DNA from: a virus
Strand: one strand, 5' to 3'
IMG/VR virus record: IMGVR_UViG_3300031658_000065
Span: 1-30,740 of that record
DNA length: 30,740 bases
Shown: positions 1 to 30,740 of the stretch, in pieces
Layout: each line of letters begins with the position of its first letter
How positions within the stretch are numbered: position 1 is the stretch's first letter
Notes under the pieces: model-generated
Seen by the model: the letters and a program-made list of their open reading frames with translations, nothing else
Databases searched by the model: none
Told to the model about the DNA's origin: nothing
Position numbers and translations under genes: made by a program

Positions 1-35
1 GCCGCGGTCTTGCACGTCTTACTTCATTAACTTAA
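1..35 (+). CDS. Major capsid protein, 3' end only
   Basis: In frame from base 3, the codons read RGLARLTSLT followed by TAA at 33-35. This is identical to the C-terminus of the capsid gene that ends at 30594. It is the same gene met again because the circular map was opened inside its last codons, and is not a second gene. Confidence 0.9.
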   Translation, partial: RGLARLTSLT

Positions 36-47
36 TAATTATTAAGT
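30..47. repeat. 18-bp perfect palindrome over the capsid stop codon
   Basis: ACTTAATAA (30-38) is followed directly by its reverse complement TTATTAAGT (39-47). It includes the TAA stop of the capsid gene. The second copy is at 30589-30606. It lies nine bases upstream of the terminator hairpin. It could be a 3' mRNA structure or a protein site; its AT-only core makes chance a real alternative. Confidence 0.5.
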
Positions 48-55
48 AAGTATTA

Positions 56-81
56 AAAAGCCATTCTAACGAGTGGCTTTT
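56..81 (+). terminator. Hairpin terminator after the capsid gene
   Basis: AAAAGCCA (56-63) pairs with TGGCTTTT (74-81) across a 10-base loop, followed by an A/T run. In the right-hand copy (30615-30640), the T at 30614 adds one more A-T pair with 30641, so one of the two repeat mismatches changes stem length. It is probably a partial terminator that lowers expression of the tail genes relative to capsid, since those genes continue in the same direction. Confidence 0.65.
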
Positions 82-104
82 ATAATATTTATTAGGGGTT
101 AATC

Positions 105-263
105 ATGAAAGTAGAATTAAAAAGCAAAGCAGCTAATTGTCGTCAATACGGTTTAGAATTTGATTGTGAAGGCGTTGCTGAGGTTAATGGCGATGTTGTT
201 AAGTCTTTACTTGATACCGGCGCATTAGTTGAAGTTAAGCCTGCTAAAAAGTCTAAAAAATAA
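105..263 (+). CDS. Small protein after capsid gene, 52 aa
   Basis: This short reading frame begins MKVELKSKAANC and ends in a lysine-rich tail (KPAKKSKK). The start has a good ribosome site, AGGGG at 94-98, six bases before ATG. It sits between the major capsid gene and the head-tail connector genes, a place where many phages carry a small head-associated or unknown protein. I do not recognise a domain. Its first 26 codons appear again at 30664-30740 because of the terminal overlap. A role as head decoration or assembly factor is a guess from position only. Confidence 0.75.
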   Translation: MKVELKSKAANCRQYGLEFDCEGVAEVNGDVVKSLLDTGALVEVKPAKKSKK

Positions 264-274
264 GAGTGTGACAA

Positions 275-760
275 ATGGCACTAATAATTGAAGACGGAAC
301 ACAAGTTGCAAACTCAAATAGTTTTGTAAATGATGCGGCTTATGTGGCTTACGCAGCGTTGAAAGGTTTAACTGTTGGCGCTACTGCATCAGAGCGCGAG
401 ATTGATTTGTTAGCAGGTATTGATTACTTGTTAGGACAAGAAGGTTCATTGCAGGGTTATCGAGTATCGAGCACTCAAGCAATGTTCTTTCCACGTACTG
501 ACGTTTATTTATACGGTTGGGCTATTAATTCTGATTCTATTCCTGAGAATATTAAAAACGCTCAAATGGAAGCCGCAGCATATAGCACAAGCGGCGCATT
601 ATTAAATAATACGCAAATGAATAACGTAATGAAAGAAAAGGTTGATGCGTTAGAGGTTGAATATTTTAAAGGTGGTAGTCGTTCAAATGTTAATTTGCAG
701 CGTGTTAACATTTACTTAAAACCATTATTTAAAACTATTGATAGATTGGTTAGAACCTAA
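275..760 (+). CDS. Head-tail connector (DnaT-like family), 161 aa
   Basis: The protein starts MALIIEDGTQVANSNSF and carries the pattern of a phage family often labelled 'putative DnaT-like ssDNA-binding protein': an N-terminal 'anSyvs..ayvaY' stretch, a YLLGQ helix and the segment 'GYRVSSTQAMFFPR' near residues 60-75. Members lie right after the capsid gene and probably act as the first connector ring below the portal, not as DnaT; the family name is a legacy label. The stop overlaps the next start (TAATG). Its position between capsid and tail-completion genes supports the connector role. The exact structural role is inferred. Confidence 0.78.
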   Translation: MALIIEDGTQVANSNSFVNDAAYVAYAALKGLTVGATASEREIDLLAGIDYLLGQEGSLQGYRVSSTQAMFFPRTDVYLYGWAINSDSIPENIKNAQMEAAAYSTSGALLNNTQMNNVMKEKVDALEVEYFKGGSRSNVNLQRVNIYLKPLFKTIDRLVRT

Positions 761-1113
761 TGGCATTAGACTTATCATCAACAGCGACAAGCTTAATAAA
801 TTCTTTAGGCAATAAAACCTATATAACTATCGCACGTAAATCGGGCGGTGTTTTTGACCCAGTAGCAGGTACAATTACGGGCGATATTATTACGCAATTA
901 GCCGCTTCTGGTGTTGTAACTAAAGTTGATAGCAAATTGGTTGACGGTACGCGTATTAAATCAACTGATAAAATGGTTATTCTCGATAATGCTGTTACGC
1001 CTGTTTATACAGATTTACTAACGTTTAATGATGTTAACCATACAATCGTTCAGATAAACGAAGTTAATCATGCGGGTGTTGTCCAACTGTTTAAGGTTGT
1101 TTGTCGTGACTAA
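760..1113 (+). CDS. Probable head-closure (stopper) protein, 117 aa
   Basis: A 117-residue, mostly beta-strand protein (for example 'KTYITIARKSGGVFDP', 'DKMVILDNAVTPVYTDLL'). It lies second in the neck cassette, between the connector and the tail-completion protein. Siphophage head-closure proteins have this size, position and beta content. I do not recognise a signature motif, so the call rests on gene order. The start overlaps the previous stop by one base, and its end overlaps the next gene by eight bases, indicating translational coupling. Confidence 0.6.
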   Translation: MALDLSSTATSLINSLGNKTYITIARKSGGVFDPVAGTITGDIITQLAASGVVTKVDSKLVDGTRIKSTDKMVILDNAVTPVYTDLLTFNDVNHTIVQINEVNHAGVVQLFKVVCRD

Positions 1114-1591
1114 GGGTAAAACTATACCTCTTAGTCAATTGGCTAATCAGCTTAGAATTTCACTCGATAATGAAAAAGATTTTATTCGAGAGAATGCCGA
1201 AAAAGCCATTAGAATGGCAGCGATAAAAACCTTTGCTAAAATCATTAAAATGACACCTGTCGGTAATTCTGATAAGTGGAAAAACCCCATTAAACCTAAA
1301 GGGTATGTCGGCGGTAGGGCTAGAAGTAATTGGATGTTAGGCGCTACGCTAACAACTAAAACAATTGATTCAGTAGAAGGTAAAAACAACGGTGAAGAGT
1401 ATATCCGAAACGAGTTACCTAAATCAAACTTGGTAGATAATAAAACCTATTTCTATAACAACTTACCGTATATAACCAGCCTTGAGTATGGTCATTCAGG
1501 CCAGACACCCGACGGTATGGTAAGAGTGTCATTACTTGATTGGAATAGAACATTAAACAAAGCTTTTAAGGACTTGAAATGGCATACCTAG
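1106..1591 (+). CDS. Tail-completion protein (HK97 gp10-like), 161 aa
   Basis: The segment GGRARSNWMLG near residues 70-80 matches the 'G.aRsNW' signature of neck/tail-completion proteins of the HK97 gp10 and lambda gpZ type. A later 'YNNLPYITSLEYGHS' fits the usual 'nn..Ya..lE.G.s' block of the same family. The start chosen is GTG at 1106, overlapping the previous stop (GTGACTAA), with AAGG at 1093-1096 as ribosome site. The longer frame from ATG 1070 would overlap the previous gene by 44 bases and looks less natural. The protein should join the finished tail to the head. Confidence 0.78.
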   Translation: MTKGKTIPLSQLANQLRISLDNEKDFIRENAEKAIRMAAIKTFAKIIKMTPVGNSDKWKNPIKPKGYVGGRARSNWMLGATLTTKTIDSVEGKNNGEEYIRNELPKSNLVDNKTYFYNNLPYITSLEYGHSGQTPDGMVRVSLLDWNRTLNKAFKDLKWHT

Positions 1592-1980
1592 ACATTCACA
1601 AGCTTTTAACGCAATCAGTTATTGATGCGGCTTTAGGCTTGCCGATAGCTCACGAGAACATAAACTTTGATCCCGAAGCTATTAGCGAATATATTAGCAT
1701 TAATGTTTTATACGGTGAGCAGAATACCGTAACAAAAACAGACCTTGATGATGTTAACGGCTTTTTGCAAATAAGCCATTATGTTAAATCAGGTGGAAGT
1801 GTTGGTGTAACGTATGGCGTTGCAGATGCGATTAACGCTTTTTACCCACACGCCAAGCAATTCACGGTAGGAGTGCAAACAATAAACATTCAGAATATTG
1901 CGGTAAACAAACGCGGCAATAGTGACGGATGGTATATAACGGACTTCACTATAAATTTTTGGACAGACATTTCACGTTAA
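1579..1980 (+). CDS. Tail terminator protein (DUF4128-like), 133 aa
   Basis: The protein has the size and order of a siphophage tail terminator: an early 'LPIAHENINFDP' segment, a central 'GFLQISHYVKSGG' strand region, a helix 'GVADAINAFYP' and a final 'WYITDFTINFWTD' strand. This is the layout of the lambda gpU/DUF4128 group, which caps the tail tube and fixes its length. It lies between tail-completion and tail-tube genes, as expected. It overlaps the preceding gene by 13 bases, with AAGGA at 1568-1572 as ribosome site. Confidence 0.78.
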   Translation: MAYLDIHKLLTQSVIDAALGLPIAHENINFDPEAISEYISINVLYGEQNTVTKTDLDDVNGFLQISHYVKSGGSVGVTYGVADAINAFYPHAKQFTVGVQTINIQNIAVNKRGNSDGWYITDFTINFWTDISR

Positions 1981-2031
1981 AGCGTAAATGTGTTAATATT
2001 ACAACAATTAAACAATTAAGGTAGAAACATT

Positions 2032-2448
2032 ATGTCAGGCGAACTAAACGGTACAGCAATAGTTTTAAATAACACCACTGGCGCCATCGTCGGACAAGGT
2101 GACTTTACTCACACTTTCGGCGGTGCTCCAATCGAAATAGGTAACAAGTCAAACGGTGATAACGTTACTTATTTAGACGGTGAACTAGCAACAAAACAAC
2201 ACGTTTTTTCTGGTGAGTTAACTTATAACGATGATACGCAATTCCGTAAAGTTCGTGCGGATGCTTTCGCAGGTACTCAAGATACTTATACACTAACTTA
2301 TACCGGCTCAGGTAGTGTTACAGATGAATCATTTAGTGGTTTATTCGTTCCTACTGGTTTAAGTGATACGTTGCCACGTGGCGCTAAAGTTGCTACAACA
2401 ATCAGCTTTAACTCAAGCGGTACCGTGACAATTGTTGCTGCTTCTTAA
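2032..2448 (+). CDS. Major tail tube protein, 138 aa
   Basis: A beta-rich protein with a typical tail-tube start ('MSGELNGTAIVLNN...'), a 'YLDGELATKQHVFSGELTYN' strand pair in the middle and a C-terminal strand set. It directly precedes the frameshifted chaperone gene and the tape measure, the fixed order in siphophages. A 51-base gap separates it from the tail terminator gene, and AAGG at 2021-2024 precedes its ATG. Many copies would stack into the tail tube. No added Ig-like C-terminal domain is seen. Family assignment to the TP901-1/lambda gpV superfamily is by position and shape. Confidence 0.8.
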   Translation: MSGELNGTAIVLNNTTGAIVGQGDFTHTFGGAPIEIGNKSNGDNVTYLDGELATKQHVFSGELTYNDDTQFRKVRADAFAGTQDTYTLTYTGSGSVTDESFSGLFVPTGLSDTLPRGAKVATTISFNSSGTVTIVAAS

Positions 2449-2846
2449 TGATTAAACTTTGCTATAAAGAATATGAATATAAACTAAACCTATCTGCGTG
2501 TAAGTATTTCCACGAGAAAACAGGGAAAGACTTACAATGCACGCTTTTATCTTTTATAGATGCGTGTAGAACATCTGAAAAGATGGATTATCTAGATAGG
2601 CTTAGTTTGTTCCATGGTTTAATTTCATTCAAAGAAGCTTCTTTTTTGTTTTATTCTTTAATAAAAGAAACAGATAAAAGCATTCCTTTATGTGAAATTG
2701 AAGATGCCATGTTTCGTGTTAGTTGGATCCCGGCCACAGTAGATGATGCCGAATTATGTCAACCTTGGCCGTTAGTAATAGTTGACCTTGCAACACAGGT
2801 CAGCAGTTATTACTCAGAGCTTGATAAAAAAAAAGCGGTTATTTAG
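2448..2846 (+). CDS. Tail assembly chaperone, short form (gpG-like), 132 aa
   Basis: This helical protein begins MIKLCYKEYEYKLNLSACKY and ends ELDKKKAVI. It shares one base with the tail-tube stop and lies just before the tape measure, the place of lambda gpG. Its last lysine codons are a run of nine A (2826-2834), a slippery site for a -1 frameshift that yields a longer product. The short form should bind the tape measure during tail assembly without being kept in the virion. The sequence is diverged, so the call rests on position plus the frameshift signal. Confidence 0.8.
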   Translation: MIKLCYKEYEYKLNLSACKYFHEKTGKDLQCTLLSFIDACRTSEKMDYLDRLSLFHGLISFKEASFLFYSLIKETDKSIPLCEIEDAMFRVSWIPATVDDAELCQPWPLVIVDLATQVSSYYSELDKKKAVI

Positions 2847-3076
2847 GCTCAACTAGTGTTGAGCTAAAACCGTTTACTTTTGATTATTGGAGTCATTTCA
2901 CTTATTGCGTAAACGAATTAAAAATGTCACCTAACGATGCTTGGTATTTAGACCTTGTTGAGATTAAGTATTTATCAAATATCAAAGACGCACTAAATGA
3001 CACTAGCGTAATGCTTAATTTTGAAAGAAAACTAAACGGAGCTTCGGAAGAATGGCTACAACACAATCACTTATAG
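2448..3076 (+). CDS. Tail assembly chaperone, frameshifted long form (gpGT-like), about 209 aa
   Basis: If ribosomes slip back one base at the A run, reading resumes at 2834 and stays open for 80 codons to TAG at 3074-3076, past the start of the tape-measure gene at 3052. The extension reads as real protein: 'LKPFTFDYWSHFTYCVNE', then 'SPNDAWYLDLVEIKYL' and 'VMLNFERKLNG'. The stretch 2847-3051 would otherwise be non-coding in a densely packed tail operon. In lambda the T part recruits tail-tube subunits to the tape measure. Slippage is not proven here, but site, hairpin and open extension all agree. Confidence 0.85.
2826..2864 (+). promoter_or_regulatory. -1 programmed frameshift signal: A9 slippery run plus hairpin
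   Basis: Nine A (2826-2834) form three in-frame AAA codons before GCG. Twelve bases further on, GCTCAAC (2847-2853) and GTTGAGC (2858-2864) form a perfect 7-bp stem with the four-base loop TAGT. The zero-frame stop TAG (2844-2846) lies between the run and the stem. Run, spacing and stem match the usual layout of a stimulated -1 frameshift. Confidence 0.88.
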
Positions 3077-4566
3077 TCGAACTCGATGCCAAAACCGACA
3101 AGCTAGATAAGAAGCTAGATAAATCAGGTAAAGGGTTTGACGAGTTAGACAAAAAGACAAAATCAACAGATAAATCCTTAATAGACTTCAAAAAAACAGC
3201 CGTCGTCGCAGCCGCAGCTTTAACAGCAATGGCAGCCGTTACTGTGGTCGCTATTCGTAGTGCCGGCGCATTTGCTAAAGAGTTACAAATTGCAGCAAAT
3301 AGAGCAGGTGAAAGCGTTGAAACAATGCAATCACTCGCTTTTGCCACTAACACGGTTGGTATATCACTGGAAAAACTAGGTGACATTGCCAAAGATACAA
3401 ACGAAAAGGTAGGTGAGTTTCTAGTATCAGGTGGCGGCGGTTTTCAAGACTTCGCTGATGTACTTGGGTTATCCGCTTCGGAAGCTAGGAAAGCGGCAGA
3501 AGAATTTGAAACACTAAGCGGTGCCGACGTACTTCAAGAAATGGTCGCTAGAATGGAAGCCGCTAACGTATCGACTGAGCGCATGAGTTTTGCACTTGAA
3601 GGAATGGCATCCGATACTACTGATTTAATCCCCCTGCTTACCAACGGCGGCAAGTCATTAAAAAACCTAACTAGTGATTTTAATAATCTAGGTATTACAA
3701 TCTCAGCCGTTGACCTTAAAAAAATTGAAGAAGTTAATCTAAAATTAGATGAGGCATCTTCAATTTTTGACGCTGAAAGTAAACAACTAATAGCTGATTA
3801 CTCAACCGAATTAATCAAAGCGATAGAAGCAAGTATCTGGTTAGGTCAAAAGACCGGTGCCTTGTTTGAAGTTGTAACTAACGGGTTTGGCAATCTTATA
3901 ACCCTATCCGGTGCAGCGCTTAACGATTTTATCAATGGCACTGAAACATTTGACGAATTACTTGCTGAACGAGCGGAAAAATCAGAAGATGTTCTAAATG
4001 CATTATTTGGTGATGACCTTTACGAAGTTGGAAAGAAAAACGGCGAGGAAGCCGCTGAAGGTTTTAATGACGGCGTGTTATCAATTAGGGTAAAGGGAAA
4101 CAAAAAATTATCTGCGGCAGAGTTAAAGATAGATAAGGAAAAACTAGATAGTCAAAGCAAATATATAAAATCAGCTATGATTCTTAGTAATGAATTTCTT
4201 GAAGATAACAAAGCTATAAACGCAGGACTTGTTATTGCTGACACAGCAACCGCAATAATGGCAAGTTTAAAAATCAATCCATACGACTATGCTAACGTTG
4301 CGGTAATCGCTGCTACAGGTTTGGTACAGTTAAGCAATATACTTGGCGCATCAAAAGGCGGCGGCTCTGTTTCAAGTGCCAGTAGTTCAGCAGCACCAGC
4401 ACAACAATCAGATTTTCAACCTGAAACATCAAGCTTAGAGCTAACGGATTCAAGCGATAGCGGCTCACAGCAAAATACTATTAATTTCGGTACTGATTCA
4501 GGCGATGATTTAATTGACGCTATTGCTTCGGCACTTAACAAAGCACAAATAGAAGGGCGCGCATAA
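3052..4566 (+). CDS. Tail tape measure protein, 504 aa
   Basis: The N-terminus is a charged coiled coil (residues 5-48, rich in LDK repeats). It is followed by a hydrophobic Ala/Val helix (about 49-68, TAVVAAAALTAMAAVTVVAI), a long helical middle and a C-terminal 'ADTATAIMASL...VQLSNILG' segment before a Ser/Gln-rich tail (about 440-475). This is the standard plan of siphophage tape measures, which set tail length and help DNA cross the inner membrane. At 504 residues it is short; the usual 0.15 nm per residue suggests a tail of roughly 75 nm. Its start overlaps the frameshifted chaperone by 25 bases. Confidence 0.88.
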   Translation: MATTQSLIVELDAKTDKLDKKLDKSGKGFDELDKKTKSTDKSLIDFKKTAVVAAAALTAMAAVTVVAIRSAGAFAKELQIAANRAGESVETMQSLAFATNTVGISLEKLGDIAKDTNEKVGEFLVSGGGGFQDFADVLGLSASEARKAAEEFETLSGADVLQEMVARMEAANVSTERMSFALEGMASDTTDLIPLLTNGGKSLKNLTSDFNNLGITISAVDLKKIEEVNLKLDEASSIFDAESKQLIADYSTELIKAIEASIWLGQKTGALFEVVTNGFGNLITLSGAALNDFINGTETFDELLAERAEKSEDVLNALFGDDLYEVGKKNGEEAAEGFNDGVLSIRVKGNKKLSAAELKIDKEKLDSQSKYIKSAMILSNEFLEDNKAINAGLVIADTATAIMASLKINPYDYANVAVIAATGLVQLSNILGASKGGGSVSSASSSAAPAQQSDFQPETSSLELTDSSDSGSQQNTINFGTDSGDDLIDAIASALNKAQIEGRA

Positions 4567-5348
4567 TGACAATCATAACCAGTACTTCAACAGCGGCGAC
4601 TGGTGCAGGTTTATCAATATCTACCACCAATGTTTTAATCGACCAAGTGCCAACGGTTACGGATGCAGGTATTGGGGAGGTTAATTCTAACATTTCAGAC
4701 CCAGACCATTCATTGAACTATACGTGTGGAACGAATGTCGGTGATTTTAGTGTTAGCTATGGCGCTCAAACTAATATCAGTTATGTTGCTATATCAGGAC
4801 ATACTGCGGCAACACCAACGCAAGCAACGGTAAAACTTTATAATGGTGCAACATTAATTGATAGCGTAGTGATACAACGAAATAATAATATTATGTTCAC
4901 GTTTCCCGCGCAGACGTTTCAAGATTTAATTGTTACGTTTATTACTGTGCCAAATAACTTTCAAATGACTGTTAGTTATATTGCAGCAGGTGAGCACATA
5001 ACAATTTTAACGGGTGAACAATCAGGTTACAGCCGCAACTGGTTAAACCGTCACATAACACAACGCACAACAACAAACTTGCAAGTTAGCCCTGTATCAT
5101 CATTGACACAAAAGAAAACGTTAAAAGGTACGTTGACGCTGCCAAATGAGATGGCTTCTTTTGCCGAAGATGCTTGGCAAACGTTTATTGATTTTGCTTT
5201 TGACCAACCGTTTTTTATTAAAGAAGTGACAAGCAAACCTGAGTCAACTTATATTTGTTTTAACCCAAAATTTGATACTAACGCACATTCACAAACTCGT
5301 TCGCTAGATGTGTTAAAATTAAAATTCACGGTATTTAATGGACTGTAA
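4566..5348 (+). CDS. Minor (distal) tail protein, 260 aa
   Basis: The protein lies between the tape measure and the tail hub and overlaps the former by one base (TAATG). It is Thr/Ser/Asn-rich and beta-predicted: a first half with 'NVGDFSVSYGAQTNISYVAISGH' resembling a small galactose-binding-like sandwich, and a second half ('KKTLKGTLTLP', 'AWQTFIDFAFDQPFFIKE') that looks like the distal tail ring fold. Its likely place is the ring joining tube to tip. No specific family motif is recognised, so this is a positional call. Confidence 0.65.
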   Translation: MTIITSTSTAATGAGLSISTTNVLIDQVPTVTDAGIGEVNSNISDPDHSLNYTCGTNVGDFSVSYGAQTNISYVAISGHTAATPTQATVKLYNGATLIDSVVIQRNNNIMFTFPAQTFQDLIVTFITVPNNFQMTVSYIAAGEHITILTGEQSGYSRNWLNRHITQRTTTNLQVSPVSSLTQKKTLKGTLTLPNEMASFAEDAWQTFIDFAFDQPFFIKEVTSKPESTYICFNPKFDTNAHSQTRSLDVLKLKFTVFNGL

Positions 5349-5353
5349 AATAA

Positions 5354-7732
5354 ATGGCAACTTTCGAATTAACGCAAAGCATGAGAAACCAACATCACTT
5401 TGAAGTGTTGGAGATAGATTTACCGGTAATAACTGGCGCGTGTACTATTGGCGCGGTCCAAGGTACTGGAACACCGTTAAGCTGCGACCAAACATGGTCG
5501 GGCGCTTATAAAACGTATTACTTTACCAATGAGAACGCGCCTATATTACCAAGTATTAACGGTGAACCTATCTGGCGTTGTATCAAATCAATAAGCGAAA
5601 CAGCAACGGAATTAAAACCTGGCGATGGTTTATCAAGTCGTTCATCTTTGTCTGTTGTGTTTAGAGACTTCGACAAACAAGACCCTAATATTGGCGCGAC
5701 GGGTGTTAATGATACCGTTAAAAATCAAGGTACTTATTTTGGTAAGCTTGACGTGCGTCAAATATTCGAGAACAAAAACGTTAGGCTCAAACTATATCGC
5801 GTTGAAGAAGATGGAAGTATTGATTTAGCTAACGGCGCACAAACTCGCAATTATTTAGCCAGTACGTTTTCATTGAGTAAAAACGGCTCGTGGAGTTTAG
5901 CGTGTAAAGATGTTTTGTCATTGGTTAACCTTGGCGAAAAGTCGTGGCCTATTACGCAAGGCGGATTCCTGAATTTCGATATTGACAACAATCAGACTGT
6001 AATCACCGTTGATACTATTGTCACTTATGCGGCTAATGACTTTTTACGTATTGGTGATGAGTTCCTACAAGTTGTTAGTTTTGACAACACAACAGACCCA
6101 TCTGCACCAACGATAACGGTAACTACTCGCGGTGGTGATTTATACGCGCCAACGTCAGCAGTGTTATTAACAAAGACGACAGCAGAAGAACATAGCGCAG
6201 GTGATGAAATATTTATCTGTGATTTGTCAGACAATGAAACCATTGACGGGTTATTAACTAGAATATTAGTTGAGTCAGATTTCCCTATAGCACTTATTCC
6301 TGTAGTGGATTGGGCGACTGAGGTTTTTACATGGCACGCAACTGATAAAATAAACACGCTACACAGTGAATCCGAAGACGTTAACGACGTTATCAATAGA
6401 ATATTAACGGGCTTTTTAATGGATTTGTGGTTTGAACCTATCGCTTCGGTTGGGTTTGAAGGCGGTAAAGCCACGCTTTCAGCCATTAGCGTATGGAAGC
6501 AATCCACAGCTACACTGTTGGAAGGTAAAGAGATAAACGCATATTCTATTAAGAAAGCAGCGAAAGACCAATTACGGGCTAGTAGGGCGCTTGTATTATA
6601 TGATAAACGAAACTTAGCTGAATCCGATGACGCAACCAGTTTTAAAAAAGGTGCGCAACAATCAGATAACGATATAATATCCCCTGCGCTATTCACAAAA
6701 CACAAAGATAAGCTTTTTGATAATAACTTCTTACTTGATACAGATGCGGCGAAACTATTAACTCAACGTTATGTTAGTCGTTTTAAATTTACCCCATTTG
6801 AACGCTCATGGGTCACAGATGAAAGGTATTTAACATTTAAAACAGGTGATGTTGTCGACTTGCAAACAACTGCTGACCAAGGTATTTATGGCGGGCAAAG
6901 CGGAAATATACGAGGACAAATCACAAAGATTAATCCTAAATATAAAGACGGTAGAACATACGAAGTAAAAGCCATCACGTATGAAGCCGCTGCGCTTTCT
7001 GGGACAGAGTATGTTATTGATGAGCCTGTTGGGGGCGTAGAACCTTTTGATTTGTACGGACATGCAGGAAACCCACCAGAAGCCGTAGATTTGGTTTTTG
7101 TGTTCAGAGGCTCTTATTCATCATCAACTAATGGCGGCACAGCTATTCGTGCAGGAGAATTTAAACCCGGTTCAACATTAACTATTATTTTAGCTAATGG
7201 TTTTGACGGACAAGCTGCTGGTGGTATAGGTGGCCGTGGGGGGAGTGTTATTGAAGTGTGTTACCCAGGAGAAGGTTGCGAAACATTCACAGGGCCACCA
7301 GCCATAGGTGAAAACGGCGGAATTATTTACGATGCGCAAGGTGTTACAACGGATATTTATTTCAGCGGTGACACTTCCGCAGTATCAACCGCGCACCCGA
7401 TAGCTGATGGCTATATGCGCGCTCCTAGTGGTGGGGCAGGTGGTTTTTATGCAAGTTTTAGTGTGTCGGGCGATGGCGGAGATGGCGGCGATGGGCGAGC
7501 GGCTGGTGTTGGAGGTGGCGCAGGGTCATTTTCTGGGGATGGGAAAACGTCAGGTGTGGCCGGTGCTAACGGTGAAATAGACGGTTCAGGGACTGGTTGG
7601 GGTTTAGCAGGTGCTAACAATGACAGAGTTGGCGGATTAGCTGGCTCTGGTATAATAACAGGCGGCGGTGCTGTAACATTACATGGCGAAACACCAACAA
7701 GATACATAAACGGAAACGGAAGTTTTCCATAA
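5354..7732 (+). CDS. Tail hub / tip attachment protein with glycine-rich C-terminus, 792 aa
   Basis: The N-terminal 550 or so residues look like the central tail hub of small siphophages, the functional place of lambda gpJ: 'GEPIWRCIKSISETATELKPGDGLSSR' and 'VVFRDFDKQDPN' early on, then 'GDEFLQVVSF' and 'YVSRFKFTPFERSW'. From about residue 585 the composition changes to Gly/Ala/Asp-rich, with motifs GGIGGRGG, GGAGG, GDGGDGGDG and GVGGGAG. Such glycine-rich blocks form polyglycine-II lattices in adhesins like phage S16 gp38, and the loops between them bind receptors. The tip may thus be fused to its own receptor-binding domain. There is a five-base gap from the previous gene. Confidence 0.75.
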   Translation: MATFELTQSMRNQHHFEVLEIDLPVITGACTIGAVQGTGTPLSCDQTWSGAYKTYYFTNENAPILPSINGEPIWRCIKSISETATELKPGDGLSSRSSLSVVFRDFDKQDPNIGATGVNDTVKNQGTYFGKLDVRQIFENKNVRLKLYRVEEDGSIDLANGAQTRNYLASTFSLSKNGSWSLACKDVLSLVNLGEKSWPITQGGFLNFDIDNNQTVITVDTIVTYAANDFLRIGDEFLQVVSFDNTTDPSAPTITVTTRGGDLYAPTSAVLLTKTTAEEHSAGDEIFICDLSDNETIDGLLTRILVESDFPIALIPVVDWATEVFTWHATDKINTLHSESEDVNDVINRILTGFLMDLWFEPIASVGFEGGKATLSAISVWKQSTATLLEGKEINAYSIKKAAKDQLRASRALVLYDKRNLAESDDATSFKKGAQQSDNDIISPALFTKHKDKLFDNNFLLDTDAAKLLTQRYVSRFKFTPFERSWVTDERYLTFKTGDVVDLQTTADQGIYGGQSGNIRGQITKINPKYKDGRTYEVKAITYEAAALSGTEYVIDEPVGGVEPFDLYGHAGNPPEAVDLVFVFRGSYSSSTNGGTAIRAGEFKPGSTLTIILANGFDGQAAGGIGGRGGSVIEVCYPGEGCETFTGPPAIGENGGIIYDAQGVTTDIYFSGDTSAVSTAHPIADGYMRAPSGGAGGFYASFSVSGDGGDGGDGRAAGVGGGAGSFSGDGKTSGVAGANGEIDGSGTGWGLAGANNDRVGGLAGSGIITGGGAVTLHGETPTRYINGNGSFP

Positions 7733-7750
7733 CAAACAAGGTTTTAAAAC

Positions 7751-9817
7751 ATGAGAGCTTATCACGGTTCAGCAGTATTACAATTTGATAGCGCGACAAC
7801 AGGTAATGCCGGTTCGGGTGTAAATGTAACAGTGCGAATTAATAGCACACAAGCACTTGCAACAATATACGACTTAGATGATGTTGTTATTGCCAATCCA
7901 TTAACGACTGATGTAAAAGGTAATTACGCTTTTAAATCGCTTGATGATGTTTACGACATTATACTTAATGAGGGAACTGGCGACGAATCGAAATTAGAAA
8001 AGGTTAACATTGTTGATTATTTAACCGCTTCGGAGCGTGTGATTCCATTTAGCACCCTTGCGGAAGCGGTTGCTGAAACAGACATACAACTAATATTTGA
8101 TGGCGCTGTTCTTGATTTGAAAGAGCGCTCAACAGGTAACGGTGGCGGTGCAACGTGGGATGTTGTATTAGCTAGTGGTGTTACTACTAACACGTTTAAT
8201 ATTGTACAGTGTGTTGGTGTTGGCAGCTTGGCGTTAGTATTGCGTGTTAAAGCCTTGTATAACGCGCGCCAATTTGGGGCAGTGTCAGACTTTAACGGTA
8301 CAACAGGCACTGACTCAACAGGTGCCATACAAGCTTGCATTAATGCGGTTAGTGGTCAAGGTACGGTTGTTGTTGATGGCGATTTTATGTATTCATCCCC
8401 ATTGACAACTAAAGCCAATACAATATATAGGATTATGGGTGGCGGATTATTGGCTCAAGACGTTAACGCGGGTGCTGGAACTGCTGCTGATACATTCAAC
8501 TTAACTAATAGTAACGTATGGATTGATAACGTCAGATTTAAAAGTAACGACAGAGCTGTTGTTGGCGGTTTTACAGTTATAAATATAGTGTCTGGCTCTA
8601 AGTATAAAGTTACAAACTGTGAGTTTGATGCCAATGCGTCTGCTGATGTTGGCATTCAGCCTAGTGTTACTGATGTTGAGGTTAGTCGAAATTTCTTTAA
8701 ACCTAAGACTAATATCAGTGCATTCGCCATAACACTAAATGGTGTTCAGAAAGGTATTATCGACAGCAATAATATAAAAGAATGTGATGCGGGTATTGTA
8801 TTACTTGGTGGATCAAAGTTTATAACTATAAGTAACAACCTAATACAAGATTGTCACGAAATCGGTATTGATTTAATTGAAGTTGAAGATATAACACTTA
8901 ATAGTAACATCACCAGTTCAACTAAATTATCAGGGCTGCGAATTGGTTTAACTCCTGTTGCTGGTTTCCCTTTAGCTTTATCAAAACGGGTGACTGCAAC
9001 GGGTGAGATTTACAACGATTGCGGGTTGAGCGGAGCGGGTGCTATAGAGATAAACTCTAATAATTCAATGGAATCAGGTGGTCATAAAATGATAGCCCCA
9101 GTTGTACGCTGCCCTTCTGGTTTGACAGTATCAGCTATTGGTTGTACTGCCCCTAATTGTGAGGTTATATCACCAACAATAAGCGGCACGCATGTTGTTG
9201 GTGTTAACGTCCAAGATAGAGCTGTTAATTTTAAGTTGATTGGAGGAAACATTAAAGATAGCACTGATACAGGTGTTAAATTGAAACTGTTGGCAGGGTC
9301 GCCCGTTAATGGTGATCCACGCGTGGCAGTTATTGGCGTTACTATTGAAGATATAGGTACTGCTGCGGCGGGTATTGGGATGACACTAGATCAAGTTGGT
9401 AATAGTAAAATATGTGACAACACAATTATATTTGGCATAAATACCAAGTGGGGGTTTAGGTTTTCAGGTGGCGTTGATGGTTTATCTATGTCTAATAATA
9501 GCGTTATCGGTACAGCGACAAAAGGCGATGCTTATTCTGTAACTAGCTTATCTACACTTGACGTTGTTCAGTTTGACGGTAATAAAATGGGGGTAGTTCA
9601 AATTGACACTGTTTCAGGGGTGGCAACCATACCTGATGGCTCTGTTTATGTCAACGTTCCAATTAACACCTTAACGGGTCCACTTGTTACACTTGCCGCG
9701 AGAGCTAACCAGTTCGTATGGGTAGGGGCTATTAGCTCAACAAACATATCGTTAAATAGAGTCGGCACGTCAGGAGCATTGGGTGTTCACTACCAAGGTA
9801 AGTTAAAACAATCGTAA
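7751..9817 (+). CDS. Tailspike with parallel beta-helix, probable depolymerase, 688 aa
   Basis: Residues about 1-80 resemble the virion-anchoring domain of many tail fibres ('ATIYDLDDVVIANPLTTD', 'GNYAFKSLDDVYDI'). A linker then leads to 'NARQFGAVSDFNGTTGTDST' and 'AIQACINAV', the classic opening of a pectate-lyase-like beta-helix. The middle is full of short coils such as 'GIIDSNNIKECDAGIVLLGG' and 'ITISNNLIQD', ending near residue 610, followed by a small C-terminal beta domain. The protein probably binds and cuts a surface polysaccharide. Catalytic residues cannot be fixed from sequence alone. AAGG lies before its ATG, and a strong terminator follows. Confidence 0.82.
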   Translation: MRAYHGSAVLQFDSATTGNAGSGVNVTVRINSTQALATIYDLDDVVIANPLTTDVKGNYAFKSLDDVYDIILNEGTGDESKLEKVNIVDYLTASERVIPFSTLAEAVAETDIQLIFDGAVLDLKERSTGNGGGATWDVVLASGVTTNTFNIVQCVGVGSLALVLRVKALYNARQFGAVSDFNGTTGTDSTGAIQACINAVSGQGTVVVDGDFMYSSPLTTKANTIYRIMGGGLLAQDVNAGAGTAADTFNLTNSNVWIDNVRFKSNDRAVVGGFTVINIVSGSKYKVTNCEFDANASADVGIQPSVTDVEVSRNFFKPKTNISAFAITLNGVQKGIIDSNNIKECDAGIVLLGGSKFITISNNLIQDCHEIGIDLIEVEDITLNSNITSSTKLSGLRIGLTPVAGFPLALSKRVTATGEIYNDCGLSGAGAIEINSNNSMESGGHKMIAPVVRCPSGLTVSAIGCTAPNCEVISPTISGTHVVGVNVQDRAVNFKLIGGNIKDSTDTGVKLKLLAGSPVNGDPRVAVIGVTIEDIGTAAAGIGMTLDQVGNSKICDNTIIFGINTKWGFRFSGGVDGLSMSNNSVIGTATKGDAYSVTSLSTLDVVQFDGNKMGVVQIDTVSGVATIPDGSVYVNVPINTLTGPLVTLAARANQFVWVGAISSTNISLNRVGTSGALGVHYQGKLKQS

Positions 9818-9841
9818 CAATAAAACATTAATGACAACTAT

Positions 9842-9869
9842 AAAGGGCTTATATCACTATAAGCCCTTT
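9842..9869. terminator. Strong hairpin terminator between converging genes
   Basis: AAAGGGCTTATA (9842-9853) and TATAAGCCCTTT (9858-9869) form a perfect 12-bp stem with loop TCAC, followed by TCTTTT on the plus strand. It ends the late structural transcript after the tailspike and may also stop leftward early transcription. Confidence 0.9.
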
Positions 9870-9873
9870 TCTT

Positions 9874-10107
9874 TTATCCTAACTTTTCAACCATACTATC
9901 GACGGTGATAATCACCGCGCTATCATCTTTATTGCTTCTAATCGCCATACACAGCCGTTTTACAGACTTATCTTTTGTACGTTGTTGAATTACCTTGGCA
10001 CAACGTCTAATACTATTAGCGCGCTCCTTGATGCTTGTTAGCATATTGCATTTATTTGAAAGCATTAAATGAAACGTGTCGCGCTTATAATCTAAACATA
10101 TTGCCAT
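9874..10107 (-). CDS. Hypothetical protein, 77 aa
   Basis: Small basic protein beginning MAICLDYKRDTFHLMLSNKC, with a helical Lys/Arg-rich middle (ERANSIRRCAKVIQQRTKDKSVKR) and a hydrophobic end. It is last in the leftward early cluster. Its ATG overlaps the upstream stop by one base, and the ribosome site AGGGGG lies about ten bases before it, inside the previous gene. I do not recognise a family. The basic helices could bind nucleic acid, but this is a guess. Confidence 0.65.
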   Translation of the reverse strand: MAICLDYKRDTFHLMLSNKCNMLTSIKERANSIRRCAKVIQQRTKDKSVKRLCMAIRSNKDDSAVIITVDSMVEKLG

Positions 10108-10340
10108 TATTTAATTCCCCCTAAATCGACCATTAACGAGCTAGACCCATTTTTACCGTGATAACATCCCACTAAGGTTTTATCTTTTCCCTTAATACGT
10201 TGCTGTGTTTCATACGTGTCAGCGAATACGGCGTTATAAACAATCACCCCTAAACGGCTATATTTAAAAACAGCTATCGGGCTATTATGTTTTGCTGATT
10301 CAATTCTTTCTTCAATTACTTCTAATGATGATATGCTCAT
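10107..10340 (-). CDS. Hypothetical protein, 77 aa
   Basis: The chosen start gives MSISSLEVIEERIESAKHNS; a GAGA ribosome site lies about ten bases upstream. An upstream ATG at 10373 would overlap the end of the preceding gene and add a basic AT-rich leader, so it is less likely. An N-terminal helix is followed by beta-like segments ('PIAVFKYSRLGVIVYNAVF', 'TLVGCYHG'). No family is recognised. It is coupled with the 77-residue gene downstream. Confidence 0.6.
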   Translation of the reverse strand: MSISSLEVIEERIESAKHNSPIAVFKYSRLGVIVYNAVFADTYETQQRIKGKDKTLVGCYHGKNGSSSLMVDLGGIK

Positions 10341-10354
10341 AATAATGATTCTCT

Positions 10355-10912
10355 TTATTTTACTGTATAGCAATAAACAACTCTATTACCGGCTATTTCC
10401 GAAACGGCTCTAATAATAAGTTCATCGTTTAATAAGGTTAATAGTTTCTTTTTAAGCTGATATTGCGTGATGCTGAGTTTTCGCAATAAATCGGGATTGC
10501 GTATACCACTATTATTTTTTATCATGTTAAGCACTTCATTTAATCCTGCCATTGTTGCGTCTTCTGGCATACGGTTATCATCAATAAGATAATAGGAGAA
10601 TTTACCAATCGCTGTCGGCTTTGATTTTGTACGCTTGATTATGTTCTTGTGAAGTAATTGATTTAAACATAAACCAACACAGCCCAGGCTTAGTCGTGTT
10701 TTATCCGCTATGATTGCGCGACTAACGCCAACAATAGTGGTGACTATATCCAATATTACGCTTTCAGTTTCAAGGCTAATATACTTATGATGCGTTTTCT
10801 TAATAACCTTATCTGATGGCACGATATGCTTTTCAACTAATGGGTATATATTTCTTATCGCGGCTAAATCAAGTTTTCTAATGTCCGCTTCCCTTTCGTT
10901 ATCATAATGCAT
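10355..10912 (-). CDS. Putative DNA-binding protein with two winged-helix units, 185 aa
   Basis: Residues about 45-110 can be read as a winged helix: helix 'TESVILDIVTTI', helix 'SRAIIADKT', a probable recognition helix 'CVGLCLNQLLHKNIIKR', then a strand pair 'GKFSYYLID'. Residues about 122-185 repeat the plan with 'LNEVLNMIKNNSG', 'NPDLLRKLSI', 'QYQLKKKLLTLLNDELIIRA' and 'NRVVYCYTV'. This suggests a transcription regulator or host-takeover factor, though no named family is recognised. It overlaps the upstream small HTH gene by 11 bases. The fold is read by eye. Confidence 0.6.
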   Translation of the reverse strand: MHYDNEREADIRKLDLAAIRNIYPLVEKHIVPSDKVIKKTHHKYISLETESVILDIVTTIVGVSRAIIADKTRLSLGCVGLCLNQLLHKNIIKRTKSKPTAIGKFSYYLIDDNRMPEDATMAGLNEVLNMIKNNSGIRNPDLLRKLSITQYQLKKKLLTLLNDELIIRAVSEIAGNRVVYCYTVK

Positions 10913-11096
10913 TGTTTATATCCTTTTTGTTTTTAGCGCCAAGCTTTACGCCTTGCTTGATTGATTGTTTTATTATCCCCTGCTCAGTTCGTCCGAATGT
11001 TTCAACTAAACTTGCAGCGGTTGCGCCTGACTGGTGAAAACCTAATAATATTTTATTTTCTATGGGTGTCCATTGTGGTTGGTCTTGTATTCTCAT
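10902..11096 (-). CDS. Small HTH protein (GcrA/Myb-like), 64 aa
   Basis: The protein reads 'WTPIENKILLGFHQSGATAASLVETFGRTEQGI' and then 'KQGVKLG'. This fits the GcrA-type and Myb/SANT-type layout in which W-T-x-x-E starts helix one, 'sG.taa.la..fgRt' spans helices two and three, and a basic tail follows. It is probably a sequence-specific DNA-binding protein. It overlaps the gene before it (ATGA) and the gene after it, so it is co-translated with the double winged-helix protein. Its targets are unknown. Confidence 0.65.
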   Translation of the reverse strand: MRIQDQPQWTPIENKILLGFHQSGATAASLVETFGRTEQGIIKQSIKQGVKLGAKNKKDINNAL

Positions 11097-11269
11097 TCTT
11101 CTATGTCCTTTAATTCTGATATTATGGAAAGCTTTATTTGTTCCACAGTCGCGTAACCAATTACTTCAATCTTATATAGTAACGCTTCAAGGGCTATAAT
11201 TTTACCGCGCTGTAGTGTTTGATGGTGCTCAGCCATTTTAGCGTCAAACTCCTTGCTGTGGTCTATCAT
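11093..11269 (-). CDS. Hypothetical protein, 58 aa
   Basis: Short helical protein starting MIDHSKEFDAKMAEHHQTLQ, with 'RGKIIALEALLYKIEVIGY' and an acidic end (ELKDIEE). The stop overlaps the next ATG (ATGA at 11096-11093), which supports it as a real gene in a coupled operon. It is probably a coiled coil. No function is recognised. Confidence 0.65.
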   Translation of the reverse strand: MIDHSKEFDAKMAEHHQTLQRGKIIALEALLYKIEVIGYATVEQIKLSIISELKDIEE

Positions 11270-11273
11270 TATA

Positions 11274-11537
11274 TTAACTCCCTATTGTCGCGGCTATTGC
11301 TTCTATATAAAGCGCGTGAAGTGCTAACGGGTTATCCGTTATTGATTCTTGTACGGCATCAAGTAAAGCCTCTGAATCTTCCATTAAATACTCACTAAAA
11401 TCGTTTAGGTCGTACAAGTCATTATCTATACATAGAGTTCGACCTTGGCATAACATCTGGTAAACTTCACTGGCTACAAGTTGCTCTGGCTCATCTGCGT
11501 TTAATGCTATGTCGTTTGCTATGTTGCAATATGTCAT
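11274..11537 (-). CDS. Acidic hypothetical protein, first gene of leftward early operon, 87 aa
   Basis: The protein is strongly acidic ('NADEPEQLVASEVYQML', 'DNDLYDLNDFSEYLMEDSEALLDAV'), with a hydrophobic C-terminus. AGGA lies eight bases before the ATG. It is the first gene after the divergent promoter region, so it should be made early and in quantity. Small acidic early phage proteins often mimic DNA or inhibit host enzymes; that is only a possibility here, and no family is recognised. Confidence 0.68.
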   Translation of the reverse strand: MTYCNIANDIALNADEPEQLVASEVYQMLCQGRTLCIDNDLYDLNDFSEYLMEDSEALLDAVQESITDNPLALHALYIEAIAATIGS

Positions 11538-11568
11538 TTTAATTTTCCTGTGTGTTGTTGATGAGTTA

Positions 11569-11597
11569 ATACTAAACCTATCGAATCATATTGTAAA
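11569..11597 (-). promoter_or_regulatory. Leftward early promoter
   Basis: On the minus strand, TTTACA (11597-11592) and TAGTAT (11574-11569) are separated by exactly 17 bases. The start of transcription should fall near 11562, about 25 bases before the first leftward early gene. Confidence 0.6.
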
Positions 11598-11604
11598 CAT
11601 TTAT

Positions 11605-11633
11605 TTGTACTTATTTAGTACTAGTTTTGTTAT
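11605..11633 (+). promoter_or_regulatory. Candidate rightward early promoter with inverted repeat
   Basis: TTGTAC (11605-11610) and TGTTAT (11628-11633) are 17 bases apart. The inverted repeat GTACT (11607-11611) / AGTAC (11617-11621) lies in the -35 and spacer, where a repressor could bind between the two divergent promoters. Each hexamer is a weak match. Confidence 0.4.
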
Positions 11634-11679
11634 TTAATCTGTGTTACTATTTACTCATCGACAACGCATAAGGGTTATT

Positions 11680-11835
11680 ATGAAAACAGAAGTTAAGCAA
11701 ATCACACTAGATAAGTTAAAAGCAATTACAGCCAAGCGTAAAAATGACGGTCGCAGCGATTGGGCTAGTCAGCATATACTTGAACCACTAGTTAACACAC
11801 TATATAAGAAGGAATTTAAATCATGCGAGAAATAA
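11680..11835 (+). CDS. Hypothetical early protein, 51 aa
   Basis: The start MKTEVKQITLDKLKAITAKRK is placed at ATG 11680, with AAGGG six bases upstream; an in-frame GTG at 11641 would remove most of the leader and has no ribosome site. The protein is basic and helical. It is first in the rightward early operon, and its end overlaps the next start by 13 bases. No family is recognised. Confidence 0.65.
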   Translation: MKTEVKQITLDKLKAITAKRKNDGRSDWASQHILEPLVNTLYKKEFKSCEK

Positions 11836-11921
11836 CAAAAACAAGAATATGCGTGGGTGTGATGTTCACCATTATGCTTTGTGCTGAATCAATTGTTAAC
11901 GTATTAACGGCGGTTATATAA
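11823..11921 (+). CDS. Very small membrane protein, 32 aa
   Basis: The sequence MREITKTRICVGVMFTIM, then LCAESIVNVLTAVI, is one hydrophobic helix with a short basic N-terminus. It overlaps the preceding gene, and its stop shares a base with the next ATG (TAATG). Operon coupling supports expression. Such tiny inner-membrane proteins in early operons may change host physiology or block superinfection, but no function can be assigned. Confidence 0.6.
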   Translation: MREITKTRICVGVMFTIMLCAESIVNVLTAVI

Positions 11922-12100
11922 TGAATACAATACTAAATGCTTTGCTAGGTATACTGATTATATTTATCTCGTATATACTTGCTGAGGCTATTATTGATTT
12001 AAAAACAGAAGTAAAACCTAATCAACTTATTTGCTTGAAAACAGATAAGATTATTTCACGACACAATATTATTTTAGAATGTTGGGAGGCTACGAAATGA
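11921..12100 (+). CDS. Small single-pass membrane protein, 59 aa
   Basis: A hydrophobic helix at about residues 4-25 (ILNALLGILIIFISYILAEA) is followed by a polar tail with two cysteines ('LICLKTDK', 'ILECWEATK'). The tail is likely cytoplasmic or periplasmic depending on insertion; the charge pattern does not settle it. It starts within the stop of the 32-residue protein and ends overlapping the next ATG (ATGA), so the two membrane proteins are co-translated. Confidence 0.65.
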   Translation: MNTILNALLGILIIFISYILAEAIIDLKTEVKPNQLICLKTDKIISRHNIILECWEATK

Positions 12101-12381
12101 TCCGTACAATAGATGGTTTAGAAAAGTACCCTGAGCTAGATAAATGGTTAGATGATGTAGCTTTTGACTCCGATGATTTGGACTGGCAAGAAAGTGTAGT
12201 TCTTGCAGAGGAAGTACAAGATAAACTAATTGAACTTGGTTCAAGAATACAAGAGTTAGAGTCTGGTTTAGAAAGGTTAATCCACCTAGCATCTGAATGT
12301 GACAGTTGGGAAAGTTTTCCGCAGCAACCGCTTGATGCTGCTTACGAGTTAATTACACAAAAAGTAACGGGGATAACATGA
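12097..12381 (+). CDS. Acidic coiled-coil protein, 94 aa
   Basis: The start MIRTIDGLEKYPELDKWL is at ATG 12097, overlapping the previous stop and with GGGAGG at 12083-12088 as ribosome site; an in-frame TTG at 12079 is unnecessary. The middle is acidic ('DVAFDSDDLDWQESV'), followed by a heptad-like helix ('KLIELGSRIQELESGLERL'). No family is recognised. It ends with an ATGA overlap with the next gene. Confidence 0.68.
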   Translation: MIRTIDGLEKYPELDKWLDDVAFDSDDLDWQESVVLAEEVQDKLIELGSRIQELESGLERLIHLASECDSWESFPQQPLDAAYELITQKVTGIT

Positions 12382-12563
12382 GTACTTTAATGACAGCACT
12401 AACTAAGCGTGAACATTTCGCAGGTTTAGTGATGCAAGGGTTATTGTCCAACTCAGTAATGGGTGACAGCAACTTATGGTATACACCTAAAGAATGGACT
12501 AAAGAAATGACTGAAACATCCGTTGAAATGGCTGATGCATTATTAAAGGAATTAGCCAAATGA
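12378..12563 (+). CDS. Conserved small phage protein, 61 aa
   Basis: The pattern 'LTKREHFAGLVMQGLLSN' followed by a helix of the type 'VEMADALLKEL' is common in small proteins of proteobacterial phages and prophages, whose function is unknown. Overlaps at both ends (ATGA) show it is part of the early operon. Confidence 0.72.
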   Translation: MSTLMTALTKREHFAGLVMQGLLSNSVMGDSNLWYTPKEWTKEMTETSVEMADALLKELAK

Positions 12564-12790
12564 GCATACTTGATTATCGTGCAGAAGAATTAATTCAACA
12601 GCGCAAGAAAATATCAGATGAAAAAAGCTGTGATGAGAGGTTATCAATACCTGAAAGCAGTAAAAAGAACGGTAAGCAAGCGGGGGCTTATCAAAAGTCT
12701 AGGGTGTTGCGTGATAAGTTAGACATTGAAAATATAATATTATCAAAAGATGATGAAACGTATTTTAATGATTTAATGGGTGAAGACTAA
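12560..12790 (+). CDS. Hypothetical protein, 76 aa
   Basis: A charged, mainly helical protein (MSILDYRAEELIQQRKKIS...) with a basic centre ('SSKKNGKQAGAYQKSRVLRDKL') and an acidic tail ('SKDDETYFNDLMGED'). It is coupled to both neighbours by ATGA and TAATG overlaps. It is not recognised; the basic centre could contact nucleic acid. Confidence 0.65.
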   Translation: MSILDYRAEELIQQRKKISDEKSCDERLSIPESSKKNGKQAGAYQKSRVLRDKLDIENIILSKDDETYFNDLMGED

Positions 12791-13110
12791 TGAATGATTT
12801 AGATATATGTAAACGTATTGCTGAGATAGAGGGTTTTAACACTGTAGAATTACACGAGCAAGTGTTCGTTTCAAGAGGTTTTGCATGTGACAAGAAGTTT
12901 AACCCACTAACCGATGATGCTCTTTGCTTTAAGTTGATGGTTAAGTATGATATTACTTTTGATTTCTATACGATTGAAGGAAATGAAGGAGGTATTAAAA
13001 TGTATTACGGATGGGTAGAAATAGATGGTCACACTAAATCTATAGAAGATTGTTCATCGTTAAACCGATACATCTGCTTAGCTATCATTGCAATGTATAA
13101 GGAGGATTAA
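12790..13110 (+). CDS. Paralogous early protein A, 106 aa
   Basis: The opening 'DLDICKRIAEIEGF', the core 'FNPLTDDALCFKLMVKYD' and the closing 'SLNRYICLAIIAMYKED' are shared with the next gene. 'NPLTDDALCF.LMVKY' is a motif I associate with small proteins of unknown function in phages of Gram-negative bacteria. The region between core and end differs from the paralogue. It is probably a small alpha/beta protein. It overlaps the upstream stop by one base. Confidence 0.7.
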   Translation: MNDLDICKRIAEIEGFNTVELHEQVFVSRGFACDKKFNPLTDDALCFKLMVKYDITFDFYTIEGNEGGIKMYYGWVEIDGHTKSIEDCSSLNRYICLAIIAMYKED

Positions 13111-13111
13111 C

Positions 13112-13435
13112 GTGGATGATTTAACGATTTGCAAGAAGGTTGCTGAGATAGAAGGCTTTAAACTTTCTATAACATCAAGTAAAAAAGGTGTATGGGCAAG
13201 TATGCTTGATAATAATTGCTATGATTGGTTTAATCCACTAACTGACGATGCCTTATGCTTCCGTTTGATGGTTAAGTATGACGTTAATGTAGTGTCTCCT
13301 TTCCGCTTAGGTGGGGTTATAAAATGGGAAGCACAGATATTTAGTGATGAGTGTGAGCATGTTACCTGTGTTTGTGACGAATACCTTAATAAAGCAATAT
13401 GTCTAGCTATTATTGAAGCACATGGTTATGACTAA
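13112..13435 (+). CDS. Paralogous early protein B, 107 aa
   Basis: This is the tandem relative of the preceding gene: 'DDLTICKKVAEIEGF', 'FNPLTDDALCFRLMVKYD' and 'YLNKAICLAIIEAHGYD'. The start is GTG at 13112, with a full GGAGG at 13101-13105; this aligns with the start of the paralogue, whereas the upstream ATG at 13088 lies inside it. The variable middle contains extra residues ('SSKKGVWASMLDNNCYDW'). Function is unknown. Confidence 0.7.
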   Translation: MDDLTICKKVAEIEGFKLSITSSKKGVWASMLDNNCYDWFNPLTDDALCFRLMVKYDVNVVSPFRLGGVIKWEAQIFSDECEHVTCVCDEYLNKAICLAIIEAHGYD

Positions 13436-13587
13436 TGAAAATACCTGACGATACAGAATACAGGTATAAAGATATTTACTATAGACGCGGTGAGTATTAC
13501 GCGCTTTATTACTCTAAAGGTGTTTGGCGGGCATCTGCTAGCGTGACAAATAAAATGTTGAGCCAATACGGCACTAAGTTAGATTAA
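13435..13587 (+). CDS. Tyrosine-rich hypothetical protein, 50 aa
   Basis: Short protein MKIPDDTEYRYKDIYYRRGEYYALYYSKGVW..., with nine tyrosines. It starts in the stop of the preceding gene (TAATG) and ends just before the terminator at 13590. The strand-like aromatic pattern suggests a small beta protein. It is not recognised. Confidence 0.65.
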   Translation: MKIPDDTEYRYKDIYYRRGEYYALYYSKGVWRASASVTNKMLSQYGTKLD

Positions 13588-13589
13588 AA

Positions 13590-13619
13590 AATAAAGCCGC
13601 TTATTATAGCGGCTTTATT
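13590..13619. terminator. Shared terminator between converging early and replication operons
   Basis: AATAAAGCCGCT (13590-13601) and AGCGGCTTTATT (13608-13619) form a 12-bp stem with a six-base loop. The minus-strand read continues into a U-rich run (TTTATTTTTT), so it is best suited to stop the leftward replication transcript. It also follows the rightward early operon. Confidence 0.85.
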
Positions 13620-13622
13620 GTA

Positions 13623-13781
13623 TCAGCTTAAATCTGCTAACCTTGCTTGTTGTGCTGCCATCTCAGTATAATTTAAATAATCAGCTTGATGTTTTTCCGC
13701 TGCTTTCGTCTTACCTAAATTCATGCAAATTTCCCATTCCTTTAAATGAAACGCCGCCTTATTCTCATACCAGGTGTTCAT
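13623..13781 (-). CDS. Hypothetical helical protein, 52 aa
   Basis: MNTWYENKAAFHLKEWEICM, then 'NLGKTKAAEKHQADYLNYTEM' and 'AAQQARLADLS'. It is amphipathic and helical throughout. It is the last gene of the leftward replication block, ending just before its terminator. No family is recognised. Confidence 0.6.
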   Translation of the reverse strand: MNTWYENKAAFHLKEWEICMNLGKTKAAEKHQADYLNYTEMAAQQARLADLS

Positions 13782-13793
13782 GATTTTTATTCC

Positions 13794-13940
13794 TTATTTG
13801 TATTTGCAATTGCAGTTTGTGTGAAGTTGTACGCAATAATGGCAGACATCTTTACGCGCGTCGAACCTAGTGTTTAGTGAATTCTCTTTTTTAGTCAGTT
13901 TTCGGTTAACTAAATAACCTGATTTTCTTGGTAATTTCAT
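13794..13940 (-). CDS. Tiny basic Cys protein, 48 aa
   Basis: A basic N-terminus (MKLPRKSGYLVNRKLTKKE) is followed by 'DVCHYCVQLHTNCNCKYK', giving C-x2-C-x6-C-x-C with two His nearby. This could bind one zinc, possibly for nucleic-acid contact. It lies between the helicase and the 52-residue gene in the same direction, 18 bases after the helicase stop. The reading is by eye only. Confidence 0.6.
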   Translation of the reverse strand: MKLPRKSGYLVNRKLTKKENSLNTRFDARKDVCHYCVQLHTNCNCKYK

Positions 13941-13958
13941 GATTTATTTCCTTTATTT

Positions 13959-15299
13959 TTAAAACTGTGCTTTGAGTGAAGCTATTAATTCGTTTTGCGT
14001 ACCTGCTTTTGACGCAATTGCTGTCATTACTTTTTCATCAATTGTGTTTTCAGCAATTAAATGTACAACTCTTACCGGTTTTTCCTGCCCTTGCCTGTGC
14101 AAACGCCCGTTGAATTGCTGATATAATTCAAGCGACCAGTTAAGCCCATACCACACAATCATTGAGCCGCCATGCTGGAGATTAAGCCCATGCCCAGCCG
14201 AAGCAGGATGAGCAAGTAACATCTTTATTTCGTTATTGTTCCAACGTTCAACAGCCAAACCTTTTTTATCCATGACAACCGCGTTAGGGAATTTCTCAAT
14301 TAACTTTGCAAGGTCAAACTTGTAGTTATACGCCACTAACATATTTTCATTAGGGTTTTCTTCTACCAACTCCGCGAGCGCGTCAAGTTTATGGTTATGG
14401 ATTGTAGTATATTTACCAGTATCATCAACATACATTGCGCCGTTAGCGTATTGAAGTAATTTATTTGCAAGTGTCGCCGCAGATAAGGCCGTTATTTTTT
14501 CACCACCAATATCAGCGATAAATTCTTTTTCAAGCGTCTTATATTGTTTTGCTTGTGCATTAGTTAATTGTATTAATTGCGTTGAATCAATTCGGTCTGG
14601 CATTGTAAGATAGTCGTCAGCTTTCATAGTCACAACAATGTCTGATAATTTGCGCTCTATCTTTTCGCCCGCATCGTGCATTGGTTCAAACTTATACCCC
14701 ATATAATCAGTGGTAAAATACCGTTGCTTGTAGGTTGTCATTGAACGGCCAAGACGAGTACCATCATCTAACAGCGTTATTTGCGCCCAAACATCTAAAA
14801 GCCCATTGGGTGACGGCGTGCCAGTGAGTTGCACCATTCTATCAATAAACGGGAACACTTTGCGTAATGCTTTAAACCGTTGGCTTTTACTTGATTTAAA
14901 AGAACTTGATTCATCGACCACCACCATATCAAACGGCCATTTTTTACCGTAAAACTCCACCAACCATTTCACGTTTTCGCGGTTAATAATATAGATGTCA
15001 GCAGTTCGGAGCAGTTGCGCCTGTCGTTCTTTAACCGAGCCAGTGCAAATTCTATAGGTTAAATGCCTTGTATGCTCCCATTGCATTAGCTCTTTATGCC
15101 ATGTGGTGTTAGCAACGCGTAACGGGGCTATGATTAATGTTTTATGAATGTCAAAGCTATCTGACAAATCAGCGATAGCGGTTAAACTGGTCAAGGTCTT
15201 GCCAAGTCCTAAATCCAACCATAAAGCGCACTTAGGAGTATGCTTTATGAATTCAACGCATTTGACTTGGTACGGGTGAAGCATTTCCCTAGTAAGCAT
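13959..15299 (-). CDS. SNF2-type (SF2) helicase/ATPase, 446 aa
   Basis: All main SF2/SNF2 motifs are visible: 'LHPYQVKCVEF' (about 7-17), Walker A 'DLGLGKT' (29-35), Walker B 'VVVDESSSFK' (126-135), motif III 'LTGTPSPN' (158-165), motif V 'GHGLNLQHG' and motif VI 'QFNGRLHRQGQ'. Similar phage proteins lie next to VRR-NUC nucleases in replication modules and are thought to act in recombination-linked replication or fork restart. The start at 15299 overlaps the nuclease stop by 11 bases; a longer frame from 15335 would run deeper into the nuclease. Confidence 0.9.
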   Translation of the reverse strand: MLTREMLHPYQVKCVEFIKHTPKCALWLDLGLGKTLTSLTAIADLSDSFDIHKTLIIAPLRVANTTWHKELMQWEHTRHLTYRICTGSVKERQAQLLRTADIYIINRENVKWLVEFYGKKWPFDMVVVDESSSFKSSKSQRFKALRKVFPFIDRMVQLTGTPSPNGLLDVWAQITLLDDGTRLGRSMTTYKQRYFTTDYMGYKFEPMHDAGEKIERKLSDIVVTMKADDYLTMPDRIDSTQLIQLTNAQAKQYKTLEKEFIADIGGEKITALSAATLANKLLQYANGAMYVDDTGKYTTIHNHKLDALAELVEENPNENMLVAYNYKFDLAKLIEKFPNAVVMDKKGLAVERWNNNEIKMLLAHPASAGHGLNLQHGGSMIVWYGLNWSLELYQQFNGRLHRQGQEKPVRVVHLIAENTIDEKVMTAIASKAGTQNELIASLKAQF

Positions 15300-15558
15300 T
15301 GAATATTTCCTTACCTTGTTTGATTGAGTCAACAACGTAAACTGGTATTAGTTGCTTGTTTAGTCTGTCGATTTGGTGTTGTTGAAGTTTTGACGGACTT
15401 TTCCCTAACTGCTTAAACTCAATTAGCAGTGTTGTGCCGTCGCGGAAATAAATGTGGTCTGGCACAGCGCGGTTTCCCGGTGACGTAAACTTATACGCAA
15501 TCCATCCTAAAAGCTCCGCATATTGAGACACTTTCTTTTCAATCACTGATTCAAGCAT
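15289..15558 (-). CDS. VRR-NUC nuclease, 88-89 aa
   Basis: The motif set 'GNRAVPDHIYFRDGTTLLIEFKQLGKSPSKLQ' in two parts (G..vPD, then EFK, then Q) is the PD-(D/E)XK core of the stand-alone VRR-NUC domain. These nucleases can cut branched DNA such as Holliday junctions. The start chosen, MLESVIEKK at 15558, has GGGGG seven bases upstream and overlaps the polymerase stop; the longer frame from 15576 begins inside the polymerase gene. It is paired with an SNF2 helicase, as in many phages. Confidence 0.88.
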   Translation of the reverse strand: MLESVIEKKVSQYAELLGWIAYKFTSPGNRAVPDHIYFRDGTTLLIEFKQLGKSPSKLQQHQIDRLNKQLIPVYVVDSIKQGKEIFNAY

Positions 15559-17287
15559 TGTTAACCCCCAAATCATTTAACAGCGAATACGCGTTCTCAA
15601 CGTACCATTGCCAATCAATATCAAGTGGCAGCGTGTCGGGCAAATCCATTAACGGTTTACAACCATCACTTTTAGGAACTTTATTACCATTTTTCTTGTA
15701 AGTTATCACTTCACCGTCAACGCTATGATAATAACGTATTGCGCCGCCGATTAAATCACCTTTAAATATAGCGCCGCCGGTAACTTTTCGCACGGTTAAA
15801 AACTTGGTGACATCATCACACGATTTTATGGTTTCTTCTATCGCAATATCTTTTGTTAGATAATCCATCACAGCCTCAACGCAAATATTGTTTGACGGGT
15901 TCTTCATTAATCCGCCGATAGCATAAGCGCCTTTACCTTTTACGCCGTTTTCTTTTACCGCAATGTAGTTGTTTACGTCACGGGCGTAGGTCGCTAAATA
16001 GGGAGTATACTCGTACTCATAACCCGATAGTAGTTCGCACTCAAATATTGCTGTTTCAATGGCAACCGAGTTAGTCCTATCGTAAATTACGTTAATGCCG
16101 TCAGTGTTTGCAGAGACAACTCGACCCCCTGCTCGGGTAACTTTTTCAATTGTCATTAACAGGAACAATTGGCCCGTAATGGTTGTTTGAATTAACAGCT
16201 CAGGGGAATAGAGGAATGAATAGTGTGATCCGAACTTCCCATAACTACCGTTTAACACGATTTTATAGGTTTGCGCTGTTCGTGGGTCAGACTTTTTAAC
16301 ACGCATTCGCGTTTCTTTGATGTCACTATATATAGATAAAAAACCTTTACCTAAATGCTCAGGGTAAAGCCCTTGCTCAATAATGATTGACGGGTACATT
16401 GATGCTATATCAAATTCGCCAAATAGTTGCTCGGCAGTTGGCTCAATCACTTGCTTCTTTTCTTGCGAGTGTAACCCGCCAATTCCGAATTTGTATTTCG
16501 CGCCGTTAAACTCAACTGCCTTGTTTAGTTCTTCGGGCATTTTTGGCTTTCCTGCATCAGACACTTCAAACGTGCAATCAATAACCTTTTTTAACATTTC
16601 GTTAAATTCAGGCGATTCAAATTCTACCCAATCGGGCAATCTATATTTGAAAGGTAAAACCTGCGCTTGTCGTTTACCAACACGAACACCTTTAGCAGTT
16701 AGGTATGAGCGAAATAATGCTTCGGCAATTTGAGCATCAGACTTTGAACGCAAGTCAACGCTATATTCTTTTGATAATTCTGAGCGAAGTTTAATGTCTT
16801 TTTCTATTGCTAGATATAACTCTTTTGTTGTTACTAAATCATTCACGCAGTAATCGCGCAGAAGCTTTCGTTGATTTGGGGATATAGAAGCGCTTGGCTC
16901 AATTGGCAGGTCCTGCAATTTCTCGCACTTTAATCGCCCACCATATATTTTTAAGCTAGTCATAACACCGGGCGCTGGCTCTTTAACATCTATATGATTA
17001 CATTCTGGCTTTTCCATGCCCCACGTTTTAGCGCCACCAATGATTGAGTCAGATAGCCGCTTTAGTTGCTCGTTATCAGCGCCACAAAGTGCGAGTTGTA
17101 ACATCGGCATGTCATAATGATTGCCGTTAAAGGTTATTATCAAACCTTTATCTAATATTTTACGAACACCTTTAACATCTAGCGGGCATCCGTCGAAAAT
17201 CTCAAAATGTTTTATTGCGCCATCTTCGCGTAAAAAGCTAATTAGCCAGTAATCAATATAACATTCAATGTCAGCGTAGTATTTCAT
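15551..17287 (-). CDS. Family B DNA polymerase with 3'-5' exonuclease, 578 aa
   Basis: Exonuclease motifs: ExoI 'YADIECY' (D6, E8), ExoII 'NGNHYD' (about 54-59) and ExoIII 'YCVND' (Y146, D150). Polymerase motifs: A 'FDIASMYPSI' (D293), B 'KIVLNGSYG' (K342, N346, Y349) and C 'SANTDGI' (D396). Motif C has Asn in place of the usual first Asp, and Gly for Ser. Only 49 residues separate motif A Asp from motif B Lys, too few for the TPR2-type insertion of phi29-like protein-primed enzymes, so it probably uses RNA/DNA primers from the PrimPol. Its gene follows an apparent terminator after the ssDNA-binding protein. Confidence 0.9.
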   Translation of the reverse strand: MKYYADIECYIDYWLISFLREDGAIKHFEIFDGCPLDVKGVRKILDKGLIITFNGNHYDMPMLQLALCGADNEQLKRLSDSIIGGAKTWGMEKPECNHIDVKEPAPGVMTSLKIYGGRLKCEKLQDLPIEPSASISPNQRKLLRDYCVNDLVTTKELYLAIEKDIKLRSELSKEYSVDLRSKSDAQIAEALFRSYLTAKGVRVGKRQAQVLPFKYRLPDWVEFESPEFNEMLKKVIDCTFEVSDAGKPKMPEELNKAVEFNGAKYKFGIGGLHSQEKKQVIEPTAEQLFGEFDIASMYPSIIIEQGLYPEHLGKGFLSIYSDIKETRMRVKKSDPRTAQTYKIVLNGSYGKFGSHYSFLYSPELLIQTTITGQLFLLMTIEKVTRAGGRVVSANTDGINVIYDRTNSVAIETAIFECELLSGYEYEYTPYLATYARDVNNYIAVKENGVKGKGAYAIGGLMKNPSNNICVEAVMDYLTKDIAIEETIKSCDDVTKFLTVRKVTGGAIFKGDLIGGAIRYYHSVDGEVITYKKNGNKVPKSDGCKPLMDLPDTLPLDIDWQWYVENAYSLLNDLGVNNA

Positions 17288-17293
17288 AGTAAT

Positions 17294-17317
17294 AAAAAAG
17301 GGGCGTTAACGCCCCTT
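17294..17317 (-). terminator. Leftward terminator/attenuator between ssDNA-binding protein and polymerase
   Basis: The 20-bp palindrome at 17298-17317 (arms AAGGGGCG and CGCCCCTT around TTAA) is followed on the minus strand by six T (17299-17294). It lies after the ssDNA-binding protein gene and 11 bases before the polymerase start, so it should cut most transcripts there. Confidence 0.82.
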
Positions 17318-17344
17318 ATCCTTTTTGTTGTTCGTTATTTGTTT

Positions 17345-17866
17345 TTAGAAATCATCGTTATCACTGGCAAGGTCGCCGTAATCTTCAAAATCACTACTAG
17401 GGTCAGAAGAACCACCAAAGCGTTCACCAGCTTTAATGTATTGAACACCATTGAGGCTAGCGTTAACACGTTGGCCGTAAGTGTTATCTTGCAACCATAA
17501 ATTGATTGAAGCACTTATGATGTCGCCCCCTTGCATGTCGCAGGTTTCAATATCAAGTAATTCTTTACGAACATTGTAGATAGGTATAATCTTATTTGAT
17601 GTTGCTTTGATTGTATAGTGTCCGACGTATTCTTCACGACCTGAAACATCACCATCTTTAAGGCATATTTTATCGTCAGGTATTGCCTTGCTTGACTCAG
17701 ATTTCATTGATTCAATGTCAGCTTTAATTTGAGTGATTAACTCAGCGTTTTTCTCTTTATGAAGCATGATAGTAACTTCACGTTTACCATCAGGGCCAAA
17801 CTTGGTATTGGCTTTGAAAACGTGAGGGAATGAACATACAACTTCTTTAGCTACGAATTTACTCAT
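17345..17866 (-). CDS. ssDNA-binding protein (DUF2815, T7 gp2.5-like), copy 1, 173 aa
   Basis: The N-terminus 'VAKEVVCSFPHVFKANTKFGPDG' and the core 'DIISASINLWLQDNTYGQRVNASLNGVQYIK' match the DUF2815 group of OB-fold single-strand binding proteins. The C-terminus is acidic and ends in an aromatic residue ('DFEDYGDLASDNDDF'), as in gp2.5, where this tail contacts polymerase and helicase. It probably coats ssDNA during replication. AGGAAG precedes the ATG. It has its own promoter (17930-17958) and terminator, so it should be expressed more than its neighbours. Confidence 0.87.
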   Translation of the reverse strand: MSKFVAKEVVCSFPHVFKANTKFGPDGKREVTIMLHKEKNAELITQIKADIESMKSESSKAIPDDKICLKDGDVSGREEYVGHYTIKATSNKIIPIYNVRKELLDIETCDMQGGDIISASINLWLQDNTYGQRVNASLNGVQYIKAGERFGGSSDPSSDFEDYGDLASDNDDF

Positions 17867-17898
17867 TTTATTTCTTCCTGTTTTGGATTTTAGTTTTT

Positions 17899-17926
17899 AA
17901 TCAGACAGCGGTTTTGCTGCCTGATT
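17899..17926 (-). promoter_or_regulatory. Hairpin at the 5' end of the ssDNA-binding protein mRNA
   Basis: On the minus strand AATCAGGCAGC and GCTGTCTGATT pair over 11 bp with one G-U and a six-base loop. The predicted transcript start (about 17923) falls at its first arm. No U run follows on that strand, so it is not a clear terminator. A stabilising 5' hairpin for an abundant mRNA is one possibility. Confidence 0.5.
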
Positions 17927-17938
17927 TGTAATTTACAA
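17926..17938. promoter_or_regulatory. Operator-like palindrome, copy 1
   Basis: TTGTAATTTACAA is a 13-bp palindrome (6-base arms around T). The same 13-mer occurs at 20011-20023. Here it covers the -10 box of the promoter for the first ssDNA-binding protein gene. Confidence 0.7.
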
Positions 17939-17958
17939 CGTTAGCTTTAAACTGTCAA
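17930..17958 (-). promoter_or_regulatory. Leftward promoter for ssDNA-binding protein copy 1
   Basis: On the minus strand, a perfect -35 TTGACA (17958-17953) lies 17 bases before TAAATT (17935-17930). The -10 box sits inside the operator-like palindrome, so a bound repressor would block it. Confidence 0.72.
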
Positions 17959-17959
17959 G

Positions 17960-18469
17960 CTAAAATTCACATTCATTTTCATTTTCTTCAAAATCTTCAA
18001 ACGCCGCTTTCGCATCCATATCATTACGGCTAGGTGCTTCAAGCAATTTAACAGCGTGAACATTTGCACGTACTGCTTTACCGTACGAATTGTCTTGAAA
18101 CCAGTAAGATACTTGGGCGAGTACCGTTGCACCTTTAACAATCATATCCGCCGCTTGAGCGTTACTCATGTTATTGTTATCAGCGTCAATACAAGCGACA
18201 GGTTTGCTTGATGTTAGCTTTAATACATAACCGTCGGAGTTAAACGCGAACGACGTTGTATCACCATCATAGAGATTGGTATTCGCGCCATCATAGTTAA
18301 ATGTTGCAGAGAACCCACAGTCATTGGGTATTGATTCCGATAGCGCTTTTTTAGTCACTTTTAAGGTGGGGCTGTTTTTAGCAATGACAATCTCCGCCCC
18401 ATACTTACCGTACATGTTAGGTTGGGTTAAGTGCGGAAAGTTTATTTTACCTTTAATCATGTGTTTCAT
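17960..18469 (-). CDS. ssDNA-binding protein paralogue (DUF2815-like), copy 2, 169 aa
   Basis: The protein shares with copy 1 the block 'SYWFQDNSYGKAVRANVHAVKLLEA' (copy 1: 'NLWLQDNTYGQRVNASLNGVQYI') and a long acidic, aromatic-ended tail ('AFEDFEENENECEF'). The N-terminus 'MIKGKINFPHLTQPNMYGKYGAEIVI' aligns with the first OB-fold strand region. Two such proteins in one 30-kb phage suggests division of labour, for example replication and recombination annealing. The gene is 11 bases downstream of the nuclease gene. Confidence 0.8.
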   Translation of the reverse strand: MKHMIKGKINFPHLTQPNMYGKYGAEIVIAKNSPTLKVTKKALSESIPNDCGFSATFNYDGANTNLYDGDTTSFAFNSDGYVLKLTSSKPVACIDADNNNMSNAQAADMIVKGATVLAQVSYWFQDNSYGKAVRANVHAVKLLEAPSRNDMDAKAAFEDFEENENECEF

Positions 18470-18480
18470 ATTTATACCCT

Positions 18481-19605
18481 TTAAAAGTCGTTTTTAGTTA
18501 ATTCGTTATTTAGCTCAATTATTGATTTACGCTTATCACTTTCTTTAGCGATTGACGTTTTACCGCGAGGCTTTATCACCAATTGCGCGAACTCTTTAAA
18601 ATCATCTTTACCAATTAGCTTTTCCGCTTGTGTTGGTGAAATGAGTTTGTGCGTATAAAGGTTATCGCCCAATTGATTTTGCAATAGGGCAATTGTTTGC
18701 GATTCATCACCCCACCGTCTTGTGCCTCGACCTTCGACAAGCTTAAAACCCGTAATGGTTTTACCTTGGCTCATATCTTCAAACGCTTTTAACTCAACTG
18801 ATTTCAGCCACGCCTCAATTAATGATTTGTAGGGTAATATGTCAGCGGGGTTAACTTCATCGACTACCGGTAACTCCTGATAGTTGGCGAAGTCGTTTTT
18901 GATAACATCTTGTGTCACTCGCAACAGTTCTTGGCAGTTGGGTTTATGAGCGCACCATTGGCACTGTTTATCACCTGCCGCAAGTTCACCATTACCCGAT
19001 AACGCCTCATTAGCGCGACGGGTAACAAACTCGCCCCACGTTAAAAGGTCGTCGGTAGTGATTGACCAACTAGATATATTATTGGTGCGTGGTTGGTAGA
19101 TGTGCAAAGTAAAGGATTCAATATCATAAATGAATCCGTATTCTTGAAGCACTCCGAGCGCGTAAAGTTTTAACTGTGAGTTGTCTTCCGCATCAACTGA
19201 AATACCACGACCATATTTAAGGTCAACAATATCAACGTGGCTATCATTGATGATTATTGTGTCAGATGTTCCGAAACCTTCTGGCACATAATCGCTAAAT
19301 GATACGCGCTGCTCAATCATTAGTTCACCACCAAGGGCGCGAATATAATCAACATAACCATTAATGTATTCAGCCATTTCAGCGTCAACGGTTATTTTAG
19401 GGGCATCTTTTAGGTTTTTACCAATATAGCTTTCTGGCGCGTTACCAGTGCTAAGGCAAATTTCCCCTAACTCATGGGCACAAGTTCCTTCTTCGGCTGC
19501 GGCTGACGTTCTATTAGGGTAACTGCTAGATAATCTTACAGAACCCGGACAGAGCAACCAACGTGAGGATGAACTTGCTGATAACTTAGCGTGAGCGATA
19601 ACCAT
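18481..19605 (-). CDS. RecB/Cas4-like nuclease (DUF2800), 374 aa
   Basis: The protein opens 'HAKLSASSSSRWLLCPGS', the usual DUF2800 start. Nuclease residues are H44-E45 ('CAHELGE'), D115 ('FGTSDT'), D128-L-K130 ('VDIVDLKYG') and Q144-x3-Y148 ('QLKLY'), the PD-(D/E)XK core of RecB-type exonucleases. C19 plus C215-x2-C218-x5-C224 ('CQWCAHKPNC') match the four-Cys iron-sulfur layout of AddB/Cas4 enzymes. It probably resects DNA ends for recombination with the two ssDNA-binding proteins. It lies one base after the preceding gene in the operon. Confidence 0.87.
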   Translation of the reverse strand: MVIAHAKLSASSSSRWLLCPGSVRLSSSYPNRTSAAAEEGTCAHELGEICLSTGNAPESYIGKNLKDAPKITVDAEMAEYINGYVDYIRALGGELMIEQRVSFSDYVPEGFGTSDTIIINDSHVDIVDLKYGRGISVDAEDNSQLKLYALGVLQEYGFIYDIESFTLHIYQPRTNNISSWSITTDDLLTWGEFVTRRANEALSGNGELAAGDKQCQWCAHKPNCQELLRVTQDVIKNDFANYQELPVVDEVNPADILPYKSLIEAWLKSVELKAFEDMSQGKTITGFKLVEGRGTRRWGDESQTIALLQNQLGDNLYTHKLISPTQAEKLIGKDDFKEFAQLVIKPRGKTSIAKESDKRKSIIELNNELTKNDF

Positions 19606-19606
19606 G

Positions 19607-19960
19607 TTATAACTCCGCTTTAAGCTTAGTCATAACAACTTCAATCTCACTATCTTTAACGTCAGAAGCTTTTGTCGCCCCTGCTGCGTTTAAAATACCT
19701 TTAGCCAATAGCTTGCCACCGCTAACGCTACGAGATAGTTCAAGGCACAATGCTTTTATATCATCGGTTGTTGAAGGTATTACGGTTGGTTTTAGTGGTT
19801 TTAGTGGCGTTGCTGTTGGTGTTGGTGTGTCATGCACGGGTTTTACCGTTTCGTGTGCAGGTTCTTTTAATGATATTACTTCATTAGTTGCCAAGTTCAT
19901 TGACGCGGTTAATGCTTCAATTGCTAGGGTTAATGCTTCAATTTTATTTTCAAGTGACAT
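19607..19960 (-). CDS. Hypothetical protein with coiled coil and Pro/Thr linker, 117 aa
   Basis: Residues 1-30 form a heptad helix ('NKIEALTLAIEALTASMNLA'). Residues about 33-65 are a linker rich in Pro and Thr ('PVHDTPTPTATPLKPLKP'), and the rest is a compact helical domain ('DIKALCLELSRSVSGG', 'ASDVKDSEIEVVMTKLKAEL'). It leads the leftward replication operon and adjoins the DUF2800 nuclease, so it may act with it. It may be a multimer-forming DNA or protein adaptor, but no family is recognised. Confidence 0.65.
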   Translation of the reverse strand: MSLENKIEALTLAIEALTASMNLATNEVISLKEPAHETVKPVHDTPTPTATPLKPLKPTVIPSTTDDIKALCLELSRSVSGGKLLAKGILNAAGATKASDVKDSEIEVVMTKLKAEL

Positions 19961-20010
19961 ATTTATTATCCTTTATATGTGTTTAATCAATTATTTTTGC
20001 GTAATCGCAG

Positions 20011-20023
20011 TTGTAATTTACAA
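20011..20023. promoter_or_regulatory. Operator-like palindrome, copy 2
   Basis: The same 13-bp TTGTAATTTACAA as at 17926-17938. It lies in the 110-bp region between the leftward replication operon and the rightward Cro-like gene, so one repressor could control both directions. Confidence 0.7.
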
Positions 20024-20043
20024 TCAAATGCTTAATAATGCAA
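20015..20043 (-). promoter_or_regulatory. Leftward replication operon promoter
   Basis: On the minus strand TTGCAT (20043-20038) and TAAATT (20020-20015) are 17 bases apart. The -10 box sits at the same place in the palindrome as in the 17930-17958 promoter. The -35 match is weak; the identical geometry at two sites is the main support. Confidence 0.55.
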
Positions 20044-20070
20044 GTTCTTTAACATCACAAGGCAAAATAA

Positions 20071-20268
20071 ATGATTGATGACATGGCGTTATTACTGACA
20101 GAGTACAATTTTAACAAATCGGAGTTAGCGAGGCGGCTAGGTGTTTCACCGCAAGCCATTGCTAACAGTTATGATAACGGATTTTTCAGTTATTCGCTGG
20201 CAATACAAATTGAAAAACTAACTAATGGTAAATATAAGGCGGTTAACTTATGCAAAAATTCCCTTTAA
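20071..20268 (+). CDS. Cro-like HTH repressor, 65 aa
   Basis: 'NKSELARRLGVSPQAIANSYDNGFF' is a helix-turn-helix of the Cro/YdaS type, followed by 'YSLAIQIEKLTNGKYKAVNLC', the 'A..IE.lT.G...a..l' segment usual in that family. AAGG at 20059-20062 lies eight bases before ATG 20071. The protein probably binds TTGTAATTTACAA at 20011-20023, controlling the divergent promoters including its own. It overlaps the next gene by 19 bases, so repressor and replication initiator are translated together. The target is inferred from context. Confidence 0.8.
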   Translation: MIDDMALLLTEYNFNKSELARRLGVSPQAIANSYDNGFFSYSLAIQIEKLTNGKYKAVNLCKNSL

Positions 20269-22415
20269 ATCCTGACAAATCCCCAGCGTGTTCAGCTTGG
20301 CAGACTTTTGCCGGTAATGTTAGCGGTGAAGGTATGTTTGGTGTAACACCACCATCAGGTTTTTACGTGATAGATGTTGACTCATACAAAGAGGACGGTA
20401 TAAAAGAAAAAATCGAACAGGTTTTAGGCTGTTCGATTAATTGGGAAGAAAGCCATATCCAAACGACTTTAAACGGTGGTACGCACCACGCGTTTATTAT
20501 ACCTGATAACGTGAAACTTATCCAAGGTTCAAACATGATGGGCGTTCAAGGTTTTGATACAAGAGCATCTGGCAGGGGCTATATTGCTTCGGGTGAAGGT
20601 TATAGCGTAATTGATGCTGATGATGTTTGTTCAAGATTTGATGATTTCTTACCAGAGTTACCAAAAGAGGCGTTGGCTAAATTAACAGTTTCACTCGGTA
20701 AAGATATGTTATCTGTTGATAAAACTTTCAGAGCTGCCGAGTCAGTTGTAACTAATTCTGATGGTTCACCTTTGACCAAATCACAAATGATAGCAACGCT
20801 TGAAAACCTACCAAGTGAGATTGGCACTGACAATGATTCATGGGTTGATGTTTGCGCTGGGTTCAAGCGTCAATTGCTTGCGATGGGTGTTAATGAAGAA
20901 CGTGTAAACGCTAAAGATGGTTGGGGTTTTAAAGTGTTGACGCTATGGTCAAAGAAACGTTTTAGCGGCACTGATGCTGAGTTTTCAAAGGTCAATTCTA
21001 GCAATTATAATCGTTGGAAATCTTTCAAACTAAATGATGATGGTAATGCTGGTAAGATAATAACGTTTAAAAGTGTTATTAGTTTGGCTAAAGATAATGG
21101 TGGGTTACCACAATCGCCTGAGGTTGTTAAAGCTACGGGTGAAAAGTTAAAAGCTGAATGTTCATTTATTAATGATTACGTGATGGATGCAAAAACTGGC
21201 GGTTATATAAGACGTGACAACTTAGTTGAATACCGAAAAGACGCGTATAACAACGAACATTTGTTTGAAACACCGTTAAACAGTAAAGGTAACCCACAAA
21301 AGCCATCTGAAATTTCATTGGGCCACACAGAAGTAGTTAGCGACGTGATGTATGCACCATCGTTTGAGCAAGTGTTTACACTAGTTGATGATGGGCGCAA
21401 ATACTTAAACTCATATATTGAACCAAAACATAAAAGCTGTGGTGAAATTGATAGTGAAGAAGTTAAAGCAGCATTGGTGTTAGTGACAAATCACCTTGAA
21501 CACTTGTTAGATGATAAAAAAGAGCGTGAATTGATTCTTTTTTATCTAGCCCACAACATTCAATTCCCCGGTAAAAAACTTCCGTGGGGGATAATTCTAC
21601 AAGGGGCGCAAGGGGATGGTAAGAGTTTTTTCGCGGAGATGATGCGAATGGTAATGGGTAAATCAAATGTTCGTGTGATGAATGCTGACACGTTGCAGAG
21701 TAATTTTTCAGGTTGGGCTGCTGGGCAATGTATGGTTTTCATTGAGGAATTAAAGCTTGATAACTTTAAGAAGTACGAGATTGTTAACAGAATAAAACCT
21801 TATATCTCTAATCCCACGATTGAGTGGGTTAGAAAATATAAAGAGCCGTTAACTTGTCCTAACACTTCAAACTATTTTTGTTTTACCAATTACAAAGATG
21901 CTATCCCGTTAGATGATAATGACCGTCGTTATGCTGTGTTTTTTAGCAAATGGCAGGGTAGTAGTATTGCAAAATGGAATGAAGAAAACCCAAAATACTA
22001 CCCGGAGTTGTACAACAAAATGCGCAAATCGGGCGAAGCGTTATATTGTGCTTTTGCAAATATAACAATTCCTGATTGGTTTTTACAGCTAAATAGAGCG
22101 CCAAAAACTATCGCGCGTCAGGCAATGATTTCATTAAGTCGTTCACCTGCTGTTAAAGATGTCCAAGAAGCGATTGACGATTTAGCTGATAAAGTACTTC
22201 TTGATGATGGTAAAACACTCAATGCAACATTGCTTGGTGTGCAAATAAAGGTGGAAAGACAGGTCGAAGATGATGACACTTTATATGCAAATTTCCCTGA
22301 CCCAGTGAAAGAAGCAATGAAACTTATTAAAGTTATTGAGTCGATGGGGTGGGTTAAATCGGCAAAAAGGCAAAGAGTTGAAGGTAAACTTTGTACGGTT
22401 TACCATAAAATGTAG
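20250..22415 (+). CDS. Primase-polymerase fused to SF3-like helicase, 721 aa
   Basis: N-terminal PrimPol (AEP) domain: motif I 'VIDVDSYK' (D42, D44), motif II 'LNGGTHHAFI' (H79/H80) and motif III 'QGFDTRASGRGYIASG' (D103, R105). The C-terminal half holds Walker A 'GAQGDGKSFF' (about 453-462), Walker B 'VFIEELK' (about 494-500), 'YFCFTNYKDAIPLDDNDRRYAV' with sensor and arginine finger. This is the plan of phage and plasmid replication initiators that both prime and unwind. Its gene is followed immediately by the iteron array, the likely origin. Start ATG 20250, with AAGGCGG before it inside the Cro-like gene. Confidence 0.9.
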   Translation: MQKFPLNPDKSPACSAWQTFAGNVSGEGMFGVTPPSGFYVIDVDSYKEDGIKEKIEQVLGCSINWEESHIQTTLNGGTHHAFIIPDNVKLIQGSNMMGVQGFDTRASGRGYIASGEGYSVIDADDVCSRFDDFLPELPKEALAKLTVSLGKDMLSVDKTFRAAESVVTNSDGSPLTKSQMIATLENLPSEIGTDNDSWVDVCAGFKRQLLAMGVNEERVNAKDGWGFKVLTLWSKKRFSGTDAEFSKVNSSNYNRWKSFKLNDDGNAGKIITFKSVISLAKDNGGLPQSPEVVKATGEKLKAECSFINDYVMDAKTGGYIRRDNLVEYRKDAYNNEHLFETPLNSKGNPQKPSEISLGHTEVVSDVMYAPSFEQVFTLVDDGRKYLNSYIEPKHKSCGEIDSEEVKAALVLVTNHLEHLLDDKKERELILFYLAHNIQFPGKKLPWGIILQGAQGDGKSFFAEMMRMVMGKSNVRVMNADTLQSNFSGWAAGQCMVFIEELKLDNFKKYEIVNRIKPYISNPTIEWVRKYKEPLTCPNTSNYFCFTNYKDAIPLDDNDRRYAVFFSKWQGSSIAKWNEENPKYYPELYNKMRKSGEALYCAFANITIPDWFLQLNRAPKTIARQAMISLSRSPAVKDVQEAIDDLADKVLLDDGKTLNATLLGVQIKVERQVEDDDTLYANFPDPVKEAMKLIKVIESMGWVKSAKRQRVEGKLCTVYHKM

Positions 22416-22455
22416 TTTCAAAAACTTTATCAAAAACCCTGATACACCCTGATAC

Positions 22456-22490
22456 CCTGATACTTTTATTAAAAGTATCAGGTTTTTTTT
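22456..22490 (+). terminator. Terminator built from inverted iterons
   Basis: CCTGATACTTTT (22456-22467) and AAAAGTATCAGG (22471-22482) form a perfect 12-bp stem with loop ATT, then eight T (22483-22490). It should stop transcription 40-75 bases after the PrimPol-helicase gene. Its left arm is the third iteron. Confidence 0.88.
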
Positions 22491-22750
22491 ACTTACCCTG
22501 ATACAAATCGCCTACCCTGATACTCTACCCTGATACACCTTTTTCTTTTTAAAATCAATAACTTAACCCCTACTGTTCAGGGTGTATCAGGGTTTTTAAT
22601 GAAATATATATAAAGTAGTAGAATAGGGATATAGAGATTTAGGATATAGCGGTTTTATTGTATAGGGTTTTTAAATACTTTTTGCAAAAGGGTGAACACC
22701 CTGATACTTTAGCTATAAAGCTTTATATATCAAAGGTTTAACCCTGATAC

Positions 22751-22778
22751 CATACCCTGATACTAATATCAGGGTATG
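22751..22778. repeat. Perfect 12-bp inverted repeat at the right edge of the iterons
   Basis: CATACCCTGATA (22751-22762) and TATCAGGGTATG (22767-22778) are exact inverses around CTAA. It combines the last direct iteron with an inverted one, and lies 16 bases before the late promoter, so it may be a cruciform, a protein site or an operator. Confidence 0.75.
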
Positions 22779-22793
22779 CAAACTGAAAACACG

Positions 22794-22822
22794 TTTACAT
22801 CATTACCTATTAAGTGTATTAT
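22794..22822 (+). promoter_or_regulatory. Rightward late promoter
   Basis: TTTACA (22794-22799) and TATTAT (22817-22822) are 17 bases apart, each one base from consensus. The start should be near 22829, 24 bases before the first gene of the lysis and packaging block. Nearby iterons could let replication proteins affect it. Confidence 0.7.
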
Positions 22823-22852
22823 ATTTACACACTCACTAAACGAGCAAATAAA

Positions 22853-22981
22853 ATGATTAGAAAGCAGTTAACAATACAACCAGAATTAGCGAAAGCAATT
22901 CAGACACACGCAGATTTATATTTTGACGGAAATTTCAATATGGCAGTTAGAAGTTTATGTCGTGGAGGTTTAGGATTATGA
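22853..22981 (+). CDS. Ribbon-helix-helix (Arc/CopG-like) protein, 42 aa
   Basis: MIRKQLTIQPELAKAIQTH is a basic strand followed by helix one, and 'GNFNMAVRSLCRGGLGL' is the helix two pattern 'g.f..avr.L...Gl' usual in Arc/CopG/MetJ-type regulators. At 42 residues it has room for only this fold and should act as a dimer. It is the first gene after the iterons and late promoter, like CopG regulators beside plasmid origins. Its stop overlaps the next ATG (ATGA). The regulator role is inferred. Confidence 0.72.
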   Translation: MIRKQLTIQPELAKAIQTHADLYFDGNFNMAVRSLCRGGLGL

Positions 22982-23163
22982 ATAAATTTAAAGTAGGTGA
23001 TAGGGTTATCATATTAGACCATGACTTTTTAAGCGGTGGTTTTATTAAAGATATTTTTAATCCTAACTATTATTTGATAAAACTGGATGTGAAAGCACCT
23101 AATGAATATGCATATGAAACGGATGAAGTGTTAATGAGTCCTGAATTTTTAAAAGGAATATAA
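22978..23163 (+). CDS. Hypothetical SH3-like small protein, 61 aa
   Basis: The start MNKFKVGDRVIILDHDFL at 22978 overlaps the previous stop and has GGAGG at 22964-22968. 'KVGDRVIILD....GGFIKDIF...YYLIKLD' reads as a small SH3-like beta barrel, common in short phage proteins. A longer frame from 22957 is not needed. Function is not known. Confidence 0.62.
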   Translation: MNKFKVGDRVIILDHDFLSGGFIKDIFNPNYYLIKLDVKAPNEYAYETDEVLMSPEFLKGI

Positions 23164-23166
23164 GTT

Positions 23167-23583
23167 ATGAGTTTTGCATTTAGTACAAAAAGTTTATCTA
23201 GGATGAAAGGTGTTAATCCACAATTAATAATTATATTCAATGAGGCGATAAAAAATAGTCCAATTGATTGGGGTTTACCAAGGGATTCAGGAATTAGAAC
23301 AGCAATTAGACAAAATGAATTATTTGCAGATGGTAATTCTAAATGTGATGGCTACGATAATTTAAGCAATCATCAAAGCGGTAATGCGTTAGACTTTTAT
23401 GCTTACGTTAACGGTAAAGCATCTTGGGAGAAACATCATCTTGCTATGGTTGCGGGTGTTATCATGTCAACGGCTACTCGATTGCGTAAACAAGGTAAAA
23501 TTGATATTGAATTGAAATGGGGTGCTGAGTTTGGTAGTAATGATTTTAATGGTTATGATTTTCCACACATTGAGGTTAAATAA
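23167..23583 (+). CDS. Endolysin, M15 peptidase (L-Ala-D-Glu type), 138 aa
   Basis: 'SNHQSGNALDFYAY' (H69, D76) is the zinc-binding S-x-H-x2-G-x-A-x-D motif of M15 peptidases, and 'YDFPHIEV' supplies the third ligand (H134). This group cuts peptide stems in peptidoglycan, as in T5 endolysin. There is no signal peptide, so it needs the holin encoded two bases later. Length and motif spacing are normal. Confidence 0.9.
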   Translation: MSFAFSTKSLSRMKGVNPQLIIIFNEAIKNSPIDWGLPRDSGIRTAIRQNELFADGNSKCDGYDNLSNHQSGNALDFYAYVNGKASWEKHHLAMVAGVIMSTATRLRKQGKIDIELKWGAEFGSNDFNGYDFPHIEVK

Positions 23584-23585
23584 TT

Positions 23586-23939
23586 ATGAGTATTTTAACA
23601 AGTTTAATTGGCGGGTTAGTGTCACCGGTAACGAATTACTTCACAAAACGAAGTGCTGACAAAACGAATGTTAAACTTAAACAAATTGATAGGTTAAAGA
23701 GTTCTGACGATTCATTAGCAGAGTGGGAGACTATTCAAGCCGAGAATAGCGCTCACAGCTTAAAGGATGAGTTTTGGACGCTTATCCTATCTATCCCATT
23801 GGTTTTATGTTTTATACCTGAATATGTACCTTACATTGACGCAGGGTTCATTGTATTGGCGAGAATGCCTGAGTTTTATCAATACTGGCTTGGAGTCGCT
23901 ATTTTAACGTCGTTCGGTGTACGATTTACAAAAAGGTGA
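23586..23939 (+). CDS. Holin, 3-TM type, 117 aa
   Basis: An N-terminal amphipathic segment is followed by a charged helix (about 15-60, 'KTNVKLKQIDRLKSSDDSLAEWETIQAEN'), then hydrophobic helices at about 63-80 ('FWTLILSIPLVLCFIPEY') and 95-115 ('YQYWLGVAILTSFGVRF'). This resembles the '3TM holin' family found in gene-transfer agents and many phages. It follows the endolysin gene, in a usual lysis order. It would open the inner membrane for the M15 enzyme. Confidence 0.8.
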   Translation: MSILTSLIGGLVSPVTNYFTKRSADKTNVKLKQIDRLKSSDDSLAEWETIQAENSAHSLKDEFWTLILSIPLVLCFIPEYVPYIDAGFIVLARMPEFYQYWLGVAILTSFGVRFTKR

Positions 23940-23981
23940 TATACTGTCACGATAAACAATAATAATTTAACGGAATAACAA

Positions 23982-24440
23982 ATGAATACAGTTCTGACAA
24001 TAGTGAAAACGTATATCAGTACAACCAGTTTTTTAATTTTGTCAGCGTTGATTTATTTATTCAGCAGTACAAACGCATTCGCAAAACATGCGGTTGACAG
24101 TGTCTTACCCATCAATGGTAGGATATTGGCGTTTGTTACTTTTCTTGGTTTGATATTTGTCTACGAGGTTTGCTTGAGATATAAACGCACGGCTAAAGAA
24201 AGTCATGATGAAATCACTATTAGCATTAGTGAATTGCGCATCACGTTAGAACGTGGTCGATTAATCAGTGACATTAACGCAGCGTTTACAGAATTTCAAA
24301 CTAACGGTAAAGAATTTATTACCGGTGAGTATTATATTAAAGAGATAATGACGTTAAGCGATTTAAGAAAAAAGCTTAATGTTAATTCATATACTCAAAA
24401 TAAAATTGAACATCTTGTCTCAAAGATTAAACACGTATAG
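23982..24440 (+). CDS. Two-helix membrane protein with coiled coil, possible lysis accessory, 152 aa
   Basis: Hydrophobic helices at about residues 8-32 ('STTSFLILSALIYLFSS') and 46-66 ('ILAFVTFLGLIFVYEVCL') are followed by a polar helical domain ('DEITISISELRITLERGR'), likely in the cytoplasm. It lies between holin and terminase. It might be a second holin or antiholin; no spanin signature (lipobox with outer-membrane partner) is seen. Family not recognised. Confidence 0.65.
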   Translation: MNTVLTIVKTYISTTSFLILSALIYLFSSTNAFAKHAVDSVLPINGRILAFVTFLGLIFVYEVCLRYKRTAKESHDEITISISELRITLERGRLISDINAAFTEFQTNGKEFITGEYYIKEIMTLSDLRKKLNVNSYTQNKIEHLVSKIKHV

Positions 24441-24454
24441 AGCAGGTTTATAAA

Positions 24455-24856
24455 ATGACAAAGAAAAAAGAAAAATCAGAATTAAAAAAGGTCGGAGCAA
24501 AACCTTTACATACCCCAGAATCACTACATGAAGCTATTGAAAGATACTTTGATAACCCCCCATTCCGCATAACAGGAGGTTCGGAAATACCTTTTATATC
24601 CATTACCGGATTAGTACTATCATGCGGTTTTTCTGATAGACAATCGTTTTATGACTACCAGAATAAACCTGAATTTTCTTGCATTATTAAAAGAGCGAGA
24701 CTGATGGTTGAGAATGAATACGAATATAAACTACAGCAGAATAACCCCACAGGCGCTATTTTCGCACTGAAAAACATGAATTGGAAAGACACTCAAGTCG
24801 TGCAAAACGAGAATAAAGACGTTAAAACGTTCGGTGATATGTATGGGGAGTCTTAA
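24455..24856 (+). CDS. Terminase small subunit, 133 aa
   Basis: A basic start (MTKKKEKSELKKVGAKPLHTP) is followed by a helix-turn-helix region ('FISITGLVLSCGFSDRQSFYDY') and the conserved 'QQNNPTGAIFALKNMNWKD' end typical of gp3-type small terminases. The protein should bind the packaging site and load the large subunit. It overlaps the large subunit gene by 14 bases. Confidence 0.85.
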   Translation: MTKKKEKSELKKVGAKPLHTPESLHEAIERYFDNPPFRITGGSEIPFISITGLVLSCGFSDRQSFYDYQNKPEFSCIIKRARLMVENEYEYKLQQNNPTGAIFALKNMNWKDTQVVQNENKDVKTFGDMYGES

Positions 24857-26210
24857 TCCTGAGCTTAAAAGCTTTTGGGTTAACGATGAAGGTAAATTAA
24901 TAAAAGCCCGTAATCGTGTACTGCACGGCGGGCGTTCTTCATCTAAAAGTTGGGAGTTTGCAGGACGTATAACGCAAATAGGGCAAGAGTATAAAACTCG
25001 CGTGTTATGTGTTCGTCGCTTTCAAAATAAAATAAAAGAATCAGTCTATACGCTTATTAAAAATCAAATTGATAATTTTGAGTTCAACGGTTATAGGACA
25101 TTAGCCTCATCAATTGAGCACGAAAACGGATCTGAATTTGTATTTTACGGCATTGAACGAAATATAGATGAGATAAAATCCTTTGAAGGCGCTGACGTTT
25201 TATGGATTGAAGAAGCGCACAATCTCACTAAAGAACAGTGGGAAATATTAGAGCCAACCATACGGAAACAAGGCTCTGAAATATGGATAAGTTTCAACGG
25301 TAAGTTAGTCACTGATTTTATTTGGCAAAACTTTATTGTTAACACACCTAAAAATACAATGGTTAGGCATGTTAATTATACTGAAAACCCCTTTATATCT
25401 AATACAATGCTTGAAGCGATTGACGAATTAAAACAAAAAGACTTCGAACGATATGAGCATATCTATTTAGGTAAACCATTATCAGATGATGACCAGGTTA
25501 TTATTAAACGTTCTTGGATCGATGCTGCCATTGATTTTCATCTAAAATATGACGGTGAGATGAGAGGCGCGAAAGTATCGGGTTATGATGTAGCGGATTC
25601 AGGCGAAGATAAAAATGCGGTAACAATTGCCGATGGCTCAATAATAATAGACTGTTATGAATGGAAAGGCGGAGAGAATGAGCTTAAAAAATCCGCTGAT
25701 AGGGTTAGAATTGAAGCTATTAGATATAACACTCACGTTATTTATGACTCTATTGGGGTTGGTGCTCACACTGGTAGCACTTTTCAGGGCGCTGACTTTT
25801 ATAATTTCAGCGGTTTTAACGCTGGCGGTAAGGTACAAAAACCACTTAAAAAATACAACGGTGTTAAACAAAAAGAATATTTCAGCAATGTTAAGGCTCA
25901 GGCATGGTGGTTAGTCGCTGATAGATTGCGTAATACCTATGACTATCTACATAATGGCAATAAAAACTATCAAGCGGATGAGCTTATCAGTATTAGTTCA
26001 AAGATTGATAGTTTGGAAGCATTAACGAGTGAGTTAACAACACCACGACGCGATTTTGATAAAGCAGGACGCGTAAAAGTGGAAAGCAAGGACGATTTAA
26101 AGAAACGTGATATAATGTCACCAAACTTAGCAGATGCGTTCATTATGGCTTGTAGCATTAGTCTGGTTAACGGTAACAGAGCAACTAATTTAGATTTTAC
26201 AGGATTTTAA
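24843..26210 (+). CDS. Terminase large subunit (PBSX-like), 455 aa
   Basis: 'SLNPELKSFW' opens the protein, then Walker A 'GGRSSSKSWEFA' (about 29-40) and Walker B 'VLWIEEAHNL' (about 118-127). Nuclease acids are in 'GYDVADSGEDKNAV' (about 250), 'YDSIGVG' and 'SPNLADAFIMA' near the C-terminus. The Walker A is the Ser-rich form seen in PBSX-type terminases. ATG 24843 is favoured by GGTGA five bases upstream; an in-frame GTG at 24834 would add three residues. It packages DNA into the prohead and cuts concatemers. Confidence 0.92.
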   Translation: MGSLNPELKSFWVNDEGKLIKARNRVLHGGRSSSKSWEFAGRITQIGQEYKTRVLCVRRFQNKIKESVYTLIKNQIDNFEFNGYRTLASSIEHENGSEFVFYGIERNIDEIKSFEGADVLWIEEAHNLTKEQWEILEPTIRKQGSEIWISFNGKLVTDFIWQNFIVNTPKNTMVRHVNYTENPFISNTMLEAIDELKQKDFERYEHIYLGKPLSDDDQVIIKRSWIDAAIDFHLKYDGEMRGAKVSGYDVADSGEDKNAVTIADGSIIIDCYEWKGGENELKKSADRVRIEAIRYNTHVIYDSIGVGAHTGSTFQGADFYNFSGFNAGGKVQKPLKKYNGVKQKEYFSNVKAQAWWLVADRLRNTYDYLHNGNKNYQADELISISSKIDSLEALTSELTTPRRDFDKAGRVKVESKDDLKKRDIMSPNLADAFIMACSISLVNGNRATNLDFTGF

Positions 26211-26211
26211 A

Positions 26212-27549
26212 ATGCCAATTAATACAGTATATAACGGCTATCATGAAGCAGTTCACAAAATAGCAAGAGTACGCGATTTTGCAGAAGGCTCTGATGCTGT
26301 AAAAGATAAAGGCGAAACGTATCTGCCTAAACTCAGTGGTCAATCGGTTGATGAGTATGACAACTATAAAACACGTGGGTATTTAATCCCAGCGGTATCG
26401 CCTACAGCAAGAGCGGTTAAAGGCTCTATTATGCGTAGACCGCCAATGTTTAACCCTAAAGGCGCTGACTATCTACTATCAGATTTTGATGGCTCAGGTG
26501 TTACGGTTAATGAATTTGTCGGTGATATGATAACTGAGTTGTTATACGCTGGCGGCATAGGGTATTTAATCGAGTTTGCAGATAAGCCGTATGCTAAAAG
26601 CTATACGCGCGAAAATATTATTAATTTTAGTTCTGATTATATTATTCTTTCACAAGAATATACTGTGCAAGACCCTAAAGATAAATATATACAGGAAACA
26701 CTTGTTGAGTATTTAGAATTAACATTCGACGAGAACGGTAATTACATTCAGAACCTTTGGCGTGAAGAAGGTAAGAAATACGTTATTGTTGAAACGACTA
26801 CGCCAACAAATAGAGGTGAGGCACTAAAAGAAATACCTTTCGTTTATTCAAGTGTGGGTAAAACCGGTATAAAAGATACGGACCCAATTTTATTGCATCT
26901 TGCTAACGTTAACCATGACCAGTATTTACTTTCTACTGACCACCGTCACGGACTACACTGGACCGCATTACCGACAATGTTCTTATTCGGTGATTTACGC
27001 GACGAGAACGGCAACAAGAAACAAATTAAAGTCGGCGCCGGTACAGCTAATCATATTGATGATGAAGCAGCACGCGTTGAGCTGTTAGAATTTAGCGGTC
27101 AAGGCTTAGGCGCTATCAAGTCGGCTGTAGATGATGATATTTCAACAATGGCTAGTATTGGCGCTAAGATGTTAACGAATGAATCAGGTGGTGTAAAGGC
27201 TGCTGAGACTGCTCGTATTGATGCGTCAAGCGAAACAGCAACACTATCTATTATTGCTAACAGTGTGGATTCAGCAATGAGTAGTATCTTATTGTTTATC
27301 ACTAATTGGTTAAACATTAGTGAAATAGAGTTTCAAGTTAACAGAGATTTCATTGATGTTAAACTCGATCCACAAGCACTAACAGCATTGCTTCAAACGT
27401 GGCAATCGGGCGGCATTAGCTTAAACAGCTTCCTTTATCAGCTTGAAAAAGGTGAATTACTACCGCCTAAAATAACCGCAGAAGATGAAGCTGACAGAAT
27501 AGAGACTACAGGGGTTGATTTTGAAGAAGATACGCAACTTCCAGTGTAA
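26212..27549 (+). CDS. Portal protein (DUF4055-type), 445 aa
   Basis: The protein opens 'YNGYHEAVHKIARVRDFAEGSDAVKDKGETYLPKL', with 'YKTRGYLIPAVSPTARAVKGSIMRRPP' after it, the conserved start of DUF4055 portals. The middle has 'EIPFVYSSVGKTG' and a stem/crown region ending in an acidic tail ('GVDFEEDTQLPV'). It lies one base after the terminase stop. Twelve copies should form the DNA channel of the head. Confidence 0.87.
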   Translation: MPINTVYNGYHEAVHKIARVRDFAEGSDAVKDKGETYLPKLSGQSVDEYDNYKTRGYLIPAVSPTARAVKGSIMRRPPMFNPKGADYLLSDFDGSGVTVNEFVGDMITELLYAGGIGYLIEFADKPYAKSYTRENIINFSSDYIILSQEYTVQDPKDKYIQETLVEYLELTFDENGNYIQNLWREEGKKYVIVETTTPTNRGEALKEIPFVYSSVGKTGIKDTDPILLHLANVNHDQYLLSTDHRHGLHWTALPTMFLFGDLRDENGNKKQIKVGAGTANHIDDEAARVELLEFSGQGLGAIKSAVDDDISTMASIGAKMLTNESGGVKAAETARIDASSETATLSIIANSVDSAMSSILLFITNWLNISEIEFQVNRDFIDVKLDPQALTALLQTWQSGGISLNSFLYQLEKGELLPPKITAEDEADRIETTGVDFEEDTQLPV

Positions 27550-27694
27550 AAGCGGCGTTATATTCGAGCGCCTTATTAATGATAAAGCGCTTAATGTAAA
27601 ATGTGATTGCGGAGAGATGGCTATCAGAACCATCTCAGCCGCTCGTTATTTTTCTAACACTACAGGAAAAAGCCCCAGTGCCAAATCCTATTGA
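27521..27694 (+). CDS. Small Cys protein between portal and MuF gene, 57 aa
   Basis: Starting at TTG 27521, with AGGGG six bases upstream, the frame reads MKKIRNFQCKSGVIFERLIN, then 'NVKCDCGEMAIRTISAARYFSN' and 'GKSPSA'. It overlaps the portal end by 29 bases and the next gene start by 17. Small proteins of this pattern ('FqC..G..fE......v.C.CG..a.r.iSa.ry') occur at this place in many phages and look like degenerate zinc ribbons; here three Cys remain. The TTG start and overlaps make it easy to miss. Confidence 0.72.
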   Translation: MKKIRNFQCKSGVIFERLINDKALNVKCDCGEMAIRTISAARYFSNTTGKSPSAKSY

Positions 27695-28724
27695 TGTATA
27701 TTCAAGACACGCCCACTATTTAGAGCAGTACTATAATGGTCAAGCTGATAAGGTTATTCCGTATTTAAACAGAATAGCTAAACGCTTGCGCCTTGAATTA
27801 ACTAAAACCAATACGGTAACGTCTCAGGCTAGAATTGAAAAGCTATTAGTTTTTACTGAGAAAATGGTAAGCGCTGAGTTGTCAGGTTTTACGGATGAGT
27901 TCAGCGACCAGATAGAAATGTTTGCAGAATCAGAAGCAACATTTACTGTTAATTTGTTAGATGAGCAGCCAGATATATTTAACGCTGTTTTACCTGCACC
28001 AACACAACTAAACGCTGCTGTAGCTGCAAGACCTTTTAATAATAGACTGTTAAAAGATTATTTAGGCTCATTCAGTAAAGACCAAGCGCGAATGGTTAAA
28101 GATGCTGTTAGCATGGGATTTTTTGAGGGTAAAACAACGGGCGAAATTGTTCGGGGTATTATCGGCACTAAATCACAAAACTATAAGAACGGTATTTTAA
28201 ACGTATCGCGTACAAGCGCCGAGCGTATGGTTAGAACAGCGTTAAGTCATACGTCAGCGGTAGCTAGAAATAAAACCTTTAAAGATAATAGCGACCTTAT
28301 CCCCTACTATGAATGGGTATCTACACTTGATGGACGCACGAGTTCAATTTGTCGTAGCCGAGACGGTAAAGTATGGAAAGTTGATAAAGGTCCACTTCCA
28401 CCAGCACATTTAAATTGTCGGTCAACCACTAGCCCATTATTTAAAAGTGATGTAAAAGTAGACGGTAAAAAGCTTATAAAATTAGACCAAGGTGGAACGC
28501 GTGCGAGTATCGACGGGCAAGTATCGGCTGATTTGAATTATAATGATTGGTTAAAGAAACAATCTAAAAGCTTTCAGGTTGATGTGCTTGGCAAGGATAA
28601 AGCTGAGCTATTCCGCAAAGGTGGAATCACAATGGATAAATTTGTTAATGATAAAGGCATGATGCTGACACTTGACGAGTTAAAAGTTAAATATCCAACA
28701 TCATGGTCTAAAGCTGAGTTATAA
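27678..28724 (+). CDS. MuF-like head morphogenesis protein, 348 aa
   Basis: Residues about 185-250 carry the MuF signature: 'RTALSHTSAVARNKTF', 'YYEWVSTLDGRTSSICRSRDGKV' and 'PPAHLNCRSTTSPLF'. The start GTG 27678 gives MPNPIDVYSRHAHYLEQ, a usual start for the family, with AGGA about ten bases upstream; the frame from 27603 would overlap the Cys protein almost fully. It is likely a minor capsid protein that may be injected or aid head assembly. No C-terminal toxin domain is present. Confidence 0.85.
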   Translation: MPNPIDVYSRHAHYLEQYYNGQADKVIPYLNRIAKRLRLELTKTNTVTSQARIEKLLVFTEKMVSAELSGFTDEFSDQIEMFAESEATFTVNLLDEQPDIFNAVLPAPTQLNAAVAARPFNNRLLKDYLGSFSKDQARMVKDAVSMGFFEGKTTGEIVRGIIGTKSQNYKNGILNVSRTSAERMVRTALSHTSAVARNKTFKDNSDLIPYYEWVSTLDGRTSSICRSRDGKVWKVDKGPLPPAHLNCRSTTSPLFKSDVKVDGKKLIKLDQGGTRASIDGQVSADLNYNDWLKKQSKSFQVDVLGKDKAELFRKGGITMDKFVNDKGMMLTLDELKVKYPTSWSKAEL

Positions 28725-28730
28725 CTTATT

Positions 28731-28758
28731 TTTATTAACAACAAAACAATGATAAAAT
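28731..28758 (+). promoter_or_regulatory. Candidate promoter before scaffold gene
   Basis: An extended -10 (TG at 28750, TAAAAT at 28753-28758) lies 16 bases after TTTATT (28731-28736). A small stem, GTCTAC/GTAGAC at 28775-28789, follows in the leader, 27 bases before the scaffold ATG. This is a reasonable booster promoter for capsid assembly genes. Confidence 0.5.
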
Positions 28759-28815
28759 ACAACCGAAAACTAACGTCTACAGCGTAGACACCAATAAACC
28801 CAGAGGGTTAAAACA

Positions 28816-29508
28816 ATGGCTAAATTACAATTCAAGTTAGACAAAGAAGCATTTACAGCACTAAACGTAGTTGAACAATCTTTTTATGCAATATCAGGTG
28901 ATGGTTATCAGCTTGATGTCGAAGGCGCGACAGATAAAACAAAACTTGACGAATTCAGAGCGAGCAATGTCGACTTACTAAAGCAACAAGAAGCCTTCAA
29001 AGGCGTAGACTTGGAAAAGTATCGCAAGCTAGAAGAACAAGAGCGCAAACTCAGAGACAAAGAGTTAATCGACAAAGGTGAATTTGATACTTTAGTGTTA
29101 GAGCGCACTAACTCAATGAGTTCTGATTATCAAGCTAAGATTGACGCGTTAACGGGTCAGTTAAACGATAGCTCAAGCCAACACAATACGCTTATATCTA
29201 AATATGAGATTGAAGGCGCTGCGGCTAAAGCTTTTGGTGAACATAAAATCTCACCTGATGCCTACGATGCAGTATTATCTCAAATCAAATCAAAGTTTAG
29301 TATTGATAACGGTAAAGTTGTTGCCAAAGAAGGTGACAATATTTTAATTGGTGCTGACGGGAATTTAACGGTTAGCGAGTTTGTTGCAAGCCAACCTGAG
29401 ATATTTAAAATCGCATCAAGTGGTGGCAATGGTCAAGGTAATGACAACAATAACAATGCAAGCAACGGTACAGCCAAGCGTGATGCTTACGCTAAATTGT
29501 TAGGTTAG
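28816..29508 (+). CDS. Capsid scaffolding protein, 230 aa
   Basis: A charged coiled coil spans about residues 50-130 ('LEKYRKLEEQERKLRDKELI', 'DYQAKIDALTGQLND'), followed by a helical domain and a Gly/Asn-rich linker ('GGNGQGNDNNNNASNG') before a short basic C-terminus ('AKRDAYAKLLG'). This is the common layout of scaffolds, which lie before the major capsid gene and bind capsid through the C-terminal basic helix. AGAGGG precedes the ATG. Confidence 0.85.
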   Translation: MAKLQFKLDKEAFTALNVVEQSFYAISGDGYQLDVEGATDKTKLDEFRASNVDLLKQQEAFKGVDLEKYRKLEEQERKLRDKELIDKGEFDTLVLERTNSMSSDYQAKIDALTGQLNDSSSQHNTLISKYEIEGAAAKAFGEHKISPDAYDAVLSQIKSKFSIDNGKVVAKEGDNILIGADGNLTVSEFVASQPEIFKIASSGGNGQGNDNNNNASNGTAKRDAYAKLLG

Positions 29509-29536
29509 TTTACAATGAGCTAATACGTGATATAAT
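29509..29536 (+). promoter_or_regulatory. Major capsid promoter
   Basis: TTTACA (29509-29514) and a perfect TATAAT (29531-29536) are 16 bases apart, right after the scaffold stop. The -10 lies in the 13-base centre of a 12-bp perfect inverted repeat, TGAGCTAATACG (29516-29527) / CGTATTAGCTCA (29541-29552). Confidence 0.75.
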
Positions 29537-29627
29537 TAATCGTATTAGCTCAGTGAGCTTTTAACAATCCAATCAATCCAAATACAGCAGTGCTGTGATA
29601 TACAAATATCATGGCATTTTTTATGCC
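29516..29627 (+). promoter_or_regulatory. Operator-like dyad and structured leader of the capsid mRNA
   Basis: After the dyad over the promoter, the leader holds four small stems: AGCTC/GAGCT (29547-29559, then T4), ACAGCA/TGCTGT (29584-29596), TGATAT/ATATCA (29596-29611) and GGCAT/ATGCC (29613-29627). The capsid ATG is at 29659, after AAAAGG. The first could be a weak terminator of upstream transcription. The rest may protect or tune the mRNA. Confidence 0.45.
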
Positions 29628-29658
29628 TTGAACTTAAACAAACAAAAGGTATAAAATT

Positions 29659-30594
29659 ATGAGCACGCAAACATTAGCAGAAGCAAAAAAATTCATTAAC
29701 AACGAAATCGTTGCAGGTGTTGTTGAAGACATCATCACTACTAACCCAATTTGGGGCGCTATGCCTTGGACTGGTTACGCTGGTCAAGCAATTTTAGTTA
29801 ACCGTGAAGACACTTTAGGTGATGCACAGCATTTAGCTATCGGCGGAACTATCACGGCAAAAGCTGCATCAACTGCAATCCAAACTCCATTTACTGCTGT
29901 ATCAACTATTGGTGATGCTGAAATGAATGGCTTAGTACAAGCACAATCATTATCAGGTGGTGTTGATCAGTTAATGGCAGAAGTATCAAGCAAAGCTAAA
30001 TCAGTTGGTCGTTTACTACAAGCAGGTATGGCTTCTGGTACTGGTACTAGCCCACAACTACATTCTTATCATACGCTTACAGATGCTAGCCAGTATACAA
30101 CTGCTTCTGTGGCACAAGGTTTATCTTTCGAATTGTTAGACGAATTACTTGATTTAGTTAAAGCTAAAGATGGCGAAGTTGATTATCTAATCGCTAACGG
30201 TAAGCAATTGCGCAAGTATCGCACACTAGTTCGTGCTTTAGGTGGTGTAAATGAGACTATGGCTTTCGATATGGGTAACGGTCGCACTCGAAACGTTGAT
30301 GTTTATAATGGTGTGCCAATTTTTCAGAACGATTACATCGGTTCAACTGAAACCGCAAACGGTGCAGCCCTTGTTGGCGGCGCATTAAGCAGCGTCTACG
30401 CAGGGTGCTTTGATGATGGTTCGATGAAAATCGGTCAATCAATGATTCATCCTGACGGCATCCCAGTAGGTATTCAAGTTGACCAAGTTGGCCTTGCTGA
30501 ATCTAAAGATGAAAGTATCACTCGCGTTAAGTCTTACAGCAACTTTGTAAACTTTAACCGTCGCGGTCTTGCACGTCTTACTTCATTAACTTAA
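29659..30594 (+). CDS. Major capsid protein, 311 aa
   Basis: The protein begins MSTQTLAEAKKFINNEIVAG, with 'DIITTNPIWGAMPWTGYAGQAILVNRE', a beta-hairpin and extended arm region, and later 'VDVYNGVPIFQNDYIG' and 'GIPVGIQVDQVGL', typical of HK97-fold capsid proteins of about 300 residues. It follows the scaffold gene and has its own promoter. No protease gene is seen nearby, so the scaffold is probably released whole or cut by another protein. The gene ends 21 codons before the hairpin terminator in the terminal overlap. Confidence 0.9.
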   Translation: MSTQTLAEAKKFINNEIVAGVVEDIITTNPIWGAMPWTGYAGQAILVNREDTLGDAQHLAIGGTITAKAASTAIQTPFTAVSTIGDAEMNGLVQAQSLSGGVDQLMAEVSSKAKSVGRLLQAGMASGTGTSPQLHSYHTLTDASQYTTASVAQGLSFELLDELLDLVKAKDGEVDYLIANGKQLRKYRTLVRALGGVNETMAFDMGNGRTRNVDVYNGVPIFQNDYIGSTETANGAALVGGALSSVYAGCFDDGSMKIGQSMIHPDGIPVGIQVDQVGLAESKDESITRVKSYSNFVNFNRRGLARLTSLT

Positions 30595-30740
30595 TAATTA
30601 TTAAGTAAGTATTTAAAAGCCATTCTAACGAGTGGCTTTTATAATATTTATTAGGGGTTAATCATGAAAGTAGAATTAAAAAGCAAAGCAGCTAATTGTC
30701 GTCAATACGGTTTAGAATTTGATTGTGAAGGCGTTGCTGA
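30560..30740. repeat. Right copy of 181-bp terminal overlap
   Basis: The right-hand partner of bases 1-181 (two mismatches). It contains the capsid gene end, the 18-bp palindrome (30589-30606) and the terminator (30615-30640). It closes the map onto the left end. Confidence 0.93.
30664..30740 (+). CDS. Small protein after capsid gene, 5' part (cut by window end)
   Basis: ATG at 30664 starts the same 52-residue protein found complete at 105-263. The first 25 codons are present here. On the circular genome this is one gene. Confidence 0.88.
   Translation, partial: MKVELKSKAANCRQYGLEFDCEGVA

Follow-up and report, generated by a model that had tools for sequence, protein, structure and literature searches.

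Does a 13-bp palindrome that occurs in two promoter gaps of a phage replication module serve as the operator of a Cro-like protein encoded beside one of its copies? The window, i.e. the whole stretch of DNA that was analysed, is a virus record of 30,740 bases. It has a direct terminal repeat of 181 bp (1-181 and 30560-30740, 98.9% identical), which suggests that it is a complete genome of about 30.56 kb, and the phage is of a small, marine type. Its module is read leftward and rightward from a divergent gap. The leftward genes encode, in order, a small phrog_408 protein, a DUF2800/PD-(D/E)XK exonuclease, SSB2, SSB1, a DNA polymerase, a VRR-NUC protein and an SNF2 helicase. The gene of the 65-aa Cro-like protein and an overlapping primase-polymerase gene are read rightward. 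Neither a CI-type repressor facing Cro nor an integrase was found among the ORFs scanned in the window, a scan that covered all ORFs except a 260-aa one between tail genes and several small ones. The features are as follows.

13959 to 15335, minus strand: SNF2-type helicase
15289 to 15576, minus strand: VRR-NUC nuclease
15551 to 17287, minus strand: family B-type DNA polymerase (phrog_1252)
17298 to 17317, minus strand: predicted intrinsic terminator between SSB1 and the DNA polymerase
17345 to 17866, minus strand: SSB1, Enc34/gp2.5-like ssDNA-binding protein, downstream of putative operator copy 1
17926 to 17938, no strand: putative operator copy 1 (TTGTAATTTACAA), over the -10 of the leftward SSB1 promoter; TTGCAACTTACAA is the equivalent before the SSB gene in Vibrio phage 1.017.O
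17930 to 17958, minus strand: predicted SSB1 promoter, TTGACA (17958-17953), 17 bp, TAAATT (17935-17930); 10 of 12 matches, the top score of the promoter scan
17960 to 18469, minus strand: SSB2, Enc34/gp2.5-like ssDNA-binding protein
18481 to 19605, minus strand: DUF2800 / PD-(D/E)XK exonuclease
19607 to 19960, minus strand: small coiled-coil-type protein (phrog_408), first gene of the leftward operon
20011 to 20023, no strand: putative operator copy 2 (TTGTAATTTACAA), in the divergent gap, over the leftward -10 and a possible rightward -35; the same place holds ATGTAAATTACAA in the relative L003 and TTGCAATATACAA in 1.017.O
20011 to 20039, plus strand: predicted rightward promoter of the Cro-like gene, TTGTAA-17-AATAAT, 9 of 12 matches; the L003 equivalent is TTGTAA-17-TAATAT
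20015 to 20043, minus strand: predicted leftward promoter of the coil-DUF2800-SSB2 operon, TTGCAT (20043-20038), 17 bp, TAAATT (20020-20015); hexamers and spacing as in L003
20071 to 20268, plus strand: Cro-like HTH protein of 65 aa, the proposed repressor (Pfam, AlphaFold2, fold matches)
20250 to 22415, plus strand: primase-polymerase/helicase, overlapping the Cro-like gene

The earlier note had placed the 13-mer at 17926 and 20011, and TTGTAATTTACAA was found exactly at these two sites, with no further match in the window at up to two mismatches. TAAATT occupies positions 4-9 of TTGTAAATTACAA in both copies. The hexamer positions confirmed the claim that this -10 box lies at the same place in both palindromes, with TTGACA or TTGCAT at 17 bases, and copy 2 does lie just upstream of the Cro-like gene, as had been noticed. 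Copy 2 also provides TTGTAA, the -35 of the possible promoter toward this gene. One point was refined. Of the two SSB paralogues, it is the second, SSB1, that is encoded downstream of the 17926 site; SSB2 lies upstream of the promoter at that site and would be read from the divergent promoter.

Both ssDNA-binding proteins match Enc34_ssDNA-bd (PF10991), with 70.2 and 29.8 bits against a cut-off of 26. The two paralogues stand in tandem (17345-18469). L003 likewise has two; their separate promoters are nearly identical and carry ATTTAAGTTGACAGCTTAAAT, or a close variant of it, over the -35. On the minus strand at 17899-17926, where the SSB1 mRNA is expected to begin, an 11-bp stem-loop is seen (z 5.5). 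A similar stem-loop is present in L003 (z 4.1), and the stems of several relatives are shorter; the operator dyad confounds this stem-loop test. The noncoding gap behind the primase gene (22435-22764) contains nine direct copies of ACCCTGATAC as well as inverted copies, and this array is a candidate replication origin. Other repeats are present in the corresponding gap of 1.017.O, LP.1 and L003.

A palindrome repeated in one genome might simply reflect a duplicated promoter core, or a chance likeness of two A+T-rich promoters, with no regulator involved. Consistent with this, exact 13-mer repeats and 13-bp palindromes are at about chance level in the window: 47 exact 13-mer repeats were counted in 30 kb outside the terminal repeat, i.e. 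they are not rare, and 14 odd palindromes of 13 bp were found versus 11.8 expected from shuffling. The unusual feature is that both copies lie in two promoter gaps, not the repeat or the palindrome as such. The 13-mer is the sole exact repeat of this length with both copies in noncoding gaps, a separate iteron array aside. When the two intergenic gaps were shuffled, only 8 of 5000 pairs shared any exact 13-mer, which argues against an explanation by chance.

The 65-aa protein itself resembles Cro repressors. It matched Pfam Phage_CI_repr with 28.0 bits (cut-off 22), scored 20.9 bits against P22_Cro, below the curated cut-off of 30.2, and gave a weak match to YdaS, also below cut-off. AlphaFold2, run on a seven-sequence alignment, predicted five helices (pLDDT 88). 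Foldseek with the predicted fold returned Xfaso 1 Cro (3bd1) first (TM about 0.8, E 0.02), then YdaS (TM about 0.5) and, lower, N15 Cro with operator DNA. A second structural comparison gave Z of 9.3 for 3bd1, 7.2 for the N15 Cro-DNA complex (6on0), 6.9 for YdaS (8co2) and 6.8 for P22 Cro (1rzs), and other HTH proteins fell in the same range as 6on0 and 1rzs. The two best structural matches, Xfaso 1 Cro (about 27% identity to the window protein) and YdaS (22-30%), are both prophage elements. Because many HTH folds score alike for so short a helical protein, the fold supports the Cro assignment and does not prove it; gene position and the Pfam matches add to it. Among Cro proteins, those of N15 and P22 are known to be all-helical (PMC4997575). 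Two features expected of a repressor of this type are present, an all-helical fold in the predicted model and, in sequence terms, a palindromic operator lying over two early promoters, one of them its own.

Relatives with matching gene order were taken from phage records and viral contigs and annotated with purpose-built profiles. A search for the 13-mer in relatives had been proposed as a check, and it gave a divided answer: the 13-mer itself is absent from most of them, and many bear another dyad at the same two promoters, which is what co-evolution of operator and repressor predicts. Vibrio phage 1.017.O has its elements in the divergent gap and before SSB, as listed above. The pattern TTGYAANNTACAA occurs exactly twice in this genome of 51,290 bases (45447 and 47585). 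One match lies between the DUF2800 and SSB genes and the other between the coil and Cro genes, and reversing the pattern, as a control, gave no match in the genome. TTGYAANNTACAA also occurs exactly twice in a related contig of L017. 1.017.O was inspected before the pattern was formulated, so what the search tests is where the matches fall and how rare they are across the genome; it does not amount to a blind prediction. Vibrio phage LP.1 carries, in place of Cro, an unrelated 56-aa HTH protein. The 46.8-kb LP.1 genome contains TATTCTTAACTAC only at 19710 and 21250, once in each of the two gaps.

L003 shares the arrangement with two SSBs and gave the best Cro match. Its divergent gap retains ATGTAAATTACAAC and the TTGCAT-17-TAAATT promoter, and the operator site is absent from both of its SSB promoters, which fits the chance or promoter-core explanation. 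A dyad matching the ATTTAAGTTGACAGCTTAAAT of these SSB promoters was not found in the L003 divergent gap. L003 is a real partial exception, with the operator at the divergent promoter only. Further loci were sought in bacterial genomes, where a single-protein scan with PolB gave no loci and an alignment scan gave 13. The Cro alignment was too variable for scanning, and scans with the Cro proteins of the window and 1.017.O revealed no new phage with paired sites.

We compared the divergent gap with the SSB gap across phages. In 31 non-redundant phages, the best ungapped match averaged 9.7 within the same phage and 7.5 in mismatched pairs, and none of 20,000 permutations reached the observed sum. 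Leader sequence close to the ribosome-binding site may account for part of this word-based signal, e.g. in L025. A dyad-based score, which should be less sensitive to leader sequence, was 13.4 in the same phage versus 11.5 in mismatched pairs (25 phages), again with 0 of 20,000 permutations. About ten phages of the set (L006, L024, L060, L107 and others) have no clear shared dyad. The position of the shared element, on our reading of the hexamers, varies: it lies over the -10 in the window, L025 and L026, over the -35 in 1.017.O and over the spacer in L015 and L016. Thus, the shared elements of relatives are mostly dyads over the -10, spacer or -35 and correspond to no fixed promoter element, and this, together with the matched gaps, makes a duplicated promoter core or a chance likeness very unlikely.

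The commonest shared dyad is the P22-Cro-like GTTAAG-N5-CTTAAC, which often replaces the 13-mer in more distant phages. At up to two mismatches in 58 loci, some of them redundant, it was found 27 times in the divergent gap, 19 times in the SSB gap and 29 times elsewhere. The control dyad GAATTG-N5-CAATTC gave 0, 1 and 27 in the same loci, so the excess is confined to the two gaps. TTAAG-class sites go with AAVSQW-like recognition helices, and the TTAG class is found only with GAVSQW. Paired TTGYAA sites are restricted to the clade that comprises the window and 1.017.O, and no more than three lineages are known to have sites of the TTGYAA type. In L132, a single TTGTAATCTACAA stands isolated before SSB. 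Similarity of recognition helices and similarity of operators were correlated with r 0.15 (289 of 5000 permutations; partial 0.05) in a crude comparison in which some helices are misaligned; the general correlation being this weak, the co-variation of helix and operator is a pattern, not proof.

These comparisons also bear on whether the palindrome is the target of a host transcription factor put to use by the phage, and not of the phage's own Cro-like protein. Bacterial regulators commonly bind short A+T-rich palindromes such as TTGTAA-N-TTACAA. Among the matches listed, the same palindrome stands behind a TTG box in many unrelated contigs of viruses, nearly all of which lack the module, and hence the presence of the 13-mer is not diagnostic by itself. 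One contig without the replication module, L157, has two TTGTAA-N-TTACAA palindromes (473 and 3484) 3 kb apart, and thus the palindrome is used in other contexts too. However, related phages of marine Gammaproteobacteria use differing elements, often one and the same at both promoters, and where the phage regulator gene is a different one, so is the element, which makes a host factor improbable.

The different palindromes of relatives recur at the same two promoters, and for this reason a conserved two-promoter repressor circuit is very probably genuine rather than coincidental. The 13-mer is likely to be bound, as its operator, by the Cro-like protein of 20071-20268. This protein would then be a CI-less autorepressor of Cro type, acting at two operators in the manner of lambda OR/OL. 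The earlier note had read the sites as a small regulon of this protein, and the comparative data support that reading, as one phage after another has a shared element at both promoters. Between lineages, this element varies roughly in parallel with the class of recognition helix, and a change of the regulator gene at that position is accompanied by a change of the element. The support at the sequence level consists of the identity and position of the sites, their two-site recurrence in relatives, the change of site with regulator type and the predicted Cro fold. From here we infer binding, repression rather than activation, its timing and the rightward promoter. Bound at 20011-20023, a dimer would overlie two elements, the -10 from which the replication operon is read leftward and the -35 of the promoter that reads the dimer's own gene rightward, and would thus repress both, including its own gene. 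Bound at 17926-17938, a dimer would lie over the -10 of the promoter that serves SSB1 separately. Both sets of replication genes would be on early after infection; the accumulating Cro-like protein would then turn down primase, nuclease and SSBs together, and the polymerase would follow via read-through past the terminator at 17317-17298. The variable overlap with -10, -35 or spacer among phages fits a repressor that blocks RNA polymerase. The same protein could in principle bind both sites chiefly as an activator or a timing switch, but sites that overlap the -10 or -35 itself, at an offset from the promoter that differs between phages, suit occlusion and not contact activation, and we regard such a role as highly improbable.

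Cro of lambda and P22 is a small HTH repressor that acts at palindromic operators over two early promoters, controlling replication, other early genes and its own gene. The window resembles lambda/P22 Cro with OR and OL in having a small HTH protein, the proposed repressor, and putative palindromic operators at two early promoters including its own. It differs in that no CI or integrase is recognised, in that each promoter has one 13-bp site whereas lambda and P22 have three sites of 17-18 bp, and in that the second putative operator lies before SSB1, inside the same leftward gene string. The Cro proteins of the telomere phages N15, PY54 and phiKO2 have the all-helical fold in common with the window protein, and the N15 Cro-operator complex 6on0 is among the closest folds. 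These proteins are part of prophage switches with a CB repressor, whereas the window protein stands alone with replication genes. PY54 Cro binds a single site (PMC4997575). In the Casjensviridae, Burkholderia phage AH2, with an annotated Cro beside the primase, has the gene order of the window, with Cro and primase divergent from small protein, exonuclease, SSB and DNA polymerase; its Cro was not recognised by our purpose-built Cro profile. In the open-access literature, we found no description of a two-operator Cro circuit of this kind. PMC7996906 and PMC9206674, which deal with related modules, mention Cro or DUF2815, and no shared operator is described in the passages found.

We lean toward the broader view that a CI-less Cro regulon is widespread in phages with the DUF2800-SSB-PolB module, with two operators per genome at the divergent and SSB promoters, the operator co-evolving with the recognition helix and both being swapped together when an unrelated HTH regulator replaces Cro. 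If true, this would reveal how a Cro-type protein is retained in phages that have no lysogeny switch, as a means of balancing the supply of SSB, primase and polymerase. It would also provide a natural series of repressor/operator pairs, internally replicated at two sites per genome. This paired series could test rules that link recognition-helix residues to operator bases, a question raised by Hall, Lefevre and Cordes (2005), as they are cited in PMC4997575.

Follow-up and report, generated by a model that had tools for sequence, protein, structure and literature searches.

The replication origins of most tailed phages have yet to be located. In the phage described here a noncoding gap filled with short repeats directly follows a gene encoding a PrimPol-SF3 helicase, which raises the question of whether the repeats form an origin used by that protein and, if so, to which known type of origin they come closest. 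The first-pass annotation of this DNA had read them as an iteron plasmid origin that would give the phage a copy-number mechanism like that of a plasmid.

The window, that is, the whole stretch of DNA that was analysed, is the IMG/VR record IMGVR_UViG_3300031658_000065 (30,740 nt). It belongs to a tailed phage with connector, tape measure, terminase, portal, scaffold, capsid and tail genes, for which no nucleotide-level relatives were found in the phage records searched. Since the record ends in a direct repeat of 179 bp (3-181 and 30562-30740, 99.4% identical), it closes to about 30.56 kb and is probably nearly complete. The minus strand encodes an exonuclease, two Gp2.5-like proteins, PolA, an endonuclease and a helicase. 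The two genes for Gp2.5-like ssDNA-binding proteins are adjacent to each other (17345-17866 and 17960-18469) and are both assigned to phrog_112. The GC skew, a measure suggested by the first-pass annotation, was computed and changes sign at about 20 kb; gene direction also turns there, and the skew is therefore not usable for placing the origin.

The repeat array behind the initiator gene

Between the stop codon of the PrimPol-SF3 gene (22415) and an ORF of 42 aa (22853) there is a gap of 437 bp (22416-22852). Ten copies in this gap match ACCCTGATAC exactly, nine on the plus and one on the minus strand, and two further minus-strand copies carry one mismatch. The array described by the first-pass annotation, with its two clusters and AT-rich core, is thus real, and its unit is a 10-mer instead of the 9-mer counted there, as the leading A is present in all ten exact copies. 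This 10-mer is the commonest of the phage; all ten exact copies in the record lie inside the gap and none elsewhere, against 0.045 expected in the whole record from base composition. When one mismatch was allowed, the 9-mer gave 16 matches compared with 3.1 in shuffled sequences, and none of 100 shuffles reached 16. The array begins 21 bp past the stop codon, directly 3' of the initiator gene, and its 10-mers occur in both orientations at spacings of 8 to 114 bp (Table 1). The facing iterons at 22751-22778 form a perfect inverted repeat of 12 bp.

Table 1. Positions in the window of the repeat array, the initiator gene and the small gene before it
Feature	Position	Strand	Remarks
Small HTH gene (Cro/CI/YdaS-like), candidate regulator	20071..20268	+	65 aa; overlaps the initiator start
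Initiator: N-terminal AEP PrimPol, SF3 helicase (DUF5906/VapE-like), C-terminal winged-helix-like domain	20250..22415	+	
Proposed iteron-reading domain at the initiator C-terminus	22125..22415	+	AlphaFold model; iteron covariation
Left iteron cluster	22436..22536	+	Six exact ACCCTGATAC: 22436, 22446, 22454, 22495, 22514, 22527
Intrinsic-terminator-like hairpin	22456..22490	+	Two facing iterons (22456-22482) and T8, behind the initiator gene; z -6.2
One-mismatch inverted iteron AACCTGATAC	22475..22484	-	
Lone exact inverted iteron ACCCTGATAC	22584..22593	-	
AT-rich core, proposed melting region	22594..22697		74% AT vs 61.5% in the genome
Right iteron cluster	22698..22763	+	Exact ACCCTGATAC at 22698, 22741, 22754; extends to 22775 with the minus copy
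One-mismatch inverted iteron	22766..22775	-	Pairs with 22754-22763

No DnaA box was found in the gap, a search of Rfam gave no match, and no second (crr-like) array was found elsewhere in the genome. No credible gene fits the gap; an ORF with a GTG start (22814-22981) overlaps its last 39 bp and is merely a longer reading of the 42-aa ORF. A close relative with the same iteron was not found. Paired copies of ACCCTGATAC do occur in 13 IMG/VR contigs (L016-L028), which were rejected as further cases of the same iteron system, no such initiator being present in the stretch examined. Several of these contigs have a spacing of 31 bp in common.

The initiator and its small neighbours

In Pfam the initiator matches DUF5906 (2.8e-19) and VapE (6.7e-6), and also Prim-Pol at a value below the cut-off (0.004), while NCBIfam offered no name for it. 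The AEP residues DxD, H and D (D42, D44, H79 and D103) are invariant in an alignment of 18 members and so are the Walker and arginine residues. Among solved proteins the helicase region (CTR) of the NrS-1 PrimPol comes closest, both in a profile search of the PDB (2.2e-22) and by fold with Foldseek (2.2e-17), and the poxvirus D5/E5 primase-helicases come next. As prophages in bacterial genomes, relatives of the initiator were found at only three distant loci.

The last 96 residues were modelled by AlphaFold with a pLDDT of 84 and show the element order H-E-H-H-E-E. Foldseek returned no significant match for this domain, and for this reason its designation as a proven winged helix was rejected, although many of the weak top matches are winged helices. 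The tail domain of NrS-1 has been described as a new fold and not as a winged helix (PMC7102993).

The 65-aa HTH gene before the initiator matches Phage_CI_repr (2.8e-6, above the Pfam cut-off) and YdaS_toxin (7.4e-7, just below it). A small gene is likewise placed directly before the initiator in LP.1, 1.017.O, JS26, BcepNazgul, chi, FoX4 and SS2019XI, several of them with HTH matches. The 42-aa ORF on the other side of the array, which had been proposed as a CopG-like partner, has no Pfam match, and a search of 50,697 phage records with its product gave no more than two matches, both weak; as a conserved partner it was therefore rejected. The HTH gene is the better candidate for a regulator.

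Arrays in other phages and in plasmids

An array behind the initiator is a family-wide feature. Relatives were picked by their initiator protein alone and clustered at 80% identity, giving 61 non-redundant ones. In the 600 bp after each initiator gene the most repeated octamer on both strands was determined, and its count was set against 200 dinucleotide shuffles as well as against further windows from that locus. The octamer exceeded all 200 shuffles in 35 of the 61 relatives, 32 of which also beat every control window of their own locus; among random control windows 3 of 183 passed. The remaining 26 clusters showed no array by this test in the first 600 bp, a number that has to be read with the fact that exact-octamer counting misses degenerate arrays, while some of the 26 may have none. 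The array of chi (five copies of GGTTACAA) sits past a small HTH gene and thus outside the 600 bp, and the arrays of a few other relatives possibly lie further on in the same way. Repeats were seen 400-1300 bp after the initiator in L055 and L082, which had failed the test; they include CCTGGTTA thirteen times and tandem units of 35 bp.

The suggestion that related phages should hold the array in the same place was therefore borne out, with sequences that are specific to the lineage and alike in relatives whose initiators have similar C-termini. The iterons are CCTGCACA in L029, CATGCCGAA and CATACCGAAT in L061 and L091, GCGGATA in LP.1, GTATCCGAA in 1.017.O and CCTACGCAAT in JS26, and AGGTCCGAA is common to BcepNazgul, L057, L062 and L064. 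In Mantel tests, iteron similarity was correlated with that of the C-terminal domain (r 0.24, reached in 0 of 2000 permutations), of the N-terminal PrimPol (r 0.16, 1 of 2000) and of the SF3 core (r 0.12, 39 of 2000). Iteron sequence thus appears to track the C-terminal domain best, in a correlation that is modest and that the N-terminal domain shares. In 29 of 34 relatives the AT content of the largest stretch between iterons was higher than that of the initiator gene. The motif GGTTACA recurs as the iteron core of very distant initiators, those of E. coli and Proteus plasmids, chi and NrS-1 (L123, L124, L109, L118, L107).

Initiator and repeats are also found together in small plasmids. Plasmid pW47-1 (8,955 bp) has ten copies of GGTTACAA behind the gene, pRHB04-C06_4 (8,873 bp) has seven of GTTACACA, with six at a short distance past the gene, and a 6,641-bp plasmid of K. 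oxytoca, a weak case, has four of TAATCCCA behind it. None of the three has another annotated replication gene, and such small plasmids (L123, L124, L122) probably represent an untyped plasmid replicon.

The PrimPol gene of NrS-1 (AB746912, 37,159 bp) ends at 17051, and all eleven copies of the 9-mer GTTACACTT in that genome follow immediately, at 17062-17377. The priming motif of the NrS-1 polymerase was reported as the 8-nt TTTGGTTA (PMC8718748), and two copies of it near the centre of the genome were proposed as a possible origin (PMC7102993). We found one exact copy, at 17198-17205, which lies within the array and overlaps an iteron (TTTGGTTACACTT). The annotated hypothetical ORF NRS1_29 (L118, 17055-17456) covers the array and is probably spurious. 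In the Bordetella phage BIP-1 (L117, about 26600-26710) the published stem-loop is built from four copies of GCCTCGTTT, two of them direct and two inverted.

A predicted origin and its place among known systems

Taken together, the sequence evidence makes it very probable that the gap is the replication origin of the phage and that the copies of ACCCTGATAC are the loading sites of the PrimPol-SF3 protein encoded upstream. The best reading appears to be an initiator-bound origin organised like those of PICIs and SaPIs and placed in a tailed phage. The iteron-type origin proposed beside the initiator is in this respect supported, as relatives have an array at this position. For SaPI Rep and Cch2 (PMC7581432) and for PICIs (PMC6092414), the array directly following the rep gene is origin and binding site at once, and from these systems and NrS-1 we infer by analogy initiator loading, core melting, priming and origin activity in the present phage. 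The C-terminal domain of the initiator would bind the duplex iterons, a helicase hexamer would assemble on each cluster, and the AT-rich core between the clusters would be melted. The N-terminal PrimPol could then lay the first primers on the opened array, after which the phage PolA, the Gp2.5-like SSB and the second helicase would carry on. The level of initiator is probably set by the small HTH gene that overlaps its start.

It is possible, if rather unlikely, that in this same origin the 10-mers are mainly start signals on the single-stranded template for the PrimPol, as was reported of TTTGGTTA and GTG with the NrS-1 polymerase. The overlap of the NrS-1 priming motif with an iteron (PMC8718748) would fit such a role, as would the similarity of the N-terminal domain, which also follows that of the iterons. 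However, of the eleven NrS-1 iterons just one has an exact TTTGGTTA match, the C-terminal domain correlates with the iterons more strongly, and Cch2 and SaPI Rep bind their iterons through the C-terminal domain (PMC7581432). A 10-mer repeated in both orientations and in two clusters also fits hexamer loading better. The two readings overlap, since the same repeats could serve in both steps.

It is improbable that the array serves packaging, as a pac or cos site in which the repeats are bound by terminase. The array does lie near the terminase genes in the present phage, LP.1 and NrS-1, and near the cos end in BcepNazgul and other chi-type records. However, in chi a distance of over 10 kb separates the terminase genes from the left cos end (PMC4342425) while the array stays on the primase side, and iteron sequence tracks the initiator. 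An origin is favoured over a packaging site because small plasmids, in which no terminase is annotated, carry both initiator and array. Slightly more improbable still is an operator or terminator array that controls transcription through the HTH protein or some other repressor. The terminator-like hairpin formed by two facing iterons and the HTH gene upstream would suit this function, but the copies are confined to one gap and none is seen where other genes of the phage meet, an operator would need fewer than the ten to twelve copies grouped around the AT-rich core, and the array of NrS-1 contains a priming motif.

Classical Rep_3-type iterons are about 20 bp long, direct and evenly spaced. 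Unlike them, the present repeats are 10-mers in both orientations with uneven spacing, and they accompany a DUF5906 PrimPol-SF3 initiator in a gap free of DnaA boxes; of the iteron plasmid origin suggested at first, the iteron-type origin is supported and the plasmid layout is not, the PICI/SaPI type being the one that matches. A plasmid-type origin under copy-number control with the 42-aa ORF as partner is the least credible reading, even though this ORF adjoins the array and relatives of the initiator occur on plasmids, since the repeats misfit, the ORF is little conserved and, in agreement with the first-pass annotation as regards partition, no partition or integration gene was found among the ORFs scanned. 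Nothing points to plasmid-like copy control, which does not follow from a layout that is common to chi, a phage that has been called lytic (PMC4342425).

Satellites and cassettes are already known to have iteron origins behind their SF3 initiators. For tailed phages with PrimPol-SF3 proteins we found no account of such origins in the literature searched, which left out most subscription journals. We consider it likely that one type of replicon, an AEP PrimPol-SF3 initiator with its own fast-diverging array directly behind it, serves not only tailed phages (the present one, LP.1, chi, BcepNazgul and NrS-1) but also small enterobacterial plasmids and, probably, satellites like the PICIs. If this is true, the origin is located in chi-like phages and in NrS-1, and the layout of the PICI origin is not unique. 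The rule that a private short repeat behind a PrimPol-SF3 gene marks the predicted origin could be applied to dozens of phage lineages, including the laboratory phage chi and the biochemically studied NrS-1, and would likewise predict the origins of untyped small plasmids. In its matched initiators and iterons the family also offers a natural set from which the code of recognition could be read.

Compared with known systems, the alpha protein of P4 is similar as a primase-helicase that acts at origin repeats (ori/crr), to which it binds through a winged helix at its C-terminus (summarised in PMC4234260); in P4 the primase is of the Toprim type and crr is separate, whereas the present phage has a PrimPol of the AEP type and only one array, which follows the gene of that protein. 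The Casjensviridae (chi, BcepNazgul, JS26) share the homologous initiator, the small upstream gene and the array downstream, but have genomes of 57-64 kb compared with about 30.6 kb here, and membership is not claimed.

In pRN1 (orf56/orf904) and BIP-1 a small DNA-binding gene precedes the PrimPol-SF3 gene, much as the HTH gene does here, and an essential region lies downstream (PMC4234260). The authors of that work proposed a stem-loop origin and stated that iterons are absent. Our results bear on their view that stem-loops take the place of iterons in PrimPol-SF3-winged-helix phages, as the arms of the BIP-1 stem-loop are copies of GCCTCGTTT and the structure can therefore also be regarded as a short iteron origin. 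NrS-1 (PDB 6K9C/6K9E/6LRB) resembles the present phage in its homologous SF3 region, in the array right behind the PrimPol gene and in the small gene directly before it. It differs in its iteron, and the NrS-1 papers cited name the 8-nt priming motif and not the array.

The closest likeness in organisation is to the Rep-ori of PICIs and SaPIs and to SCCmec Cch2, where the origin is also directly 3' of the SF3 initiator gene; in PICI/SaPI origins two iteron sets flank an AT-rich region, as they do in the present gap. Unlike these satellites and cassettes, the array described here is carried by a tailed phage with its own terminase, portal, capsid and tail genes, and, unlike in PICIs and SaPIs, PrimPol and helicase are fused in one initiator. 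The organisation of the PICI origin was stated to be common to no other known bacterial replicon (PMC6092414); the present survey argues otherwise.

Follow-up and report, generated by a model that had tools for sequence, protein, structure and literature searches.

Within the window, by which the whole 30,740-bp stretch of viral DNA analysed here is meant, the segment 22456-22490 is likely to be an intrinsic (Rho-independent) terminator of the primase-helicase transcript, and it appears to be made from an inverted pair of origin repeats. The assignment draws on the observed anatomy and statistical strength of the hairpin, on its position 3' of the replication gene and on the recurrence of the arrangement with different repeats in other phages. 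An intrinsic terminator acts via an RNA hairpin that causes RNA to be released at the T tract, and no protein is required. The features of the locus are as follows.

20071..20268, + strand: small Cro/CI-like HTH protein of 65 aa, just upstream of the primase gene
20250..22415, + strand: primase-polymerase/SF3 helicase (DUF5906) of 721 aa, likely initiator; its stop is 41 nt before the hairpin
22436..22536, + strand: left repeat cluster, direct ACCCTGATAC copies at 22436, 22446, 22454, 22495, 22514 and 22527
22456..22482, + strand: putative terminator stem-loop, 12 bp, loop ATT, with the CCTGATAC core in both arms plus a TTTT/AAAA extension
22456-22467: left arm, CCTGATACTTTT
22468-22470: loop, 3 nt
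22471-22482: right arm, AAAAGTATCAGG
22475-22484: inverted repeat copy within the left cluster (hairpin arm)
22483..22490, + strand: T8 tract, predicted RNA 3' end, abutting the stem exactly
22584..22593, - strand: exact inverted repeat copy, part of a 27-nt inverted repeat
22698..22775, + strand: right repeat cluster, direct copies at 22698, 22741 and 22754 and an inverted copy with one mismatch at 22766-22775
22751..22778, no strand assigned: second short-loop inverted pair, 12 bp, perfect, 4-nt loop, -17.5 kcal/mol, without a T tract
22794..22822, + strand: promoter-like site of the late operon, TTTACA-17-TATTAT, 10/12 consensus match

The primase-helicase matches phrog_1156 (5.9e-47) and the Pfam family DUF5906 (2.8e-19), and an alignment-profile search of the PDB matched its helicase part to the NrS-1 primase (1.5e-22). 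The Prim-Pol domain match, at 18.1 bits against a Pfam cut-off of 22.8, lies below threshold, and full-length homologues carry a primase/polymerase annotation. The gap 22416-22813 separates this gene from a rightward late operon that encodes endolysin, the small and large terminase subunits, portal, head morphogenesis, scaffold and major head proteins. The hairpin is situated between the replication gene and the lysis, packaging and head genes, in agreement with the first-pass annotation. Because promoter-like sites overall are no more numerous than in shuffles, the site at 22794-22822 is weak evidence for a late promoter. On the - strand, the adjacent genes 17345-17866 and 17960-18469 both match the gp2.5-like single-strand DNA binding/annealing family.

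The perfect 12-bp stem and U8 tail claimed in the first-pass annotation are present to the base, with T8 at 22483-22490. The outer 8 of the 12 base pairs are the repeat core, formed by CCTGATAC at 22456-22463 and its inverted copy at 22475-22482, and the inner four (TTTT/AAAA) are unique to the hairpin 22456-22482. The inverted copy matches at all 8 nt of the core and departs at one position from the 10-nt consensus ACCCTGATAC. The hairpin and T8 tract lie 41-75 nt 3' of the primase-helicase stop and combine the hallmarks of an intrinsic terminator, namely a stable G+C-containing stem, a short loop and an abutting T tract on the transcribed strand; with just 4 G-C pairs among 12, the stem is A+T-rich for this class. 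The predicted RNA fold of the hairpin reaches -14.4 kcal/mol in its context (z -4.7) and that of the element alone -14.0 kcal/mol (z -6.8).

A d'Aubenton-Carafa-type discriminant (d) was used to score candidate terminators; its values are best taken as relative. The element 22456-22490 scores 29.0, the highest value on the + strand and the second highest among eight in the window. The opposite strand of the hairpin scores -53, suggesting that the terminator is unidirectional, as expected for one serving the primase gene. When the whole 398-nt gap was shuffled, d rose above zero in 2 of 3000 trials. With the repeats fixed and only the spacers shuffled, a terminator with a repeat at its stem base appeared in 22 of 3000 trials and d of at least 29 in 0 of 3000. 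A 7-mer scan of the window found no free repeat copy with an A run before it on its own strand. Other strong intrinsic terminators of the window are found on the - strand at 17300-17315 (d 39.6) and 13592-13617 (d 18.4). The pair 22527-22539/22581-22593 was considered as a second terminator (41-nt loop, T5) and rejected, a hand estimate with the same formula being well below zero. Rfam and tRNA searches of the window returned no match.

The repeat from which the stem is built occurs 12 times in 22436-22775 as ACCCTGATAC with at most one mismatch and nowhere else in the window; the mean expectation is 0.97 copies, and 12 were reached in 0 of 100 shuffles. Short repeats at one locus that adjoins a replication gene are typical of iteron-type origins, and the iterons named in the first-pass annotation hold up as a set of iteron-like repeats directly 3' of the replication gene. 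We infer that the array is the replication origin and is bound by the phage initiator, either the primase-helicase or the small HTH protein, the latter being the alternative candidate for a repeat-binding protein. An inverted repeat of 27 nt (22426-22452/22577-22603, 93% complementary) surrounds the left cluster and an A+T-rich stretch, and it recalls the large origin stem-loop of pRN1. The second short-loop pair at 22751-22778 is an internal control for an inverted pair without Ts. It stops 15 bp short of the promoter-like site, and binding to its repeats could influence late transcription. Searches for the repeat in viral and bacterial collections gave scattered matches judged to be mostly chance or coding repeats, and DNA-level searches of phage records gave no useful match.

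Primase loci from IMG/VR and named phages were reduced to 101 non-redundant downstream regions, in which repeats were called by exact 7-8-mers with thresholds of our own choosing. Significant phage-specific repeats follow the primase gene in 64 of the 101 loci, with very different sequences and in both orientations. Of the 101 loci, 38 have a sense terminator (d>0) no more than 110 nt from the primase stop and 7 an antisense one; 33 loci have the sense terminator only and 2 the antisense only (p 4e-8). Among the 64 repeat-bearing loci, a sense terminator is present within 110 nt of the stop in 26 and at 150-400 nt in 1. This bias toward the sense strand and the vicinity of the stop suggests that ending the primase transcript there is a common need. 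At 150-400 nt past the stop, an antisense-strand terminator is seen in 9 of the 64 repeat-bearing loci, against the single sense one. Most of the 26 near-stop sense terminators have a GC-rich stem that bears no relation to the repeats (e.g. LP.1, 1.017.O, SS2019XI, L009, L244 and L250). The gene order exonuclease (DUF2800), small gene, primase and a gap of about 500 nt is found in Vibrio phages LP.1 and 1.017.O, and a gap also follows the primase in Pseudomonas phage SS2019XI; in these relatives, which share the gene order, the terminator in that position is an ordinary one not built of repeats.

In about 10 of the 26 near-stop sense terminators, one of which (L231) is doubtful, the stem is the phage's own repeat, defined as at least half of the stem lying in 7-mers that occur two or more times elsewhere in the same gap. 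When stems were set against the gaps of other phages, the same definition held for 5% of pairs, and 0 of 20,000 permutations reached 10. The repeat-built terminator described by the first-pass annotation is found again in other phages with different repeats: the stem repeat is CCTGATAC in the present phage, TCCCAACT in L220, GGGCGCAA in L315, L319 and L330, GGGGCGCA in L229, GGTGCGCA in L316 and GGTCGCAA in L356. On a tree of 70 primases, the own-repeat-stem label needs about 6 changes, of which at least 5 are forced by well-supported branches; the borderline loci L231, L283, L287, L344, L349 and L357 were coded as ambiguous. The own-repeat stem appears to have been gained or lost several times, and this quick tree, which has some long branches, does not separate gains from losses. 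For repeat-built hairpins alone, the asymmetry between strands is weak (6 sense-only, 2 antisense-only and 3 both). In several GCGCAA-type phages some free repeat copies are preceded by As, and because the repeat itself is often so preceded, some of their T tracts may belong to the usual flanks of the repeat.

Many relatives carry, close to the primase stop, an inverted repeat pair that lacks a T tract. In L223, the nearest relative found (49% primase identity), the inverted repeat hairpin has a longer loop and no T tract, and the scan detected no terminator, indicating that the feature is not kept in the closest kin. The first adjacent repeat pair is inverted in 33 of 56 cases, compared with 128 of 322 later pairs (p 0.008, an optimistic value as the loci are related). 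The pairs without a T tract in relatives and at 22751-22778 suggest that inverted pairs belong to the origin itself and probably predate the T tract, which would have been added in some lineages.

These comparisons lead to the following model. Close to its primase-proximal edge, the origin would have held an inverted pair of its repeats that gained a stem extension and the T8 tract. The resulting terminator would insulate most of the origin and the late operon from transcription of the replication gene, and the late operon would be transcribed from its own promoter-like site. Both stem arms are copies of the array repeat, from which we infer the second use of the element, and the stem repeats are probably still usable as duplex DNA sites. 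The overlap would most likely be a matter of economy: origins of the family often have inverted pairs by the gene end, and a T tract may convert one of them into a terminator. Because relatives have ordinary terminators and inverted pairs without T tracts, neither function needs the overlap, and sequence economy can account for it without a sensor. The conserved need would appear to be termination alone.

The hairpin might instead serve replication only, as a palindromic initiator site or a single-strand priming hairpin, with a T tract that is fortuitous or belongs to an AT-rich unwinding region. The ssi sites of RSF1010, for example, are single-strand hairpins for priming. Such a role is consistent with the widespread inverted pairs without a T tract near primase stops, with the second pair at 22751-22778, with the more frequent inversion of the first adjacent pair and with the origin of pRN1, which is a stem-loop 3' of the gene (PMC4234260). 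However, the d>0 hairpins are biased in strand and position, and the T8 tract abuts the stem exactly in an element whose strength was equalled in 0 of 3000 shuffles, and we consider a purely replicative role unlikely. A different possibility is that the array is not an origin and that its repeats are operators through which a phage regulator, such as the small HTH protein, acts on the late promoter, the terminator being built of operators. In favour are the HTH gene, which precedes the primase gene, and the short distance from the last inverted pair to the promoter-like site at 22794. Against it, 64 of 101 loci have an array behind the primase-helicase gene, and the genes that come next vary. 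Moreover, pRN1 and SaPI have established origins in the equivalent position, and one has been proposed there for SCCmec (PMC4234260, PMC7581432); operators are a distinctly improbable explanation.

The element could also act as a sensor of the origin state, in which an initiator on the stem repeats blocks or assists termination and origin occupancy tunes read-through into the late genes. The stem is built from repeats of the array and differs between phages as their repeats do, the late genes follow it in the same orientation, and it is established that DNA-bound proteins can block RNA polymerase (PMC10310618). However, the terminators of relatives with the same gene order are unrelated to their repeats, which argues that tuning by the initiator is not a conserved need, and the late operon has its own promoter-like site. 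Termination, furthermore, works via the RNA hairpin and needs no protein, and we regard a sensor as very unlikely. If it were true, origin occupancy would set the expression of genes beyond the terminator. Extended to a broad group of PrimPol-helicase phages, this reading would join the repeated recruitment of origin repeats into terminators of initiator genes to a change of termination by the bound initiator, a combination that is likewise very unlikely.

For a terminator built from origin repeats, the open-licence literature yielded no account of iterons forming a terminator. By analogy, the nearest counterpart would be the terminators formed by inverted DNA uptake sequences in Neisseria, which act in a Rho-independent manner (PMC2397512). 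In both cases a DNA-recognition repeat (a putative one here) arranged as a close inverted pair makes a terminator, with one sequence used by two systems; however, uptake sequences are scattered over the genome, whereas in the present phage the repeat is phage-specific and forms a putative replication array at a single locus. In the pRN1 family, ORF904 is a PrimPol-SF3 protein with the origin stem-loop 3' of its gene (PMC4234260). The present locus resembles it in an SF3-type helicase with a putative PrimPol part (its domain match here is below the cut-off), in a small gene upstream (a repressor gene in pRN1, a Cro/CI-like HTH gene here), and in a terminator hairpin directly past the stop with a structured origin just beyond, both putative in the present phage. 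Unlike here, the pRN1 terminator is separate from the origin element and deletable, and no repeats were found to form it; in the present phage the two are not distinct, the stem consisting of array repeats.

SaPI and SCCmec have iteron origins downstream of D5/SF3-type helicase genes (PMC7581432), and they share with the present phage short repeats immediately 3' of an initiator helicase gene; however, PMC7581432 mentions no terminator and the helicases belong to other families. In the SGI1 oriV, iterons lie immediately 3' of rep and a Rho-independent terminator is predicted downstream of rep (PMC7433901). As here, the terminator and iterons fall within the same short gap after the gene, but the terminator and the 17-bp iterons of SGI1 are described as separate features (PMC7433901). 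The primase-polymerase of phage NrS-1, the nearest solved relative of the helicase part of the present protein, needs an 8-nt recognition sequence to prime (PMC8718748, PMC7102993); in contrast to the present array, the NrS-1 genome has 2 copies of the site, and neither an array nor a terminator is described.

The locus suggests that one short DNA word serves two machines, an initiator that reads it as duplex DNA and RNA polymerase that responds to it as an RNA hairpin, and that this dual use may have arisen several times with different words. Because the stem seems to keep pace with the repeat of each phage, it is a natural place to ask whether the start of replication and the end of transcription are coupled. 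A repeat array with a terminator directly after a primase gene may also be a practical marker of the origin in uncultured phages. Finally, the post-primase gaps of L306, L307, L315, L356, L366 and L225 share a layout of repeat orientations despite their different repeats: one forward copy, two to three reversed, a spacer, one to two forward and then reversed again.
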